Shown here: positions 1-64,000 of the stretch, in pieces
Layout of the letters: each line of letters opens with the position of its first letter
How positions within the stretch are numbered: the stretch's first letter is position 1
NCBI RefSeq assembly: GCF_023074835.1
Contig: NZ_JALLGW010000001.1
Span: forward strand, 1,674,001-1,738,000
From: Halomarina salina
GTDB lineage: Archaea > Halobacteriota > Halobacteria > Halobacteriales > Haloarculaceae
Direction: 5' to 3'
DNA length: 64,000 nt
Notes under the pieces: generated by a model
What the model was told of the DNA's origin: nothing
Databases searched by the model: none
Seen by the model: the letters and a program-made list of their open reading frames with translations, nothing else
Made by a program: the position numbers and the translations under genes

Positions 1-81
1 CTCGTCGGGACGAACGGCCACCTCCGGACCGGCGTCGTCGTCTCGGGACAGGTCAGGGCGGACAGCGAGGTGATCCGCTGA
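1..81 (+). CDS. C-terminal end of a GlmU-type sugar nucleotidyltransferase (partial)
   Basis: The first 26 codons are open in frame 1 and end at a TGA that shares its last base with the ATG of glmS (TGATG), so the two genes are translationally coupled. The visible tail is rich in Gly and Val, with a short turn pattern like the last coil of a left-handed beta-helix acyltransferase domain. In haloarchaea glmS often follows a GlmU-like bifunctional nucleotidyltransferase, and this context is the main support. The gene start and catalytic domain lie outside the window, so the product is inferred. Confidence 0.5.
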   Translation, partial: LVGTNGHLRTGVVVSGQVRADSEVIR

Positions 82-1859
82 TGTGTGGCATCGTCGGCTG
101 TGTCGGCCGGGACGACGAGACGCTCGCGACGCTGGTCCACGGCCTCTCGAAACTGGAGTACCGCGGCTACGACTCGGCGGGCGTGGCGCTGGTCGGGGAC
201 GACCTCGACGTGGTCAAGCGCGCGGGCGAACTCGACGACCTGCGGGCGGCGCTCGACGACTACGACATCGGCGGCCACGTCGGCATCGGCCACACGCGCT
301 GGTCGACCCACGGGCCGCCGACGGACGCGAACGCGCACCCGCACCGCGACTGCTCGGAGCGGGTCGCCGTCGTCCACAACGGCATCATCGAGAACTACGA
401 GGAACTGAAGGCCGAACTCCGCGAGGACGGCCACGAGTTCCGCAGCGACACGGACACCGAGGTCATCCCCCACCTCGTCGAGGAGCGCCTCGACGCGGGC
501 GACGACACCGAGACGGCCGTCAGAGCCGCCGTCTCGCGGCTGGAAGGCAGCTACGCGGTCGCCGTCGTCGTCGCGGGCGACGACCGCGTGTTCGCCGCCC
601 GCGAGGACTCGCCGCTCGTCCTCGGCATCGACGACGGCGCGTTCTACCTCGCCAGCGACGTCCCCGCGTTCCGGGAGTTCACCGACCGCGTCGTCTACCT
701 GGAGGACGGCGAGTTCGCCGTCATCTCCGCCGACGAGTGGCACGTCACCGACTCGGCGGGCCAGCGCCGCGAGAAGGATATCGATACCGTCGAGTGGTCG
801 CCCGAGGAGACCGGCAAGTCGGGCTACGACCACTTCATGCTGAAGGAGATCCACGAACAGCCACGCTCCCTCCGGCAGTGTCTCCGGGGGCGCGTCTCGG
901 AACTCGACGGGACGGTCGACCTCGACGTGGACGTCGACCCGGACGGCGTGCAGTTCGTCGCCTGTGGCACCTCCTACCACGCGGCGCTCTGTGGCGTCAG
1001 CCTGTTCCACGAGGCGGGTATCCCCGCACAGGCGTTCCTCGCGAGCGAGTACGCCACCTCGCCGCCGCCCGTCGACGGCGACCTCGTCATCGGCGTCACC
1101 CAGTCCGGCGAGACCGCCGACACGCTGAGTGCGCTCCGGGAGGCCAAACGCCGCGGGGCGGAGACGCTCGCCGTCACGAACGTCGTCGGGTCGTCGGTGT
1201 CCCGCGAGTGCGACCAGACGCTGTACATCCGCGCCGGTCCGGAAATCGGCGTCGCCGCGACGAAGACCTTCTCCTCGCAGGTGCTCGCGCTGGCGCTGCT
1301 CGTCCTCTCGGGGACCGGCGCGTCGCGCCAGGACGTTGCCGCGCTCCGCGACCTGCCGGGGAACGTCCAGCAGGTACTCGACGAGTCGAACGCCGAGGAC
1401 ATCGCGCGGGCGTACGACGGTTCGGACGCCTACTTCTTCATCGGCCGTGGCCTCCAGTACCCCGTCTCGCTGGAGGGCGCACTGAAGTTCAAGGAGATAT
1501 CGTACGAGCACGCCGAGGGGTTCGCCGCGGGCGAACTGAAACACGGCCCACTCGCCCTGGTCACCGAGAACACGCCCGTGTTCGCGGCCGTCACTGGCGA
1601 CGACCTGCTGGCGCGCAAGACCATCGGGAACGTCAAGGAAGTCGAGGCGCGCGACGCCCCGGTCGTCGTCGTCACCGACGGCCAGAACGACGCCGCGCGC
1701 TACGCCGACCACGTGCTGGAGGTACCGGTGAGCGACGACCGCACGGCGGCCATCCTCGCGAACGTCCAGCTACAACTCGTGGCGTACCACGCCGCCGCGC
1801 TGCTCGACCGCTCCATCGACAAGCCGCGGAACCTGGCGAAGAGCGTCACCGTGGAGTAG
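81..1859 (+). CDS. glmS: Glutamine--fructose-6-phosphate aminotransferase (isomerizing)
   Basis: Makes glucosamine-6-phosphate from fructose-6-phosphate and glutamine, the entry step to UDP-GlcNAc, in the cytoplasm. The protein starts MCGIVG, so Cys2 is the N-terminal nucleophile of the class II glutamine amidotransferase domain (about 2-215, with HTRWSTHG near 71-78). Two SIS sugar-isomerase domains follow, with CGTSYHAA and SQSGETADT in the first and the LKFKEISYEHAEGF stretch in the second. The C-terminus LAKSVTVE is the family tail carrying the catalytic Lys. At 592 residues it is full length. It overlaps the upstream nucleotidyltransferase by one base, which fits one amino-sugar operon. 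Confidence 0.97.
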   Translation: MCGIVGCVGRDDETLATLVHGLSKLEYRGYDSAGVALVGDDLDVVKRAGELDDLRAALDDYDIGGHVGIGHTRWSTHGPPTDANAHPHRDCSERVAVVHNGIIENYEELKAELREDGHEFRSDTDTEVIPHLVEERLDAGDDTETAVRAAVSRLEGSYAVAVVVAGDDRVFAAREDSPLVLGIDDGAFYLASDVPAFREFTDRVVYLEDGEFAVISADEWHVTDSAGQRREKDIDTVEWSPEETGKSGYDHFMLKEIHEQPRSLRQCLRGRVSELDGTVDLDVDVDPDGVQFVACGTSYHAALCGVSLFHEAGIPAQAFLASEYATSPPPVDGDLVIGVTQSGETADTLSALREAKRRGAETLAVTNVVGSSVSRECDQTLYIRAGPEIGVAATKTFSSQVLALALLVLSGTGASRQDVAALRDLPGNVQQVLDESNAEDIARAYDGSDAYFFIGRGLQYPVSLEGALKFKEISYEHAEGFAAGELKHGPLALVTENTPVFAAVTGDDLLARKTIGNVKEVEARDAPVVVVTDGQNDAARYADHVLEVPVSDDRTAAILANVQLQLVAYHAAALLDRSIDKPRNLAKSVTVE

Positions 1860-1931
1860 TACGGCGGTCGGGCGCAGTCCGCGCACGACCCCGCCGCGTA
1901 CGTCTTTCCCCTCGCAGGAGTATCTTCAGCT

Positions 1932-2807
1932 ATGGACTCCACGACGAACGAGACGAGCGCCCCCGCCCCGCTACCAGCGACGAGTCACGTCGGCCGCGTC
2001 GCGCTTCGCGTCGCCGACCTCGGCCGGGTAGCGTCGTTCTACGAGTCGGTCGTCGGGCTGGACCGCCTCGACACCGACGGCGACGAGACCAGCGACGACC
2101 GGGCGACGCTCGGTGCGGGCGATACCCCGCTCCTCGAACTCGCCGCCCGCCCCGAACTCCCCGAGCGCGGCCGCGACGAGACGGGCCTGTTCCACGCCGC
2201 GTTCCTGTTCCCCGACCGGGGAGCGCTCGGCGACGCCCTCGCCCGCGTCGAGGCGGAGTGGCGACTCGACGGTGCCTCGGACCACCGCGTCAGCGAAGCG
2301 CTCTACCTCACCGACCCGGAGGGCAACGGCGTCGAACTGTACCGCGACCGACCAGGCGAGCAGTGGCCGACCGCGGACGGCCGTGTGCAGATGGACACGC
2401 TCCCGCTGGACCTCGACGCGCTCCGGGCGGACGCCACTGGCGACGACGGCGCGCCGGATGAGACGACAGTGGGGCACATTCACCTCGAAGTATCGTCGGT
2501 GCCCGACTCGCGGGCGTTCTACGTCGAGGAACTCGGGATGAATCTCAGACAGGAGGGGTCGGGCGCGGCGTTCGTCGCCGCGGGAGACTACCACCACCAC
2601 GTCGGCCTGAACTCGTGGAACGACCGTCGCGGTCCGGGGGATGGCCTGGGCCTCGACTGGTTCGAACTCGTCGTTCCCGACGCCGAGACGCTGGACGCAC
2701 TCGCGACGCATCTCGACGCACGGGGCGACGTATTCGAGCGGTCGGACGACGGCCTGACCGTCGAGGACCCGGACCGTATCGCGGTCCGCGTTCGCGTCGA
2801 GGAGTAG
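1932..2807 (+). CDS. VOC-superfamily protein, catechol-2,3-dioxygenase/glyoxalase type
   Basis: Two vicinal-oxygen-chelate modules can be seen, at about residues 15-130 and 150-291. Module 1 has HVGRVALRVADLGRVASFYE and YLTDPEGNGVELYRDRPG; module 2 has HIHLEVSSVPDSRAFYVEEL and a His cluster in GDYHHHVGLNSW. The fold binds one metal through His and Glu residues. The two-module layout resembles Bacillus CatE-like dioxygenases more than single-module glyoxalase I. The substrate cannot be read from sequence. The gene stands alone between glmS and a convergent protease, and its ATG sits in a short 72-base gap after glmS. Confidence 0.85.
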   Translation: MDSTTNETSAPAPLPATSHVGRVALRVADLGRVASFYESVVGLDRLDTDGDETSDDRATLGAGDTPLLELAARPELPERGRDETGLFHAAFLFPDRGALGDALARVEAEWRLDGASDHRVSEALYLTDPEGNGVELYRDRPGEQWPTADGRVQMDTLPLDLDALRADATGDDGAPDETTVGHIHLEVSSVPDSRAFYVEELGMNLRQEGSGAAFVAAGDYHHHVGLNSWNDRRGPGDGLGLDWFELVVPDAETLDALATHLDARGDVFERSDDGLTVEDPDRIAVRVRVEE

Positions 2808-2843
2808 TCGGGAACGCTCTTTCTCGACCGGCCGACCGGCGAC

Positions 2844-4595
2844 TCAGAGCGCCGGGCCGACCAGCATCGCCGTGAGCGCGCCGAGCATCGCCAGCGTGGC
2901 GACGGCGGTGGCGGCCGTCGCGGTCGGTTCGGGTGCGCCCACCCGGTCCGAGAGCGCACCGACGCTCGTGTGGAGAATCTTCCCGCCGTCGAGCGGGAAC
3001 GCGGGGATGGCGTTGAACAGCGCCAACTGGAGGTTCACCCACCCGGTCCAGAACAGGACGTTGGCGAGGAGGAACACGCCGCCGTCGAGCGGTGCGGGTA
3101 CGCCCGGCACCGTGTAGAAGCCCGCGACCTGCCCCTCGAACCCCGCGAAGTTGTACGGCGCGAAGCCGACCGTCGCCGCCAGCGGGAGGAGGATGACGAC
3201 GAGCAGGAGGCCCGCGACGCCCCCGATGGGGAGCGCGTCCGAGACGCCCTCGCCGGTGAACAGGCCGAGCATCCGGTCGGCGGGGTACGTTCGGATTCCG
3301 GCGTCGACCAGCGCGAGCCCGCTCGTCCCGGCCCGTGGGACGACGCCGAGGAGGCCACCGTCACCGCCATCGGCGTGCTCGCCGCCGAGCGTCACCGTGT
3401 ACTCGTGGCGTCGCGCGCCGTCGCCGTCGCCCGCGTAGGCGACGACCGACGCCTGCTGGCCCGTCGTCGCCGCCGAGAGCGCGTCGAGCAGGTCCTCGGT
3501 CGACTGGACCCGCTCCCCGTCGAACCGAACGAGGGTGACCGGGTCGGTCGGTGCGCCAGCGTCCGCCAGCGGGCCGCCGTCGGTCGGCGTCACCCGAGCG
3601 CCGACGGCCAGCGAGCGCGTCTCGCCGTCGCCGGTGGTGACGGTCACCTGCTCGCTGTCGCCGATGGCCGACGCGAACCCGGCCAGCGTGCAGACGGGTT
3701 CGCCGTCCACGGCGGCGACGGTGGTCCCCGGCGAGAGCGCACCGTCGCCACCGACGACGGTGACCGCCCGCCGGAGCGTGGTCTCGCGCTCGCCGTCCAG
3801 TTCGACCGTCGCGTCGCAGGCCGTGCCCGCGAGCGCCGCGTCCAGTGCGTCGGCGTCCTCGACCGACGTGCCCGCGACCGCGGTGATGCGGTCGCCCGCC
3901 TCGATGCCGGCGGCCGCGGCGGGCGACCCGTCGGCGACGCCGCCGATGGCCGCGCCCGGCGCGGGAGAGATGGCCCCGCCGACGGGACCGAACAGGAGGC
4001 CGAACGCGAGCACCGTGACGACGAGGTTGGTGAGGATGCCCGCCGCGAACATCCGGTTCAGGACGCCCGGCGACGCCGCTTCCGCCGTCTCGTCGTCCGG
4101 GTCGACGAACGCGCCCGTGGGTAGCGGCCCGAGGAGGAACGCGCCGACCGACTCCACCTCGATGCCGCCGACGCGACAGAGCACGCCGTGTGCGCCCTCG
4201 TGGACGACGAGGGCGAGGAGCAGGCCGACGAGCAGTTCCGGGGCGGCCGAGAGCGGGAGGAAGTCGTTGACGCCCGGCACGACGACGACGTTCCGCGGCT
4301 GTGCGGCGGCGGAACTGGCCTCCCCCGCCAGCGCTGCCCGAGCCACGACGAGGACGACGACCGCGAGGAGGGCCATGAGGACGAACGCGACGGCCACCGC
4401 GAGCGTCCCGAACGCCCGGAACAGTCGGTCGTGGCGGGCGAGGCGGTCCAGCAGCCGTCGGCCGCGTCTCGTGTGGACCGTCGTTATCGGGCCGCTGACC
4501 TCGACCCAGTCGGGCAGGAGGCCGCGCCGCGCCGCGAGCATGGCGGCGACGGTGTAACAGCAGGTGCCGAGGAGCAGCCAGACGAGGGGACCCAT
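2844..4595 (-). CDS. Site-2-protease family (M50) membrane metalloprotease with PDZ modules
   Basis: An intramembrane zinc protease. The active-site helix carries HEGAH (His132, Glu133, His136), and the second metal-ligand motif FPLDGGKIL lies near the C-terminus. Between them is an extended extracellular region with one clear PDZ module (DGSPAAAAGIEAGDRITAV) and a second PDZ-like part. Hydrophobic segments flank both motifs, as in archaeal S2P homologues. At 583 residues it is long because of the duplicated PDZ region. Such proteases cleave membrane-bound regulators or leftover signal peptides; the substrate here is unknown. It is convergent with the VOC gene, and its start codon is followed directly by hydrophobic residues. 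Confidence 0.92.
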   Translation of the reverse strand: MGPLVWLLLGTCCYTVAAMLAARRGLLPDWVEVSGPITTVHTRRGRRLLDRLARHDRLFRAFGTLAVAVAFVLMALLAVVVLVVARAALAGEASSAAAQPRNVVVVPGVNDFLPLSAAPELLVGLLLALVVHEGAHGVLCRVGGIEVESVGAFLLGPLPTGAFVDPDDETAEAASPGVLNRMFAAGILTNLVVTVLAFGLLFGPVGGAISPAPGAAIGGVADGSPAAAAGIEAGDRITAVAGTSVEDADALDAALAGTACDATVELDGERETTLRRAVTVVGGDGALSPGTTVAAVDGEPVCTLAGFASAIGDSEQVTVTTGDGETRSLAVGARVTPTDGGPLADAGAPTDPVTLVRFDGERVQSTEDLLDALSAATTGQQASVVAYAGDGDGARRHEYTVTLGGEHADGGDGGLLGVVPRAGTSGLALVDAGIRTYPADRMLGLFTGEGVSDALPIGGVAGLLLVVILLPLAATVGFAPYNFAGFEGQVAGFYTVPGVPAPLDGGVFLLANVLFWTGWVNLQLALFNAIPAFPLDGGKILHTSVGALSDRVGAPEPTATAATAVATLAMLGALTAMLVGPAL

Positions 4596-4733
4596 TCACT
4601 CATCGAATTGGACAGGTCGAAGAAAAGCATTGTCGTCGGACGGGGGAGCGCGCCTTATCCTCTCCGACGGACCGAGACGCGTATCGAGGACGGGAGCGAG
4701 GTGAACGGCGAGGACGTATCGCCGGACGTCGAC

Positions 4734-5149
4734 CGCTCGGCGTACGTCGCCGCCGTCTGCGACCACACCGACGACGCGGCCGCCGAGGCGCTGTTCGGTC
4801 GCGTCGAGACCGAGCGAGGTCGGCTCGACCTGCTGGTCAACAACGTCCGGGGTGGCTACGAGGGCTACGACGAGACGTTCGACGCGCCGTTCTGGGAGCA
4901 ACCCGTCGAACGGTTCGACCGGAAGCTGTGGGCCGGGCTCCGAGCGCACGACGTGACCGCAGTGGCGCTCGCACCGGGCTGGATGCGCACCGAGGCGGTG
5001 CGGTGGTCGCGCTCGCGGGTGACCCCGACGTGCCGGAGCGGACCGGGGAGACGCTCACCGTGGGCGACCTCGCGCGCGAGTACGGCTTCACCGACACCGA
5101 CGGGACCCAGCCGGAACCGTTCGAGATTCCCGACGCTCCCGAGGCGTGA
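4734..5149 (+). pseudogene. Decayed short-chain dehydrogenase/reductase (SDR) remnant
   Basis: Pieces of one SDR protein remain in two frames. Frame 3 carries a piece with CDHTDD, GRLDLLVNNVRGGYEGYDE and FWEQPVERFDRKLW, then jumps at GLRAH directly to DVTAVALAPGWMRTEAV. Intact relatives should have the Ser-Tyr-Lys catalytic region between these two parts. Frame 2 then continues with GGAVVALAGDPDVPERTGE and a C-terminal tail ending in PDAPEA at a TGA. The N-terminal TGxxxGxG nucleotide-binding loop, the catalytic YxxxK and a stretch after RTEAV are all missing. At least two internal deletions, a frameshift and loss of the 5' end explain this. It cannot encode a working enzyme. Confidence 0.85.
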
Positions 5150-5204
5150 ACAACCACGGTCGCGTGCGAGGGACTCTCATGGACAGGGGGCCAGTACACT
5201 GGAC

Positions 5205-5660
5205 ATGCCGGGTCTGCGACTGACCAGCCCCGCGTTCGACGACGGGGAGCGGATCCCCGAGGAGTACGGCTACCAGGAGCGGAACGTCAACCCGCCGTTT
5301 CGCATCGACGGCGTCCCCGAGGGGACGGAGACGCTCGCGTTCGTGGTGGATGACCCGGACGCGATGCGACCCGCCGGCAGGGTGTGGGACCACTGGGTCG
5401 TCTGGAACCTCCCGCCCGACGTGGACGAGATTCCCGAAGACTGGGCGACGGCCGAGGTGTTGGAGGGACGCAACGACTACGGTGAACAGGGCTACGGCGG
5501 CCCGAACCCGCCCGACCGCGAACACACCTACCGCTTCCGGCTGTTCGCGCTGGACACGAGCCTCGACCTGCCACCGAACGTCGACGCGGAGGCGCTCGTC
5601 GACGCGACGGACGGACACGTCCTGGCCGAGGCGGAACTGACCGGGACGTACGCACCGTAG
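5205..5660 (+). CDS. YbhB/YbcL family (PEBP, Raf-kinase-inhibitor-like) protein
   Basis: A 151-residue phosphatidylethanolamine-binding-protein fold. The conserved ligand-site parts are VVDDPDA near residue 47 and DHWVVWNLPPD near 63; GPNPPDREHTYRFRLFALD is the family signature following the GYGGP loop. Bacterial and archaeal members are cytoplasmic proteins of unclear role that bind small anionic ligands. The ATG at 5205 was chosen because it begins the family-typical MPGLRLTSPAFDDGERIP. A longer open frame runs upstream through the SDR remnant but has no coding logic. No operon partner is evident. Confidence 0.93.
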   Translation: MPGLRLTSPAFDDGERIPEEYGYQERNVNPPFRIDGVPEGTETLAFVVDDPDAMRPAGRVWDHWVVWNLPPDVDEIPEDWATAEVLEGRNDYGEQGYGGPNPPDREHTYRFRLFALDTSLDLPPNVDAEALVDATDGHVLAEAELTGTYAP

Positions 5661-5770
5661 CGTCTCGGGCCCGCTGCCTGCGCCGGGGTCACGAGTGCCC
5701 TCGCGACGGTCTCCGGACATCTCGCCGACCGTCGCGGCCGAGCGACTGCCGGAGGCGCGAACGGAAACCG

Positions 5771-5800
5771 TTATGAGTGTTTAGGGCAGCCTAAATCATA
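5771..5800 (+). promoter_or_regulatory. Promoter with DtxR/IdeR-like metal-repressor palindrome
   Basis: TTATGA at 5771-5776 sits 24-29 bases before the ATG at 5800, the usual spacing for a haloarchaeal leaderless promoter. The near-perfect palindrome TTTAGGGCAGCCTAAA (5780-5795) fills the space between TATA box and start. It has the TTAGG...CCTAA form known for DtxR/IdeR/SirR-type iron and manganese repressors, which haloarchaea encode. A bound protein there would block initiation, so iron-dependent repression of the binding protein downstream is inferred. Confidence 0.7.
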
Positions 5801-7071
5801 TGACGGAGCCAACGGACGGACGGGACGGCCCGAGCAGGCGGCAGTACCTGCTCGCGGGAACGGCGGCGGTCGGCGGCCTGCTCGCGGGGTGCGCTTCGGG
5901 CGGGTCGGGGGACCCCTCGAACGGGACGACGGAGGCGACTGATTCGGGCGTCACGACCGGGGAAGGTGGCGAGACGGCCGACGGAGCGACCACCGAGGGC
6001 GAATCGACCACGACCCAGGAGCCGTACACGGCGACGCTCGCCCCCGCTGGCGAGGTGTCGTTCGACAGCGTCCCGGAGTCGGTGTTCACCGTCTTCTCGC
6101 AGTACACGGACATGGCAGTCGCGCTCGGCCACGGCGACGCGGTGAACGCGATGTACGTCCCGGAGATGGCGGGGACGACGATGAACAACTACTACGAGCA
6201 TCTGGAGGGCGTCTCGTTCGACTGGGAGGGCCTGCCGGACCCGCTGTCGGACGGCCTCCCGAAGGAACTGCTCTACGACCTCGACAGCGACGTCCACCTC
6301 GCCGACCCGGCGTGGGCCTCGACGCAGAAGAACTGGACGAAGTCGGACGTCGACGAGATTCGCGACTCCGTCGGGCCGTGGTTCGGCAACTTCTACAGCG
6401 GGACCCACGCCGACGCACCCGAGGGGTACGGCGACGCCTACCAGTACTACACGCTCTGGGAGATGTTCGGCCACGTCGCCGAGGTGTTCCAGGAGCGGGA
6501 GCGCTACGAGGCGCTGAACGCGGTCCACGAGGACCTGCTGTCGACCGTCGAGGGGAGTCTCCCGCCGAAGGAGGAGCGCCCGACGGCGGTGCGGGTCACC
6601 CTCAGTGAGGACCAGTTCTACACCTACCACCTCAACAAGCCGGGCTACTGGCTCGCGGACACGCGACCGCTCGGCGCGAACGACGCCTTCGCCGAGAAGG
6701 ACTGGGGACAGCTCTGGGGGAGCGTCGGCTTCGAGGCGATGGCCGAGGCCGACCCGGACGTCATCCTGCATCTCTGGGGCATGACGCCGAACTACGACAT
6801 GGCGGAGGTCCGCCAGACCCTCGCGGACCACCCGGTCGGCGGCCAGCTCTCGGCGGTCCAGAACGACCGCGTCTACGCGCAGGGGATGCGCTACCAGGGC
6901 CCCATCATGAACCTGTTCCAGATAGAGGCGACGGCGAAACAGCTCTACCCCGAGCAGTTCGGCGAGTGGCCGGGCTACACGAGCGGCGAGCCGTACCCGG
7001 ACGTCCCCGAGGGCGAGTGGCTGTTCGACCGGAACGCGGTGGCCGCGGCGGTCCGCGGCGAGACGTCGTAA
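5800..7071 (+). CDS. ABC transporter solute-binding lipoprotein, iron/siderophore (BtuF/FhuD-like) type
   Basis: A 423-residue exported binding protein. The N-terminus has a twin-arginine motif (SRRQYLLAG, about residues 11-19) and a lipobox LAGC near residue 28, followed by a Gly/Ser/Thr-rich linker to about residue 70; it should be a Tat-exported, lipid-anchored protein. The body has the two-lobed periplasmic-binding type seen in iron-chelate systems (YFWLAD-like and DVILHLWG parts). The metal palindrome before its start supports an iron role. No permease or ATPase is adjacent; the next gene is mutS, so it is an orphan component here and must act with a transporter encoded elsewhere. Cobalamin or another chelate as ligand cannot be excluded. 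Confidence 0.85.
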
Positions 7072-7163
7072 CGGCGACTCGACAGCCCGACCGGATAGCC
7101 CGGCGAACCGCCCGACAGCGGCGCAGTCCGTGGGTTCAAGTGCGTCGCCGTCCCCCGTCCGGT

Positions 7164-10013
7164 ATGGAGGCGACGGGGCCGCCCGCGAAGATGGTCGACC
7201 GCCGCGAGGAGCTGACGCCGATGCTCTCGCAGTACTTCGACCTCACGCAGGAGTACGACGACGCGCTGGTGCTGTTCCAGGTGGGCGACTTCTACGAGCT
7301 GTTCTGCGAGGCCGCCGAGGCGGCCGCCCGAACGCTCGAGATCACGCTGACGAAACGCGAGGACTCGACGGGCACCTACCCGATGGCGGGTGTCCCCATC
7401 GACAACGTCGCGCCGTACGTCGAGACGCTGCTGGACGCGGGCTACCGCGTCGCCATCGCCGACCAGGTACAGGACCCGTCGGAGGCGACGGGCGTCGTCG
7501 AACGCGCCGTCACGCAGGTCGTCACGCCCGGAACGGTCGTCGACGAGGAACTGCTCGGCGCGGGCAACACGTACGTCGCGAGCGTCGTCCGCGAGGCCGA
7601 CCGTAGCGAGGCCTCGAACCGAGCGGGGAGTGGAACGACCCGCGAGGCGACCGACGCCGACGACCCAGACCACCGCGAGCGGTTCGCCGTCGCGTTCGTG
7701 GACGTCTCGACCGGCGAGTTCCGCGTCACGTCGGGGCCGCGCGACGTGGTGCAGGACGAACTCGACAGGCTCGCACCCGCAGAGGTCGTCACGGCGCGGG
7801 GGGAGTTCGACCGCGACTCCCCCGACGACGCGTCGACCGACGGGAACGACGACGACGCCCCCCACGGCTTCGACGTCCGGGGGATGCACACGCCGTTTCG
7901 GGCGAGCGCGTTCGACGGCGACGACGCTCGCGAGACGCTGTCGGGGTACGTCCCGACGCCCGACGCGCTGTTCGAGCGCCCCGCGGAACTCCAGGCTGCG
8001 GGTGGGCTGCTCGCCTACGCGGAGTACACGCAGGGCGTCGACTCGGGCGGGCTGGAGTACATCTCGCGGGTCCAGCGCTACGACCCGCGCGAGGGGATGC
8101 GCGTCGACGCCACCGCCCTGCGCTCGCTGGAGGTGTTCGAGAACCGCGAGGGCGGCGACGCGCACACGCTGCTCGGCGTCCTCGACACCACGTCGTGTGC
8201 GCTGGGCCGACGCGAACTCACCCACTGGCTCCGTCGCCCGCTGCTGGACCGCGAGCGTATCGCTGCCCGACAGGACGCCGTCGAGGAACTCGCCGACCGC
8301 GCGTTCGCCCGCGAAGAAGCCCGGGACCTGCTCCGGGACGTCTACGACATCGAGCGACTCGTCACCCGCGTCTCGCGGGGCCGGGCGAACGCGCGTGACC
8401 TCCGGGCGCTGAAGGACACGCTCGACGTGATTCCGGAACTGAAGGCGGCGCTCGGCGACTGCGAGTGCGACCCGCTCCGCGAGCGCCGCGAGGCACTGGA
8501 CGAACTGGCGGACGTTCGGGGCCTCGTCGGGCGGGCCATCGTCGAGGAACCGCCCATCGAGGTGACGGAGGGCGGCGTCATCGCGGACGGCTACGACGAC
8601 GACCTGGACGACCTGCGCGCCGCGGAGCGCGAGGGTCGAGAGTGGGTCGCCGACCTCGAAGCCGGCGAGCGCGAACGCACCGGTATCGACTCGCTGAAGG
8701 TCGGCTACAACGAGGTCCACGGCTACTACATCGAGGTGACGAACCCGAACCTCGACCGGGTGCCCGACGACTACACGCGCCGCCAGACGCTGAAGAACTC
8801 CGAGCGGTTCTACACGCCCGAACTGAAGCAACGCGAGGACGAGATTCTGGGCGCGTCCGAGCGCGCCGACACCCGCGAGTACCACCTGTTCACAGAGGTC
8901 CGCGACGAGGTGGCAGCCGAGGCCGAACGCGTCCAGCGCGTCGCGTCGGTGCTCGCGGAACTCGACGTGCTCTGCACGCTGGCCGACGTCGCCGTCGACC
9001 GGAACTACGTGCGCCCGGCGTTCGGCGAGGAGGGCATCCACGTCGAGGGCGGCCGACACCCGGTCGTCGAGACGACCGAACCGCGGTTCGTCCCGAACGA
9101 TGCCGATCTCCGCGAGCGGAACGTCGCGGTCATCACGGGACCGAACATGAGCGGGAAGTCGACGTACATGCGCCAGATAGCGCTCGTACAACTGCTCGCA
9201 CAGGTCGGGAGCTTCGTCCCCGCCGACCGTGCCCGCCTGCCCGTCGTCGACCGAATCTTCACCCGCGTCGGCGCGAGCGACGACATCGCTGGCGGCGCGT
9301 CGACGTTCATGCGCGAGATGCGCGAACTGACGAGCATCCTCCACGACGCCACCGAGGACTCGCTCGTGTTGCTCGACGAGGTTGGGCGCGGCACCAGCAC
9401 CGCCGACGGGCGAGCCATCGCGTGGGCCGTCACCGAGTTCCTCCACGACGAGGTGGGCGCGACGACGCTGTTCGCCACGCACTACCACGAACTGACGCGC
9501 ATCGCCGAGAGTCGCGAACGCATCCGGAACTTCCACTTCACCATCGACCGGTCGGGCGACGAAGTCACGTTCCTGCACTCCGTCGTCGAGGGGGCCAGCG
9601 AGGCCTCGTACGGCGTCGAGGTGGCGCAGCTCGCGGGCGTTCCGGGGACGGTCATCGACCGCTCTCGTGACCTCATCGACGATGGCCTGCCCGGTGACGC
9701 CGGGTCGACGCGGACGACGGAGTCGCCGTCGGCAGCGACGAACGACGCCACGGCCGAACCGGCCGCCAGGACCAACGGCTACGGCGAGCACACCGACTCG
9801 CACACGACGCGGTCGGACGACCTCTCATCCGGAACGGACGACCGACAAATCACGCTCGACGAACCCACTGCCGGGGAAGCCGTCGCAGACGAACCGAGTG
9901 CCGCCGGCGGGTCGACGCTCGAAGCCGAGATACGGGACCTGAACATCGCGTCGATGACGCCGCTGGAGGCGCTGACGTGGCTCCACGAGCGCCAGCGGGA
10001 GGTCCAGCGATGA
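7164..10013 (+). CDS. mutS: DNA mismatch repair ATPase MutS (MutS1 type)
   Basis: Mismatch recognition protein, 949 residues. The N-terminal mismatch-reading domain has GDFYELF with Phe43 and Glu45, the Phe-x-Glu pair that stacks on and contacts the mismatched base. The ATPase domain has Walker [10 protein letters not shown] (659-667) and Walker B with the signature [14 protein letters not shown]. Connector, core and clamp domains lie between. After about residue 835 comes a low-complexity acidic Ser/Thr-rich stretch and then a short helical tail ([15 protein letters not shown]), which lengthens it beyond the usual 850-880. The ATG at 7164 fits a leaderless promoter (GGTTCAAG about 28 bases upstream). 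It overlaps mutL by four bases (ATGA). Confidence 0.96.
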
Positions 10014-11704
10014 GCGGGACGGGCGACGCCGAGGAGAGCGGGGAGCGGTCGGGGACCGTCAGGAGACTGGACGACGAGACGGTCGCGCGCATCGCGGCGG
10101 GCGAGGTGATCACTCGCCCCGCCGACGCCGTGCGCGAACTGGTCGAGAACGCGCTCGACGCGGGCGCGACCAGCGTCGGCGTCGAGGTCGAAGAGGGTGG
10201 TCTCTCCCTGATTCGCGTCACCGACGACGGTCACGGGATGAGCCGAGCGGACGCCGAGCGGGCCGTCGAGCGCCACGCCACCTCGAAGATCCGCGACGCG
10301 GCCGACCTCGAACGGACCGGCACGCTCGGCTTCCGGGGCGAGGCGCTCCCCAGCATCGCCGAGGTCGGCCGGTTCGACTGCTACACCAGCGCCGAGTCCG
10401 GGACCGGCACCCACGTCGCGGTCCGCGACGAGGTGCGCGTCGAGGCGGCGGGCCACGGCGTCGGCACGACCGTCGAGGTCCGGGACCTGTTCGGCGACCT
10501 GCCAGCGCGCCGGGAGTCACTCGGCGGCGCGAAGCGGGAGTTCGCGCGCATCAGCGACGTGCTGACGGGCTACGCGCTCGCCCGTCCCGACGTCCGGTTC
10601 CGGCTGGCTCACGACGGTCGACAGGTGCTCTCGACGCCCGGCAGCGGCGACGCCACCGAGGCGCTGCTGGCGGTGTTCGACCGGAGCGTCGCCGGGCAGA
10701 GCACGACCGTCGAGGGGTCGAGCGACGCTGGGGACCATACGGTCGCCGACGCTGCTGGCGACGTGCGCGTCTCGGGCGTCGCCTGCTACCCCTCGGTGAC
10801 GCGGGCCACAGCGAGTCACGTCCACGTCGCGGTCAACGGACGCCCGGTCGACCACGGCGACCTCCGCCGGGCCGTCGAGGCGGGCTACGGGTCGCTCCTC
10901 CCGAACTCGCGGCACCCGGTGGTCGCCCTGCGGGTGGCGGTCCCGCCCGCCCGCGTCGACCAGAACGTCCACCCCGCCAAGCGCGAGGTGCGCTTCCGTG
11001 ACCTCGACGCGGTGACGGAGACGGTCGAACGGGCGGTCGGGGAGGCGCTGACGACCGCCGACCTCTCGCGGACCGCCGCGGTGTCGTTCGACACCGACGA
11101 GGCGCTCTCCCCCGCCGAGTCGCGGTTCGACGAGCTGACCGTCATCGGCCAGTTCCGCGACCTCTACCTGCTCTGCGAGAGCGACGACGACCTGCTCGTG
11201 GTCGACCAGCACGCGGCCCACGAGCGGGTGAACTTCGAGCGACTGCGCGCAGCGGCGGGCGAGCGCGAGTCCGTCCCGCTCGACCCGCCCGCGACGCTCT
11301 CGCTGTCGGCCCGCGAGGCGGCGACGCTGGAGGCCCACTGTGAGGACCTCGCCGCCCTCGGGTTCACCGTCGAGTCGTTCGGCGGCGAGACGTACCGCGT
11401 GACGAGCGTCCCGGCCCCGGTCGGTCGGGTCGCCGACGCCACGGCCGTCCGGGACGTGCTCGATGCGTTCCTCTCGGGCGACGCACCCGACGACCCGCGC
11501 CGGGACCTGCTGGCTGACCTCGCCTGCCACCCGTCGCTGAAGGCGGGCGACACGCTCGCACCCGACGAGGCGTCGGACCTGCTCGCTCGACTCGGCGAGT
11601 GTGACCGCCCCTACGCCTGTCCGCACGGCCGACCCACCATCCTCCGCATCGACGAGTCGACGCTGGCGAAGGGGTTCGGTCGCCCGGGGACCCGCGCTGG
11701 CTGA
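10010..11704 (+). CDS. mutL: DNA mismatch repair protein MutL with endonuclease motif
   Basis: Partner of MutS, 564 residues. The N-terminal GHKL ATPase has [12 protein letters not shown] (general base Glu43), DDGHGM and GFRGEAL motifs. The C-terminal dimerisation/endonuclease domain keeps [12 protein letters not shown] from Asp399, matching the DQHA(X)2E(X)4E metal motif, plus ACHPSLKAG-like (ACHPSLK) and CPHGRP zinc/metal motifs. This is therefore a nicking-type MutL, as in MutH-less organisms. The start at 10010 overlaps the mutS stop in ATGA, so translation is coupled and the pair forms one operon. Confidence 0.96.
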
Positions 11705-11759
11705 GGCTGGCGGGAACGAGCGTCGAAGAAAAGGCCGGTCGTCCGTTCTGTACGCGTTC

Positions 11760-12872
11760 TCAGCCGTCGAGGTCGATGGTGACGGTCCCGCTCTCGCCAG
11801 CGTCGAGCGTGACGGTCCGGTGGTCGACCAGCTCCTGCCCGTCCGCGTTCTCGCGGACGAAGGTGGTGTCGTCGCCGGGCAGCTCGTAGCCCGCCAGCGT
11901 CAGCGTGACGCTCTCGCAGTCCGCGTCGTCGCTCACGCTCACGTCGAGCGTGACCTCACCGCTGGAGGCGTCGTAGCTCGCCGCCTCGTAGCTGACCGCA
12001 CAGCCGTTCAGGGACTTCGTGACCTCGCCGTCGGGCACCATGTACTGGCCGGTCACCGTCCCGTCCGCGAGGACGGTCTGGGCCTGCAGCAGGCGTTCCT
12101 GCGTGCCGTAGAAGTCGTTCGCGTCGTCGCCGAGCGTCTCGATGACCTCGCCCGCCGCGACGTCGATCTGGTAGGCGGGCACGTCGTCCGACTCCTCACC
12201 GACGGTCGTACCGTCGTTGGCGGCCGACTCCTCGCTTCCTCCGTCTGTCGTCTCCTCACCGTCCGCGTCGTCGTCGCTGGCCGACTCGTCCGTCTCCTCG
12301 TCCGCCGAGGCGTCGTCGCTACCGTCGCTTTCGTCGCTACTGTCACTCTCGTCGCTACCGTCCTCGCTGGCGTCCGTCGAGTCGTCCGTCTCGCCGTCAC
12401 CGGCACCGAACGAGTCCTCGCAGGCGACGCCGTCGTCGTCACGGTCGAGGTCGTTCGGGTCGGTGGTATCCTGGTCGTACTCCGCCTGCGCGTCCTCCTG
12501 CGTGTCGAAGTCGTCGCAGTTCAGGTCGTCGCCCGCGTCGCCGTCGCTGGCGTCGCCGGTGGTCCCCTCGGTCTCACCGTCGTCCGCCCCTTCGGTCTGT
12601 TCAGGTTCGGTCGTCGTGGCGTCGTCGCCGCCGTCACCGCCCGACGGGAGACCCTCGCAGGCCTCACCGTCGTCGTCACCGTCCAGACCGTTCGGGTCGG
12701 TCGGGTCGTCGTCGAGTACCTCCTGCGCCTCCTCCTGCGTGTCGAAGTCAGAACAGTTCAGGTCGTCGTCCTGCGCGAACACCGCACCGGGCGTGACCGC
12801 CGTACCTATCCCGGCCGTCCCGAGGAGCACCGCGAGCGATACCAGCACTACCGTCCATCGTCGTCGTGTCAT
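11760..12872 (-). CDS. Exported protein with two Excalibur calcium-binding domains and a Ser/Asp-rich linker
   Basis: A 370-residue secreted or surface protein. Residues 1-33 form a Sec-type signal peptide (RRR, hydrophobic core, cleavage near VFA-QDD). Two Excalibur modules (37-73 and 116-152) each have the DLNCxDFDTQE start and a Dx(D)xDGxxCE calcium loop with paired cysteines. Residues 154-235 are an almost pure Asp/Ser/Glu/Thr linker. The last 135 residues form an unassigned domain with two further cysteines (291, 319) and beta-rich character. The start at 12872 was chosen because it begins the signal peptide; the frame stays open further upstream without coding character. Role unknown; calcium-dependent surface protein or nuclease-associated binding module are options. 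Confidence 0.85.
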   Translation of the reverse strand: MTRRRWTVVLVSLAVLLGTAGIGTAVTPGAVFAQDDDLNCSDFDTQEEAQEVLDDDPTDPNGLDGDDDGEACEGLPSGGDGGDDATTTEPEQTEGADDGETEGTTGDASDGDAGDDLNCDDFDTQEDAQAEYDQDTTDPNDLDRDDDGVACEDSFGAGDGETDDSTDASEDGSDESDSSDESDGSDDASADEETDESASDDDADGEETTDGGSEESAANDGTTVGEESDDVPAYQIDVAAGEVIETLGDDANDFYGTQERLLQAQTVLADGTVTGQYMVPDGEVTKSLNGCAVSYEAASYDASSGEVTLDVSVSDDADCESVTLTLAGYELPGDDTTFVRENADGQELVDHRTVTLDAGESGTVTIDLDG

Positions 12873-13187
12873 CGTATCAGGATTCCTCCCGGCAGGCGGT
12901 CCACGTGGACCCGTCTTGGTTACCCACCGACAGTTGCCGACCGTTGCCCGAACATCCATCCACGGGCGACTGTTCCGCCCGGTGACTGGCACCGTCCGCT
13001 GAGGGTCCCTGGACGCTGAATCGTCGGGAAACTGTCCTGTTACGTGAAAATGTCATAGTAAATTAACGGTTGCCGGCTGCCGAACGGCGGTCGTCGGGAG
13101 CACGCACGCCTCGACCGAACGAGAGACGCTGGGCGCACGTGCTGCCGGCCAAGGAGTTAACACGCGCGGTCCTGTCGGGCCGGTAGT
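12873..13187. other. Divergent intergenic region with promoters
   Basis: 315 bases between the Excalibur gene (leftward) and the GH15 gene (rightward). An AT-rich spot TAGTAAATTAACGG near 13055-13068 could carry a TATA box in either direction. GTTAAC at 13156-13161 lies about 30 bases before the GH15 ATG, as expected for its core promoter. No convincing gene, tRNA or repeat was seen. Confidence 0.45.
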
Positions 13188-15092
13188 ATGGACGAGTTCA
13201 GGCCGCTCGAGGAGTACGGCCTCATCGGGAATCTGGAGACCTGCGCACTCGTCGGGCAGGACGGGGCAGTCGACTGGTGTTGTCTCCCGTACATCGACTC
13301 GCCGAGCGTGTTCGCCGACATCCTCGACCCCGACGAGGGGGGCCGGTTCTCGGTCACGCCGTCGGGGGAGTTCGAGGCGACGCAGCAGTACATGGAGCGG
13401 ACGAACGTCCTGCAGACGACGTTCGAGACCGAGTCGGGGACCGTCACGCTGACCGACTTCATGCCCGTCATCGAGGAGCGCGAGAACGAGGAGCCACAGC
13501 GCCGGGGCATCTACCGGCAGGTGGCCTGTACCGAGGGGACGGTGGAACTCGACGTCGAGTTCTCGCCGCGGTTCGACTTCGCCCGGGCGGAGACGACCGT
13601 CGAGTCCATCGAGGAGGGGGCGTTCGCCTCGGGCGACGACCGACGACTGTTCCTGTCCAGTCCGGTCGACCTCGACACCGACGGCGACGGCGCGACGGCC
13701 ACGTTCTCGCTCGACGCACACGAGTCGGCGTGGTTCACGCTCGGGTACATGATGCACACGCCCGACGACGACGAGAACTGCGAGGCGCTGCTCGACCGCA
13801 CGGTCGACTACTGGCGGGAGTGGGCGCACTCCTGTGACGAGTCGGAGTGCCTGTTCGGCGGCGTCGGTCACGACCACGTCGTCCGCTCGGAACTCGTGCT
13901 CAAACTGCTGTACTATCGGGAGACGGGGGCGATGGTGGCCGCGCCGACCACGTCGCTCCCCGAGGACCCCGGCGGCGTACGCAACTGGGACTACCGATAC
14001 AGCTGGATTCGAGACGGCTCCGTCACCGTGCGGGCGCTGACGGGCCTCGGCCACGTCGAGGAGGCCACCGGGTTCGTCGACCGGTTCCTCGAACACAGTC
14101 GCGAGGGCGACACGGCGGAGGTCCAGCCGCTGTACGGCGTCGAGGGTGAGATCGACCTCGAAGAGGAGCACCTCGACCACTTCCGGGGCTACCTCGACTC
14201 CCAGCCCGTCCGCGTCGGCAACGAGGCGGCCGACCAGGTGCAACTGGACGTCTACGGCGACCTGGTGCTCGCGTACTACCAGCGGTTCTGGTCGGACGGC
14301 GGTGAGATCAGCGACGAGAACTGGGAGAGCCTCTCGGGCATCGCCGACTACGTCTCCGAGCACTGGGACGACGAGGGCGCTGGCATCTGGGAGCTCCGGG
14401 GCGAACCGCGTCAGCTCGTCCACTCGAAGGTGATGTGCTGGATCGCCCTCGACCGCATCCTCGACCTGGCCGACCGGACGGGCCGCGACGGGCCGCTCGA
14501 CGAGTGGCGCGACGCGCACGAGGCAATCCGGTCGAGCGTCCTCGAACACGGTTACGACGAGGAGGTGGGGGCGTTCACGCAGTCCTACGAGGGGACCGAG
14601 ATGGACGCGACGGGACTGCTCATCGCCCTCTCCGGCATCCTGCCGTTCGACGACGAGCGCGTCGTCAGCACCGTCGAGACCGTTCAGGAGCAGCTCGCCA
14701 ACGACGACGGGCTGGTCTACCGCTACGAGGACGACGACCTGGAGGGCGACGAGGCGCGGTTCGTCTTCTGCTCGTTCTGGCTCGTCAACGCGCTGGTCGC
14801 CATCGGCCGGACCGACGAGGCGTGGACCGTCTTCGAGAACATCCTCGACTACGCCAGTCCGCTCGGCCTCATCGCCGAGGAGATAGACGCCGAGAACGAC
14901 CGGCAGCTCGGGAACTTCCCGCAGGGGTTCAGCCACATCGGCCTCGTCAACAGCGCGATGTACCTCCGGGAGGGCGACTACGACTGGGCGAACGTCGACC
15001 CGCTCGGCGGTCCGACGCTGGTCCAGGAGGGCGACCAGGAGGACCAGCAGGGGTTCGAAGGGAAGGAGCTGACCCAGGAGAGCGAGCGGTAG
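13188..15092 (+). CDS. Glycoside hydrolase family 15 protein (glucoamylase/trehalase type)
   Basis: A 634-residue (alpha/alpha)6-barrel enzyme. The N-terminal family signature is YGLIGNLETCALVGQDGAVDW followed by a beta-sandwich domain of about 240 residues. The catalytic barrel has RNWDYRYSWIRDG, the GH15 substrate-binding motif, and GIWELRGEPRQLVHSKVM carrying the acid catalyst Glu. The C-terminal GNFPQGFSHIGLVNSAMYL motif is also typical. No signal peptide is present, so it acts in the cytoplasm on alpha-glucans or trehalose-type disaccharides; the precise substrate is not readable. It has its own promoter and no operon partner. The GH15 hydrolases of this layout are common in haloarchaea. 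Confidence 0.93.
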   Translation: MDEFRPLEEYGLIGNLETCALVGQDGAVDWCCLPYIDSPSVFADILDPDEGGRFSVTPSGEFEATQQYMERTNVLQTTFETESGTVTLTDFMPVIEERENEEPQRRGIYRQVACTEGTVELDVEFSPRFDFARAETTVESIEEGAFASGDDRRLFLSSPVDLDTDGDGATATFSLDAHESAWFTLGYMMHTPDDDENCEALLDRTVDYWREWAHSCDESECLFGGVGHDHVVRSELVLKLLYYRETGAMVAAPTTSLPEDPGGVRNWDYRYSWIRDGSVTVRALTGLGHVEEATGFVDRFLEHSREGDTAEVQPLYGVEGEIDLEEEHLDHFRGYLDSQPVRVGNEAADQVQLDVYGDLVLAYYQRFWSDGGEISDENWESLSGIADYVSEHWDDEGAGIWELRGEPRQLVHSKVMCWIALDRILDLADRTGRDGPLDEWRDAHEAIRSSVLEHGYDEEVGAFTQSYEGTEMDATGLLIALSGILPFDDERVVSTVETVQEQLANDDGLVYRYEDDDLEGDEARFVFCSFWLVNALVAIGRTDEAWTVFENILDYASPLGLIAEEIDAENDRQLGNFPQGFSHIGLVNSAMYLREGDYDWANVDPLGGPTLVQEGDQEDQQGFEGKELTQESER

Positions 15093-15104
15093 CGGTTCGA
15101 CGGT

Positions 15105-15497
15105 TCAGGCCGCCCGGTTCCCGTCACTGTCGGACTCGGTCGTCCCGGTCCAGAGCACCGACCAGCCACCGCCGTACGTCTCCGCGACGCCACGGTCGAG
15201 TACCGCGAACCCGACGAGCAGGAGGCCGACGACGGCGCTGTTCGCCGCGGGAACCAGCTCGCGGAACCAGAACGGGAGGACGACCAGCACCACGGAGAGC
15301 GGGAGCGTCACCCACCGCAGCGGTCGCAGGTGGTCCCACGCCGCGAGGAATCCGACCGTAGCGGCGACGGGACCGACGACGTGGTGAGTGGTCGCCGCGA
15401 GGCCGCCGAACCCGAGCACGGCGGGAGCCGCCATGAGCCAGAGGCCCAGTACCGCGACGAGTAGCTGGGGCCACGCACGGCGGACGCTCATCGACAT
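15105..15497 (-). CDS. Small membrane protein, SPW-repeat-like
   Basis: 130 residues with four predicted membrane segments. The pattern GLWLMAAPAVLGF near residues 17-30 and LPFWFRELVPAANSAVVG near 78-95 resembles the duplicated SPW motif family (helix, Pro-Trp turn, helix), though the exact SPW triplet is degenerate here. It is the last gene of a three-gene operon and starts one base after the stop of the VKOR-like gene. Its role is unknown; the fixed coupling suggests it works with the VKOR-like protein in the membrane. Confidence 0.65.
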   Translation of the reverse strand: MSMSVRRAWPQLLVAVLGLWLMAAPAVLGFGGLAATTHHVVGPVAATVGFLAAWDHLRPLRWVTLPLSVVLVVLPFWFRELVPAANSAVVGLLLVGFAVLDRGVAETYGGGWSVLWTGTTESDSDGNRAA

Positions 15498-15498
15498 C

Positions 15499-16071
15499 TC
15501 AGGCCTCCACGCGGCCGGCCCCGGCGACCTGGCTCGACCCCTTCCAGAACGCGGTCCAGAGCGACCCGCCGTCGTCGTGGACGCGCCGGAGATACTGACA
15601 GCTCGCCAGCAGCTCGTCCGACGCGAGACCCAGTATCACCACCGAGAGCGTCGCCGACGCGAGACACAGCGTACACCACGCGCCGATGACGGTCGGCTGG
15701 ACGATGGCCAGCCCGATGCTGACGAGGCCCGCCATCGAGACGTTCGCTCCCAGTGCGAGGACGACCCACGGTTGCGTTCGCCAGCGGTCCTCGTCACCGA
15801 CGAGTTCCAGAACGCAGTCGACGACGTACGCGAGCGCCCCGAGGAGCGCGTCCGGGACCGGCAGCGACTCCGAGAGCTTCGACGTGAGGACGGCGCGGGT
15901 GCCGTCGCCGAAGAACGGGTCCCAGACGGTGTCGAGGACGCCGAGCTGGAACAGCGTGAGGTACGTTGCGACGCAGACGCCGACGACCGCGAGCCCGACG
16001 ACCAGCAGCCGCTCGCGCCACGCCGACGGGTTCGTCGACCATCCCGGTGGCGTCGCCGCCGCGTCAGTCAT
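15499..16071 (-). CDS. Vitamin K epoxide reductase (VKOR) family protein lacking the loop cysteines
   Basis: 190 residues with about five membrane segments. The active-site CxxC of the VKOR family is present as CTLC at residues 133-136 in the expected fourth helix (AWCTLCLASAT). The regulatory cysteine pair that should sit in the loop between helices 1 and 2 is absent: that region reads LDTVWDPFFGDGTRAVL. VKOR homologues oxidise DsbA-like thiol oxidases using quinones; without the loop pair the electron path must differ or the substrate protein reach the CxxC directly. It overlaps the preceding SDR gene by eight bases and is followed by the SPW-like gene, so all three are probably co-expressed. 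Confidence 0.8.
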   Translation of the reverse strand: MTDAAATPPGWSTNPSAWRERLLVVGLAVVGVCVATYLTLFQLGVLDTVWDPFFGDGTRAVLTSKLSESLPVPDALLGALAYVVDCVLELVGDEDRWRTQPWVVLALGANVSMAGLVSIGLAIVQPTVIGAWCTLCLASATLSVVILGLASDELLASCQYLRRVHDDGGSLWTAFWKGSSQVAGAGRVEA

Positions 16072-17062
16072 CCCAGAGCGTCCTCACGGCGAGCAGGAGC
16101 ATCGCCACGAGGGCGACGCCCAGCCCCTCACGGTGTTTCGCGAGCTGTAACTCCAGGCTGCTGTCGAGCGACTTGTCGCCGAACACGCCGCGTGCGCCGG
16201 GGTCGCCCTCCGTCGTGTCGTAGAGGTTGTCCGGCCTGTCGGGGTCGTACGGTTTGTCGGAGAACTGACCCTCGTAGCCGTTCCGCGAGAGCATCCAGTC
16301 GGCGAACCACGGCGCTATCTTGTTGCCCCAGATGGTCTTGAGCGTCGAGCGCCCGATGTACAGCTCCCGGCGGTCGTTGTGGGCGGCCCAGTAGACGCCG
16401 TCGGCGATGACCTCCGGCTGGTAGATGGGGGCCACCGGCTGGGGGTGCTCGTCGACGTGGGTCCGACTGTGTTCGAACTGCGGCGTGTTGACGGCGGGTA
16501 ACTGGACCATCGTGACGCCGACGTCGCTGTCGTTGTGTTTCAGCTCCACCCGGAGCGAGTCGGTGAACCCGCGGATGGCGAACTTCGCCCCGCAGTACGC
16601 CGACTGGAGCGGGATGGCCCGGTACGAGAGCGCCGACCCGATCTGGACGAGTTTCCCCTCGCCGCGCTCGGCCATCCGGTCGAGTGCGACCTTCGACCCG
16701 TAGACCGTGCCGAGGTAGGTGACGTCCGTCACCTGCTGGTACTCGTCGGGTTCGAGGTCCTGGACCTCGGAGAAGACGGTCACCATCGCGTTGTTGACCC
16801 ACACGTCGATGTCGCCGAGTTCCTCTTCTATCTCGTCGGCGGCCGCCTCGACCTGCTCGTACTCCGAGACGTCCGTCTCGACGGCGTGCGCCCGACCACC
16901 GGCGGCCTCGACGTCCTCGACCGCCCCCTCCAGGCCGTCCTCGCTGCGGGCCAGCAGGCCGACCGCCGCGCCCTCCTCGCCGAACTTCTGGGCGACCGCT
17001 CGGCCGACGCCCGACGTCGCGCCGCTCACGACGACGACCTCGCGCCCGCGGTCGTCAGTCAT
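16064..17062 (-). CDS. SDR-family oxidoreductase
   Basis: A 332-residue short-chain dehydrogenase. The nucleotide-binding loop is SGATSGVGRA (classical TGxxxGxG with Ser first), NNAMVTVF stands in for the NNAG motif, and the catalytic triad is Ser in IGSALSYR with YCGAK (YxxxK). The C-terminal extension of about 100 residues beyond the usual 250 is like the DltE/YpfH-type long SDRs. The ATG at 17062 precedes MTDDRGREVVVVSGATSG; upstream in-frame codons lack coding character. It leads the operon with the VKOR-like and SPW-like genes; the substrate is unknown. Confidence 0.9.
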   Translation of the reverse strand: MTDDRGREVVVVSGATSGVGRAVAQKFGEEGAAVGLLARSEDGLEGAVEDVEAAGGRAHAVETDVSEYEQVEAAADEIEEELGDIDVWVNNAMVTVFSEVQDLEPDEYQQVTDVTYLGTVYGSKVALDRMAERGEGKLVQIGSALSYRAIPLQSAYCGAKFAIRGFTDSLRVELKHNDSDVGVTMVQLPAVNTPQFEHSRTHVDEHPQPVAPIYQPEVIADGVYWAAHNDRRELYIGRSTLKTIWGNKIAPWFADWMLSRNGYEGQFSDKPYDPDRPDNLYDTTEGDPGARGVFGDKSLDSSLELQLAKHREGLGVALVAMLLLAVRTLWDD

Positions 17063-17274
17063 CGCGACGCCCTCCCTGGTTGTGGTCGTCGTGGCGATGC
17101 GCCTCGGCACCTCGAAGAACGTGTTCGCTCGTCATGCTGTCTCGGTGGCACGGACACGACAGTCCGCTCAAAAGTTGGTGCCTGCGTACGACGCCCGTGC
17201 GCGGGAACAGCGCGCCGCCCTCTGGTTCGGGAGCGCCCACTGGCTCCGTATCGTGCCCCGTCGAGGAGGACAAA

Positions 17275-17313
17275 CTATTTAGCGCTCTGGAGTTACTCAC
17301 CAAGCGAGTAACT
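17275..17313 (+). promoter_or_regulatory. Promoter and perfect inverted repeat abutting the sqd1-like start codon
   Basis: A TATA-like CTATTTA lies at 17275-17281, about 39 bases before the ATG at 17314, giving a short leader. The leader contains AGTTACTC (17291-17298), a seven-base spacer, and GAGTAACT (17306-17313), a perfect 8-bp inverted repeat whose last base touches the ATG. As RNA it would fold into a hairpin hiding the start; as DNA it would be an operator at the transcription start. Which applies is not known. Confidence 0.6.
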
Positions 17314-18483
17314 ATGAGCATCCTCGTCACCGGCGGAGACGGTTACATCGGGTGGCCGACCGCACTGCGAATCGCGTCACGGACGGACGACCGAGTCGTC
17401 CTCGTCGACAACTTCGGTCGCCGCGAGTGGGTGTCGTCGGTCGGGTCGAAGAGCGCGACGCCCGTCGCCAGCATGGACGACCGTCTCGAAGCGGCCAGCG
17501 AGGTCCACGGTCTCGACAACCTCTCGTTCGTCGAGGGAGACCTGTCCGACCGCGCGGTCGTCGACGAGGTGCTGCAGGTCCACGAACCGCACACCGTCGT
17601 CCACACGGCCGCCCAGCCGAGCGCGCCGTACTCCCAGATCAACGGCGAGCGCGCGAACTTCACGCAGCACAACAACATGCAGGCCACCCGCAACCTCGTG
17701 TGGGGCCTGAAGGAGAACGACATGACGGACACGCACCTCATCGAGACGACCACCACGGGCGTCTACGGTGCGCCGTCGTTCCCCATCCCGGAGGGCGACG
17801 CGACGATGGAGAACATGGGCCAGAGCGACACCGTTCCGTTCCCCGCGATGGCCGGTAGCTGGTACCACCTGACGAAGAGCCACGACGCGGCCAACCTCCG
17901 TCTGGCGCACAAGCAGTTCGACATCCCCATCTCGGACGTGCGGACGGCCATCGTCTACGGCACCGAGACGGAGGAGACGCGCACGGACGACCGCCTCAAG
18001 ACCCGCTTCGACTTCGACTACTACTTCGGCGTCGTCGCCCACCGCTTCGCCGCGCAGGCCGTCGCCGGCTACCCGCTGACGGTGTACGGCAAGGGCGAGC
18101 AGCGCAAACCGTTCGTCTCGCTGGAGGACACCGTCGAGGGCCTCGCCCGCCTCGCACTCTCCGACGCGGACGAGCGCTCCGACGGCCACGTCGTCTACAA
18201 TCAGGTCACCAACCCCATCAGCATCGTCGGGATGGCAGAGACCATCGCCGAGGTGGCCCGCGACTTCGACTTCGACGGTGAGGTCGTACACGTCGAGAAC
18301 CCGCGCGACGAGGACGAGACCCACCAGATGGAGATCGAGAACGACCGCTACCTGTCGCTCATCGGCGAGCAGCGTCAGACGTTCGAGGAGGGCGTCCGCG
18401 ACATCTTCGAGACGCTCTCGCAGTACGAGAACACCATCGTGACCCACGAGGACCGGTTCCTCCCGAGCGTGCTGGAGGAGTAG
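17314..18483 (+). CDS. UDP-sulfoquinovose synthase-like NAD-dependent epimerase (Sqd1/Agl3 type)
   Basis: Predicted to form UDP-sulfoquinovose from UDP-glucose and sulfite, or a related reaction. The 389-residue protein matches SQD1 over its length: GGDGYIGWPTALRI at residues 7-20, the SAPYS and TQHNN blocks near 103-121, the catalytic Thr stretch TTTTGVYG, and SWYHLTKSHDA with Tyr184 and Lys188. The VYGKGEQRKPF and NPRDEDE.H motifs follow as in plant SQD1 and Sulfolobus Agl3. Identification as this subfamily is firm; the substrate is inferred. The next epimerase begins directly after its stop codon, so both are in one operon at the head of a sugar-nucleotide island. Confidence 0.82.
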   Translation: MSILVTGGDGYIGWPTALRIASRTDDRVVLVDNFGRREWVSSVGSKSATPVASMDDRLEAASEVHGLDNLSFVEGDLSDRAVVDEVLQVHEPHTVVHTAAQPSAPYSQINGERANFTQHNNMQATRNLVWGLKENDMTDTHLIETTTTGVYGAPSFPIPEGDATMENMGQSDTVPFPAMAGSWYHLTKSHDAANLRLAHKQFDIPISDVRTAIVYGTETEETRTDDRLKTRFDFDYYFGVVAHRFAAQAVAGYPLTVYGKGEQRKPFVSLEDTVEGLARLALSDADERSDGHVVYNQVTNPISIVGMAETIAEVARDFDFDGEVVHVENPRDEDETHQMEIENDRYLSLIGEQRQTFEEGVRDIFETLSQYENTIVTHEDRFLPSVLEE

Positions 18484-19410
18484 ATGGACGTCCTCGTCAC
18501 CGGCGGTCTCGGCTACATCGGCAGCGTCCTCATCCCGCTGCTCGACGGCGACGAGCGCGTCGACCGGGTCGCCGTCGTCGACAACCTCTCGCTCGGGTCG
18601 CCCCGGTCGCTGAAGGGGTCGCTCACCGACAGCGTCGACTTCCAGCGCGGCGACGTCCGCGAGTACGGCGATGTCGAGAGCGCGATGCGCGACTGCGATA
18701 CGGTGGTGCACCTCGCGGCCATCACGGGCGCGGCGAGCACCCACGACCGCCGCGAGGAGACGTTCGCGGTCAACTACGACGGCACCGAGAACGTGCTGAC
18801 CGCCGCCGGGAAACTCGGCGTCGAGAACGTCGTCCTCGCCTCGTCGTGTAACCTCTACGGTCGTGCCACCTCGACGGACCTCGACGAGACCATCGACCCC
18901 GACCCCATCAACCCGTACGCCGAGACGAAACTCGAATCGGAGGGCCTCCTCCGCGACGCGATGGACGAGTTCGGCATGGACGGCACCGCCCTGCGGATGG
19001 CGACGAACTACGGCGACTCGCCGGGCGTCCGGTTCAACCTCGTCGTCAACACGTTCGTCTTCCGCGCACTCACCGACCGCGCGCTCACCGTCTACGGCGA
19101 CGGGTCGAACTGGCGACCGTTCATCCACGTCCGGGACGCCGCCCGCGCGTACGCTCACGCCGCCCTCGAACCGGACGCCTGGGACGAGATGGTGTACAAC
19201 GTCGGGTCGAACGAGGGCAACTACCAGATATCGGAGATAGCCGAGGCCGTCAGCGAGGAGGTCGCGCCAGTCGACGTGACGTACCTCGAAGACGAGCATC
19301 CCGGCCCCTCCTACCACGTCAACTTCGACCGCATCGCCGAGACGGGCTACGAGACCGAGTGGACGCTCCGCGAGGGCATCCGGGACCTCGCCGGCGCGTT
19401 CCGGCCGTAG
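18484..19410 (+). CDS. NAD-dependent sugar-nucleotide epimerase/dehydratase
   Basis: 308 residues, extended SDR family. The Rossmann loop is GGLGYIGS at residues 7-14, the catalytic tyrosine motif is NPYAETK (YxxxK), and the GDGSNWRPFIHVRD sequence is the substrate-domain signature of UDP-glucose 4-epimerase-like enzymes. Its ATG follows the TAG of the sqd1-like gene with no gap. It probably makes or converts a second nucleotide sugar for the same glycan. Exact reaction (4-epimerase, 4,6-dehydratase or other) cannot be told. Confidence 0.88.
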   Translation: MDVLVTGGLGYIGSVLIPLLDGDERVDRVAVVDNLSLGSPRSLKGSLTDSVDFQRGDVREYGDVESAMRDCDTVVHLAAITGAASTHDRREETFAVNYDGTENVLTAAGKLGVENVVLASSCNLYGRATSTDLDETIDPDPINPYAETKLESEGLLRDAMDEFGMDGTALRMATNYGDSPGVRFNLVVNTFVFRALTDRALTVYGDGSNWRPFIHVRDAARAYAHAALEPDAWDEMVYNVGSNEGNYQISEIAEAVSEEVAPVDVTYLEDEHPGPSYHVNFDRIAETGYETEWTLREGIRDLAGAFRP

Positions 19411-19441
19411 CCGCCCGACCCCTTCTCGTTCTGGCGCAGCC

Positions 19442-20563
19442 TCACCGTCCGGTCTCGCCGCCAGGGGCGACTGCCTCCTCCACTCGGTCGGCCGTCGAGG
19501 GCGGGACGGCCCGGCCGCCGAGTCGCGTCGCCTCGTACAGTCGCGCGGCCAGCGTCACGTCGTCGGCACCCCCTCGGAGCAAGCCGGACTGGGGGTCGTA
19601 CCACCCACCGAACTGCTCGCTGAGCCAGTAGCCCACGTCCTCACCGTCGCCCAGCACTTCGAGCGCGAGGGCGTTTTCGATACCGGTCGGGTTGTAGCCG
19701 TAGGAGAACTCGTTGTCCGCGACCTGTTCCCGGTAGCGCTCGCTCCCGAGCGGTTCGAGCAGGTGGTCGACGAACCCGGACGTCCACAGCGGGTGGTCGG
19801 GCAGCGACCGCTTCAGCACCGCCAGCGCGTAGAGGACGAACGAGTGGTAGCCGACCGACCGCGGGTCGATGCGCTCGTGGTGGCCCGTCACCTGCGCGGC
19901 GAGTCGCTGGCCGACGTACCTGGGGGTGCTGTAGGGGTACCCGGAGTGGTAGACGACGCCGCTCCGGTAGGTCTCGACGGTGTCCTCCACGTCGTCGAGG
20001 AACGACACGATGCGGCGACGGACCTCGGGTGCGTCTCCGCGCCGACAGAGCAGCGACCCTGCGGCGGCGAACCAGAACTGCTGGTTGATGGTCCCGAACG
20101 GCCGCCGAACGGTCCCGTCGACGCCGACCGACCGCCAGAGCCCCGTCGACTCGTCGAACGGGTGGAGGAGGAACACCTCCTCGGCGAGCGAGCGCGGCCG
20201 CTCGTCGTCGAGGTAGCGGTCGGCGACGGCCAGCGCCTCTATCGTCCACCCCTGCCCCACCAGCCCGTTACAGCGGTCCTTCCCGGGTTCGTTCCGGTGG
20301 TGGAACGCACAGCCCTCGGGTCGCGCCTCGTCCCGACAGAGGTAGTCGATACAGTCGGCCGCGGCCGTCCGGTACCGCTCGTCGCCGGTGACCGCGTACG
20401 CCTCGAAGAACAGCACCGCCCAGTGACCCGTGTTCCGGAGGGGCGTCACGTCGTCGTCCCAGGGACCGTTGCGTCCCGCCGGCATGTGTAGCCGGTCGCC
20501 GTCGTCGAGAATCGAGACCCCCGCGTCGGCCGCCGTCGTCACGATCTCCGAGAGACGAACCAT
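19442..20563 (-). CDS. Alpha/alpha-barrel protein of glycan clusters, possibly AglQ-like
   Basis: A 373-residue soluble protein without signal peptide or membrane segment. Its regular hydrophobic helices and motifs such as NTGHWAVLFFEAY, CNGLVGQGWTIEAL, YNPTGIENALA and SYGYNP suggest a six-hairpin (alpha/alpha)6 toroid like those of glycosidases and lyases, but no classical catalytic pair is obvious to me. AglQ of Haloferax volcanii, from the N-glycosylation cluster, has a glycosidase-like fold and similar size, which with the neighbouring sugar-nucleotide genes makes AglQ-like an attractive guess. The gene faces opposite to its neighbours, and the start at 20563 begins MVRLSEIV. Confidence 0.6.
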   Translation of the reverse strand: MVRLSEIVTTAADAGVSILDDGDRLHMPAGRNGPWDDDVTPLRNTGHWAVLFFEAYAVTGDERYRTAAADCIDYLCRDEARPEGCAFHHRNEPGKDRCNGLVGQGWTIEALAVADRYLDDERPRSLAEEVFLLHPFDESTGLWRSVGVDGTVRRPFGTINQQFWFAAAGSLLCRRGDAPEVRRRIVSFLDDVEDTVETYRSGVVYHSGYPYSTPRYVGQRLAAQVTGHHERIDPRSVGYHSFVLYALAVLKRSLPDHPLWTSGFVDHLLEPLGSERYREQVADNEFSYGYNPTGIENALALEVLGDGEDVGYWLSEQFGGWYDPQSGLLRGGADDVTLAARLYEATRLGGRAVPPSTADRVEEAVAPGGETGR

Positions 20564-20736
20564 ACGTCGAGGACTGCCGTCTCGGGCTAATAGCTGAGGG
20601 CTGCACACTCTCCGTCCGTCGATGTGCGCCGTTGAACTGGGCGGGCGGCTGCCGTCCGGAGGGTCGCTCCGGTCGCTCGTCGACCCGGCCGAACGAAAGA
20701 TATAGCCGGAGTGGGAGGGTTTCGATACGTATCCAC

Positions 20737-21702
20737 ATGAGCGATGCTCCACACGTCGCCGTCACCGGTGCGGCTGGCTACATCGGCAGTCGACTGGTCG
20801 CGGACCTCCAGCGCGAGCACCCCGACTGGGAACTGACCGCGCTCGACAACTTCTACCTCGGGCAGGTCCGCCGAATCGGCGACCTCGACATCGACCACGC
20901 CGACATCCGGCACCGCGAGGAATTGGAGGAGGCCCTCGACGGCGCGGACGTGGTCGTCCACCTCGCGGCGCTCAGCGGCGTCCCCGACTGCGACGAGAAC
21001 CCGGACCGCGCCTACGAGGTGAACGTGCAGGGCACCGAGAACGTCGCCTGGTTCTGCCGGAAGACGGGGGCCGCGCTCGCGTTCCCGTTCTCGATGGCGG
21101 TCATCGGCGACCCGACGGAGTTCCCCATCACGACCGACCTCGACCGCGACCCGCTCAACTGGTACGGCCGGACGAAGGTGCTCAACGAGACGGCCATCGA
21201 GTGGTACGCCGACGGCGCGTTCCCGGCCCACGAGTTCATGGTCGCGAACCTCTACGGCGAGCACGACATCGACGGCACCACCGTCTCGAAGGGGACCGTC
21301 ATCAACTTCTTCGTCAACCGGGCGCTGGCCGGCGAGACGCTCACCGTCTACGAACCCGGCAGCCAGTCCCGCAACTTCGTCCACGTCAAGGACGTGGCGC
21401 GAGCGTTCGGCAAGAGCGTCGAGCGACTGGTCGAGCAACACGAGGCGGGCGAGACGGGCGTCGAGAAGTACGAGGTGGCGACCGACGAGGACCCCGGCGT
21501 GCGCGACGTCGCCGAGACGGTCCAGCGCATCGCTCGCGAGGAGCGCGACCTCGACCCCGACATCGAGATGGTCGAGAACCCGCGCAGCGGGGAGACGCTC
21601 GTCGACTCCTTCCCGGTCGACTGGTCTGCTGCACGCGAGCAACTGGGCTGGGAACCACAGGAGTCCGTCGAGTCGTCGATTCGCTCGCTACTCGGCGAGT
21701 GA
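20737..21702 (+). CDS. NAD-dependent sugar-nucleotide epimerase/dehydratase
   Basis: 321 residues, extended SDR. The nucleotide-binding loop is GAAGYIGS near residues 10-17, the YxxxK catalytic pair is in NWYGRTKVLNE, and VYEPGSQSRNFVHVKD is the substrate-domain signature. It is the third epimerase in the island and does not look like a recent duplicate of the other two. The start at 20737 gives the Rossmann strand at once; a TATA-like GATATAG lies about 35 bases upstream, and the palindrome GATACGTATC (20724-20733) lies just before the start. Product sugar unknown. Confidence 0.87.
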   Translation: MSDAPHVAVTGAAGYIGSRLVADLQREHPDWELTALDNFYLGQVRRIGDLDIDHADIRHREELEEALDGADVVVHLAALSGVPDCDENPDRAYEVNVQGTENVAWFCRKTGAALAFPFSMAVIGDPTEFPITTDLDRDPLNWYGRTKVLNETAIEWYADGAFPAHEFMVANLYGEHDIDGTTVSKGTVINFFVNRALAGETLTVYEPGSQSRNFVHVKDVARAFGKSVERLVEQHEAGETGVEKYEVATDEDPGVRDVAETVQRIAREERDLDPDIEMVENPRSGETLVDSFPVDWSAAREQLGWEPQESVESSIRSLLGE

Positions 21703-21800
21703 GGGGTTCTGGTTCCGCGGTTTGACGGTCACGCGCTGATCATTCTCACCAATAATTCGAGAAGTATCATGGAGGGTGACGCCGAAGGAGTGTGAGAACC

Positions 21801-22040
21801 ATGACAGGGGACGATTCAGAGGCGGTCTCGGCACTGACAGGAACCGAACGCGACGTGCTCCGTACCGCGGTCGAGGAGGGCTACTTCGACGTCCCGCGTC
21901 GTATCACGACGGCCGCACTCGCAGACCGGGTCGGCGTCGCGGACGACGAGGTCATCGTCGTCCTCCGTCGGGGGACGGCGAAGGTCCTCCGCGGGAATCG
22001 GTCGATACTCGGCCGTCCCGTCGACGAGCGTCGGTGTTGA
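21801..22040 (+). CDS. Mini HTH-10 (Bat-type) DNA-binding protein
   Basis: A 79-residue protein that is nearly only the HTH-10 domain of bacterio-opsin-activator-like regulators: LTGTERDVLRTAVEEGYFDVP, then ITTAALADRVGVADDEV and an RRGTAKVL recognition end. Usual Bat-type regulators carry a 150-residue or longer sensor in front; here it is missing. An in-frame GTG lies nine bases earlier, but GGAG at 21787-21790 with ten bases of spacing favours the ATG. The -upstream dyad TTCTC-N11-GAGAA (21743-21763) around an AT-rich TATA-like stretch could be its own operator. It sits between an epimerase and aglF, so it may regulate the glycan island. Confidence 0.75.
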   Translation: MTGDDSEAVSALTGTERDVLRTAVEEGYFDVPRRITTAALADRVGVADDEVIVVLRRGTAKVLRGNRSILGRPVDERRC

Positions 22041-22096
22041 GGAGAGTCGGCAGGCGGTCGTCTCCAGTCGTTCGTTTCGGGGGTTAGCCCGTCCGG

Positions 22097-22897
22097 TCAG
22101 GCGTCGTCCGCTTCGACGCTCAATTCGGTGTCCGCGTCCTCTTCCTCCTCGTCGTCCGCTTCCGCCGCGGCCTCGCGCGCTTCGCGCTCCTCGCGGAGTC
22201 GGCGCTCGGCGTCGTCGCGGTCCTCGGGGTAGCCCACGTCGGTCCGCCAGCCGTCCATTCGGATGGCGTCGATGGTGCGCCCGGACTGGAGCAGGAGGTT
22301 GACCGCGTCCGAGAGCTCGTACTCGTCGCGGTTCGACGGCTGGACGAGGTGGCAGGCGTGGAAGATGGCGGGCGTGAAGGTGTAGAACCCCGTCATGACG
22401 AGGTTCGTCGGCGGCTCCTCTGGTTTCTCGATGACCTCGATTATCTCGCCGTAGTCGTTCGTGTTGCAGACCCCGTACCGGGAGGCCTCCTCCCACGGGA
22501 CCTCCTCGACGAGGAAGGCGGCGTCGGCGCGGTCCTCCTGCTGGCGGTTGACGACGTCGGCGAGGTTCGCGTTGAAGATGTTGTCGCCGAGGATGAGCAT
22601 GAAGTCGTCGTCGATGTGTTCCTCGACGGTCAGCAGTGCGTGGGCCAGCCCCAGGGCCTCGCGCTGGTGGGAGTAGGTGATGGGGACGCCCTCGAACTCG
22701 TCGCCGTAGTGGCTGATGATCCGCTCTTTCAGGTAGCCGACGACGACCAGCAGTTCGTCGGCCCCGAGTTCGACGAGGTGCTCGAAACAGTGCGTGAGGA
22801 TGGGCTTGCCGTCCACCTCCACCATCGCCTTCGGCTTGTCTTCGGTCAGTGGACGGAGACGGGTCCCCTCGCCGGCGGCGAGTACGACTGCTTTCAT
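22097..22897 (-). CDS. aglF: Glucose-1-phosphate uridylyltransferase (AglF type)
   Basis: Makes UDP-glucose from UTP and glucose-1-phosphate. The N-terminus [25 protein letters not shown] is the nucleotidyltransferase signature (G-x-G-T-R, catalytic Lys). Later motifs include LGDNIF (metal-binding Asp) and [14 protein letters not shown]. 266 residues with an acidic tail of about 30 residues. In Haloferax volcanii AglF acts with AglM in N-glycan hexuronic acid formation; here aglM lies directly opposite across a shared promoter. The start at 22897 drops a five-residue in-frame upstream extension in favour of the family start. Confidence 0.88.
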
Positions 22898-22917
22898 ACT
22901 ACCTCGAATCACTACCT

Positions 22918-22932
22918 GCGGTTAAAAAGATT
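22918..22932 (-). promoter_or_regulatory. Leaderless core promoter of aglF
   Basis: On the minus strand CTTTTTAACC (plus coordinates 22920-22929) lies 23-32 bases upstream of the aglF ATG, the standard TATA position for leaderless haloarchaeal genes. Purine bases next to it could serve as BRE. Confidence 0.55.
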
Positions 22933-23021
22933 CGACACGGTTCGTAACGTTGCACCGATAGTTCACCGCGGTAGTCGGTCGCTGTGGACGGGACTGGGGC
23001 GAACGACGAGGGTAACCACCT

Positions 23022-23031
23022 CCTTACTATC
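23022..23031 (+). promoter_or_regulatory. Leaderless core promoter of aglM
   Basis: TTACTAT at 23024-23030 lies 27-33 bases before the aglM ATG at 23057, matching the expected TATA-box distance. Together with the opposite aglF promoter it makes a compact divergent control region of about 160 bases. Confidence 0.5.
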
Positions 23032-23056
23032 CCGGCTCCCCGAGTCGGTCACGACA

Positions 23057-24358
23057 ATGAACGTCTCCGTCGTCGGGAGCGGGTACGTCGGCACGAGCGT
23101 CGCCGCCTGCCTCGCTGACCTCGGCCACGACGTGGTCGCCATCGACATCGACGCCGACATCGTCGAGCGAATCAACGCGGGCGAGTCGCCCATCCACGAA
23201 CCCGGCCTCCCCGAACTCATCGAGGAGCACGCCGGGGGTCGCCTCCGCGCGACGACCGACCACGCCGCCCTGCGCGACACCGACCTCACGTTCGTCGCGA
23301 TGCAGACGCCCTCCCGGGAGGACGGCTCCATCGACCTCTCGGTCGTCGAGGCCGGGATGCGCGACGTCGGCGAGACGCTCGCCGAGAAGGACGGCTACCA
23401 CCTCGTCGTCGTCAAGTCCACCGTCCTCCCCGGCATGACCGAGGAGCGCATCGTCCCCATCCTCGAAGAGACCTCGGGCAAGACCGTCGGGGAGGACTTC
23501 GGCGTCGCCGTCAACCCCGAGTTCCAGAGCCAGGGGACGGCCGTCGAGGACTTCCTGAACCCCGACAAACTCGTCTTCGGTGCGACCGACGACCGCGGGT
23601 TCGGCCTCCTCAACGACCTGTACGACCCGCTCGTCGAGCAGGCCGACGCCGAGGCGGCCATCGTCGAGACGGGCCTCCGGGAGGCGGCGATGATCAAGTA
23701 CGCGAACAACGTCTTCCTGGCCGCGAAGCTCTCGACCATCAACGAGATAGCGAACGTCTGCAAGGAGTACGGCGTCGACTCCTACGAGGTCAGCGAGGCC
23801 ATCGGCCTCGACGAGCGCATCGGCGCGTCGTTCCTCCGCTCGGGTGCTGGCTGGGGCGGGTCGTGCTTCCCGAAGGACACCGACGCGATCCGCGCGGCGG
23901 CCCGCGAGCAGGACTACGAACCCGCCCTGCTCGACGCCGTCGTGGGCGTCAACGACCGCCAGCCGGTCCGGATGGTCGACTTCCTGGAGAAGCACGTCGA
24001 CGTCGAGGGGAAGCGCGTCGCCGTCCTCGGTCTCGCGTTCAAGCCCGGCACCGACGACATCCGCGGGTCGCGCTCGAAACTCGCCATCGAGGCGCTCGAA
24101 GAGCGCGGCGCGGACGTCGTCGCGTTCGACCCGACCGACGCCGCCGACGCGATGGCCGAGCAGTACCCCGACGTGGAGTACGTCGACAGCGCCGCCGCCG
24201 CCCTCGACGGTGCCCACGGCGCGCTCGTGATGACCGACTGGCCCGAGTTCGCCGCGCTCGACCCCGAGTTCGACGCGATGGCCGACCCCGTCGTCGTCGA
24301 CGGCCGCCGCATCATCGAGCGCCGCGAGGGTATCGTCTACGAAGGGCTGACCTGGTAA
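23057..24358 (+). CDS. aglM: UDP-glucose 6-dehydrogenase (AglM type)
   Basis: Oxidises UDP-glucose to UDP-glucuronate with two NAD+. The 433-residue protein begins with the Rossmann motif GSGYVGTS (residues 7-14), has the linker [15 protein letters not shown], the helix [19 protein letters not shown], and the active-site cysteine in [13 protein letters not shown]. The C-terminal domain has [13 protein letters not shown]. It is full length for UGD/AglM. It is divergent from aglF, which supplies its substrate, and a long in-frame upstream extension has no coding character, so the ATG at 23057 is chosen. Confidence 0.95.
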
Positions 24359-24408
24359 TCCGGCCGACGACTGACTCGACGGACCACCACGGGTGGGACT
24401 GAAAGGGG

Positions 24409-24497
24409 CCGCCGGTTGCGCTCGCGCGCCTCGCTGCGCTCCTCGGTCACTTCGCTCCCTGCGGTGCTTGCTTCGTCGTGCAACGCGCAACCGGCGG
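24409..24497. repeat. Inverted repeat with 13-bp arms, GAGCGAAG-type haloarchaeal intergenic sequence
   Basis: Arms at 24409-24421 and 24485-24497 are perfect complements (CCGCCGGTTGCGC against GCGCAACCGGCGG) separated by 63 bases. The loop is made of short C/T-rich words such as CGCTGCGCTCC and CACTTCGCTCC. Purine-strand versions of the same words recur after the tRNA at 30370-30530. It lies between aglM and the next gene, where it could act as a terminator hairpin or be a remnant of a small repeat family. Confidence 0.6.
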
Positions 24498-24596
24498 GGT
24501 CTTTCGAGGTCGTATCGGTCCCGTCCACTTCTACACAGCAGATTGCTCATCCTAGCGACCCCCGTTTCTCAAGTAGTCGGCCCGTGACCCCAGCCT

Positions 24597-25382
24597 ATGG
24601 ACCCACGCGTCGGCTTCGTCACACAACTCGGGATGGACCCTCTCACCGCCATCGAGCGGGCGGGCGCGCTGGGCTTCGACTACGTCGAACTGATGCTCGA
24701 CGGCGAGACGGCACCGCACCGTGTCGCCGACCGCCACGACGAGTTCGCCGACGCCGTCGCGGACGCCGACCTCGACGTGCTCGTCCACCTGCCGTTCGGT
24801 GGCGTCGACATCGCCTCGCCGTTCGACGGCGTCCGGGAGGGGTCGTGCCGGGCCATCGAGGACGCCATCGACGTCGCTTCGGCCCTCGACGCAGAGAAGG
24901 GCGTCCTCCACGCCCAGACGAACGTCTGGGGACCGGCGTGGGACGCCGAGGAACTCCGCCCGCACCTCGTCGAGTCGGTCGCTCATCTGGCCGAGTACGG
25001 TCGGGAGCGCGACTTCGAGGTCTGCGTCGAGAACATCCCGCGCGGCCACTTCACGACGACGGACGTTCCGGACGTGGTCTCGGAGGCCGAGACGTCGATG
25101 ACGCTCGACACCGGCCACGCGCGCATCGACGGCTACGACGCCGACGGGATGGCGAACCTCGTCCGCGACGCCCCCGTCTCGCACGTCCACCTCAACGACA
25201 CCCGGCGTGCGCGCGACGAACACCTCGCGTTCGGGTCGGGCACCATCGACTTCGCCACGCTGTTCGACGCGTTCGCCGACGACTGGGCCGGGACGCTCTC
25301 GCTGGAGGTGTTCACGCTCGACTACGACTACCTCGACGTGAGCAAGGAGCGTCTCGACGCGATGGTCGACGAACGGCGCTGA
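24597..25382 (+). CDS. Sugar phosphate isomerase/epimerase family (xylose-isomerase-like TIM barrel)
   Basis: 261 residues forming an AP-endonuclease-2-type TIM barrel. The first strand MDPRVGFVTQLG, the ELMLDGE strand, VHLPFGG, VENIPRGHF, LDTGHARIDGY and HVHLNDTRRARDEH motifs place the metal-binding Glu, Asp and His residues typical of this superfamily. Members isomerise or epimerise keto-sugars or inositols; substrate here unknown. The ATG at 24597 opens the first strand. It is separated from aglM by the inverted-repeat spacer and runs towards the RND exporter on the other strand. Confidence 0.85.
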   Translation: MDPRVGFVTQLGMDPLTAIERAGALGFDYVELMLDGETAPHRVADRHDEFADAVADADLDVLVHLPFGGVDIASPFDGVREGSCRAIEDAIDVASALDAEKGVLHAQTNVWGPAWDAEELRPHLVESVAHLAEYGRERDFEVCVENIPRGHFTTTDVPDVVSEAETSMTLDTGHARIDGYDADGMANLVRDAPVSHVHLNDTRRARDEHLAFGSGTIDFATLFDAFADDWAGTLSLEVFTLDYDYLDVSKERLDAMVDERR

Positions 25383-25412
25383 CGGGCGTCGAGCGGTCGC
25401 GCTGGAGGACCC

Positions 25413-28049
25413 TCAGTCGTCCGTCGTCGCCCGGTCGACGCCGATTGCGTCGGGGGAGCGCTCCGAGGTGACTCGGTCCCACAGCACCAGCAGGCTCGGG
25501 AGGACGACGACGCTCGCGACGAACGCGTAGGCGATGGCGCTCCCGGTGACGAGGCCGAATCGCTCGAGCGACGGGACGAGCGCGAACGTGAGGACGCCGA
25601 ACCCGCCAGCCGTGGTGACGGCGCTGGCCAGCAGGGCACCGCCCGTGCCGCTGACGGTCCGGTCCAGCGCCTCCAGCGCGGAGGCGGCACGCGTGCGCTC
25701 CTCGACGAACCGTTCGCTGATGTGGATGGCGTAGTCGACGCCGATGCCGATGGCGATGCTGGCGATGATGACCGTCTCGGTGTTGAACGGGATGCCGACG
25801 AGGTACATCGTCCCGAGAATCCAGCTGAGGGCGAACACCACCGGTACCAGCGTCACCGCGCCGAGCGTGAGCGTCCCGTACCGCCGGTAGAAGATTGCGG
25901 TCAGGAACGCGAGGATGAGGCCCAGCGTGATGCAGAACGTCTCGACGAGCGTCCGCAGCAGCGACTGCTGGACGAGTTCGGTGACGATGGGCGACCCGGT
26001 GGCGGTGACGGTCAGCGCCGACCCGTCCTCGATGGTCGCGGCGACGCCACGCATCTCCTCGGTGACGGTCCCGGTGTCCGCGCCACCGACCGTCGTCACG
26101 GTCATCCGCAGGGCTTCGTACTCGCCCGAGTCCGTCCGGTAGACGACGCTCGCGGCCCGGTCGGGCGCGGCCTCGTACAGCGCGTCGTACACCGATTCGA
26201 GGTTCCGGTCGGGGACGCCGTTCCCGTCGGTGTCCGCGGCGGCGACCGTCTCGGCGAAGGCGTCGTCGCTCGCGGCCACGTCACGCATCACCGAGAGCGG
26301 GTCGTCGACGTTCGGGTCCCCGTTCGCCAGTTCGATGGCCGTCTCCGTGTCCGCGAGGGCCGCCTCGCCGTCGGCGATGCGTTCGAGCGTGTCCGGGTCG
26401 GTGACCGGCCCCTCCACGAGAATCTCGACGCGCGACCCGGCGTTCGACTGGACGAAGTTGTCGTTGAGGAAGACGGCGTTCTCCCGCAGGTCGTAGTCGC
26501 TGGGGCGGAACGGCTCCGGGAGCGAGTCCATCCAGTCGGGGGCGTCCCGCGGGAGGAACTCGACGCGGTCCAGCGAGGTGTCGATGTCCGTCGCGGCGTA
26601 GCCGCCGCCGGCGCTCACGACCAGTGCGAGGACGACCACCACCAGCGGGACGCGCCGGGCGGCGCTCGTGCCGACGCCGAGGAGTCGCTTCGTGAGTCCA
26701 CCGGTCCCGAACGCGCGCCGGTCCCGCGACCGACCGAACCGTTCGAGCAGGCCTTCGAGTTCGAGTTTCACGGTCGGCAGCAGGACGGCGAAGACGAGGA
26801 ACGTCGAGACGATGCCGACGCCCGCGACGAGGCCGAACTCCCGGATAGAGGGGATGTCGCTGGCGAGGTTCGAGAAGAAGCCGACGGCGGTGGTGACCGT
26901 CGTCGCGGCGAGTGCGGCGGCGACGCCCGCGAGACCGACGCGCATCGCGGCCCGCGGCGAGTCGGCGTCCGGGCGGGCCTCCCGGTAGCGCATCACGACG
27001 TGGAGGGCGTAGTCGATGGAGAGGCCGATGAGCAGGAACGGGACGGCGATGAGTATCTGGGTGACGCCGATACCGGCCCAGCCCATGAACCCCCCCATCC
27101 AGACCAGCACGAGGACGACGCCGAGCAGGGCGAGGATGACGTCGAGGAGGTCGCGGTAGGCGACGACGAGGACGAGGAGGACGAACGCCAGCGCGATGGG
27201 CGAGATGACGGCGAAGCTCTCGCCGGTCGCCCGCCCGGACTCCTCGTCGACGATGCCCTGCCCGAAGACGAAGCCGTCGTCACCGAACGCCGCCTCGACC
27301 TCCTGCTGGATGGCGAGTTGACCCGTGACGACTTCCTCGGGGAGCGAGTCGGCGTCGCCCGTCGTCTCCTGGAACGCGAACAGGATGCGCGCGTCGGCGG
27401 TCGAGGTGCCGGGTTCGTACGCCGTCGAGACGAGCGTGAACGGGTCGGCGTCCCCCGGAACGCTCGCGTCGGGCGAGAGGACCCGTTCGACGACCGCCGC
27501 CACCTCCTCGTCGGTCATCGATTCGAGTTGGGCTATCTGAGCGTCGAGCGACGGCATCGTGGGCGACCCACCCGCTGACGCGTTCGCTTCACTTCCGGTG
27601 GGCGGACCGCCGCTTCCGTTCACTCCGGCACCGCTCGCGTTTGCCCCGTCACCACTCCCTGCCGCCGCTTCCTGCATCGCCACGAGTGCGACGACGTTCG
27701 AGAGGCCGACGGTCGGTTGCCCGTCGGCCAGCGTCGCGTTGATAGTCTCGTTCGCGCGGAGGCGCTGCTGCAGTTCGAGCGTGTCGACGAGCGACTGCTT
27801 CGTCAGGACGTTCTCGCCCGTGACGACGATCTGGACGGCCGTCGTGTTCTCGCCCTCGACCGAGAAGTTCGACGACACGTAGTCGAGTTTCTGAGCCTCC
27901 GTGGAGTCGCCGCCGAAACTGGCGATGGTCAGACCGCCCTCGATACCGCTCGCGCCAGCCCCGACGACGACGGTGGCGAGGAGCATCGCGACGAGGAACA
28001 GTCGACTGTACCGGGTCAACACGGCGGCGAATCTGTCCACGAGGGCCAT
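25413..28049 (-). CDS. RND-superfamily exporter (MmpL/HAE3-like)
   Basis: 878 residues with the duplicated RND layout: one membrane segment, a large outer loop of about 250 residues, then five more segments, all repeated once. Sterol-sensing-domain-like parts (LGVVLVLVWMGGFMGW and GIDYALHVVMRYREA; GVDYAIHISERFVEE in the second half) carry the Gly-Val/Leu-Asp-Tyr proton-relay signature. The first outer loop contains a Gly/Ser-rich low-complexity insert. Such archaeal HAE3 members export lipids or hydrophobic compounds; substrate unknown. The start at 28049 (MALVDRF) agrees with a TATA box AACTATA about 30 bases upstream. It is divergent from a TrmB-type regulator. Confidence 0.9.
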   Translation of the reverse strand: MALVDRFAAVLTRYSRLFLVAMLLATVVVGAGASGIEGGLTIASFGGDSTEAQKLDYVSSNFSVEGENTTAVQIVVTGENVLTKQSLVDTLELQQRLRANETINATLADGQPTVGLSNVVALVAMQEAAAGSGDGANASGAGVNGSGGPPTGSEANASAGGSPTMPSLDAQIAQLESMTDEEVAAVVERVLSPDASVPGDADPFTLVSTAYEPGTSTADARILFAFQETTGDADSLPEEVVTGQLAIQQEVEAAFGDDGFVFGQGIVDEESGRATGESFAVISPIALAFVLLVLVVAYRDLLDVILALLGVVLVLVWMGGFMGWAGIGVTQILIAVPFLLIGLSIDYALHVVMRYREARPDADSPRAAMRVGLAGVAAALAATTVTTAVGFFSNLASDIPSIREFGLVAGVGIVSTFLVFAVLLPTVKLELEGLLERFGRSRDRRAFGTGGLTKRLLGVGTSAARRVPLVVVVLALVVSAGGGYAATDIDTSLDRVEFLPRDAPDWMDSLPEPFRPSDYDLRENAVFLNDNFVQSNAGSRVEILVEGPVTDPDTLERIADGEAALADTETAIELANGDPNVDDPLSVMRDVAASDDAFAETVAAADTDGNGVPDRNLESVYDALYEAAPDRAASVVYRTDSGEYEALRMTVTTVGGADTGTVTEEMRGVAATIEDGSALTVTATGSPIVTELVQQSLLRTLVETFCITLGLILAFLTAIFYRRYGTLTLGAVTLVPVVFALSWILGTMYLVGIPFNTETVIIASIAIGIGVDYAIHISERFVEERTRAASALEALDRTVSGTGGALLASAVTTAGGFGVLTFALVPSLERFGLVTGSAIAYAFVASVVVLPSLLVLWDRVTSERSPDAIGVDRATTDD

Positions 28050-28078
28050 CGATACGACACCCAGGTGGCCCGCGACGA

Positions 28079-28100
28079 TATAGTTGTAGGATTCTACTAT
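28079..28100 (-). promoter_or_regulatory. Core promoter of the RND gene with overlapping imperfect dyad
   Basis: The minus-strand AACTATA (plus 28079-28085) is at the TATA position for the exporter. The 21-base stretch 28080-28100 is an imperfect palindrome (outer arms ATAGT/ACTAT, seven of ten pairs matching). A repressor bound there would cover the TATA box; the divergent TrmB-family gene is an obvious candidate. Confidence 0.45.
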
Positions 28101-28201
28101 CACCGCCTGTCCCGCGACGGACTCGTCGGCGACGCGTCAGCGACGACCGGGGCCGGACGGAAACGGCTAATCGGCTGGCCGCCCGACGGTCGGGAGAGGA
28201 G

Positions 28202-29011
28202 ATGAGCGCGCACGAGGCCGTCGAGGGGTTGAAGCGACTCGGACTGTCGAGCTACGAGGCTGGCGTGTTCGTCGCCCTCCAGCGTCTCGGCACCGGCACC
28301 GCGAGCGACGTGAGTCGCACCTCCGAGGTCCCCCGGTCACAGGTGTACGGCGCGGCCGAGTCACTGGCGGAGCGGGGCCTCATCGAAGTCGTCGAGAGCT
28401 CCCCCAAACGCTACCGTCCGGTCGGTCTCGACGCGGCCCGTCGACAGCTCCGCGAGCGCATCGACCGCGAGGAGGCCCGCGCGTTCGACAGTCTCGCGAC
28501 GCTCCAGGGCGAACGGGTCGAGACCGACGACGAGGGCGTGGCGACGGTGCGGGGCAGTCACGCGCTCGACGAGCGCATCGCCGAACTGGTCGGGAGCGCC
28601 GAGGAGCGCGTGATGCTCGTCGCCTGGGCGGCCGACCACGTCTCGCCGCCCATCGAGGAGGCGCTCCGGGAACGGGCCGACGCGGGCCTGACCGTCATGG
28701 TCGTCACGGAGGCCGCCGAACTCGACCGACGGCTCTCGGACGGCGGGGTGCGCGTCGTCGTCGCCCCGTCGAAACCCGCGGGCGGCGTCTCGGGCCGGAC
28801 GTTGCTCGTCGACGACGCGACGGTCCTCCTGTCGGTCCAGACCGACGCGGAGGGCGAATCGGACGGCCCCGAGACCCCCGACGAAACCGGCCTCTGGACG
28901 GCCCACAGCGACATCGGCCACATCCTCGCGCAGTTCATCCACGCCGGGATGATGTACGGCGTCGAGTCCGAGGGCGGGTGGGCGGGCGAGGACACGACGC
29001 TCGACTTCTGA
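28202..29011 (+). CDS. TrmB-family transcriptional regulator
   Basis: 269 residues. The winged helix-turn-helix at residues 5-75 reads GLSSYEAGVFVALQRLG, ASDVSRTSEVPRSQVYGAAESL and ERGLIEVVESSPKRYRPV, the TrmB layout. A short helical linker (residues 80-105) is followed by a TrmB-C-like domain with a phospholipase-D-like alpha/beta fold (VMLVAWAADHVSPPIEEAL, VVVAPSKPAGG, RTLLVDD). This domain binds sugars or related ligands in known members. It is divergent from the RND exporter and likely controls it and itself. Confidence 0.88.
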   Translation: MSAHEAVEGLKRLGLSSYEAGVFVALQRLGTGTASDVSRTSEVPRSQVYGAAESLAERGLIEVVESSPKRYRPVGLDAARRQLRERIDREEARAFDSLATLQGERVETDDEGVATVRGSHALDERIAELVGSAEERVMLVAWAADHVSPPIEEALRERADAGLTVMVVTEAAELDRRLSDGGVRVVVAPSKPAGGVSGRTLLVDDATVLLSVQTDAEGESDGPETPDETGLWTAHSDIGHILAQFIHAGMMYGVESEGGWAGEDTTLDF

Positions 29012-29103
29012 CTCTGGAGGTCTCCCGTGCAGGCCGGGATACCTGTGCCTCTCCGTCCGCCACCAAGCGACGGACGTATCCCCGCCGCCACACCGCGTTC
29101 GGT

Positions 29104-29697
29104 ATGCGCCAGTTCATCGTCTCGGGCCACGACGTGCCCACGGACGCCGACTTCTCGCTCGACGACCTGCCCGGTGCGGGTCGCCTCGACGTCCTCTGTC
29201 GGTGCGTCAACGCCGCGTTCTTCCTCTCGCACGACATCCGCGAGGACACGCGCTGTCTGCTCGTCCTCGACGACGCGTTCACGCTCCGGTTCGAGGGGAG
29301 CGACCTCCGGCGACTCAACCCCGACGAGCGCTCGACGGCCGCGCTGGTCCGGAACGCGCTCGACCAGCGCGAGGAGGCCGTCGGTCACGTGGAGGTCGAG
29401 ACGTCGCCCGGCGTCCACCTCTCCCGGCGCGACTTCGAGACGACGCTCGACTACGCCGCGAACGACGGCACGGTGGTCCAGCTACACGAGGACGGCGACC
29501 CGCTGACCGACGTGGCACCGCCCGAGAACCCGGTCTACGTCCTCTCGGACCACCACGAGTTCGAGGAGCGCGAGGTCGACCTGCTGGCCGACCGTGCCGA
29601 CCGGCGCGTCCGGGTGGGTCCCGAAGTCCTGCACGTGAACCACGCCATCGTCGTCGCCCACCACCACCTCGACACCGACGGGTACACGCGGTTCTGA
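29104..29697 (+). CDS. trmY: tRNA (pseudouridine(54)-N1)-methyltransferase
   Basis: SPOUT-class SAM methyltransferase making m1-pseudouridine at position 54 of the T-loop, an archaeal modification. The 197-residue protein starts MRQFIVSGHDVPTDADFSL, and contains CRCVNAAFFLSHDIREDT, LNPDERSTAALVRNAL and the trefoil-knot SAM motif YVLSDHHEFEEREVD followed by VGPEVLHVNHAIVVAHHHLD. These are the hallmark parts of TrmY. The ATG at 29104 lies after a short intergenic region; translation further upstream runs over unrelated sequence. Confidence 0.94.
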   Translation: MRQFIVSGHDVPTDADFSLDDLPGAGRLDVLCRCVNAAFFLSHDIREDTRCLLVLDDAFTLRFEGSDLRRLNPDERSTAALVRNALDQREEAVGHVEVETSPGVHLSRRDFETTLDYAANDGTVVQLHEDGDPLTDVAPPENPVYVLSDHHEFEEREVDLLADRADRRVRVGPEVLHVNHAIVVAHHHLDTDGYTRF

Positions 29698-29799
29698 GCG
29701 CAGCGCGACCCTCGGCCGACTGTGCGCTCGCTGCGCGCTCGACGACTCACGCCGTCACGAATCCGGAGCATACCTGAGGCTGGCCCGGTGACTGTCGGT

Positions 29800-30219
29800 A
29801 TGCAACGCTATCTCCTCTGGTCTGCGCTCGCGCTGGCGGGCTACTCGGTGTTCACGCCGCTGGCAAAGCTCGCGACGAACGACGCGCCGAGCACCGTCGT
29901 CGCGCTGGTCGCCAACTCCATCCTCGCGCTCTCGGCGCTCGTCGTCGTGCTCGCCACGGGCGAACAGCCCACCTCCTATCTCACGGGCGACACGCTCCGG
30001 TACACGCTCGCCGCGGGCGCGTTCCTCACCGTCGGCATCCTCGCGTACTACCGGGCGCTGTCGCTCGGTCCGGCGAGCACGGTGGTCCCCATCTTCGGGA
30101 TGTTCATCGTCGGCAGTTCCGTCCTCAGCGTCGTCTTCCTGGGCGACTCCTTCTCGGCGCAGAAGGGCCTGGGCATCGTGCTGGCCGGTGTGGCGGTGTA
30201 TCTGACCGTCACCGGATGA
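29800..30219 (+). CDS. EamA/DMT-family half-size membrane transporter
   Basis: 139 residues, four to five hydrophobic helices, a single EamA unit (usual full DMT proteins have two). Visible parts are YLLWSALALAGYSVFTPLAKLA, ILAYYRALSLGPASTVVPIFGM and the last helix with FLGDSFSAQKGLGIVLAGVAVYL, all family-typical. Single-unit members work as dimers and move metabolites or guanidinium-like compounds; the substrate is unknown. The ATG at 29800 begins the first helix. It ends shortly before the tRNA-Pro gene. Confidence 0.85.
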   Translation: MQRYLLWSALALAGYSVFTPLAKLATNDAPSTVVALVANSILALSALVVVLATGEQPTSYLTGDTLRYTLAAGAFLTVGILAYYRALSLGPASTVVPIFGMFIVGSSVLSVVFLGDSFSAQKGLGIVLAGVAVYLTVTG

Positions 30220-30275
30220 CACAGGTCGGGGGACAACGGAAGGGTTAACAGGACGCTTGCCCACACTCTCACTGC

Positions 30276-30348
30276 GGGCCGGTGGGGTAGCCTGGTATCC
30301 TTCGGCCTTCGGGTGGCCGTAACCGCGATTCGAATTCGCGCCGGCCCA
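30276..30348 (+). tRNA. tRNA-Pro, anticodon CGG
   Basis: 73 bases folding as a complete cloverleaf. The 7-bp acceptor GGGCCGG pairs with CCGGCCC (30341-30347), with discriminator A at 30348. The anticodon stem CGGCC/GGCCG encloses the loop TTCGGGT, placing CGG at positions 34-36. The T arm is CGCGA-TTCGAAT-TCGCG. The D arm has AGCCTGGTA. No intron, and no CCA is encoded. It should read CCG proline codons, which are abundant in this GC-rich genome. Confidence 0.95.
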
Positions 30349-30695
30349 TTTCTGCCCGCATTCTACTCCGCGGGCGTAGCGAGCGGTTCGAACGCGGGCG
30401 AACGGGGAACGCGAGGATTCGAGCAGACGAGACGAGCGCCAGCGAGTCTCGGCGTGTTCGAATTCGCGCCCCTGGACGAGTGTAGTGAGTACAGTCCTGT
30501 GGCGAGCGAAGCGAGACACTGTAGCTCAGAACCTTTCCCGCACTCACCGAACACCGAGCGACAGCGAGGTGTACCGAGAGTACTCTCTGGTGCGCCAGAT
30601 GGGTTCGAATGGGACCGGATTCGTCGTGAGACTGTCCGGCGACCTGATTCCCCGAAGGCTCGATGTCTTTGGGGAGAGTCCTGCTACAGTGACGT
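30349..30695. other. Gene-poor region behind the tRNA with direct repeat of the tRNA 3' part
   Basis: 347 bases without a convincing gene. The 14-mer TTCGAATTCGCGCC of the tRNA T-arm (30329-30342) recurs at 30457-30470. Several purine-rich words of the GCGAGCGAAGCGAG kind lie between 30370 and 30530, and short dyads flank them. It looks like mobile-element scar or repetitive intergenic DNA, not coding sequence. A structured RNA cannot be excluded. Confidence 0.5.
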
Positions 30696-31349
30696 ATGGT
30701 CCTGTACGCCAAGTTCCGAATCCCCGCCGACGGGTTCCGAATCGGTCGCGCGTTCGGCCAACTCCCGGACGTTCGGGTCGAACTCGACCGAATCGTCCCG
30801 ACCACGAGTTCGGTGATACCGTTCGTCTGGGTGCAGGGTGCCGACCGCAGCGACGTCGTTCGTGCGACCCGGAGGGACGGAGCGGTCGAACACATCGAGA
30901 GTATCAACTCTGAGGAAGGTGGGTGGGTCCTGTATCGGGTCGTCTGGAACCGGTCGTTCAGAGATACGGTGGTCGCCATCGCGGAGTCCGACGTGACGCT
31001 CCTGTCGGGAGAGGGGACTGCAGACGACTGGTGGTTCGAGTTCCGGGCGGCGAACCGGGAACCGCTCTCCGAGTTACACGACTACCTCAGAGCCAACGGC
31101 GTGGAACCGACGGTCGTCCGAGTGACCGAGGTGGACGTCGACCGGAAGGGGAACTGGGACCACCTCACCGAATCACAGGTCGAAGCGCTCCGACTGGCGC
31201 ACGAACGCGGCTACTTCCACGAGCCACGTGACGTCGATCTCGAAGCGCTCGCGACGGAGGTCGGTATCTCGCGACAGGCGTTCAGCGGTCGTCTACGACG
31301 TGGTATCAGTAGTCTCGTCTCCGAGACGCTCGTGGAGTCCACGAACTGA
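30696..31349 (+). CDS. Bat-type HTH-10 transcriptional regulator
   Basis: 217 residues. The N-terminal 150 residues form a sensor-like alpha/beta domain (MVLYAKFRIPADGFRIGRAF...) seen in haloarchaeal bacterio-opsin-activator relatives. The HTH-10 domain at about 155-210 reads LTESQVEALRLAHERGYFHEPRDVDLEALATEVGIS in pieces and ends with SGRLRRGISSLVSETL. Ligand unknown; no PAS, GAF or receiver domain is present. Flanked by gene-poor spacers on both sides, it has no operon partner. Codon third positions look a little less GC-biased than in the neighbourhood. Confidence 0.85.
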   Translation: MVLYAKFRIPADGFRIGRAFGQLPDVRVELDRIVPTTSSVIPFVWVQGADRSDVVRATRRDGAVEHIESINSEEGGWVLYRVVWNRSFRDTVVAIAESDVTLLSGEGTADDWWFEFRAANREPLSELHDYLRANGVEPTVVRVTEVDVDRKGNWDHLTESQVEALRLAHERGYFHEPRDVDLEALATEVGISRQAFSGRLRRGISSLVSETLVESTN

Positions 31350-31757
31350 ACGTCGCCTTCCCTCATCCCAGCGAGGGGGACCGACTGGGCGAGGGAGAGC
31401 GGTGCCTGCGCAGAGACATCCGGTACTCCCGCTTCGAAGGACCAGACCGACCTGACGCTCGTCGGTCCGTCTTCGTGCGGTGTGGTGCGCAGACAAAGTT
31501 CGCACAGGGCGGTATAGCGGCCTTACGTAGCGCAACACCGACCGTCAAGCTTCCATCCCGCCTCCCGTCTATCGGGGCCTGCGCAACGGTGCCGGGGAGG
31601 CTGTCAGAGGCCAGACGCGTCGAGTCGTCGGACGCCCCGTTCCACCAGTCTCCGTTCGGTTCGCTCTCCTCCACGTTCCACCTTCCGCAATCGCGCACTC
31701 CGACGGGGAAAGTCGGTAACGACAGTCCCATACCACCGACTCGCCTACCCGATTTCG
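31350..31757. other. Intergenic region without recognised gene
   Basis: 408 bases between the HTH-10 regulator and the next gene. An open frame on the minus strand (31363-31794) has no acidic haloarchaeal composition or recognisable motif. Base composition is less GC-biased than coding DNA here, with words such as CAAGCTT. I see no tRNA-like fold or long repeat. Confidence 0.4.
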
Positions 31758-32246
31758 ATGCCACCCGGCCCGCACGACACCACACGGGACTCACAGGGGT
31801 TCGACGAGAGTCGGAACGTCGTCACCGACGTCCTCGGGAAGTTCGTCCCGCAGTGGTTGGCCCGGCGCGCCATCTCGGTGCGCGTCGAGACGGACCGCGA
31901 GACGTACCGGGTCGGCGACCCGGTCGAGGTGACGGTCACGCTGCGGAACGGGCTTCCGCTGCCGGTCACCATCGCCACGCCCCGACCGCGACTGTGGGGG
32001 TGGAGCGTCGACGGCGACCTCGAAGCGAGCGACGAGCAGGTCTACACCGGCGACGCGCCGGGGACGCTCTCGTTCCGGGCGGGCGAGCGGAAGGTGATCT
32101 CCCATACCTGGGACGGCCGGTTCAAGCGCGTCGGGGACCCGACGCGGTGGGTCGAACCAGAACCGGGCGAGCACGAGGTTCGGGCGTTCCTCGCGCTGGA
32201 CGGCGACCGGCCGGCAGACGCGGTGACGATTCGCTTCGAAGAGTGA
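31758..32246 (+). CDS. Small beta-sandwich protein, BsuPI/Ig-like, unknown role
   Basis: 162 residues, cytoplasmic (no signal). After a variable 35-residue N-terminus the pattern ISVRVETDRETYRVGDPVEV, VTLRNGLPLPVTIATP and HTWDGRFKR...EPGEHEVRAFL is that of an Ig-like beta-sandwich resembling the intracellular proteinase inhibitor BsuPI family, where paired strands carry VGDPVxVTxxLxN. I do not recognise a named function. It stands between the regulator and the convergent peptide ABC operon. Confidence 0.65.
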   Translation: MPPGPHDTTRDSQGFDESRNVVTDVLGKFVPQWLARRAISVRVETDRETYRVGDPVEVTVTLRNGLPLPVTIATPRPRLWGWSVDGDLEASDEQVYTGDAPGTLSFRAGERKVISHTWDGRFKRVGDPTRWVEPEPGEHEVRAFLALDGDRPADAVTIRFEE

Positions 32247-32279
32247 CGCTCGCGAGGAGAGCGACGACCCGTCGCCGAC

Positions 32280-33560
32280 CTACTCGCCCGTCTCGTCCAG
32301 ACTGTCGGCGTGGAGGTGGCAGGCGGCGTAGTGGCGGCCGGTCCCGTACTCGGGGGTGACCTCGTACTCGGGAATCTCCTTCGCGCAGACGCTCCGCTCG
32401 GCGAACGACTCGCGGACGTGCGACTCCGCCTCCTCCCAGTCATCGGAGAGGATGGCCTCGATAGCCTCCTGCACGATGTCCCCGGGTTCTCCCGAGGGGA
32501 GGCCGTCGGGGAAGAACTCCTGGCGAATCTTCTCGTCGCGTTCCGCCTCGAAGGTGCGCCGCTGGACGGCGCGGGTGAACGCCCGCACCGCCTCCCACTC
32601 CGACTGCGTGAGGTCGTACGCGTCGGGGGCGATGAGCTTCGGACAGCGCGTCCGGAACCGACAGCCAGAGGGCGGGTCGATGGGCGACGGGACGTCGCCT
32701 TCGAGGACGCCGCGCTGGCCGCCCGCCCGCGGGTCCGGCACCGGAATCGACTGCAACAGCGCCTCCGTGTAGGGGTGTTCGGGGTTCTCGAACAGTTCGG
32801 CCGTCTCGGCGAGTTCGACCAGTTGGCCGAGGTACATCACGGCGACGCGGTCGGAGATGTGGCGGATGACCGAGAGGTCGTGGCTGATGAACAGGTAGGT
32901 GAGGCCGAACTCCTCTTGCAGGTCGCGCATCGTGTTGAGCACCTGCGCCTGGATGGAGGCGTCGAGCGCGCTGGTCGGTTCGTCACAGACGATGAAGTCC
33001 GGGTTGACCGACAGCGCACGGGCGAGGTTGACCCGCTGGCGCTGGCCGCCCGAGAACTGGTGCGGGTAGCGGTTGTAGTGCTGCGGGTCGAGGCCGACCT
33101 TCTCCAGCAGCATCCGGGCGCGTTCCTCGCGTTCGCCCGTGTAGAGGCCGTGTGCCTTCATCGGCTCCTCGACGATGGGGCCGACCTTCATCCGCGGGTC
33201 GAGCGAGGACTGCGGGTCCTGGAAGATCATCTGCATGTCCTCGCGCATCGTGCGCAGTTCCTCGCCGCTCATCGCCGCGAGGTCGCTCCCCTTGAAGTAC
33301 ACCGACCCCTGGGTCGGTTCGAGCAGGCGGAGCACGGTCCGGGCGAGCGTGGACTTCCCGCACCCGGACTCGCCGACGAGCCCCAGCGTCTCGCCCCTGC
33401 GGATGTCGAAGCTCACGTCGTCGACGGCCTTCACCACGTCCTGGTCGACGAGGCTGCCGAGCAGGCCGCCCCCCTGCGTGAAGAACTTCGAGAGGTGCTC
33501 GACGCGGAGCAGGCTGTCGTCGTGGCCGTCCGTCTCCGGACTGCTGACTGCCTCGCTCAT
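32280..33560 (-). CDS. Oligopeptide/dipeptide ABC transporter ATP-binding protein (DppF/OppF type)
   Basis: 426 residues. Walker A is GESGCGKST, the ABC signature is [15 protein letters not shown], and Walker B is [12 protein letters not shown]. The C-terminal oligopeptide_ABC extension has GCRFRTRCP, a Cys-containing motif of Opp/Dpp/Nik ATPases that may bind an Fe-S cluster. The tail of about 90 residues past this motif is longer than usual and contains HVRESFAER and a final Cys/His stretch (YAACHLHAD). Last gene of the operon; its ATG overlaps the stop of the other ATPase by four bases. Confidence 0.93.
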
Positions 33561-34693
33561 GCCTCGTCACCCTGGGCGTCCGTCGCGTCCGTCGCTTCGA
33601 CGATGCCGCCGCCGAACGCGGCGGTGGCTTCGGTCTCCAGCGGCTGAGCGTCCTCGTAGCCGACGGACTCGTACTTGAGACAGGCGACCTGGTGGACGGG
33701 GTCCCCGGCGTCGCTCTCGTCTCGCTGACTCGGGTGGACCTCCCGGCAGACAGTCCGGGCGTCCGGACAGCGCGTGTGGAACCGACAGCCAGACGGCGGG
33801 TTGATGGCCTCGGGCATCACCCCGACGATGGGGTCGAGTTCCTCGACGGTCTGGTCGGGTCGCGGAATCGACTGCAACAGCGCCTCCGTGTAGGGGTGTT
33901 TGGTGTCGTAGAACAGGTCGTCGACGTGCGCCGACTCGATTATCTCCCCGAGGTACATCACGTTGACCCGGTCGCATATCTCCGCGACGACGCCCAGGTC
34001 GTGGGTCACCCACACGAACGACGTGTCGTAGCGCGCTTCGAGGTCGTGGACGAGGTCGATTATCTGCCCCTCGACGGTGACGTCGAGCGCCGTCGTCGGC
34101 TCGTCGGCGATGATGAGCGACGGTTCGCAGGCCAGCGCCATCGCGATGAGGACGCGCTGGCGCATCCCGCCCGAGAACTGGTGGGGGTAGCTGTCGTAAC
34201 GCTTCTCCGGTTCGGGGATGCCCACCTCCCGGAGCATGTCGACGGCGATGCGTCTCGCCTCCTTCCGGTCGACGTCGCGGTTTATCTCGATGAACTCCCG
34301 CAACTGTGCGCCCACCTTGAACACGGGGTTGAGCGCCTCCATCGGGTCCTGGAAGATGATGGCGATCTCCTTCCCGCGGATCTGCTCGCGCATCTCCTCG
34401 TTGGTGAGCATCTCGTCGGACTGGCGGGGCTCGCCGTCCGGTCCGGTCTCGATGTCGACTATCTTCTTGCCCTTGTACGTCACCGTCCCGCCGACGATCT
34501 GACCGGGGGACTCGACGAGTCGCATGATGGAACTCGTGGCGACGGACTTGCCCGCGCCGGACTCGCCGACGAGGCCGACGATCTCTCCTTCGTTCACCTC
34601 GAAGGAGATACCGTCCACGGCGCGGACGGTCCCCTCCTCGGTGAAGAACTGGGTCTGCAGGTTCTCGACGCTGAGTAGTGGTTCGGCGGTCAT
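33557..34693 (-). CDS. Oligopeptide/dipeptide ABC transporter ATP-binding protein (DppD/OppD type)
   Basis: 378 residues. Walker A is GESGAGKSV (Ser/Thr position replaced by Ser then Val), the signature is [15 protein letters not shown], Walker B is [12 protein letters not shown]. The Opp-type C-terminal motif [12 protein letters not shown] is present. It forms a heterodimer with the DppF-like protein on the inner face of the membrane. The start at 34693 gives [16 protein letters not shown] and overlaps the upstream permease stop by one base (TAATG); the open frame upstream of it is antisense-like noise. Confidence 0.93.
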
Positions 34694-35718
34694 TAGTTGT
34701 TGATGCGTGGGTCGAGGGCGTCTCTGAGGCCGTCGCCGATGAGGTTGAACCCGACCACCGTCACGAGGATGGCGAGGCCGGGCCAGATGCTGAACCACGG
34801 GTTCGGTAGCATGTACTCCCGCGAGTTCGAGAGCATCTGTCCCCACGAGGCGGTCGGTGGCTGCGCGCCGTAGCCCAGGAACGACAGACCGGCGATGATG
34901 AGGATGTTGACGCCGATCTGCAGCGTCGCCTGGACGAGGACGGGCGCGAAACTGTTCGGGATGACGTGGCGGAGGATGATGTTGCGGTCGCGTATCCCGG
35001 CCGCGCGTGCGGCCTCGACGTAGTCCTCCTCGCGGACCGAGAGGACGCGCGAGCGTATCAGCCGGGCGAACGACGGGATGGCGGCGATGCCGACGCCGAC
35101 CATCGCGTACGTCAGGTTCTGACCGAACGCGGTCATGAACGCGATGACGAGGATGAGGAACGGGATGGCGTACAGCGTCTCCGACCCGCGCATCAGGGCG
35201 TCGTCGATCCAGCCGCCGTAGTAGCCGGCGACGGCACCGACGAGCGTCCCGAGGACGAGCGCGATGCCCGTCGAGACGATGCCGACGGTGATGGCGATGC
35301 GCGTCCCGTAGAACAGGCGTGCGAGCACGTCGCGGCCCCGGTGGTCGGTGCCGAGCGGGTGGGCCCACGTGCCGGGGTCCGCCGGGTAGAGCTTGTTCGT
35401 CGTGTACACCGGCGGACGGAGGATCTGGGTCGTGCCGGGGTCGACCTCCGGGTTCACCCAGAACGTCTCCGCGAAGAGGAACTGCTCGACGCCGAGGTTC
35501 CTGAAGAACGTGTACCCTTCGAGGAACCCGAAGAGCACGTCGTCGACGAACGCGACGGTCGCGACGAGCGTCATGAACGCGACGATGACGAGGCCCGCCA
35601 TCGCGGTCGGGTCGCGTCTGACCTGCGAGACGGTGTACCGCCACCCGACGCGCGATTCGACCTCCTCGGGACCGTCCGTGTCGGGGCTGGTGTCGGTTTC
35701 GAACGAGGCGTTGCTCAT
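34693..35718 (-). CDS. Peptide ABC transporter permease (DppC/OppC type)
   Basis: 341 residues, six membrane helices. The N-terminal part (SRVGWRYTVSQVRRDPTAMAG) is the cytoplasmic OppC lead, followed by a long outer loop holding the HPLGTDHRGRDVLARL signature. The EAA-type loop EAARAAGIRDRNIILRHVIPN contacts the ATPases. It pairs with the DppB-like permease encoded just upstream, two bases apart in the operon. Confidence 0.93.
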   Translation of the reverse strand: MSNASFETDTSPDTDGPEEVESRVGWRYTVSQVRRDPTAMAGLVIVAFMTLVATVAFVDDVLFGFLEGYTFFRNLGVEQFLFAETFWVNPEVDPGTTQILRPPVYTTNKLYPADPGTWAHPLGTDHRGRDVLARLFYGTRIAITVGIVSTGIALVLGTLVGAVAGYYGGWIDDALMRGSETLYAIPFLILVIAFMTAFGQNLTYAMVGVGIAAIPSFARLIRSRVLSVREEDYVEAARAAGIRDRNIILRHVIPNSFAPVLVQATLQIGVNILIIAGLSFLGYGAQPPTASWGQMLSNSREYMLPNPWFSIWPGLAILVTVVGFNLIGDGLRDALDPRINN

Positions 35719-35720
35719 GG

Positions 35721-36740
35721 TTACTCCGACCCCTCGAAGGAGACGCGCGGGTCGATGTACGCGTACGAGAGGTCCGTGACGATGACGCCGACGACGAACA
35801 CGATGCCGAACACCAGCGTCGTCCCCATCACCAGCGGGTAGTCCTGGTTCTGGATGGCCGTGATGATGAGCCGACCCATGCCGTTGATGGAGAAGACGGT
35901 CTCCGTGAGGACCGCCCCGCCCAGCGCGCTCGTCAACTGGAGGCCGACGAGCGTGAGGAGCGGTAGCTGTGCGTTCCGGAAGGCGTGTTTACGGACGATG
36001 GTGAACTCGCTGACGCCGTACGCCCGGGCGAGTTTCACGTACTCCTCGCCGAGCACCTCCAGCATCGACGAGCGCTCGATGCGGGTGAACGCCGCCATCT
36101 GGAGCGTCCCGAGCGTTATCATCGGGAGCACGAGGTGTCTGGCCGAGGTGACGATGACGTGCCACTGCCCGATGTACCACGGGGCGGTGTTGCTCGCGGC
36201 GTCCACCGTGGTCGGGTCGGCCCACGGCAGGACAATGTTCGTCGCCGGGAGCCAGCCGAGGTTGTACGAGAACACGATGATGAGCATGAGACCGATCCAG
36301 AACGAGGGCGTGCTCACGCCGAACAGCGCCACCACGCGCGAGACGTGGTCCGTCGGCTCGTTCCGGCGCTTCGCCGAGAGGATGCCGAGCGGAATCGCCG
36401 TGAGCAACGCGAAGGCGAACGACGAGAGCAGGAGGAACAGCGTCACCGGGAGCCGTTCGAGTATCTTCTGGCTCACGGGCACGCCGTAGTAGATGCTCTC
36501 GCCGAGCTGTCCTTGCGCCACGTCGAGCAGGTAGTTGAAGTATCGGACGTACAGTGGCTGGTCGAGGCCGAACTTCGCCCGGATGGCGTCGGCCTGCTGG
36601 GCGCTCGGCGACGGCCCGAGCATGATCTGGACCGGGTCGCCGGGAATCGCGTCGGTGAGGAAGAACGTGATGGTCACCACGCCGATGAGCACCGGAATCG
36701 CCTGAAGCAGACGGCTGGCGGTGTACCGGAGCCGGCCCAT
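35721..36740 (-). CDS. Peptide ABC transporter permease (DppB/OppB type)
   Basis: 339 residues. The N-terminal helix MGRLRYTASRLLQAIPVLIGVVTITF with the PGDP motif soon after is characteristic of DppB. The EAA loop reads YVKLARAYGVSEFTIVRKHAFRNA and the C-terminus ends in DPRVSFEGSE. The GLDQPLYVRYFNYL stretch is a family signature. First permease of the operon behind the solute-binding protein, with about 100 bases between them. Confidence 0.93.
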   Translation of the reverse strand: MGRLRYTASRLLQAIPVLIGVVTITFFLTDAIPGDPVQIMLGPSPSAQQADAIRAKFGLDQPLYVRYFNYLLDVAQGQLGESIYYGVPVSQKILERLPVTLFLLLSSFAFALLTAIPLGILSAKRRNEPTDHVSRVVALFGVSTPSFWIGLMLIIVFSYNLGWLPATNIVLPWADPTTVDAASNTAPWYIGQWHVIVTSARHLVLPMITLGTLQMAAFTRIERSSMLEVLGEEYVKLARAYGVSEFTIVRKHAFRNAQLPLLTLVGLQLTSALGGAVLTETVFSINGMGRLIITAIQNQDYPLVMGTTLVFGIVFVVGVIVTDLSYAYIDPRVSFEGSE

Positions 36741-36839
36741 CTACGCGCTCACCTCGGGTGTGTATGTCTCTCGGCGGGTCGTCGGGGTCGTGTCGTACAT
36801 CGGTGATGCTGATCTGAAAGCGGATGTGGCCGCGGGTCG

Positions 36840-38543
36840 CTACTTGTCGACGGAGACGTTGTTGTAGTCCGTCGTCAGGGTGAAACTGCTCACCGGGTGC
36901 GAGGTGAAGTCCTTCACGTAGTCCTTGACCCCGAAGCTGTTCTTGAGGTTGTACGCCGGGAGGTGCGCCCGTTCTTCGAGCGCCGTCGTGATGCCCTCCT
37001 GGTAGAGCGTCTTGCGCTCCTCCTCGCTGCCCGTCTGCCGGGCCTGGACGAACTTCTCGGCGGCCTGCTTGCCCGCCTCGCTGTTATCGCCCCAGTACGT
37101 CCCGTTGGTGACGCCGAGGGTGTCCTCGGTCCGACCGAACAGGTAGTACGTGAAGGCGTCGGGGTCGGGCGTGCCCGACCAGCCGAGCGTGTACATGTTG
37201 TAGTCGTTCTCGTCGCCCGAGACGTACTTGTCGAGGAACGCTCCCCAGTCGAGCCGCTGGACCGAGCAGTTGTAGCCCGCCTCCTTCAGCCCGTTCGAGA
37301 CGGTGATACCGATCTGTTCGCGCTTGTCGTCCGGCGGGACGATGACCTTGAACTGGTAGCCCTTCTCGACACCGGCCTCCTCGAGCATCGACGCGGCCTT
37401 GTCGACGTCCTTGTCGTGGGGAATCTGCTTCCACTCGTCGAGGGGCATGCCCCAGTCCTCCGCGATGCTCTTCGGGAGCGGACTGTACTGGCGGACGCCC
37501 GTCGGTTCGACGTAGTTGCTCACCGCGCTGTCCATGTCGAACGTGTAGTCGATGGCCTCGCGGACCTTCGGGTCCGTCGTCGGGCCGGTCTTGCAGTTGA
37601 ACGCGAGGTAGAAGTAGCCGATACCGGGCACCTCGTCGATGGAGGCGTCGGAGATGGCCTCCACCGTCGGGTACTGCTTGGGCGGAATCTCCTCGATGAT
37701 GTCGTTCTCGCCGTTCTTGAGCGTCGTGACGCGCGTCGTCGCCTCCTCGACCGGGACGAACTCGACCTCGTCGAGGTTCGCCGCTGGCTCGTCCCAGTAG
37801 TCGGCGTTCTTCGTGATGCGGGCGTAGTCGCCCTCCTGCCAGCTCTCGAACGTGTACGGTCCGGAGCCGACGAGCGCCTCGCCGCTGTTGAACGCGTCCT
37901 TGTCCTCCTCGCGGACGGCCTTGGGGACGACGTACCACGTCAGCGTGTTCGGGAACGGCGCGTACGGGTACTTCAGTGTGAACGTGACCGACTTGTCGCT
38001 CGTCTCGATGGAGTCGATCATGTTCAGCTCCGAGGCGTTCTCGGTCTCCTCCTCGACCGGCGCGAGGAAGGAGTACTTCACGTCCTCCGCGGTGACGGGG
38101 TCACCGTTCGAGAACGTCGCGCCGTCTTTGATGGTCACCGTGTACTCGGTCCCGTCGTCGTTGACCTCCGGTTCGCCGTCGGCGAGGAGCGGGACGACGC
38201 CGGTCGTCTCGTCGTAGGTGTAGAGGCCCTCGACGATGCGGTCGATGACCTGCGTCGACGGCACGTCGTTGGCGACGAACGGGTCGAAGTCGAGAGGGCT
38301 CTTGACGAGCGCCATCTTGAGCTTCCCGCCGGAACTGCCCGAGCCACCGCCGCTGTCGTTCCCGTCGGCCGTCGAGCCGCCGCCGGAACCGTTGCCGTCA
38401 CCGCTGCCACCGCCACCGCCTCCGCCGTCACCGTCACCGCCCCCGCCACCAGCACAGCCAGCGAGCATAGCGGCACCTGCCCCGCCGACGCCCTGGAGGA
38501 CGCGGCGACGATTCACGTGGTGTACGTTGTCTTTGTCTGTCAT
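36840..38543 (-). CDS. Peptide ABC transporter solute-binding lipoprotein (SBP family 5)
   Basis: 567 residues. The N-terminus has a twin-arginine motif NRRRVLQGV and lipobox MLAGC near residue 29, so it is Tat-exported and lipid anchored. A Gly/Ser/Asp-rich linker of about 45 residues leads to the mature domain. The SBP-5 body shows IVEGLYTYDETTG, YTVTIKDGATFSNGDPVTAEDVKYS and DPDAFTYYLFGR. It captures oligopeptides or similar ligands for the DppBCDF-like proteins downstream. It starts the operon and has its own strong TATA box. Confidence 0.93.
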   Translation of the reverse strand: MTDKDNVHHVNRRRVLQGVGGAGAAMLAGCAGGGGGDGDGGGGGGGSGDGNGSGGGSTADGNDSGGGSGSSGGKLKMALVKSPLDFDPFVANDVPSTQVIDRIVEGLYTYDETTGVVPLLADGEPEVNDDGTEYTVTIKDGATFSNGDPVTAEDVKYSFLAPVEEETENASELNMIDSIETSDKSVTFTLKYPYAPFPNTLTWYVVPKAVREEDKDAFNSGEALVGSGPYTFESWQEGDYARITKNADYWDEPAANLDEVEFVPVEEATTRVTTLKNGENDIIEEIPPKQYPTVEAISDASIDEVPGIGYFYLAFNCKTGPTTDPKVREAIDYTFDMDSAVSNYVEPTGVRQYSPLPKSIAEDWGMPLDEWKQIPHDKDVDKAASMLEEAGVEKGYQFKVIVPPDDKREQIGITVSNGLKEAGYNCSVQRLDWGAFLDKYVSGDENDYNMYTLGWSGTPDPDAFTYYLFGRTEDTLGVTNGTYWGDNSEAGKQAAEKFVQARQTGSEEERKTLYQEGITTALEERAHLPAYNLKNSFGVKDYVKDFTSHPVSSFTLTTDYNNVSVDK

Positions 38544-38837
38544 GGGTGTGTGTCTCTTTCCCGAGGGATACCCGAAACACCCCTTAGCTCTATAAAAATC
38601 TGACGGACGTTGGTAGTTACCCGTCCCTTTGTTGTTACTAGTGCATTTTTGAACTCTAGTTTGTTTAATGTTTTAAATTTGACGTTAAACTAGCGACAGT
38701 GGCGGATGGATATGTCGTTTGGCAGTCAGTAACACGCTCGTTCGACTGCTGTCCGTCGGTTCACGAACGCGGCGGGGAAGCGGAGATGGAGTGTCACCGA
38801 ACGATGCAGCAGTGGGCGTCGGTTCGTCGGCAGACCG
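38544..38837. promoter_or_regulatory. AT-rich promoter region of the peptide ABC operon with inverted repeat
   Basis: 294 bases. On the minus strand TTTTTATA (plus 38591-38598) lies about 50 bases before the ATG of the binding protein, a strong TATA box giving a leader of some 20 bases. Further up, CTAGTTT (38656-38662) and AAACTAG (38687-38693) are perfect inverted arms around an AT-rich core including TTTAATGTTTTAAATTT. This is the most AT-rich stretch of the window and a good operator candidate. The remainder to the APC gene is featureless. Confidence 0.6.
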
Positions 38838-40187
38838 TCAGTCGCTGTCGGTCGTCGCCGCCGGTTGACCGAACCGGTCGACCCGGAAGTACGCCAGTTC
38901 GACGACGATGGCGACGAGGGAGATGCCGAGGACGGTGTAGAACACGGTCCGCTGGGAGCTGAACAGGTGGTAGAGCATGAGCGGGAGGAACGTCGCCGTC
39001 CCGAGGAGACCGATAGCGGGCGGAATCGCCGAGACGTCGCCGTGGTCACGCTGGGTTAACGCGAGGTAGCTCATGCCGCCGAAGACGACGATGAACGTCA
39101 GGGAGGCGAACGACGTGATACCCTGCAGCGAGCCGAGAATCGTGAACAGGGTGGTCAGCGCCCCGAACACGAGGATGATGCGCGTCGGGAGTCCACCGCC
39201 CTCCTCGGGGTCGTCCGGGGTCTTCGCGTCGAGGATCTCCGGGAGCATCCCGTTGGCGATGAGGCGGTCGGAGAACTGCGCGCTCGTGAACAGCGTCGCG
39301 TTGATGGCGCTCGCCGTCGAGAACAGTGCCGACAGCGAGATGATGAAGTGGCCCAGCGACCCGCCGAACTGGTCGGCGGCGGTCGCCAGCGCGACCTCGG
39401 GGTGCTGGGAGATGAGGTCGAGACCGACGAGACTGGTCGTGACGATGGCGACGCCGATGTAGATGGCCACGGCCGACGGGATGGAGATGAAGATGGCCTT
39501 CGGGTTCGTGTCGCTGTGGTCCTCGATGGTGGCCTGCGAGTAGAGCAGCAACTGCCAGCCCTGGAACGCGACGAACGACACCGCCGCGGCCATGATGATA
39601 GAGGGTGCGGTCGAGAGTCCCTCGATGGAGCTAGCGCCGGTGGTCAACTGGGTGTTCTGGGCACCGTAGTACAGTCCCAGCGCGATGAACCCGAGCAGCA
39701 CGACTATCTTGACGACGACGAGGACGATCTCGACCCAGTTCGACTCCTCGACGCCGACCACGTTCAGGGCGACGAACGAGAGGACGATACCCGCCGACAG
39801 CAGCGGTCGGAGCGGGATGCCGAGCACGGCCTCGACGCCGACGATGTCGACGGCGTAGCTTCCGAACGCGTAGCCGTACATCGCCATCGACCCGATGTAC
39901 CCCAGCAGGAGGGTCCACCCGGCCATCCCGGCGAGCGTCGAACTGCCGGCGAACCACTCCAGATACGTCGGGGACGCGCCCTCGGGGTCGCTCAACTGGT
40001 TCAGCTTGATGTACGAGTAGCCGGCGCACATCGCCACCACCCCGGCGAGCACGAACGAGAGCCACGCTAGCGTCCCCGAGATGTTCACTACGACACCCAG
40101 CACGGCGTAGATTCCCCCACCGATCATTCCCCCGAGCGCCATCGATATCGCACCCGTCAGTCCGAGTTGCCCGTCGCTCTCCGTCAT
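38838..40187 (-). CDS. APC-superfamily amino acid permease
   Basis: 449 residues, twelve membrane helices. The first helix has ISMALGGMIGGGIYAVLGV, the Gly-rich broken helix that binds the amino-acid backbone. Later segments (FVAFQGWQLLLYSQATIEDHSD) match the helix 6 unwound region of APC carriers. No fused universal-stress domain. Start at 40187 (MTESDGQLGLTG) fits the family; the upstream in-frame extension is noise. Substrate cannot be told. Divergent from the BCCT transporter. Confidence 0.88.
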   Translation of the reverse strand: MTESDGQLGLTGAISMALGGMIGGGIYAVLGVVVNISGTLAWLSFVLAGVVAMCAGYSYIKLNQLSDPEGASPTYLEWFAGSSTLAGMAGWTLLLGYIGSMAMYGYAFGSYAVDIVGVEAVLGIPLRPLLSAGIVLSFVALNVVGVEESNWVEIVLVVVKIVVLLGFIALGLYYGAQNTQLTTGASSIEGLSTAPSIIMAAAVSFVAFQGWQLLLYSQATIEDHSDTNPKAIFISIPSAVAIYIGVAIVTTSLVGLDLISQHPEVALATAADQFGGSLGHFIISLSALFSTASAINATLFTSAQFSDRLIANGMLPEILDAKTPDDPEEGGGLPTRIILVFGALTTLFTILGSLQGITSFASLTFIVVFGGMSYLALTQRDHGDVSAIPPAIGLLGTATFLPLMLYHLFSSQRTVFYTVLGISLVAIVVELAYFRVDRFGQPAATTDSD

Positions 40188-40521
40188 TTCCGGGACGTTC
40201 AAAGAACAATCGGAAAGGGGCTGGGCTTGCCAAACCTGAACGCGGCGATATCGGCCGGGAGGACCGCTGCTGGTGCCCAGATGAGACCGTCGCTCTCCGC
40301 CGCAGATTCGTCCGGTTCGACGCGTGGGCCTGTCTGACCGGACGGGACCCTCACGGTCGATTACACGGCCGACCCCCGATACAACGACCTTTTCAGTCGC
40401 TCCCGATTGGAAGGCAACGTCCGACTGTGAGTCAGTCAATCAGGTGCGGTAGCGATGTCTCTCGGAGCACAGCCACGGGTCGCGCAATCGGAACGGAAAC
40501 GGTCGCTCTCCGAACGAGTCG
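40188..40521. other. Divergent intergenic region between APC and BCCT genes
   Basis: 334 bases. The short palindrome GTTCAAAGAAC (40197-40207) lies ten bases before the APC start and overlaps a possible TATA position. CCTTTTCAG near 40389 is a weak TATA candidate for the BCCT gene. No small gene or RNA was recognised. Confidence 0.4.
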
Positions 40522-42117
40522 ATGAAGGTCTGGCACGTTCTGGGGCTAGAAGACGCCTCACCGGCCGAGCGGGTGCTGTTCTTCGTGACGATGGGCGCGA
40601 TGTTCGCACTCGGCACGTTCGGGTTCCTGCGCCCGTCGGCGCTGAGTCGCCTCCTCACGGGAGCGAAGAACGTGGTCCTCCAGCAGTTCGGCTGGTGGTT
40701 CATCCTGCTGGGGTTCGTCCTGTTGATCCTCGTCTTCGCGCTGACGTTCTCGCGGTACGGCCGACTCCGCATCGGCGGGCCGGACGCCGAACCGGAGTTC
40801 GGCCTGTTCTCCTGGCTGTCGATGGTGTTCACCGTCGGGTTCGGCGCGTCCATCCTCATCTGGGGCGTCGCCGAACCGATATCCATCGTCCAGTCGCCGC
40901 CGCCACAGCCCTACCCGGTGCAGGGGGCGTCCGTCGAGTCGATGGCGCTGGCGTTCATGTTCGTCCACGAGGTGTTCCCCGGCCTCGCGATGTGGTACCT
41001 CCCCGTCGCGATGGCGTTCGGTATCATCGTCTACACCCACGGCGTCGGCGACTACAAGATCAGTTCGATGCTCACGGGCGTGGTCGACGAGGGCCGGATT
41101 CCGGGGCTCTACTGGGCCGTGGACCTCGCGGCGCTCGTCGCCACCGTCGGCGGCATCGCGACCACCCTCGGGTTCAGCGCGCAGACGATGGCGGCCATCC
41201 TCGGCCGCGTCTTCGACTTACAGGCGACCGTCCTCACCTACGGGGTGTTCGCGCTCATCGGCGTGGTGTTCCTCGCGGACGTCTGGCTGGGGCTCCGGGA
41301 CGGCATCCGGAACGCGGCCCGGATGACGATGGTGTTCATCGGCCTCTCGATGGCGCTGCTCGTCGTGGTGGGCCCGACCGTCTTCATGTTCGAACTCGGC
41401 CTCGACGCGACGGGGGTCTGGCTCAGCAACCTGTTCCGCCTCATGCTCTACACCGACCCGACCTCCGGGGGTAACTGGGCGGCCAACTGGACCGGCTTCT
41501 GGTGGGCGTGGTGGGCCGCCTGGAGTATCTTCGTCGGGAGCTTCGTCGCTCGCGTCTCGAAGGGCCGGACCATCCGCGAGATGTTCCTCGTCCTCGTCGC
41601 CGCGCCGACGCTCCTCACCTGGGTCCAGCACCTCCTCATCGGCGGGTGGGTGCTCGCGCCGGGCTACCAGGGGCCGGTCGCCCAGGCCATGGCCGCGGCC
41701 GGGAAACCGGCGGCCATCGCCCGCGCGCTCCAGATAACGCCGCTCGGGACGGTGCTCGCGGTGCTGTTCGTCTGCGTCATCGCGGGCTACATCATCACCT
41801 CGCTGGACTCGGCGGTGTTCATGATATCGGCCATCACGCTCGGCGACGAGGACCCCAACCCCCGAAACCGCGCGTGGTGGGGCGGCCTGCTCGCGTTCTT
41901 CGGGATGATGTCGCTCGAACTGGAGAAGTTCAGCTCCATCCAGTCGCTGTCGGTGACGATGGCCCTCCCGTTCTCGCTGTTCCTGCTCGTCATCCTCTAC
42001 GGGAGCTACGTCGTCGCGCGCGACCACCTGAGCGAGACCGATATGTCGGACGCCGAGACCCAGCCGCTGCTCACGCGCACGTCCGACTCCGACTCCGGGA
42101 CCGCTGGCGACGACTGA
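40522..42117 (+). CDS. BCCT-family betaine/choline/carnitine transporter
   Basis: 531 residues, twelve helices. The family signatures are GFGASILIWGVAEP (glycine-rich helix) and the Trp-rich block WTGFWWAWWAAWSIFVGSF followed by ARVSKGRTIREM. The latter lines the trimethylammonium site. It imports glycine betaine or a related compatible solute with sodium or protons, which fits osmotic protection in a halophile. The acidic, Ser-rich C-terminal tail may sense ionic strength, as in BetP (inference). Confidence 0.92.
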   Translation: MKVWHVLGLEDASPAERVLFFVTMGAMFALGTFGFLRPSALSRLLTGAKNVVLQQFGWWFILLGFVLLILVFALTFSRYGRLRIGGPDAEPEFGLFSWLSMVFTVGFGASILIWGVAEPISIVQSPPPQPYPVQGASVESMALAFMFVHEVFPGLAMWYLPVAMAFGIIVYTHGVGDYKISSMLTGVVDEGRIPGLYWAVDLAALVATVGGIATTLGFSAQTMAAILGRVFDLQATVLTYGVFALIGVVFLADVWLGLRDGIRNAARMTMVFIGLSMALLVVVGPTVFMFELGLDATGVWLSNLFRLMLYTDPTSGGNWAANWTGFWWAWWAAWSIFVGSFVARVSKGRTIREMFLVLVAAPTLLTWVQHLLIGGWVLAPGYQGPVAQAMAAAGKPAAIARALQITPLGTVLAVLFVCVIAGYIITSLDSAVFMISAITLGDEDPNPRNRAWWGGLLAFFGMMSLELEKFSSIQSLSVTMALPFSLFLLVILYGSYVVARDHLSETDMSDAETQPLLTRTSDSDSGTAGDD

Positions 42118-42209
42118 GTCGGGGAGTCCGTCGTACGGTTCGACGCCTGCGCTCGCCCATCTCACGACGCGGTCAGCACCGTTAACCGCGAGCGTCACCG
42201 ACCCGAACC

Positions 42210-42932
42210 ATGACCGAGCCCTCCGACCACGAGGTGGCGAGCGCGGCCGACGGAACGGAGCGTCGCGACGAACTCGTCGCCGCGGTGCGTGACCACGCGG
42301 GCACCGTCGCCCGCGAACTCGCGCTCCTGCAGGGCGGCGACTACGGACAGGCGTCGTTCGGGACCGACGACGGCGAGTGGACCGTGAAGTACGAGGCGGG
42401 CGACCTGGAGTACCTCCGGTTCGAGCCGCGGTCGGGCCGCGAGACGTACGTGGTCTCGACGAAACAGCCGCCGGACCCCGAGGACCTCGCGGAGGCGATG
42501 GCCGACTACGACGCGTTCGTCGCGGCGTTCAACGAACACGTCGCGTCGAAGGAGGGCGTCCTCGACGACGTCTCGATGGACGTCCCCGAGGTGGCCTCGA
42601 CTGCGGACGCGGTCGCGGAGCGCGACCGCATCGTCGCCCGCATCCGCGAGGTCTGTGACGCGATGGCCGACCAGCTCCACCGCTACGAGGGTGGCGACTA
42701 CGGGACGTTCGCCGCCCGCGTCGACGGGAGTCGCTGGGAGCTGAAACGCGAGGGGAGCACGACGTCGTACCTCCGGGTCGGCGGGGAGGGCGGTATCTAC
42801 CTCCTCTCGCAGTACCAGCCACCGTCGGCCGAGGACGTGCGCGACCACGTCGAGGGGTTCACGGGGTTCGTCGACGCGTTCAACGACCGTGTCGACGAGG
42901 TGGAGTCGGACCTCTCTCACGTCACGCTCTGA
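42210..42932 (+). CDS. Unknown protein made of two tandem homologous units
   Basis: 240 residues, soluble and acidic, family not recognised. Residues 16-112 and 134-229 align with each other: GGDYG at 42-46 and 161-165, QPPDPEDL against QPPSAEDV, and FVAAFNEHV against FVDAFNDRV at the ends. Each unit has two helices, a small beta meander with a conserved Trp and a final helix. The offset is about 118 residues, so it arose by internal duplication. Neighbours give no functional hint. Confidence 0.75.
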   Translation: MTEPSDHEVASAADGTERRDELVAAVRDHAGTVARELALLQGGDYGQASFGTDDGEWTVKYEAGDLEYLRFEPRSGRETYVVSTKQPPDPEDLAEAMADYDAFVAAFNEHVASKEGVLDDVSMDVPEVASTADAVAERDRIVARIREVCDAMADQLHRYEGGDYGTFAARVDGSRWELKREGSTTSYLRVGGEGGIYLLSQYQPPSAEDVRDHVEGFTGFVDAFNDRVDEVESDLSHVTL

Positions 42933-43100
42933 GCGCTCGCTCGTCGAACGCGTCGCCCCACGACTGCGAGAACTGTCCGGTGACACCGACGGTCAGTTTG
43001 CCAAGCTTGAAGCGACCCCCGGTGTAGGGTACGATTGACCCATCAATGCGGGGACACGCGCGGACCGAGACCACCGAACTGGCGTCGTCCGGAGGGGAGG

Positions 43101-43634
43101 ATGCCTGAGGAGTCGCTCGCGACCGAGACGCGCGCCGAGGCCGCCCGCGTCGTGGTCGTCTGTGGCCTGCCGGGGGCTGGCAAGACCACCGTCGCGGAGC
43201 GGGTCACCGACCTGCTCGACGCGACGCGCCTCCGGACCGACGTCATCCGGAAGGAGCTGTTCCCCGACCCCGAGTACACCGACGAGGAGTCGGCGGCGGT
43301 GTACGACGAACTGTTCGCCCGGACGCGGGCGCTCGTCGCCGACGGCGACCCCGTCGTCCTCGACGCGACGTTCTCCGACCGCTCGAACCGCGAGCGTGCG
43401 CGGAACCTCTCGGCGGCCCAGGACGTGCCGTTCGACCTCGTGGCGGTGGAGTGCGACCAGTCGGTCGTCGAGGAGCGCATCCGCCGCCGGACGGACGACG
43501 AGAGCGACGCCGACGTCGAGGTCCACCGGCTGTTCCGCGACCTGTTCGACCCCGTCGAGGGCGACCACGTCGTCGTCGACAACTCGAGCGACCTGGCTGC
43601 GACCCGCCGTCAGGTGGACCAGCAGTTCTATTGA
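43101..43634 (+). CDS. P-loop kinase (AAA/zeta-toxin-like nucleoside or small-molecule kinase)
   Basis: 177 residues. Walker A is CGLPGAGKTT near residues 21-30. RLRTDVIRKELF carries the acceptor-binding Asp typical of the gluconate/PSTK-like kinase group, and VVLDATFSDRSNRERARN is the Walker-B-like strand with DATF. RIRRRTDDE is the lid. Such proteins phosphorylate small molecules or seryl-tRNA; substrate unknown. GGAGGGGAGG lies directly before the ATG at 43101. Confidence 0.82.
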   Translation: MPEESLATETRAEAARVVVVCGLPGAGKTTVAERVTDLLDATRLRTDVIRKELFPDPEYTDEESAAVYDELFARTRALVADGDPVVLDATFSDRSNRERARNLSAAQDVPFDLVAVECDQSVVEERIRRRTDDESDADVEVHRLFRDLFDPVEGDHVVVDNSSDLAATRRQVDQQFY

Positions 43635-43730
43635 TATCGACGGTGTAGCGCAGTTCGGCCTGATACCGATGAGCACGCGACTCTACTCCACCCACCACGC
43701 CCGCGTCCGACGATTCCAGCGGGGGCGACG

Positions 43731-44069
43731 ATGAGCGAAGCACAGTTCGGCGTCCCGTTCCGCGGCGTCGCCGTCGACCGACAGACGCGCTGTCACCACT
43801 ACAACACGCCGCGGGACGTCGTCGCCATCAAGTTCCCCTGCTGTGGGACGTTCTACCCGTGTCACACCTGCCACGACGACTGCACGACCCACGAGGCCGA
43901 GCGCTGGCCCGTCGACCGGTTCGACGAGCAGGCGGTCCTCTGTGGCGTCTGTGGCGAGACGCTCTCGGTGAGCGAGTACCTCGACGGCGACGACATCTGT
44001 CCCTGTTGCGAGGCACCGTTCAACCCCGGTTGCGCGAACCACGCCGACCGGTACTTCGCAGTCGAGTAG
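43731..44069 (+). CDS. CHY-zinc-finger protein
   Basis: 112 residues, nearly all CHY zinc-finger. Cys/His ligands are in RCHHYNTPRDVVAIKFPCCG, YPCHTCHDDC, CGVCGE and CPCCEAPFNPGCANH, making about three zinc sites. The domain occurs in small archaeal proteins and in eukaryotic ubiquitin ligases such as RCHY1. Role in archaea unknown. It lies close behind the P-loop kinase gene. Confidence 0.9.
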   Translation: MSEAQFGVPFRGVAVDRQTRCHHYNTPRDVVAIKFPCCGTFYPCHTCHDDCTTHEAERWPVDRFDEQAVLCGVCGETLSVSEYLDGDDICPCCEAPFNPGCANHADRYFAVE

Positions 44070-44184
44070 CACGACCCGCGACGTGCACACGGTGTCGACC
44101 CGGCGACCGGTCACGCCTGCCGAGGTGTGCTCCGAGAGTCGGTATCTCCACGGACGCTGTCTTTCTATCAAACGACGTACATTA

Positions 44185-44190
44185 CTTATA
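44185..44190 (+). promoter_or_regulatory. TATA box of the esterase operon
   Basis: CTTATA lies 24-29 bases before the ATG at 44214, in an AT-rich pocket (ATTACTTATACC). This supports a leaderless transcript and decides the start against an upstream in-frame ATG at 44127. Confidence 0.6.
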
Positions 44191-44213
44191 CCGGTCGCTG
44201 TCGCAGGGCGACC

Positions 44214-45203
44214 ATGGCACAGACCACAGCCGACGACCGACGAGCGGCGGAACTGGACGCGGACGCACGGGCACTGCTGGAGACGCTGGTCGAGGAGGGT
44301 GCGCCGAACCTCTCGCACCTGTCCCCGGAGCAAGCACGTTCGGTCCTCGGTGGGCTGTTCACGCCCGACGTCGACCCCGAGCGAATCGCGTCGGTGGCCG
44401 AGCGGAAACTCCGGGCCTACGCACGGGACGTCCGGGTCCGCATCTACGACCCCGACCCGGGGACCGTCCTTCCGGCGGTCGTCTACTTCCACGGCGGCGG
44501 GTGGGTCGCGGGCGGCCTCGACACCCACGACTCGGTCGCCCGGTCGCTCGCCATCGAGTCGGACTGCGTCGTCGTCTCCGTCGACTACCGGAAAGCGCCC
44601 GAACACCCGTTCCCGGGTGCCGTCCAGGATGCCTACCTCGCGACGAAGTGGGTCGCCCAGAACGCGACCGACATCGGGGCTGGCGGCGGCCTCGCCGTCG
44701 CGGGCGAGAGCGCGGGTGGTACGCTCGCCACGGTCGTGGCCCAGATGGCCGTCGAGAAGGAGGTCGACGCCCCCGACATCGACCACCAGGTGCTGTTCTA
44801 CCCGGTGACCGACCACTCGTTCGACACGGCCTCGTACGAGGAGAACGCCGAGAACTACTTCCTGACCGCCCCGGCGATGGTGTGGTTCTGGAACCACTAC
44901 CTCCGCGACGACATCGACGGCGCGAACCTCCGTGCCTCGCCGCTCCGCGCGCCCGACCACGTCCTCGCCGACCTCCCGCCGACGACGCTGTTCTCCTGCG
45001 GCTACGACCCGCTCCGCGACGAGCAGTACGCCTACGCCGAGCGGCTCGCCGACGCGGGCGTCCCCGTCGAGCACACCAACTACGCGGGGATGATCCACGA
45101 CTTCGCCAACATGCGCCACCTCGCGGACCCGTTCCCCGGCATCGAGGCGGCAGACGACGTCCTCGAACGCGCGGGCACGGCGCTCCGGGAGGCGTTCGAG
45201 TAG
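44214..45203 (+). CDS. Alpha/beta hydrolase, HSL-type carboxylesterase
   Basis: 329 residues. The oxyanion motif HGGGW is at 93-97 and the nucleophile elbow GESAGG puts Ser166 in place; CGYDPLRDE supplies the acid and MIHDF the histidine. This is the hormone-sensitive-lipase family of short-chain ester hydrolases, cytoplasmic. Its stop codon abuts the ATG of a second alpha/beta hydrolase, so they form an operon. The N-terminal cap (residues 1-60) is typical. Confidence 0.92.
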   Translation: MAQTTADDRRAAELDADARALLETLVEEGAPNLSHLSPEQARSVLGGLFTPDVDPERIASVAERKLRAYARDVRVRIYDPDPGTVLPAVVYFHGGGWVAGGLDTHDSVARSLAIESDCVVVSVDYRKAPEHPFPGAVQDAYLATKWVAQNATDIGAGGGLAVAGESAGGTLATVVAQMAVEKEVDAPDIDHQVLFYPVTDHSFDTASYEENAENYFLTAPAMVWFWNHYLRDDIDGANLRASPLRAPDHVLADLPPTTLFSCGYDPLRDEQYAYAERLADAGVPVEHTNYAGMIHDFANMRHLADPFPGIEAADDVLERAGTALREAFE

Positions 45204-46157
45204 ATGACGGCTCGGGCACGACGGGAGGCCAGCGGGGAGGAACTCGTCCACTTCGAGAGCGACGGGACGCGGTGCGCGGCCACGCTGTACCGACCGCCCG
45301 ACGCGGACCGGGCCGAGACCGGCGACCCGCCGGTCGTCGTGATGGCCAACGGGTTCGGTCTCCCGCGCCGGGCTGGCCTCCCGGCCGTCGCCGAACGCTT
45401 CGCGGACCGCGGACTGGCGGTGTTGCTGTTCGACTACCGGTCGCTCGGGGACAGCGGGGGCGACCCCCGGAACGTCGTCCTGCCGTCGGCGCAGGTCACA
45501 GACTGGCGCGCGGCGGTCGCGTACGCCCGTACGGTGGACGGCCTCGGCGACCGAATCGGCGTCTGGGGGTTCTCGCTCGGCGGGGGCGGCGCGTTCGTCA
45601 CCGCCGCGCGCGAGGACGTCGACGCGTACGTCGGGCAGACGCCAATCTTCGACGGTGCGCGGACGATACGCTACTTCGTCAGTCAGCTCGGTCCGGCGTA
45701 CGGTCTCCGCACGACGGCGGCCGGGCTGCGAGACCTCGGTCGGAAGTACACGGGACGGGAACCGTACTACCTCCCCATCTGGGGTGACTACCCGGAGGAC
45801 CTCCCGGCGCTCGCGACGCCGGGGTCCAAGGCGGGCCACGAGTCCGTCGTCGGCCCGGAGGCCGTAGACCCGACAGTCAACCGTTGCGCTGCGCGCGCCT
45901 TCCTCACGTTCGGGTTGTACCGGCCCATCCGGGAGGCCCGCCGGGTCGACTGCCCGGCGCTCGTCGTGAAGGGGACCGAGGACCGAATCGCACCGGCGAG
46001 CGCCATCGACGCGACGGTCGCTCGGCTCCCCGACGTGCAGAGCGTCGACGTCGAGACGGACCACTTCGGCTCGTTCTTCGGCGAGACGTTCGAGGAGGTG
46101 GTCGAACGGGAGGCGGCGTTCCTCGAACGTCACCTCCTCGACGATACGTCGGCGTGA
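45204..46157 (+). CDS. Alpha/beta hydrolase (DeoC-cap/FrsA-like)
   Basis: 317 residues. MANGFGLPRRAGL is the oxyanion region, FDYRSLGDSGG the loop after strand 4, and WGFSLGGGGAF the nucleophile elbow (Ser in GFSLGG). Late motifs KGTEDRIAP (acid) and DHFGSFFGE (His) complete the triad. This resembles the dienelactone-hydrolase/acetylxylan-esterase-like peptidase group. Directly adjacent to the esterase upstream; the pair probably acts on related esters. Confidence 0.88.
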   Translation: MTARARREASGEELVHFESDGTRCAATLYRPPDADRAETGDPPVVVMANGFGLPRRAGLPAVAERFADRGLAVLLFDYRSLGDSGGDPRNVVLPSAQVTDWRAAVAYARTVDGLGDRIGVWGFSLGGGGAFVTAAREDVDAYVGQTPIFDGARTIRYFVSQLGPAYGLRTTAAGLRDLGRKYTGREPYYLPIWGDYPEDLPALATPGSKAGHESVVGPEAVDPTVNRCAARAFLTFGLYRPIREARRVDCPALVVKGTEDRIAPASAIDATVARLPDVQSVDVETDHFGSFFGETFEEVVEREAAFLERHLLDDTSA

Positions 46158-46188
46158 ACGGAGCGGCGGCAGTCTCCCTCTCCCCCGA

Positions 46189-46539
46189 TTACGGCGCCTT
46201 GATGTAGCCGTACCCCTCGCTCTGCAGGTGCGCCAGCGTCCCCGTCCCGGAGGGGACCCCTTCGACGCCCGGGAGCAGGTCCTCGTCGGTGGCTCCCATG
46301 CCGCGGAGTGCGTTGCGACACGCGAACAGCGTCGTTCCACGGTCGACGAGTTCCTCGACCAGTCGCCGGTTCGACGCCGTCGCCTGGACGAACATCCGGA
46401 CGCCCGACCCGTTGGCGAGGAGGACCACGTCGTCGTCGGGAGCGGAGACGCTCGCGTCCTCCAGCAGGTTCAGGGTGTTCACCATCGCGTGTTGCTGGTC
46501 GCCGGGGTCCGGACTGGAGACGTGCACGACGGTCTGCAT
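46189..46539 (-). CDS. DsrE-family protein
   Basis: 116 residues. The DsrE/F fold is seen from VVHVSSPDPGDQQHAMVNTLNL, LLANGSGVRMFV and FACRNALRGMG, where the Cys in FACRNAL corresponds to the active cysteine of DsrE-like sulfur carriers. The end LPGVEGVPSGTGTLAHLQSEGYGYIKAP is the family C-terminus. Role in sulfur transfer is possible but unproven. Divergent from a cupin gene. Confidence 0.9.
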   Translation of the reverse strand: MQTVVHVSSPDPGDQQHAMVNTLNLLEDASVSAPDDDVVLLANGSGVRMFVQATASNRRLVEELVDRGTTLFACRNALRGMGATDEDLLPGVEGVPSGTGTLAHLQSEGYGYIKAP

Positions 46540-46633
46540 ACGTACCGGACAGCCTCCACGGGCATAACTACTGTATTCTGAGCAACAGGTCTTTATCGTC
46601 GTCGGGGGCGTAGCCGCTCGACGAGGGTGTTCT

Positions 46634-46981
46634 ATGAGCGACTCAGATTCGACGCCGTACACGGGGTTCGTGATGGCCGACACGCCGGGCGAGCGGATGA
46701 CGCTCGACGGCTGCGATGTCCACGTCGTCCACCACGACCCTGGAACCGAACGCGAGGAACACACCCACGAGGAGACGCACATTGTCTTCGTCCGCTCGGG
46801 GCGGATGCGGTGGAGCGTCGACGGCGAGTACCGGGAGACCGGTCCGGGCGACACCACCGTCACGCCCGGCGGTGTGACACATAGCTGGGAGGTGCTGGGC
46901 GACGACCCGGCACGCGTCGTCTGCGTGACCGCACCGCCGGAGGCGGACAGTCGACCGGGTCTGACCGACGACGGGGAGTGA
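46634..46981 (+). CDS. Cupin-domain protein
   Basis: 115 residues, single double-stranded beta-helix. Metal ligands appear as EEHTHEETH (two His and Glu) in cupin motif 1 and PGGVTHSWE (His) in motif 2. Small archaeal cupins of this type are sensors or small-molecule dioxygenases/isomerases; substrate unknown. The ATG at 46634 is preceded by a CTTTAT element about 40 bases upstream. Confidence 0.88.
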   Translation: MSDSDSTPYTGFVMADTPGERMTLDGCDVHVVHHDPGTEREEHTHEETHIVFVRSGRMRWSVDGEYRETGPGDTTVTPGGVTHSWEVLGDDPARVVCVTAPPEADSRPGLTDDGE

Positions 46982-47026
46982 GACCGAGTCGGGGCGGTTT
47001 TTGCTCGCCTCGCCCGAGTGGAGCGT

Positions 47027-47605
47027 ATGACCGACCACGATGCTCGCGACGGGGACGCGCACGACGACCTCGCGTGGGAGACGCGCGAGTCGCGCGTCGC
47101 CTACACCTGTCCCGGTTTCGAGATTCGTCACGACGAGGTGACGCTCCCCGACGGCACGGAGACCGACTTCGACTACCTCGCCGAACCGCCCGCCGTCGTC
47201 GTCCTGCCGTTCACGCCGGACGGCGACGTGGTCTGCATCGAGGAGTGGCGACAGGCGGTCGGTCACGTCAACTTCGGCCTCCCGGTCGGGACCGTCGAGG
47301 ACGACGACGTGGACCTCTCGACGGCCGCCCACCGCGAACTGACCGAGGAGACGGGTTACGAGGCGGACGCGGTCGAACCGCTGGTGACCGTCGAACCGGC
47401 CAACGGCATCGCCAACTCGGAGTTCAACGTCTTCGTCGCCCACGGCTGTACCCCCGACGCCGACCAGGACCTCGACGCCGACGAGTCCATCCGCCCGACG
47501 ACGACGCGCTACGAGGACCTGCGCGACGCGGTCGCTTCGGACGAGGTCCGGGACGGGCGGACGGTGCTCGCCGTGGGCCAGTACGAACTCGTGGGCGGTC
47601 GGTGA
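47027..47605 (+). CDS. Nudix hydrolase, ADP-ribose pyrophosphatase-like
   Basis: 192 residues. The Nudix box is GTVEDDDVDLSTAAHRELTE followed by ETGY: the RELxEExGY end is intact, but the first Glu of the box is replaced and one residue is inserted between Gly and Arg. The upstream VVVLPFTPDGDVVCIEEWRQAV is the NudF-like sheet with the EEWR motif. Probably hydrolyses ADP-ribose or nucleotide sugars. GTTTTT at 46997-47002, about 27 bases before the ATG, supports this start over a GTG nine bases earlier. Confidence 0.88.
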   Translation: MTDHDARDGDAHDDLAWETRESRVAYTCPGFEIRHDEVTLPDGTETDFDYLAEPPAVVVLPFTPDGDVVCIEEWRQAVGHVNFGLPVGTVEDDDVDLSTAAHRELTEETGYEADAVEPLVTVEPANGIANSEFNVFVAHGCTPDADQDLDADESIRPTTTRYEDLRDAVASDEVRDGRTVLAVGQYELVGGR

Positions 47606-47702
47606 CGGTCGTCTGCGGTCCGCGACGGTCGATGGCGGTCGGCGACTCGTCTGGGGAGTTGGTCGAAGAAGGAGCGAGAACGGGACGTGATGGAGTGAGC
47701 GG

Positions 47703-48116
47703 TCAGACGAGTCGGTCGGCGAACCGCGCGGCGATGGGGAGCCGGGGCGTCTTCCCCTGGTACGCCCGGACGACGAGGTAGAGCCACGCCGCGAGCGAGG
47801 CGAGCCAGAACACGAGACTGACGAGCGTCATGATGAGCGAGACGATGCTCCAGAGGATGAACCCCGCCGGGTCGAAGAAGCCGACGCTGAAGAAGACCGT
47901 CTGGATGACGGTGAACACGATGCCCACGCCGATGACGATGGCGGAGAACACCATGCTCTGGGCCGCGTGGAACCGGACGAACTCGTCGTTCGGTTCGAGG
48001 AGGTAGACGACGAGTCCGGTCAGGAGCCAGAGGACGTACGAGAGTGCCCCCAGGACGTTCGGTTCGAGTCCGCTCTCCGACGATTCGACGGTGGTGGCAC
48101 GTTCTTGAGCTGCCAT
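47703..48116 (-). CDS. DUF4870-type (Tic20-like) membrane protein
   Basis: 137 residues with four membrane helices. The motif NVLGALSYVLWLLTGLVVYL followed by EPNDEFVRFHAAQSMVFSA is characteristic of the DUF4870/Tic20-like family, where the phrase VRFHAxQ is highly conserved. Bacterial and archaeal members have no established role. It is convergent with the Nudix gene and divergent from the FilR1-type regulator. Confidence 0.85.
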   Translation of the reverse strand: MAAQERATTVESSESGLEPNVLGALSYVLWLLTGLVVYLLEPNDEFVRFHAAQSMVFSAIVIGVGIVFTVIQTVFFSVGFFDPAGFILWSIVSLIMTLVSLVFWLASLAAWLYLVVRAYQGKTPRLPIAARFADRLV

Positions 48117-48248
48117 GACAGTTCATGCCGAGATGGCCGATTATACTCTCCGAGTGAACCAGGGTACGGGCGCTGTGCCGCGTCTCAGGAGGTGTATCGG
48201 TCGGGTACGGTGACGTACAGTTAAGTGTGTATGAGGCTATCGCTCCCC

Positions 48249-49004
48249 ATGGATGGGGCGGAACGACTCGTGCAACTCGTTCGACGGAGCCCGGTTCTCG
48301 TCGCTCTCCGGGAGGGGCCGCTCGACCGACGCGACCTCGAACGCCGGCTCGACGTGTCGAAACCGACCGTGCTCCGGGCGACGGGGACGCTCCGCGACTT
48401 CGGTCTGGTCGAACGGGTCGAGGGCCAGTTCCGACTGACCGCACAGGGGGACGTCGTCGCGACCGCTCTCGACCGGTTTCGGCGGGTCGAACGGGCGGCG
48501 TCGCGGCTGAGTCCGTTCCTCGCCACGACCGACTACGAGGTCGCGGTCGAACACTTCGCGGACGCGACGGTGACGACGCGGAAGCCGGGCGACCCGTACC
48601 GACCGGTGCGCCGGTTCATGTCGCTAGTCGAGTCCACCGACCGCCTCCGCGGGTTCGACGCGGCCACCATCGCACCGGGGAACGTCGACACCATCTACGA
48701 GCGCATCGTCGGCGGGATGGAGACGGACATCTGCTACCCCGAGCACGTCGTCGAGACCATCGTCGAATCGTCGCCCGAGCGGAGCACCGAAGCGGCCCAG
48801 AGCGGCAACCTGACGCTCCGCGTCGTCGACAGCGTCCCGTGCGGGCTGGCGCTGTTCGACGACCACGTCGGTCTCGGCGGGTACGACCCGGAGACGGGCG
48901 CGCTGGCGGTGTTCGTCGACACCGACGACGAGGCCGCCTACGCCTGGGGGGAACGGGAGTTCGAACGCTACCGCGAGGACGCGACTATCGTCGTCGGCGA
49001 GTAG
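48249..49004 (+). CDS. Winged-HTH regulator with FilR1/DUF1724 domain
   Basis: 251 residues. The DNA-binding domain is near residues 5-65 (RSPVLVALREGPLDRRDLERRLDVSK... LVERVEGQFRLT). A methanogenesis-regulator-FilR1-like domain follows (IYERIVGGMETDICYPEHVVETI, LTLRVVDSVPCGLALFDDHVGLGGYD), common in haloarchaeal regulators of unknown ligand. In-frame GTG 48225 and ATG 48231 lie upstream; TTAAGT at 48221-48226, 23-28 bases before 48249, places the leaderless start at 48249. Confidence 0.82.
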   Translation: MDGAERLVQLVRRSPVLVALREGPLDRRDLERRLDVSKPTVLRATGTLRDFGLVERVEGQFRLTAQGDVVATALDRFRRVERAASRLSPFLATTDYEVAVEHFADATVTTRKPGDPYRPVRRFMSLVESTDRLRGFDAATIAPGNVDTIYERIVGGMETDICYPEHVVETIVESSPERSTEAAQSGNLTLRVVDSVPCGLALFDDHVGLGGYDPETGALAVFVDTDDEAAYAWGEREFERYREDATIVVGE

Positions 49005-49010
49005 TCGTTC

Positions 49011-49754
49011 TCAGTCGAGCAGCGGGTAGTACTGGTCGAACACCGACCGGTCGTAGACGAGCTGGACGTGCTCCTGGTAGCCGGTGTTCTCGTTGAGCGC
49101 CGACTCGACGGACGACAGCTCGGGTTCGGGGAGCGACGCGTAGTAGCTCGGGTCGATGAGTTCGTCGACGGAGCTCCACAGCGCGGCGTAGGAGACGCCC
49201 TCGGCCAGTTGGCCGTCGTTGAGGTCGGTGAGGAACTCGCTGCCGGGCTGCATGTCACGGCCGCCCGGCGTGAGTTCGGCGAGGTAGGCCGCGTACGTCC
49301 CCCGGTGTGGCGTCCCCAGGGTGACGAGGTCGTCGACGTACTGCGCGCCGTCGAGCTTCTCGACGCACCACCGCGAGTCGAGGCCGCCCATCGAGTGGGC
49401 GACGACGTCGACGGCAGAGCCGTGCTCGTCGCTCACCGACTCGAGTTTCGCCTGCACCGCCTCGGCGTACACCTCGGGCGAGTCCACCGTCGTCCCCGGA
49501 ACCTCGCCGAGGTTGATGTAGTGGACCGCCGACTCGGGGTAGCCGACGTCCTCGAAGTAGTGTCTGGCGACGTCCCACCACGGCGTCTCGCCGGTGTCGC
49601 CGAAGCCGTGGACGAGCAGTACGGGCTCGGGGCCGGGTCGCTGCACCGTGGCGCTCCCGCTGGCCGTCGCGGTCCCGACGGCGTTCGCCCCGATGGCGCT
49701 CGCGCCGACGGCCCCGACGGCTCGCAGAACCCCGCGTCGTGTGCGCTGGCTCAT
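49011..49754 (-). CDS. Tat-exported lipase/esterase (lipase class 2 type)
   Basis: 247 residues. The N-terminus TRRGVLRAVGAVGASAIG is a twin-arginine signal peptide to about residue 32. The mature domain has the lipase oxyanion region VLLVHGFGDTGETPWW and the nucleophile elbow AHSMGG with Ser121, as in Streptomyces/Bacillus lipases. It should act outside the cell on lipids or esters. The start at 49754 gives the signal peptide directly. It is convergent with the FilR1-type regulator. Confidence 0.88.
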   Translation of the reverse strand: MSQRTRRGVLRAVGAVGASAIGANAVGTATASGSATVQRPGPEPVLLVHGFGDTGETPWWDVARHYFEDVGYPESAVHYINLGEVPGTTVDSPEVYAEAVQAKLESVSDEHGSAVDVVAHSMGGLDSRWCVEKLDGAQYVDDLVTLGTPHRGTYAAYLAELTPGGRDMQPGSEFLTDLNDGQLAEGVSYAALWSSVDELIDPSYYASLPEPELSSVESALNENTGYQEHVQLVYDRSVFDQYYPLLD

Positions 49755-49902
49755 TGCGGCTCGTGGTTCTGTCGGCGAGCCCGGAGAGTCTGTAGCACGT
49801 GTGTGCCGGTCTATCATTACGGTCCGGCCGACGGTGCCGGCCGCGACGCGCTGTCGGCCGCCGGAACGCAACCCTTAGTGACCCACTGGGGAAATCGTCG
49901 GT

Positions 49903-51375
49903 ATGCGAGACCACTTCGAGGCGCGGACGTTCGACGGCGCGGGGCGCGTCGGCGAGTTGCGCGTCCCCCGCGCGGGCGTCACCGTCGAGACGCCCGCCCT
50001 CCTGCCGGTCGTCAACCCTCACATCGAGACGATAACGCCGAACGAACTCGAATCCGAGTTCGGCGCGCAGATCCTCATCACGAACGGCTACATCCTCCTG
50101 CAGAGCGAGGACCTCCGCGAGGAGGCACTGGAACGCGGTCTCCACGACCTCTACGACTTCTCGGGCGCCATCATGACCGACTCCGGGTCGTTCCAGCTCG
50201 CGGAGTACGGCGACATCGACACCGACACGCGCGAGATTCTCCAGTTCCAGCGCGACGTGGGCAGCGACATCGGGACGCCCGTCGACATCCCGACGCCGCC
50301 GGACGCCTCACGCGAGCAGGCCGAGGAGGAACTCGCCACGACCCAGGAGCGCCTCGAACTCGCCGAGACGGTCGACGTGGGCGAGATGCTCGTCAACGCG
50401 CCCGTCCAGGGCTCGACGTACACCGACCTCCGCGAGGAGGCGGGCCGCCACGCCGCGGGGACGGACCTCGACGTGTTCCCGGTCGGAGCGGTCGTCCCGA
50501 TGCTCAACAGCTACCGGTACGCCGACATGGTGGACGTCGTCGCGGCCGCCAAGCGCGGCCTCGGCACCGACGCGCCGGTCCACCTGTTCGGCGCGGGCCA
50601 CCCGATGATGTTCGCGCTCGCCGTCGCGATGGGCTGTGACCTGTTCGACTCCGCGGCGTACGCGCTGTACGCCCGCGACGACCGCTACCTGACAGTACGG
50701 GGTACCGAACACCTCGCCGATCTGGAGTACTTCCCGTGTTCCTGCCCGGTCTGTGCCGACCACACGCCCGAGGAGGTCGCCGCGTGCGACGACGACACCC
50801 GAGAGCGACTGCTCGCGCGACACAACCTCCACGTCACCTTCGAGGAGATGCGTCGCGTCAAGCAGGCCGTCCGGACCGGCAACCTGCTCGAACTCGTCGA
50901 CGTACGCGCTCGGGGCCACCCGGCGATGCTCGACGGCTACCGGGCGCTGCTCGACCACGCCGAGCAACTGGAGCGCACCGACCCGGTCGGCAAGGACGCC
51001 TTCTTCCACGTCTCGGCCGAGAGTTCCTACCGGCCCGAGGTGCTGCGCCACCACCGGCGTCTCGCGCGCCTCTCGATTCCCGAGGGTGCGAACCTCCTGC
51101 TCTCGGAGGGCGAGAAGAACGACGACTACGACGAGACGTGGCGACTCGCCGCACCGTTCGGCCCGTACCCGCGCCACCTCTCGGACTCGTACCCGCTGAC
51201 GGCGGAACTGCCCGAACGGCGCTCTCCCGACGCGTACGAGGCGGCCGCCGACGGCGTCCGCTCGCTCGTCGAGGCGAACCCCGACGCGTCGTTCACGGTC
51301 GCCCAGTGGCGCTGGCCCGACACCGCCCTCGCCCGTCTCCCCGACCGGGTCGTCGTGGAGTCGCTCGGCGAGTAG
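49903..51375 (+). CDS. tgtA: tRNA-guanine(15) transglycosylase (archaeosine TgtA)
   Basis: Exchanges guanine 15 of the tRNA D-loop for preQ0, the first tRNA step to archaeosine. 490 residues. The TIM-barrel catalytic domain has [14 protein letters not shown] with Asp93 and [17 protein letters not shown]; the zinc motif is PCSCPVC...H near residue 278. The part after about 330 belongs to the archaeal TgtA C-terminal C1 region; the usual PUA domain at the far C-terminus is short or missing here. arcS and raSEA, the later pathway genes, lie within 11 kb. Confidence 0.95.
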
Positions 51376-51392
51376 CGCGTCGGCGACCCGAA

Positions 51393-51425
51393 CGTACTTG
51401 ACGGTCGTCGCACTCGATTTACACG
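51393..51425 (+). promoter_or_regulatory. Leaderless promoter of the first small membrane gene, copy 1 of a duplicated start region
   Basis: GTACTTGA near 51393-51400 is a weak TATA 25-33 bases before the ATG. The bases just before and after the ATG (TCGATTTACACG then ATGCCCTCC) recur with one inserted base before the second gene at 51721. Confidence 0.45.
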
Positions 51426-51605
51426 ATGCCCTCCCGTTCGACGCTCGTGAGTCTAGCACTGCTGTTCGCCGCCGCCGCGGGACTCGTCGGGTACACGCAG
51501 TTCGGCTGGCGGTACGAGGTCGGGACCGTCCACGTGGTCGTCGCGGGACTCCTCGTCGTCTGCTGGTTCGTCCTGCAGATGACGATCCACGACTGGCAGC
51601 CGTGA
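51426..51605 (+). CDS. Small membrane protein, 59 residues, paralogue 1
   Basis: Two hydrophobic helices (about residues 8-25 and 36-52) around a short loop with the motif GYTQFGWRYE; N-terminus MPSRSTL, C-terminus IHDWQP. The arrangement and the GLVGYTxFGWR motif recur in the next gene. No known family recognised. No signal peptide cleavage site. The start region is duplicated with the downstream paralogue, which supports it as a real gene. Confidence 0.75.
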   Translation: MPSRSTLVSLALLFAAAAGLVGYTQFGWRYEVGTVHVVVAGLLVVCWFVLQMTIHDWQP

Positions 51606-51689
51606 CCGGGCGGTCCCGCTCGCAGACCGGTCCCTCGGAGCGCCAGTCCGCGTCGGTCACTCGTTCGCGCCGACGAACGACCACCCAAG

Positions 51690-51720
51690 GACTATGTTCT
51701 CGTAACGTCGAGTTTACACG
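51690..51720 (+). promoter_or_regulatory. Leaderless promoter of the second small membrane gene, copy 2 of the duplicated start region
   Basis: ACTATGTT at about 51691-51698 lies 23-30 bases before the ATG at 51721. TCGAGTTTACACG before the ATG matches copy 1 except for one inserted G. Confidence 0.5.
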
Positions 51721-51894
51721 ATGCCCTCCACCTCCACGCTCGGTACGGTCGTCGGTCTGGCGACGTTCGCCGTCGGTCTCGTCGGGTACACCCTGTTCGG
51801 CTGGCGGTTCGACGGAACCGGCGGACCGGTCGTCACGGCTGTCGCTCTCGTCTGCGTGGTCGTCGCCGTCGTCCTGACGCTCCGTAACCGGTGA
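51721..51894 (+). CDS. Small membrane protein, 57 residues, paralogue 2
   Basis: Two helices with the motif GLVGYTLFGWRFDG between them, aligning with paralogue 1 from MPSxSTL through FGWR; the second helix differs (VVTAVALVCVVVAVVLTL) and the C-terminus is basic (RNR). The two genes lie 115 bases apart and share the start region, so they arose by local duplication. Role unknown; candidates are membrane micro-proteins of a stress or transport complex. Confidence 0.75.
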   Translation: MPSTSTLGTVVGLATFAVGLVGYTLFGWRFDGTGGPVVTAVALVCVVVAVVLTLRNR

Positions 51895-51941
51895 ACGATT
51901 GAGCGCTCCTAACTAACCGCGGGGACCGGCTACCCGCGGGC

Positions 51942-52988
51942 ATGGCGCTCTACGCACTCGACGACCTCGACGACGCGTACGCCGCGACGCGAGCGTTCCT
52001 GTTCCCCTTCGACTGGGGGCGCTGGCTCAGACTCGCACTCGTGACGTTCTTCGTCGCCAGCGCGACGGGCACGCCCTCGTCGGGCTTCCAGTTCAGCGGC
52101 GCTGGCGGCGGGGCGGACAGCGGGACCAACGGCGAGTTCAGCGGTGCCGAGTTCGACGCCGCGATGCAAGAGATAGCGCCGTTCGTCCCGCTCATCGTCG
52201 TCGGCGTCCTGGTGGCACTCCTGCTGGCGCTCGCGTTCCTGTTCGTCGGCTCGGTGATGGAGTTCGTCCTCGTCCAGTCGCTCCGAGCGGAGCGCGTCTC
52301 GGTCCGGGAGTTCTTCGGTCGCTACACCGGGAAGGGGGCGCGGCTGTTCGGGTTCCGCATCGCGCTGGGGCTGCTCGGTCTGCTCGGTGCGGTCCTCGTC
52401 TTCGGGCTGACCGTCGGTCCGTTGCTCGTCGACGCCTCGCCGGTGATACCGCTGGTCGCGCTCGTCGTCCTCGCACCGCTGTTCGTCCTGTTCGCCGTCG
52501 CGCTCGCCGTCGTCAACGGGTTCACGACCGTCTTCGTGGTCCCGGTGATGCTGCTCGAAGACCTGACGGTCCTCGCGGCGTGGCGTCGGCTCTGGCCGAC
52601 GATTCGCGCACAGTGGCGGCAGTTCGCGGTGTACGCCGTGGTCATCGCGGTCGTCCTGTTCGCGCTGGGTATCGCCGCGAGTATCGCTATCGCCATCCCC
52701 GTCGCACTGGGGGCCCTCGCGTTCGCGGTGCTCGTCGGCATCGGATTCCTCGCTGGCGGCGTGACGCTGGCGACGGGCGTGGTCGTCGCGCTACTGGCGA
52801 TACCGTTCGTGCTGTTCGTCTTCGCCGTCGTCGGACTCGTACAGGTCCCGATACAGACCTACGTGCGCTACCACGCGCTGCTGGTGCTGGGGGACGCGGA
52901 CGAGCGCTTCGACCTCATCCCCGACACGCGCCGGTCGCTCCGCGAACCGGGACAGGGAGGGACACCCGGTCCGACCGGCGCGGACTGA
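51942..52988 (+). CDS. Haloarchaeal multi-pass membrane protein, possibly DUF7544
   Basis: 348 residues. The start MALYALDDLDDAYAATRAFL...DWGRWLRLALVTFF is typical of a haloarchaeal-specific family I recall as DUF7544. After an exposed Gly/Ser-rich loop (residues 45-70) follow six to seven helices, with a basic EDLTVLAAWRRLWPTIRAQW stretch in the cytoplasm. The layout resembles glycerophosphoryl-diester-phosphodiesterase membrane domains. Function unknown. The ATG lies 48 bases behind the second small membrane gene; the three may be one unit. Confidence 0.75.
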   Translation: MALYALDDLDDAYAATRAFLFPFDWGRWLRLALVTFFVASATGTPSSGFQFSGAGGGADSGTNGEFSGAEFDAAMQEIAPFVPLIVVGVLVALLLALAFLFVGSVMEFVLVQSLRAERVSVREFFGRYTGKGARLFGFRIALGLLGLLGAVLVFGLTVGPLLVDASPVIPLVALVVLAPLFVLFAVALAVVNGFTTVFVVPVMLLEDLTVLAAWRRLWPTIRAQWRQFAVYAVVIAVVLFALGIAASIAIAIPVALGALAFAVLVGIGFLAGGVTLATGVVVALLAIPFVLFVFAVVGLVQVPIQTYVRYHALLVLGDADERFDLIPDTRRSLREPGQGGTPGPTGAD

Positions 52989-53145
52989 ACTGTTCGGTTA
53001 CTGGAGGGCGACGCGACTCGCTCGCTGCCGGGACGACGCGCCGGACCGACCGCTCGTCGAGAGCCGGCGCCCCTCGTCGGCGCGAGGACGCGGCGCTCTC
53101 CGTCGGTCTCGTTCCACACCGTGCGTCGCGGCCGTCACCTGCTCG

Positions 53146-53439
53146 TCACTCCTCGACGAAGCGGTAGTCGCCGTAGCCGGGGAACGGCGGACACTGGATG
53201 TCGGCGAACGTCCCGGCGTCGACCAGTCGCTCGCGAGCGACACGTCGGTACGCGTCGATTGCGTCCTCGGTCGAGTCGGCCTCGACGGTCGCCCGGAAGG
53301 GTTCGACCTCTTCGACCCCCTCCGAGTGGACGAGGGTGACGTCCGCTTCCACGGTGTACTCCATCGTTCCTCGCGTGATTGCGGCGCGTGTCGTCTGTTC
53401 GTCGTCGGCGTCGACTGTAGATGGCTCTGGCTGTGTCAT
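53146..53439 (-). CDS. Small acidic protein of unknown function
   Basis: 97 residues, soluble, strongly acidic. Predicted pattern is a beta-beta-alpha unit: YTVEADVTLVHSEG, EEVEPFRATVEADSTEDAIDAYRRVARERL and a terminal QCPPFPGYGDYRFVEE. The last motif (Cys, paired Pro, aromatic rich) is striking but not one I recognise. The start at 53439 follows the usual haloarchaeal Met-Thr. It is divergent from arcS. Confidence 0.7.
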   Translation of the reverse strand: MTQPEPSTVDADDEQTTRAAITRGTMEYTVEADVTLVHSEGVEEVEPFRATVEADSTEDAIDAYRRVARERLVDAGTFADIQCPPFPGYGDYRFVEE

Positions 53440-53732
53440 GTGCTCTCTGGGGACCGGGAGGTACCGGGCGTGGACCCGGAACCTCACTCGCGTCACCCTG
53501 TCGATTCAGTCGCTGCTATGAGTACTTTCGGTGTGTTACGCGTTGGAGGGACACTCTACCTTTCGAATACGACGGACTAAGCACGAACGACTGTTCCGAT
53601 GACAGGATGGTCACCGGGCGCTGGCGGTCGCCTGCCGTCGGGCCGAACTGGTCGTCCAGGTGGTCGGGAACCGGCGTCGACGACCGGGCACACATCGAAA
53701 GGCCCTGTACCCTCGACCACCGACCCGAGCCA
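53440..53732. other. Intergenic region before arcS
   Basis: 293 bases. It includes ATG-starting short frames without acidic bias. ATCGAAAGG near 53695-53703 is about 30 bases before the arcS ATG and could be its TATA-like element. Nothing else was recognised. Confidence 0.35.
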
Positions 53733-55505
53733 ATGACCGACTACTTCGAGGTCCACGAGCGCGACGGCCCCGCCCGTCTGGGCGAGGTGCGCCTCGCGGA
53801 CCCGGTGCGGACGCCGGGGCTCGTCGACGACGTGCTCCACGACGCGGGCAGCCTGTGGCCCGAGGACCGCGAGCAGGTCGAGGGCGACGACTCCCGGCTC
53901 ACCGTCCTCCCGCACCGCTCGTTCCCGGCCGGAACCGACGAGCGCGTCGCCGACGCGTTCGCCGTCGACTACCCCGACGTCGAGTTCCCGAGCGTCGCCG
54001 TCGTCTCGCGGGACACCGCCGCGGACTACGGCGCGGACGCCTACGCCCTCTCGGAGGCGTCCGGTATCGCCGGCCACGCCGAGGCGTTCGTCGAGGCCGT
54101 CCTCGACGTGCGCGAGGAGGTGCCACCGGACACCGCCCTCTACTGCTCCGGGGTCGCCACCCCGGCCAACGTCGCCACGCTCGCCTACACGGGCGTCGAC
54201 CTGTTCGACACCGACCGGGCGTACGTCCGCGGTCTGGAGGGGTTCTATCTCTCGACGGACGGCGAGGCGTTCCTGGAGGACCTCGACGAACTGCCCTGTG
54301 CCTGCGAGGCGTGCCAGCAGTCCCGCGAGACGTTTGACCACGAGGACTGCGCCGCGCACAACGTGAACGCACTGGCGGCCGAACTCGCCCGCGTCCGCCA
54401 GCGCATCCGTAACGGCCGCCTCCGGGACTACGTCGAGGGGCAGGCCCGACACGAGGCGTGGCTGACGGCGACGTTCAGGCGACTCGACCAGCAGTACGGC
54501 TACGTCGAGGAGCACACCCCCATCTCCCGACGCGACGAACTGCTGGCCGCGAGCGACGACTCGTTGCGCCGCGTCGAGATACAGCGCTTCGCCGAGCGCG
54601 TGACGACGCGCTACCGCAACCGCTTCGACGGACCGCTCGTGCTCGTGCCCTGTTCCGCCCGGAAGCCGTACGGCGACTCACAGAGCCACGCGCAGTTCCA
54701 CAAGACCATCGACTACCGCGCGCACAAGGTGTCGATGACGTCACCCATCGGCGTCGTCCCGCAGGAACTGGAACTCACCTACCCCGCTCAGCACTACGAC
54801 TCGGTCGTCACCGGTCAGTGGAGCGAGTCGGAGGTCGAGTTCGTCGCCGAGGTGCTCGCGCGCTACCTCGACGCCACCGACTACCCGCGACACGTCGCAC
54901 ACCTCCCGCCCGGTGGCTACACCGACGTCGTCGAACGCGCCGTCGAGCGCTGTGAATCGGACGTGACGTTCGAGTTCACCGTCGAGGACCACCCGACGAC
55001 CGACGAGGCACTGGCGGCGCTCGCGGACACGCTCTCTGGCGAGGAGCGGTACATGAAACGCGAACGCGAGCACAACACGGTTCGGGCGATCGCGGACTAC
55101 CAGTTCGGGGACAGCGCGGCCTCGACAGAGGCCGCGGGCGACGCGTTCTTCGACCACATCTCGACGGGCGGGCGCTACCCCTCCCTGCGAGTGAGCAGCG
55201 AGGGCGAGCAGTGGGCGACGCTGGTCCCCCAGTACGGCACGCTCTCGCTGACGCTGGCGGGCGCGCGGCGGTGGGTGGACAGCGAGGTGCCGACCAAGAC
55301 CGTCGCCATCGACGGGTTCGTCCCGCAGGGGAGCGTCCTCGCGCCGGGCGTCCTCGACGCGGACGACGACATCCGCGTCGGCGACGAGGTGGTCGTCGAG
55401 GGGCCGCGCGCGTTCGCCGTCGGCCGGGCGTCGATGTGCGGCGACGAGATGGCGCGCTCGACGCGGGGTATCGCCGTCGACGTCCGACACGTCGAGGAAC
55501 TGTAG
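53733..55505 (+). CDS. arcS: Archaeosine synthase subunit alpha (ArcS)
   Basis: Adds lysine to preQ0 at tRNA position 15; with the radical SAM partner RaSEA it yields archaeosine. 590 residues. The TGT-like N-terminal half is catalytically distinct (no Asp pair), with a Cys-rich CACEACQ near 190-200. The hallmark PCSARKPYGDS starts at Pro306, followed by SMTSPIGVVPQELELTYPAQHYD. The C-terminal PUA domain reads KTVAIDGFVPQGSVLAPGVLDAD...VEGPRAFAVGRASM. Start at 53733 gives MTDYFEVHERDGPAR as in relatives. Confidence 0.95.
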   Translation: MTDYFEVHERDGPARLGEVRLADPVRTPGLVDDVLHDAGSLWPEDREQVEGDDSRLTVLPHRSFPAGTDERVADAFAVDYPDVEFPSVAVVSRDTAADYGADAYALSEASGIAGHAEAFVEAVLDVREEVPPDTALYCSGVATPANVATLAYTGVDLFDTDRAYVRGLEGFYLSTDGEAFLEDLDELPCACEACQQSRETFDHEDCAAHNVNALAAELARVRQRIRNGRLRDYVEGQARHEAWLTATFRRLDQQYGYVEEHTPISRRDELLAASDDSLRRVEIQRFAERVTTRYRNRFDGPLVLVPCSARKPYGDSQSHAQFHKTIDYRAHKVSMTSPIGVVPQELELTYPAQHYDSVVTGQWSESEVEFVAEVLARYLDATDYPRHVAHLPPGGYTDVVERAVERCESDVTFEFTVEDHPTTDEALAALADTLSGEERYMKREREHNTVRAIADYQFGDSAASTEAAGDAFFDHISTGGRYPSLRVSSEGEQWATLVPQYGTLSLTLAGARRWVDSEVPTKTVAIDGFVPQGSVLAPGVLDADDDIRVGDEVVVEGPRAFAVGRASMCGDEMARSTRGIAVDVRHVEEL

Positions 55506-55578
55506 CGGCACGACGCGTCGGCCGGCCGACGCACGTCTCGGCGACGAGTCCCCGAACCGGGTGCCGACAAAGTCAGTC

Positions 55579-55594
55579 TTTAGTGTCGTCTAAT
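55579..55594 (+). promoter_or_regulatory. TTAG-N6-CTAA palindrome before the Gdt1-type gene
   Basis: TTTAGTGTCGTCTAAT has the same TTAG-N6-CTAA spacing as the DtxR-like box at 5780-5795, though inner bases differ. It lies 48 bases before the transporter ATG, where a TATA box would serve a short-leader transcript. A metal-sensing repressor is inferred, weaker than at 5780. Confidence 0.45.
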
Positions 55595-55641
55595 CCTACA
55601 CCGTGCCGAATGCGACGAGCGACCGCACCGGGTGAGCCGAG

Positions 55642-56424
55642 ATGACGACGACCGTCGCCCTCGCCCAGTCGTCGGGTCTCCAGTCGTTGATCCGCGAGTA
55701 CGCCGACTACGGACCACTGCTCGCCTCGTTCCTCGTCAACATGCTCGGGACGTTCGGTGACAAGGGACAACTCGTCGTCGTGACGCTCGCCTCCCGCTAC
55801 GACGCGAAGCGCGTCTTCCTCGGCGCGATGGGGGCGTTCTGCGCGTGGAGCGCGCTCGAAGTCGCCTTCGGGCAGGCGCTGCTCGGCGCGATTCCCGCGG
55901 GCGTGATGGGGCCGCTGACGGGCGCGCTGTTCGTCCTCTTCGGTGCGTGGACCGCCAGGAGCGCGTTCGACAGGGTTCGCGTCGACCGGTCGACGAACCC
56001 CTCGCGGACCGACGGCGGCATCGCGAGCGGTCTCAGTGGTCGCGTGCTACCCGACCCGGTGCTCGCACGCGTCGGTACGTACGGCGGCCTGCTGGCGAGT
56101 TTCGTCCTCGTCGGCGTCGCCGAGTTCGGCGACAAGACCCAGTTGCTCACCATCAACCTCGCCGTCACGTTCCCGAACGCACCGCTCTCTGTGTTCGTCG
56201 GCGTCGTAAGCGCGCTCGCCCTGCGAACGGGTGTCGACGCCGTCATCGGCGAACACGTCGAGGCGTACCTCCCGACGGCGGCCATCGAGGCCGGTGCGGC
56301 CGTCGTCTTCGTCGCGTTCGGTCTGTTCGTCTTCGGCGTGCTCCCCGAACTTGGCCTGGTCGTCGTCCTCCTCGCCGTTCTCGTCGGCGTCGTCGGGTGG
56401 GGCGTTCGCGCACGCCGCGACTGA
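55642..56424 (+). CDS. TMEM165/Gdt1 (UPF0016) family cation transporter
   Basis: 260 residues, six helices in two homologous halves. The second half has the canonical E-x-G-D-K-T motif (AEFGDKTQLLTIN, Glu161). The first half reads GTFGDKGQL at 36-44, with Thr in place of the Glu and Gly in place of the Thr. Relatives exchange Mn2+ or Ca2+ against protons; one altered motif suggests different stoichiometry or specificity. A TTAG-N6-CTAA palindrome precedes it. Alternative starts upstream run into a stop. Confidence 0.87.
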   Translation: MTTTVALAQSSGLQSLIREYADYGPLLASFLVNMLGTFGDKGQLVVVTLASRYDAKRVFLGAMGAFCAWSALEVAFGQALLGAIPAGVMGPLTGALFVLFGAWTARSAFDRVRVDRSTNPSRTDGGIASGLSGRVLPDPVLARVGTYGGLLASFVLVGVAEFGDKTQLLTINLAVTFPNAPLSVFVGVVSALALRTGVDAVIGEHVEAYLPTAAIEAGAAVVFVAFGLFVFGVLPELGLVVVLLAVLVGVVGWGVRARRD

Positions 56425-56533
56425 CCGAGCCAGCGTGGCCGGGTCGCGGACGAGCGCGACCGGTCCGTTCAGGTGGTGTGTGGCAGGCGGAGTAGAGAGA
56501 ACCTTTTGACCCGACGGCGCGTCGTCGGCGACC

Positions 56534-56656
56534 ATGGGGCACGGTCCACTGGAGGTCTCTCTGTCTGCCGTCTGCGCACGGTCGCACGGCAGCGACGCGG
56601 GAGCGCCGGACGAACGCGCCGACGTCGCGCGAACGGGGACGCGAGCGGTTCGATGA
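56534..56656 (+). CDS. Possible 40-residue leader protein coupled to the next gene
   Basis: An ATG at 56534 starts a 40-residue frame whose TGA overlaps the next gene's ATG in the ATGA arrangement. CCTTTTGA at 56502-56509 lies at the TATA distance for a leaderless start. The peptide is weakly acidic, with two Cys in a 20-residue span, and matches nothing known to me. It could be a short protein or simply the translated leader of the downstream gene. Confidence 0.4.
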   Translation: MGHGPLEVSLSAVCARSHGSDAGAPDERADVARTGTRAVR

Positions 56657-57021
56657 ACGGCGACCCCATCGCCGGTCCCGCGTTGCTCCTCGCGGCGGCG
56701 AAAGGAGGCGTCGGTCCGCAGTTGCTCCCGGACCTCGTCGAACACGTCCAGGAGCACCTCGGGCCGCGCCTCGACGACTACCGGCGGCGCTACGAACTGG
56801 TCGACGAGAACGACGAGGCGTGCGTGTTCCTCGTCGAGTCGGGCCACTGGGAGACGCTCGGCGAGGAGTGCAGGCTCGAACCGGGCGAGCGTGAGGCGGT
56901 CGAGCGAGCACACGCCGAACACCTCCGTCGACTCGGCGTCGAGACCGAGCGCCGCGAGGAGTTCGAGACTGCGCTGGAGATCCGCGAGTGCGTCGTCGTC
57001 GGAAGCGCCGGGGTCGGGTGA
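56653..57021 (+). CDS. Unknown 122-residue acidic helical protein
   Basis: Not recognised. Soluble, largely helical and acidic, with VEHVQEHLGPRLDDYRRRYELV, ENDEACVFLVESGHWETLGEE and ERAHAEHLRRLGVETERREEF. No metal or nucleotide motif is evident. The ATG overlaps the stop of a possible 40-residue frame. It precedes the SIMPL gene by 42 bases and may be co-transcribed with it, although a TATA-like element is seen before SIMPL too. Confidence 0.7.
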   Translation: MNGDPIAGPALLLAAAKGGVGPQLLPDLVEHVQEHLGPRLDDYRRRYELVDENDEACVFLVESGHWETLGEECRLEPGEREAVERAHAEHLRRLGVETERREEFETALEIRECVVVGSAGVG

Positions 57022-57063
57022 CACCGCGTCAACGTTTTTCTCGCCGTTCGTCGAACGTGGACC

Positions 57064-57687
57064 ATGAGCGACACTGTGACGGTCACCGTCGACGGGCGCG
57101 ACGAACGCGCGCCCGACCTGGCGAGCGTCGACCTCCGCGTCCGGTCGACCGACCCGGACGTCGGGACGGCGCGCGCGGCGACCGACCGACGGTCCGAGGT
57201 GCTGTTCGAGACGCTGGCCGACCATCAGGTTCCGGAGGAGGCGACGAACACCACCAACTACCGCGTCTCGCGGGAGCGCGACCACACGCAGCGGCCGCCG
57301 GTCGAGGGCGACTACGTCGTCACGCACCACGTTCACGTGGAGTCGGCCGACCTCGACGACGTCGGCGACCTGCTGGCGGACTGTATCGACGACGCGGAAG
57401 CGGGCCTCTCCTCGCTGTCGTACACGCTCCGGGAGGCGACGGAACGCGAGGCGAAGTCGGCGGCGCTGACGGACGCGATGGCACTCGCCCGCGACCGAGC
57501 CGCGACGCTCGCCGCCGCAGAAGTGCGGTCGGTCGGTGCGGTCCAGTCGGTGACTGCCGGTGACGCGTCGGCCACCGAGGTACGGACGGTCGAGGCCGCA
57601 CAGGAGTCGGGGACGACGAGGGTCGGGCCACGGCCCGGTCCCGTCGAGACGACGGTGACCGTGACCGTCACCTACGCGCTGGAGTAA
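57064..57687 (+). CDS. SIMPL-domain (DUF541) protein
   Basis: 207 residues. The start VTVTVDGRDERAPDLASVDLRVRS, the LADHQVPEEATNTTNYRVSRERD stretch and the helix REATEREAKSAALTDAMALARDRAATLAAA are the oligomerising SIMPL/BP26 features, and the end VETTVTVTVTYALE is the family's last strand. Most bacterial members are exported; this one has no signal peptide and seems cytoplasmic. Role unclear. GTTTTT at 57034-57039 is 25-30 bases before the ATG, a leaderless promoter. Confidence 0.88.
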   Translation: MSDTVTVTVDGRDERAPDLASVDLRVRSTDPDVGTARAATDRRSEVLFETLADHQVPEEATNTTNYRVSRERDHTQRPPVEGDYVVTHHVHVESADLDDVGDLLADCIDDAEAGLSSLSYTLREATEREAKSAALTDAMALARDRAATLAAAEVRSVGAVQSVTAGDASATEVRTVEAAQESGTTRVGPRPGPVETTVTVTVTYALE

Positions 57688-57688
57688 C

Positions 57689-58363
57689 TCACGTTCGCTC
57701 GGCGTCCGTCTCGACCGTCGATTCCGCGACGATGCTGGAGAACACGCCGGCGAGGTGACGTTCCGAACGCCGAATCTCCAGTCCCGCCTCGCGGACGACG
57801 GCCTCCGGGTCCTGGTTCCACCGGCAGCCCATCTGCTCGAAGTGCCGCGGTGCGAGGCGGTCCTGGCCCCACGCTAGCGGGCGGGCGCTGGAACGGCCGT
57901 GCTCGAACAGCAGCACGCGACCCGACGGGCGACAGACCCGCGCCATCTCGCGGAGCGCGGCGACCGGGTCCGGGAAGGTGCACGTCGAGAGCGCGGAGAC
58001 GACGGTGTCGAACGCGTCGTCGTCGAACGGGAGACGCTGGGCGTCGGCGTGCGCGAGCGTGATATCCCGTCCGAGCGAGTCGGCCTCGCGCCGCGCGCCG
58101 TCGAGCATCGCCGCGGAGAGGTCGACGCCGACGAGCGAACAGCCCTCGGGGACGTGCCGGAAGTTCGACCCGGTCCCGCAGGCGACGTCCAGTACCGTCC
58201 CCTGCGCACGCGAGAACAGGCGCTGACGGTAGCGACCGACCAGTCGCCGTTCGAGCGCCTCGAACCGCTCGAACGTCTCGACGGCGTCCGCGTAGATGAA
58301 CTGCAGTTCGTCGGGCGACTTCGCGGGTCGGTCCCGCGCTCCGTCCGGGGCGGTGTCGCTCAT
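57689..58363 (-). CDS. Class I SAM-dependent methyltransferase (UbiE-like)
   Basis: 224 residues. Motif I is VLDVACGTGSNF, motif II VGVDLSAAMLDGAR, and DAQRLPFDDDAFDTVVSAL is the Methyltransf_11 signature; C-terminal helices carry FEHGRSSARPLAWGQDRLAPRHFEQMGC. The Cys/Trp-rich GCRWNQDPEAVVREAGL is typical of quinone or lipid methyltransferases. The start at 58363 gives MSDTAPDGARD. It is convergent with SIMPL. Confidence 0.87.
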   Translation of the reverse strand: MSDTAPDGARDRPAKSPDELQFIYADAVETFERFEALERRLVGRYRQRLFSRAQGTVLDVACGTGSNFRHVPEGCSLVGVDLSAAMLDGARREADSLGRDITLAHADAQRLPFDDDAFDTVVSALSTCTFPDPVAALREMARVCRPSGRVLLFEHGRSSARPLAWGQDRLAPRHFEQMGCRWNQDPEAVVREAGLEIRRSERHLAGVFSSIVAESTVETDAERT

Positions 58364-58598
58364 AACTCCCTCTTTCTCGCCCGGTCGCTTCAACCCGTCC
58401 CCGACCGGGTGCGAACACACTCACGCCGTCCGACACGCTCGCCGTCTGCCCCGCGTTCACGACGACGTACTGGCCTGCACCTCCCGGCCGCGGGCTTTTG
58501 CGGAGCGGCCGAGTAGGCTCTCCCCTCTTGCCTCGACCACTCACCGCTCCACACACCTCGCCGGACGCCGAACCGCCCACCCGGCAGTCCGACCGTCG

Positions 58599-59603
58599 AT
58601 GAGCCTGAACCCGCGCGTCGCCTTCTCGGCGGCGTTCGTCGTCGTCCTCGGCCTCCTCGCGTTCAGTATCGTCCAGCCGTTCCTCTCCTTCCTCCTCGCG
58701 GCCGTGTTGCTCGCGTTCGTCCTCTTCCCCGTCCACCGGCGACTGTCCGACCAGCTCTCCTCACCGGTCTCGGCCGGCGTCCTCGTCTCGGGAACGGTGC
58801 TGGCCGTCGTGGTGCCCATCGCCGCGTTCGCGGCCGTCGTGGCGGGCGACGTGGCGGCGCTCGCCGACGGGAACCAGGCGCTGCCCGGTCTGGAGTCGGT
58901 CGAGCAGGTGCTCCGCCAGCAGTTCGGCGTCCAGGTCCAGTTGCGCTCGCGGCTTCGCTCGATCGCCGGGAGCCTCCCCGGCTACCTCGCCAGCGCCGCG
59001 CCGGGACTGGTCAGGGGCGGCGTCCACGCCACGCTCGGCGTGTTGCTCCTGCTGTTCGTCGAGTACTACCTGCTGAAGGACGGCGCGGCGCTCGTCTCGT
59101 GGGTCCGCAGCGTCGTCCCGCTCCCGGACCCCGTCGCCGAGGAACTGGCCGAGGCCACCGACCAGATGACGTGGGCCGTCCTGAAGGGCCACGTCCTCGT
59201 CGCTGCTGTCCAGGGGTTCGTCGCCGGTGTCGGCCTGTTCGTCGTCGGCGTCCCGAACGCGGTGCTCTGGACGCTGGTGATGATGTTCCTCGCGCTGATT
59301 CCCGTCGTCGGGGTCGCGCCGGTGCTCGGCGGGGGGATACTCTACCTCGTCGTCCAGGGGAACGCTCTCGGGGCGGGGTTCGTCGTCGTCTACGGCCTCA
59401 CCGTCGTCGCCATCACCGACGACTACCTCCGGGCGTTCCTGGTGGACCGCCACGCCGCCTCGCTCCACCCGGCGGTCATCCTCGTCGGCGTCATCGGCGC
59501 GGCCGTCGCGTTCGGTCCGATGGGACTGTTCTTCGGGCCGGTCGTCCTCGGCGTGTTCAAGACCAGCGTCGACGTGTTCCGCGACCACTTCGAGATGGGC
59601 TGA
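58599..59603 (+). CDS. AI-2E family transporter (UPF0118 membrane protein)
   Basis: 334 residues with eight helices. Family motifs are FLLAAVLLAFVLFPVHRRLSDQL near the N-terminus, the middle helix-loop LLFVEYYLLKDGAALVSWVRSVVPLP, and VGVAPVLGGGILYLV...DDYLRAFLVDRHA with GPMGLFFGPVVLGVFKT at the end. Homologues act as Na+/H+ antiporters or autoinducer-like exporters. The ATG at 58599 starts the first helix; a longer in-frame extension upstream has no membrane logic. Confidence 0.9.
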   Translation: MSLNPRVAFSAAFVVVLGLLAFSIVQPFLSFLLAAVLLAFVLFPVHRRLSDQLSSPVSAGVLVSGTVLAVVVPIAAFAAVVAGDVAALADGNQALPGLESVEQVLRQQFGVQVQLRSRLRSIAGSLPGYLASAAPGLVRGGVHATLGVLLLLFVEYYLLKDGAALVSWVRSVVPLPDPVAEELAEATDQMTWAVLKGHVLVAAVQGFVAGVGLFVVGVPNAVLWTLVMMFLALIPVVGVAPVLGGGILYLVVQGNALGAGFVVVYGLTVVAITDDYLRAFLVDRHAASLHPAVILVGVIGAAVAFGPMGLFFGPVVLGVFKTSVDVFRDHFEMG

Positions 59604-59917
59604 CCGGGTCGAGCGCGTCCGATAGCGACGTGCGACGCGCCGGATGGCCGTGTCGAAGCAGTGGCTCGGTCGTCGTCCCGTATCCGTAGCCCGCGCTCTC
59701 GACGTGGCGAGAGTATCCGTCGAAGAAGCCCGCGACTCGTGAGTTCGTATGCGGAACAGAGCGCAAGCCCGGACGGACAGAAAACGTCCGTCCAGGCCTG
59801 CAATCTGAAATTGGTCCCCGCTGACGCTTCGGCCCTCCAGACGAAGCGTCGAGTAAACCAACTACCTCCACCCTAATAAGGTCTCACCTTACCGCAGGAA
59901 AGGTACCTACCAGACCG
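59604..59917. other. Convergent spacer with two strong hairpins; possible terminators or structured RNA
   Basis: 314 bases between two convergent genes. GGACGGAC (59771-59778) and GTCCGTCC (59786-59793) form a perfect 8-bp hairpin with a 7-base loop. GACGCTTCG (59823-59831) and CGAAGCGTC (59842-59850) form a 9-bp hairpin with a 10-base loop, 29 bases further on. Open frames on both strands lack acidic composition. Bidirectional terminators are the simplest reading; a small RNA is possible. Confidence 0.5.
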
Positions 59918-60994
59918 TCAGCGCGCCAGCGGCATCCCGAAGCTCTTCTCGCGCTCGACGACGGCGTTCCACGTCGTCTCGCAGTCGCAGGTGACCTGCT
60001 CGAACACGCTCGGGTCCTGCCGGAGGTCGAAGTCCTTGATCGCTCGTTGTACGCGGTCGTCGCAGTCGCCGCAGTTGTGCGGGCCGCGGTCGGAGCCGTG
60101 ACCGACGGGGTCCGAGACGACGATGGCGTCCGCGTCGGCGGTCGATTCGAGCACCTCGCAGACCGACCAGAGCCACGGCGGTCGGTAGCCCCCCGAGTGG
60201 TACAGCTCCTCGACCATCGTGTACGACTGGACGTTGGTCGGGTTCATCGAGACGGTGTGACAGCCGTCGACCGCCGCACAGCGGCGCACGGAGCGTTTCA
60301 TGTCCTCGACGGCCTCGGCCTCGGTGAGGAACGGCGGCTTCATCAGGAGGTACGCCTTCACGCCGGCGTCGGCGGCTTCGGCCTCCGCGCAGGCGTCCTC
60401 GAAGTCGGCGAAGTCGAAGTACTTGTTCACGCAGTCGTGGCGCACGCGGTCGGTGGCCGTCTCCAGTCCGATGGCGACGTCCGTCTCGATGCCGCGGTCG
60501 GTGAAGTCCGCGAGACGCTCGCGCTCGACGAAGTCGGGGAGCGATTCGAGCACCATGCGCTCGCGGTCGGCGAACGTCTCGGCGACGGCGTCGCGCGTCT
60601 CGGCTGGCACCTCGCGCTCGTCGAGGAAACTGCCGGAGGTGTATATCTTGATGAGCTCTGCGGGTTCGTCGCTCCGCTCGGTCTCGTGGTCGAGGCAGTA
60701 CTGGACCTGCGCCATCAGGTCCTCGTGGGCGACGGTGCCACCGTCGACGGACTCCGCGACGTAGCCACACATCGTACAGCCGCCGGCGCGCGCCCAGCGA
60801 CAGCCGCCGGTGTTGAGGATGATGGTCAGCGAGGTGCGCACGCCGTTCGGCGTGTTGTCCTCGTCGAGCCAGACGCGGGTCGGCTCCCGTGGGTCGTACG
60901 TTCGGTCGTTGCGCGAGCGCACCTCGCGCATGACGGCGTTGTGGGCGTCCATCCCACGGCCCTCCTCGTAGACCTCGGGGTCGGGCGTACTCAT
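59918..60994 (-). CDS. raSEA: Archaeosine biosynthesis radical SAM protein RaSEA
   Basis: 358 residues. The Fe-S cluster motif is CRWARAGGCTMC: Cys65, Cys73 and Cys76 in a C-x7-C-x2-C spacing, unusual for radical SAM proteins but typical of RaSEA and Elp3-like families. Later features are TSGSFLDEREVP, the IGLETATDRVRHDCVNK strand and C-terminal Cys motifs HNCGDCDD and CDCE. It cleaves the ArcS product preQ0-lysine to leave archaeosine. GGGTAAAG at 61015-61022, about 25 bases upstream on the minus strand, is a leaderless promoter. Confidence 0.93.
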   Translation of the reverse strand: MSTPDPEVYEEGRGMDAHNAVMREVRSRNDRTYDPREPTRVWLDEDNTPNGVRTSLTIILNTGGCRWARAGGCTMCGYVAESVDGGTVAHEDLMAQVQYCLDHETERSDEPAELIKIYTSGSFLDEREVPAETRDAVAETFADRERMVLESLPDFVERERLADFTDRGIETDVAIGLETATDRVRHDCVNKYFDFADFEDACAEAEAADAGVKAYLLMKPPFLTEAEAVEDMKRSVRRCAAVDGCHTVSMNPTNVQSYTMVEELYHSGGYRPPWLWSVCEVLESTADADAIVVSDPVGHGSDRGPHNCGDCDDRVQRAIKDFDLRQDPSVFEQVTCDCETTWNAVVEREKSFGMPLAR

Positions 60995-61049
60995 TGCCGG
61001 GGCTTGCCGACGGGCGGGTAAAGCGCCTTCGTCTCCTCCGTCTCTTCTG

Positions 61050-61502
61050 TCACGGCTCGTGGGGTCGCTCGTCGGCTCCTGCCGTCGAGGAACGGTCGAG
61101 TGCCAACCACAGCCCGACCCCGAGCAGCGCGCCCGTCGCGTTCGCCGCCATGTCGAGGAGGTCGAACGACCGTGCGGGGAGCGCCGACTGCACCACCTCG
61201 ACGCCCGCGCCGAACGCCGCGACGCCGAGGACCACGAGCGCCAGCGTCCACCAGTCGCGAGTCCGGTCCGGGGACGCTCCCACGAACGCCGCCGCGCCGA
61301 GCACCGCGAGCGTCGCGTACGCCGTCGCGTGGACCCACTTGTCGAGGCCCAGGACGCCGAGTGGGCCGCTCCCCGACGTCTGGTGTCCCGCACCCACCGT
61401 ACCGGGGTCCAGCACCGACGCGACGAAGACGACGGCGGCGGCCACGACGAGCGCCACGTAACGCCGTCGTCGCGTCGTCGTCGGCCGTCTCGACCTGTCC
61501 AT
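61050..61502 (-). CDS. VanZ-like membrane protein, paralogue 1
   Basis: 150 residues, four helices. The family core is LDKWVHATAYATLAVLG and EVVQSALPARSFDLLDMAANATGALLGVGLWLAL, where the Asp-Lys-x-x-H and Ala-Asn motifs are VanZ signatures. Role in archaea unknown (in bacteria linked to glycopeptide low-level tolerance or lipid handling). It follows the second VanZ-like gene by seven bases and comes before raSEA. Confidence 0.85.
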   Translation of the reverse strand: MDRSRRPTTTRRRRYVALVVAAAVVFVASVLDPGTVGAGHQTSGSGPLGVLGLDKWVHATAYATLAVLGAAAFVGASPDRTRDWWTLALVVLGVAAFGAGVEVVQSALPARSFDLLDMAANATGALLGVGLWLALDRSSTAGADERPHEP

Positions 61503-61509
61503 ACCGCCG

Positions 61510-61953
61510 TCAGCGCCCCGAGAGGCGTAAGGTGTCCGGTCGCACGCAGTTCGCGTCAGGGTCGCAACGCGGGTCGTCGTCGCTCGTCGCGTCGTGGAGT
61601 CGCCACGTCGCCACGCCGAGCAGCGCTCCCAGCGCGTTGGCGGCCACGTCGCCGCGTTCGTACAGTCGCCCCGTCAGCGAGTGCTGGAGCCATTCGAGGG
61701 CCGCGCCGTAGCCGGTCACGAGGCAGGCGACGGCCGCGAGGGAGCGCCAGGACTGCGCGTCGACGGCCTCGGCGAACGACCGGGCGAGCACGGCGTACCC
61801 GAACAGGTGGCTCCACTTGTCGACGCCCGCGATACCCAGCGGGTCCCGCGGCGGTGGGCCGCGGTCGGGGAGTTCCACGACGGAGGTGACGAAGACGACC
61901 GCGGCGACCAGCGCGGTGCGGCGATAGCGCCGACGGTTCGCTGAACTGGTCAT
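61510..61953 (-). CDS. VanZ-like membrane protein, paralogue 2
   Basis: 147 residues, four helices, with DKWSHLFGYAVLARSFAEAV and EWLQHSLTGRLYERGDVAANALGALLGVATW aligned to the neighbouring paralogue. The two share the second half best, so they are a tandem duplication. The start MTSSANRRRYRRTALV gives a positive-inside lead to helix 1. First gene of a likely VanZ-VanZ transcript. Confidence 0.85.
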   Translation of the reverse strand: MTSSANRRRYRRTALVAAVVFVTSVVELPDRGPPPRDPLGIAGVDKWSHLFGYAVLARSFAEAVDAQSWRSLAAVACLVTGYGAALEWLQHSLTGRLYERGDVAANALGALLGVATWRLHDATSDDDPRCDPDANCVRPDTLRLSGR

Positions 61954-62020
61954 ACGCTCGTCACGACATACTGCAGGATAACGCTACCCGCGATGAGGCG
62001 GGCCGACGATTCGGTCCTCG

Positions 62021-62698
62021 TCACCCCTCCTTATCGAACACGAGGCAGTAGCTGTGGTCGTAGCCGTAGCCGTACGTCCCCTCGCCGTCCTCGTCCTCGC
62101 CCTCCCAGGTGACGACCACCTCTCCCTCGAACCAGAACCGCTCGGCGAGTACCTCCGCGACGTCCCACGCGAGCGTCGTCACCGCTCCCTCGAACGTCAT
62201 GTTCGAGACGTCGACGAGGACGTGGCCGCCCTCTCCGAGCAGTCCGTCGACGTGGGCGAAGACACGTCCGAGGTCCGCGAGGTACTCGTCGTACTCCCGC
62301 CCGCGCTCCTCGTAGTTCGTCAGGGGGTCGCGCTCCATCACCGCCAGCATGTACGGCGGCGAGGTGAGACAGCAGTCGGCCCGCGGGAAGCCGTCGTAAC
62401 TCTCGGCGTCGAGTGCGTCGCCGTGGACGACTCGCTCGGGGTGGTCGAGTGCCTCGCGGACGAACGCGACCCGGTCGGCGTCGTACTCGACGCCGTAGGC
62501 CTCGCGGTCCATGCGCTCGGCGACGCGGAGCGTCGTCCCGAATCCCGCGAACGGGTCGAGGACGGTGTCGCCGGGGTCGGTGAACTCGCCGAGGAAGTGT
62601 TCGACGTACGATGCCGGGGTTCTGGGGTCGGCGTCGTCCGCGAACGCCTCCGGGAGCGCGAACTCGAACTCGTGGGCGAGGTGGAGGTACGTCTGCAC
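62021..62698 (-). CDS. DNA methyltransferase-like protein (TSPPY motif)
   Basis: 225 residues. SAM motif I is DPFAGFGTT and the catalytic motif IV is LTSPPYML, in the order I then IV, as in m4C/m6A methyltransferases of the alpha/gamma type. The first part YLHLAHEFEFALPEAF and the end GYDHSYCLVFDKEG resemble small orphan methylases. No restriction endonuclease or specificity subunit lies adjacent. The GTG at 62698 was chosen: GGTAAAACC (62722-62730, minus strand TATA) sits 25-30 bases upstream. The longer ATG at 62779 would overlap the crotonase gene. Confidence 0.8.
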   Translation of the reverse strand: MQTYLHLAHEFEFALPEAFADDADPRTPASYVEHFLGEFTDPGDTVLDPFAGFGTTLRVAERMDREAYGVEYDADRVAFVREALDHPERVVHGDALDAESYDGFPRADCCLTSPPYMLAVMERDPLTNYEERGREYDEYLADLGRVFAHVDGLLGEGGHVLVDVSNMTFEGAVTTLAWDVAEVLAERFWFEGEVVVTWEGEDEDGEGTYGYGYDHSYCLVFDKEG

Positions 62699-62721
62699 GG
62701 GGCGTGAGAGGCGGAGCGGAC

Positions 62722-62730
62722 GGTAAAACC
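62722..62730 (-). promoter_or_regulatory. TATA box of the methyltransferase gene
   Basis: On the minus strand GGTTTTACC lies at the position expected for a leaderless start at the GTG 62698. It decides between this start and the longer ATG frame. Confidence 0.5.
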
Positions 62731-62741
62731 TCTGCCCCCGA

Positions 62742-63557
62742 CTACCGGTCGACGCCCTCTCCGCCGCGTCCCTCGCCACCGGCGAACCGCGCCGCGCCCT
62801 CGTCGGCGGCGTCGAGCGCCTTCGTCCCGTGCCACGCCTCGACTTTGAGTCCGGTCTCCAGGGACTCCCCGAGACCGTCGTACAGCGCCGCGCGGTCGGT
62901 GCGGACCGTCGCCTGGGGATGCTCGGCGATGCCTTCGGCCAGTGAGCGGGCCGCCGCCAGCGCCTCGCCGGAGTCGACGACGCGGTCAGCGAGGCCCCAG
63001 TCGTGGGCCTCCTCGGCGTCGACCGCCCGCCCGGTCAGAATCATGTCGAGCGCCCGTCCTCGCCCGACGATGCGCGGGAGGCGCTGGGTGCCGCCGTCGA
63101 CGAGGGGGACGCCGAACCGCCGCTCGAAGCAGCCGAACGTGGCGTCCTCGGCGGCGACCCGCAGGTCACACCAGAGGGCGAGTTCCAGACCGCCCGCGAC
63201 GGCGTGGCCCTCGACGGCCGCGACGGTCGGCTTCTCCACCCGCATCCGGGAACAGCCCAGCCAGCCCTCGTCGCGGTCCTCCAGGTCCATCGCCTTCAGG
63301 TCCGCCCCGGCACAGAAGTCGTCGCCAGCGCCCGTGAGGACGCCCACCAGCGCCGCCTCGTCGGCGTCGAACCGTCGCCACGCGTCGCGCAGGCCGAGTG
63401 CGGTCCGGTCGTCGACCGCGTTGCGCGCGTCGGGGCGGTCGATAGTCACGACCGCGACGCCGCCGTCACGCTCGTAGCGGACCGTCTCGTGGTCGAAGGG
63501 TGCGTCGGGGTCGGTCGGGTCGTCGCTCCGGTCCCGGTGTTCGTCGGAGTCGCTCAT
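62742..63557 (-). CDS. Enoyl-CoA hydratase/isomerase (crotonase) family protein
   Basis: 271 residues. Oxyanion hole 1 is GDDFCAGADLKAM, oxyanion hole 2 is EGHAVAGGLELAL, and FGVPLVDGGTQRLPRIVGRGRAL is the crotonase signature. One of the two catalytic Glu positions of true enoyl-CoA hydratase (after GGLEL) is kept, the second looks like Asp in LVDGG, so a hydratase or other crotonase reaction is possible. A hydrophilic 30-residue N-terminal lead begins at the ATG 63557; upstream codons have no conserved character. Confidence 0.88.
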   Translation of the reverse strand: MSDSDEHRDRSDDPTDPDAPFDHETVRYERDGGVAVVTIDRPDARNAVDDRTALGLRDAWRRFDADEAALVGVLTGAGDDFCAGADLKAMDLEDRDEGWLGCSRMRVEKPTVAAVEGHAVAGGLELALWCDLRVAAEDATFGCFERRFGVPLVDGGTQRLPRIVGRGRALDMILTGRAVDAEEAHDWGLADRVVDSGEALAAARSLAEGIAEHPQATVRTDRAALYDGLGESLETGLKVEAWHGTKALDAADEGAARFAGGEGRGGEGVDR

Positions 63558-63674
63558 GGACCACCCGCGTCGGGGAGCGAGAAGAAGCCTCGGCCGAGAC
63601 GGGACGGCCCGCTGAGGCACGGTCGGTCAGGTCGTGGCCCGGACTTTTGTCGTCCGGTCGCGTCGTGTGGCCCG

Positions 63675-64000
63675 ATGGTGATTCCCGACCCCGCCGCGAG
63701 CGACGAACTCGTCGTCCTGTTCGTCCAACTCGCCGTGGTGCTCCTGCTGGCGACTGGGTTGGGAGCGCTCGCGCGACGTGCCGGCGCGCCTCCCGTCGTC
63801 GGCGAACTGCTGACCGGCGTCGTGCTCGGCCCCTCTCTCCTCGGACTGGTCGCGCCCGACCTCTACGCGGCGCTGTTCCCCACGGACGCGACGACGCTCC
63901 TCCTCGGCGTCTCGTCGGTCTGTCTCGTCGTGCTGATGACGGTCGTCGGGTTCGAGACGGACCTCGCCGTCGCGCGGGCGAGACCGGGGCAGACACTGCT
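63675..64000 (+). CDS. Cation/proton antiporter, CPA2 type (partial, cut by window edge)
   Basis: The first 108 residues are visible. Helix 1 (ELVVLFVQLAVVLLLATGLGALARR), the GAPPVVGELLTGVVLGPSLLG motif and helix 3 with VVLMTVVGFETDLAVARA are the start of the Kef/NapA-like Na+/H+ or K+/H+ antiporter family. The Asp pair in the core helix, which decides stoichiometry, lies beyond the edge. It is divergent from the crotonase gene. Confidence 0.85.
   Translation, partial: MVIPDPAASDELVVLFVQLAVVLLLATGLGALARRAGAPPVVGELLTGVVLGPSLLGLVAPDLYAALFPTDATTLLLGVSSVCLVVLMTVVGFETDLAVARARPGQTL

Follow-up and report, generated by a model that had tools for sequence, protein, structure and literature searches.

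The locus considered here raises the question of which sugar nucleotide is made by a haloarchaeal protein related to SQD1, an enzyme of sulfolipid synthesis in plants. The gene, called sqd in the following, lies in a window of 64,000 nucleotides (positions 1674001-1738000 of contig C1 in a haloarchaeal genome of 4.46 Mb) and is the first gene of an operon; together with the two epimerase-like genes that follow, galE1 and galE2, it forms what we refer to as the trio (Table 1). The initial annotation took the protein for a UDP-sulfoquinovose synthase of the SQD1/Agl3 type and regarded a sulfonated surface sugar as new or little described in haloarchaea. The claim of novelty is not supported, because three publications precede it. 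A passage of the 2006 genome paper on H. walsbyi describes an operon of SqdB and two GalE homologues as related to sulfolipid (PMC1544339), the 2015 paper on Agl3 sets the haloarchaeal sequences apart as a distant "cluster IV" (PMC4388408), and a 6-sulfo-QuiN from Har. hispanica has also been published (PMC9943897). The H. walsbyi operon and "cluster IV" represent the same gene family and operon as the trio, with the same gene order in H. walsbyi (L079), and the passages concerned present them as sulfolipid or UDP-sulfoquinovose biosynthesis, with no amino-sugar linkage mentioned there. The gene sqd is a widespread, already annotated relative of SQD1.

Table 1. Genes of the trio region and the glmS copy of the window
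Feature	Position	Strand	Description	Basis
glmS	84..1856	+	glucosamine-6-phosphate synthase; ~15 kb upstream of sqd, outside its operon	over equivalog cut-off
sqd	17314..18483	+	predicted SQD1-like NAD-dependent sulfo-sugar nucleotide synthase, 389 aa; member of the archaeal Pro101 clade	sequence, profile, tree, fold
galE1	18484..19410	+	extended SDR, conserved SSCN..YG and Y-x3-K; trio gene 2	NAD-dependent epimerase family
barrel protein	19442..20563	-	(alpha/alpha)6-barrel protein between galE1 and galE2, on the opposite strand; outside the conserved module	predicted model
galE2	~20749..21702	+	extended SDR, conserved S-M-A..G and Y-x3-K; trio gene 3, start codon uncertain	NAD-dependent epimerase family
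aglF	22097..22912	-	UTP--glucose-1-phosphate uridylyltransferase	NCBIfam NF041313, 436.8 bits (cut-off 400)
aglM	23057..24358	+	UDP-glucose 6-dehydrogenase	NCBIfam NF041297, 728.7 bits (cut-off 670)

Family and active site of the SQD1-like protein

The four SQD1 motifs on which the initial annotation relied (GGDGYIGW, TQHNN, SWYHLTK and KGEQRKPF) are all present in the protein, and its placement on the SQD1/Agl3 side of the family was borne out by sequence, predicted fold and tree. Among solved structures, SQD1 of Arabidopsis thaliana (UDP-sulfoquinovose synthase; PDB 1qrr, 1i24) is the top sequence match over the full length with an E-value of 9e-72, and the next SDR, RmlB, follows at 4e-8, which rules out a chance match of the motifs. 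An AlphaFold2 model (pLDDT 88) resembles SQD1 with a Z-score of 48.2 and an rmsd of 2.3-2.4, against at most 31.0 for other SDRs. In a tree that included the epimerases of the same genome, the protein falls inside a clade of all SQD-type sequences (support 100/100) and not among the 4-epimerases, the placement that would have refuted the initial annotation. Tree and fold together rule out an ordinary 4-epimerase. Its nearest named relative is found in Halomarina oriensis (92-93% identity), and the haloarchaeal sequences form one clade (99/98) with other archaeal members (L121, L124, L127, L128). The score against the NCBIfam equivalog NF041015 is 349 bits with a cut-off of 575, and of the two control genomes with a match, one likewise scores under the cut-off; the control genome of Haloferax volcanii gave no match to this sulfoquinovose-synthase model. 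We found no biochemical characterization of an enzyme from the archaeal clade.

At 34% identity, the protein shares with SQD1 the SAPYS and NAD motifs, and the catalytic residues Thr145, Tyr182 and Lys186 as well as His183, which follows the Tyr, are conserved in all 109 haloarchaeal loci (these overlap in part, as some genomes were obtained from both of two collections). Many further SQD1 positions are invariant across the archaeal clade. The conservation of these four residues, together with SQD1 being the closest solved structure over the whole length and with published annotations of that name, speaks for an ordinary UDP-sulfoquinovose synthase as an alternative, which would convert UDP-glucose and sulfite to the UDP-sulfoquinovose needed for glycolipid or glycan synthesis. 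The replacements described below would then represent neutral divergence, and the amino-sugar gene glmS would be a chance or general surface-sugar neighbor. We consider this unlikely, among other reasons in view of the comparison with Agl3 of Sulfolobus acidocaldarius, the UDP-sulfoquinovose synthase for N-glycans, which is likewise archaeal, belongs to the same superfamily and shares the N-glycan context proposed here, but stands in a separate clade (PMC4388408; our tree contained an Agl3-type archaeal sequence, not Agl3 itself).

In Agl3, activity is abolished by alanine mutation of His95, Arg101, Met145, Tyr182 or Lys186, and 12-15% of it remains in the E147A and Y148A variants, as reported in the mutagenesis part of that study (PMC4388408). 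According to the alignment, the essential Arg101 is replaced by Pro and the essential Met145 by Thr in 109 of 109 haloarchaeal loci, and the position of the important Glu147 is occupied by Val (103 loci), Ile (5) or Leu (1). In the alignment with SQD1 these positions correspond to Arg101, Met146 and Glu148, which are Pro, Thr and Val in the protein studied here, and the segment concerned aligns to SQD1 without gaps; His, Tyr148, Tyr182, His183 and Lys186 are retained. Identical or similar replacements occur in the non-haloarchaeal archaeal members, with Pro for Arg101 in all that were checked (L121, L124, L127, L128), although one of them (L127) retains Met at the Agl3 145 position; a further locus (L156) has Ser in place of Arg101. 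An Agl3-type archaeal sequence (L119) retains Arg, Met and Glu. In addition, UDP-sulfoquinovose synthases are characterized by the fingerprint [ST]MG in Table 1 of a 2022 review, with acid and base listed as unknown (PMC8987622), and the protein has TTG at this place.

As both this fingerprint and the Agl3 residues are absent, we describe the protein as a member of an SQD1-like subfamily and refrain from classifying it as a UDP-sulfoquinovose synthase (EC 3.13.1.1) in the strict sense. An archaeal clade whose alignment lacks residues required by the validated synthase Agl3 is a new observation of this study. The same losses would also suit an epimerase or nucleotide-sugar dehydratase working without sulfite, in which case the three SDRs would jointly make a sulfur-free deoxy or epimerised amino sugar. 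The invariance of the His after the catalytic Tyr and of the many other SQD1 positions speaks against this second alternative, which we likewise regard as unlikely.

Outside the archaea, an SQD1-like protein encoded on a Pseudonocardia plasmid (L139:8001-9149(+), 42% identity) retains Arg101, but the position of Glu147 is occupied by Lys. A cysteine synthase-family protein is encoded by the annotated gene that follows on that plasmid.

The conserved trio and its neighbors

The order was sampled with 392 genomes from 95 genera, and proteins of the sqd family were found in 162 of these genomes and 50 of the genera. Flanks of 10 kb were complete for 66 named haloarchaeal loci; in 59 of them the genes are arranged as sqd-galE1-galE2 on one strand, and the trio also occurs outside the haloarchaea in the same phylum (L124, L125, L129, L130). 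SQD1 differs in this respect, as the archaeal protein is encoded in a conserved operon with two SDRs and is linked to glmS/glmU. The formation of UDP-sulfoquinovose from UDP-glucose requires only one enzyme, and the nearly constant retention of two more SDRs beside sqd speaks against an ordinary synthase.

The initial annotation correctly described two more epimerases after sqd, aglF and aglM in the same cluster, and a lack of glycosyltransferases. Both partner proteins belong to the NAD-dependent epimerase family and keep their catalytic Tyr and Lys across relatives, and they score far under the GalE equivalog cut-off of 262 bits (113 bits for GalE1 and 94 bits for GalE2). GalE1 has an SCN motif at the place of TCE in the UDP-GlcNAc 5,6-dehydratase TunA, and GalE2 has SMA. 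The position of the active-site Cys is common to TunA and GalE1, a resemblance of motifs only, and it would suit the sulfite-free alternative. The UDP-GlcNAc 5,6-dehydratases TunA and Pen would share with the trio the 5,6-ene chemistry on UDP-GlcNAc, but they are not described as sulfite-adding, in contrast to the reading that we propose below. The proteins AglF and AglM score over their NCBIfam equivalog cut-offs (the aglM reading frame, which opens at 22349, begins upstream of the real gene, whose domain starts at 23057), and no glycosyltransferase is encoded among the genes found in 17314-24358. The adjacent aglF, as a supplier of UDP-glucose, is in line with an ordinary UDP-sulfoquinovose synthase.

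The barrel protein encoded between galE1 and galE2, listed as possibly AglQ-like in the initial annotation, matched no Pfam or NCBIfam family, and its model shows an (alpha/alpha)6 barrel similar to those of AGE epimerases and of GH76 and GH88 proteins. As the gene is rare (17 of 293 genomes) and missing in three further genomes sampled from the genus, it was dropped as a part of the system; it was probably inserted into the trio. The trio is split by this gene here and in the MAG QS_5_70_17 (L107), but not in Halomarina oriensis.

A TrmB-family regulator is encoded beside the trio in L151 (2014-2862(-)) and in 28 of the 81 neighborhoods compared, in haloarchaea as well as in non-haloarchaeal relatives, and this recurrent protein may regulate the trio. 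The TrmB-family regulator at 28202 in the window did not match the trio-linked family at the threshold used and was dropped as a candidate.

Linkage to amino-sugar and glycosylation genes

The trio is recurrently linked to genes for UDP-GlcNAc formation, which is a further new observation of this study. In 21 of the 66 haloarchaeal loci, from 14 of 35 name groups (genera, with MAG bins counted separately), glmS is located within 10 kb of sqd, and a model with two glmS copies per 3.5 Mb lets this be expected by chance in ~1.2% of loci. The computed probability of 2e-24 overstates the case, because the loci depend on one another. Gene order is inherited, so that related genera do not count as independent cases of the linkage, and glmS is in addition a housekeeping gene. 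Most haloarchaeal loci have no glmS within 10 kb. In L151, a non-haloarchaeal locus, an uninterrupted run on one strand comprises sqd, galE1, galE2 and the genes for GlmU (564 bits, cut-off 292), for another GlmU-like protein (NTase) and for GlmS (762 bits, cut-off 418). Another non-haloarchaeal locus, L153, has a run of sqd-galE-GlmU-(116-aa ORF)-NTase-GlmS with a single epimerase, whereas glmS is convergent near the end of the trio in L154, and L156 has glmS and two nucleotidyltransferases near sqd. Such common gene runs in relatives count against an ordinary UDP-sulfoquinovose synthase. The genome studied here has three glmS genes over the cut-off, two on contig C6 and one in the window; the latter is separated from sqd by 15 kb of unrelated genes, and the window alone would therefore not reveal the link.

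A second linkage concerns protein glycosylation. A 777-aa protein is encoded 48 bp downstream of the trio in two Haloarcula loci, which we take to lie on chromosome I of Har. hispanica and Har. marismortui, respectively. The Har. hispanica copy (L147:5319-7652(-)), on which the family assignment is based, matches STT3 and AglB_L1. This protein, encoded directly 3' of the trio, represents a second-type member of the STT3/AglB family, i.e., an oligosaccharyltransferase paralogue. Its relatives flank the trio in loci of other Haloarcula as well as of Natrinema, Haladaptatus and Haloquadratum.

For Har. hispanica, a 2023 article lists HAH_0486-HAH_0496 as a glycosylation cluster (PMC9943897), and judged from gene density the trio of this species is expected to lie inside it. 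The same article states, citing work from 2015, that the S-layer proteins of Har. hispanica carry an N-linked trisaccharide of 6-sulfo-QuiN, Glc and Gal, and it also reports DolP-QuiNS in this organism (PMC9943897). The sulfonated sugar on record for haloarchaea is hence an amino sugar, which counts against an ordinary UDP-sulfoquinovose synthase, and its report from Haloarcula, together with the presence of sqd in all 26 sampled Haloarcula genomes, counts against a trio that dispenses with sulfite.

A proposed route to a sulfonated amino sugar

We propose that UDP-GlcNAc and sulfite are converted by the trio to UDP-6-sulfo-quinovosamine, which would be used for surface N-glycans, and we assign a probability of about one half to this reading, in which substrate, product and sulfite donor are inferred. 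It draws on family, fold and residue changes, on the conserved operon, and on the linkage to glmS/glmU and to the oligosaccharyltransferase paralogue. By analogy to Agl3 (PMC4388408), the SQD1-like enzyme would use its bound NAD to oxidize C4 of the UDP-sugar, water would be eliminated to give a 5,6-ene, sulfite would be added at C6, and C4 would be reduced again. The substrate is most likely UDP-GlcNAc and not UDP-glucose, because of the linkage to glmS/glmU, the reported 6-sulfo-QuiN and the changed residues of the pocket. The product would be the N-acetylated UDP-6-sulfo-quinovosamine, which could act via DolP-QuiNS as donor of the 6-sulfo-QuiN in the Haloarcula S-layer. GalE1 and GalE2 may carry out a further epimerization or take a share of the dehydration chemistry. 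Against the proposed amino-sugar product counts the occurrence of the trio in Har. marismortui, since the N-glycan that Calo is said to have reported in 2011 for this species has no QuiNS.

A broader, more tentative proposal is that the whole archaeal clade constitutes a distinct class of UDP-GlcNAc:sulfite sulfo-sugar synthases (UDP-6-sulfo-quinovosamine synthases). Such enzymes, which would be present in haloarchaea as well as in other Halobacteriota, would each operate within a module of three SDRs, with GalE1, carrying the TunA-like Cys, and GalE2 sharing in dehydration, sulfonation or epimerization. If the amino-sugar reading is true, it would identify genes for the sulfonated amino sugar that has been reported from haloarchaeal S-layers, and the annotation as UDP-sulfoquinovose synthase or sulfolipid gene would have to be corrected in many genomes. 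It would also provide a second substrate for the SQD1 family, which to our knowledge is the only enzyme family that forms a sugar C-S bond from sulfite.

Searches of this genome revealed no ATP sulfurylase (PF01747) and no CysH (TIGR00434), and two CysD-like and two NirA/sulfite-reductase-like proteins were found that all score under their cut-offs, so that no clear sulfite source was found in the genome, a point against the proposed route and in favor of the sulfite-free alternative. Co-occurrence with CysH was uninformative as a test of sulfite use, as only 9 of the 392 genomes have a match. The CysD-like pair is encoded on contig C2 (L189:4762-5748 and 9540-10487(+)), and these two proteins, which lie under the NCBIfam cut-offs, perhaps act in sulfate activation.
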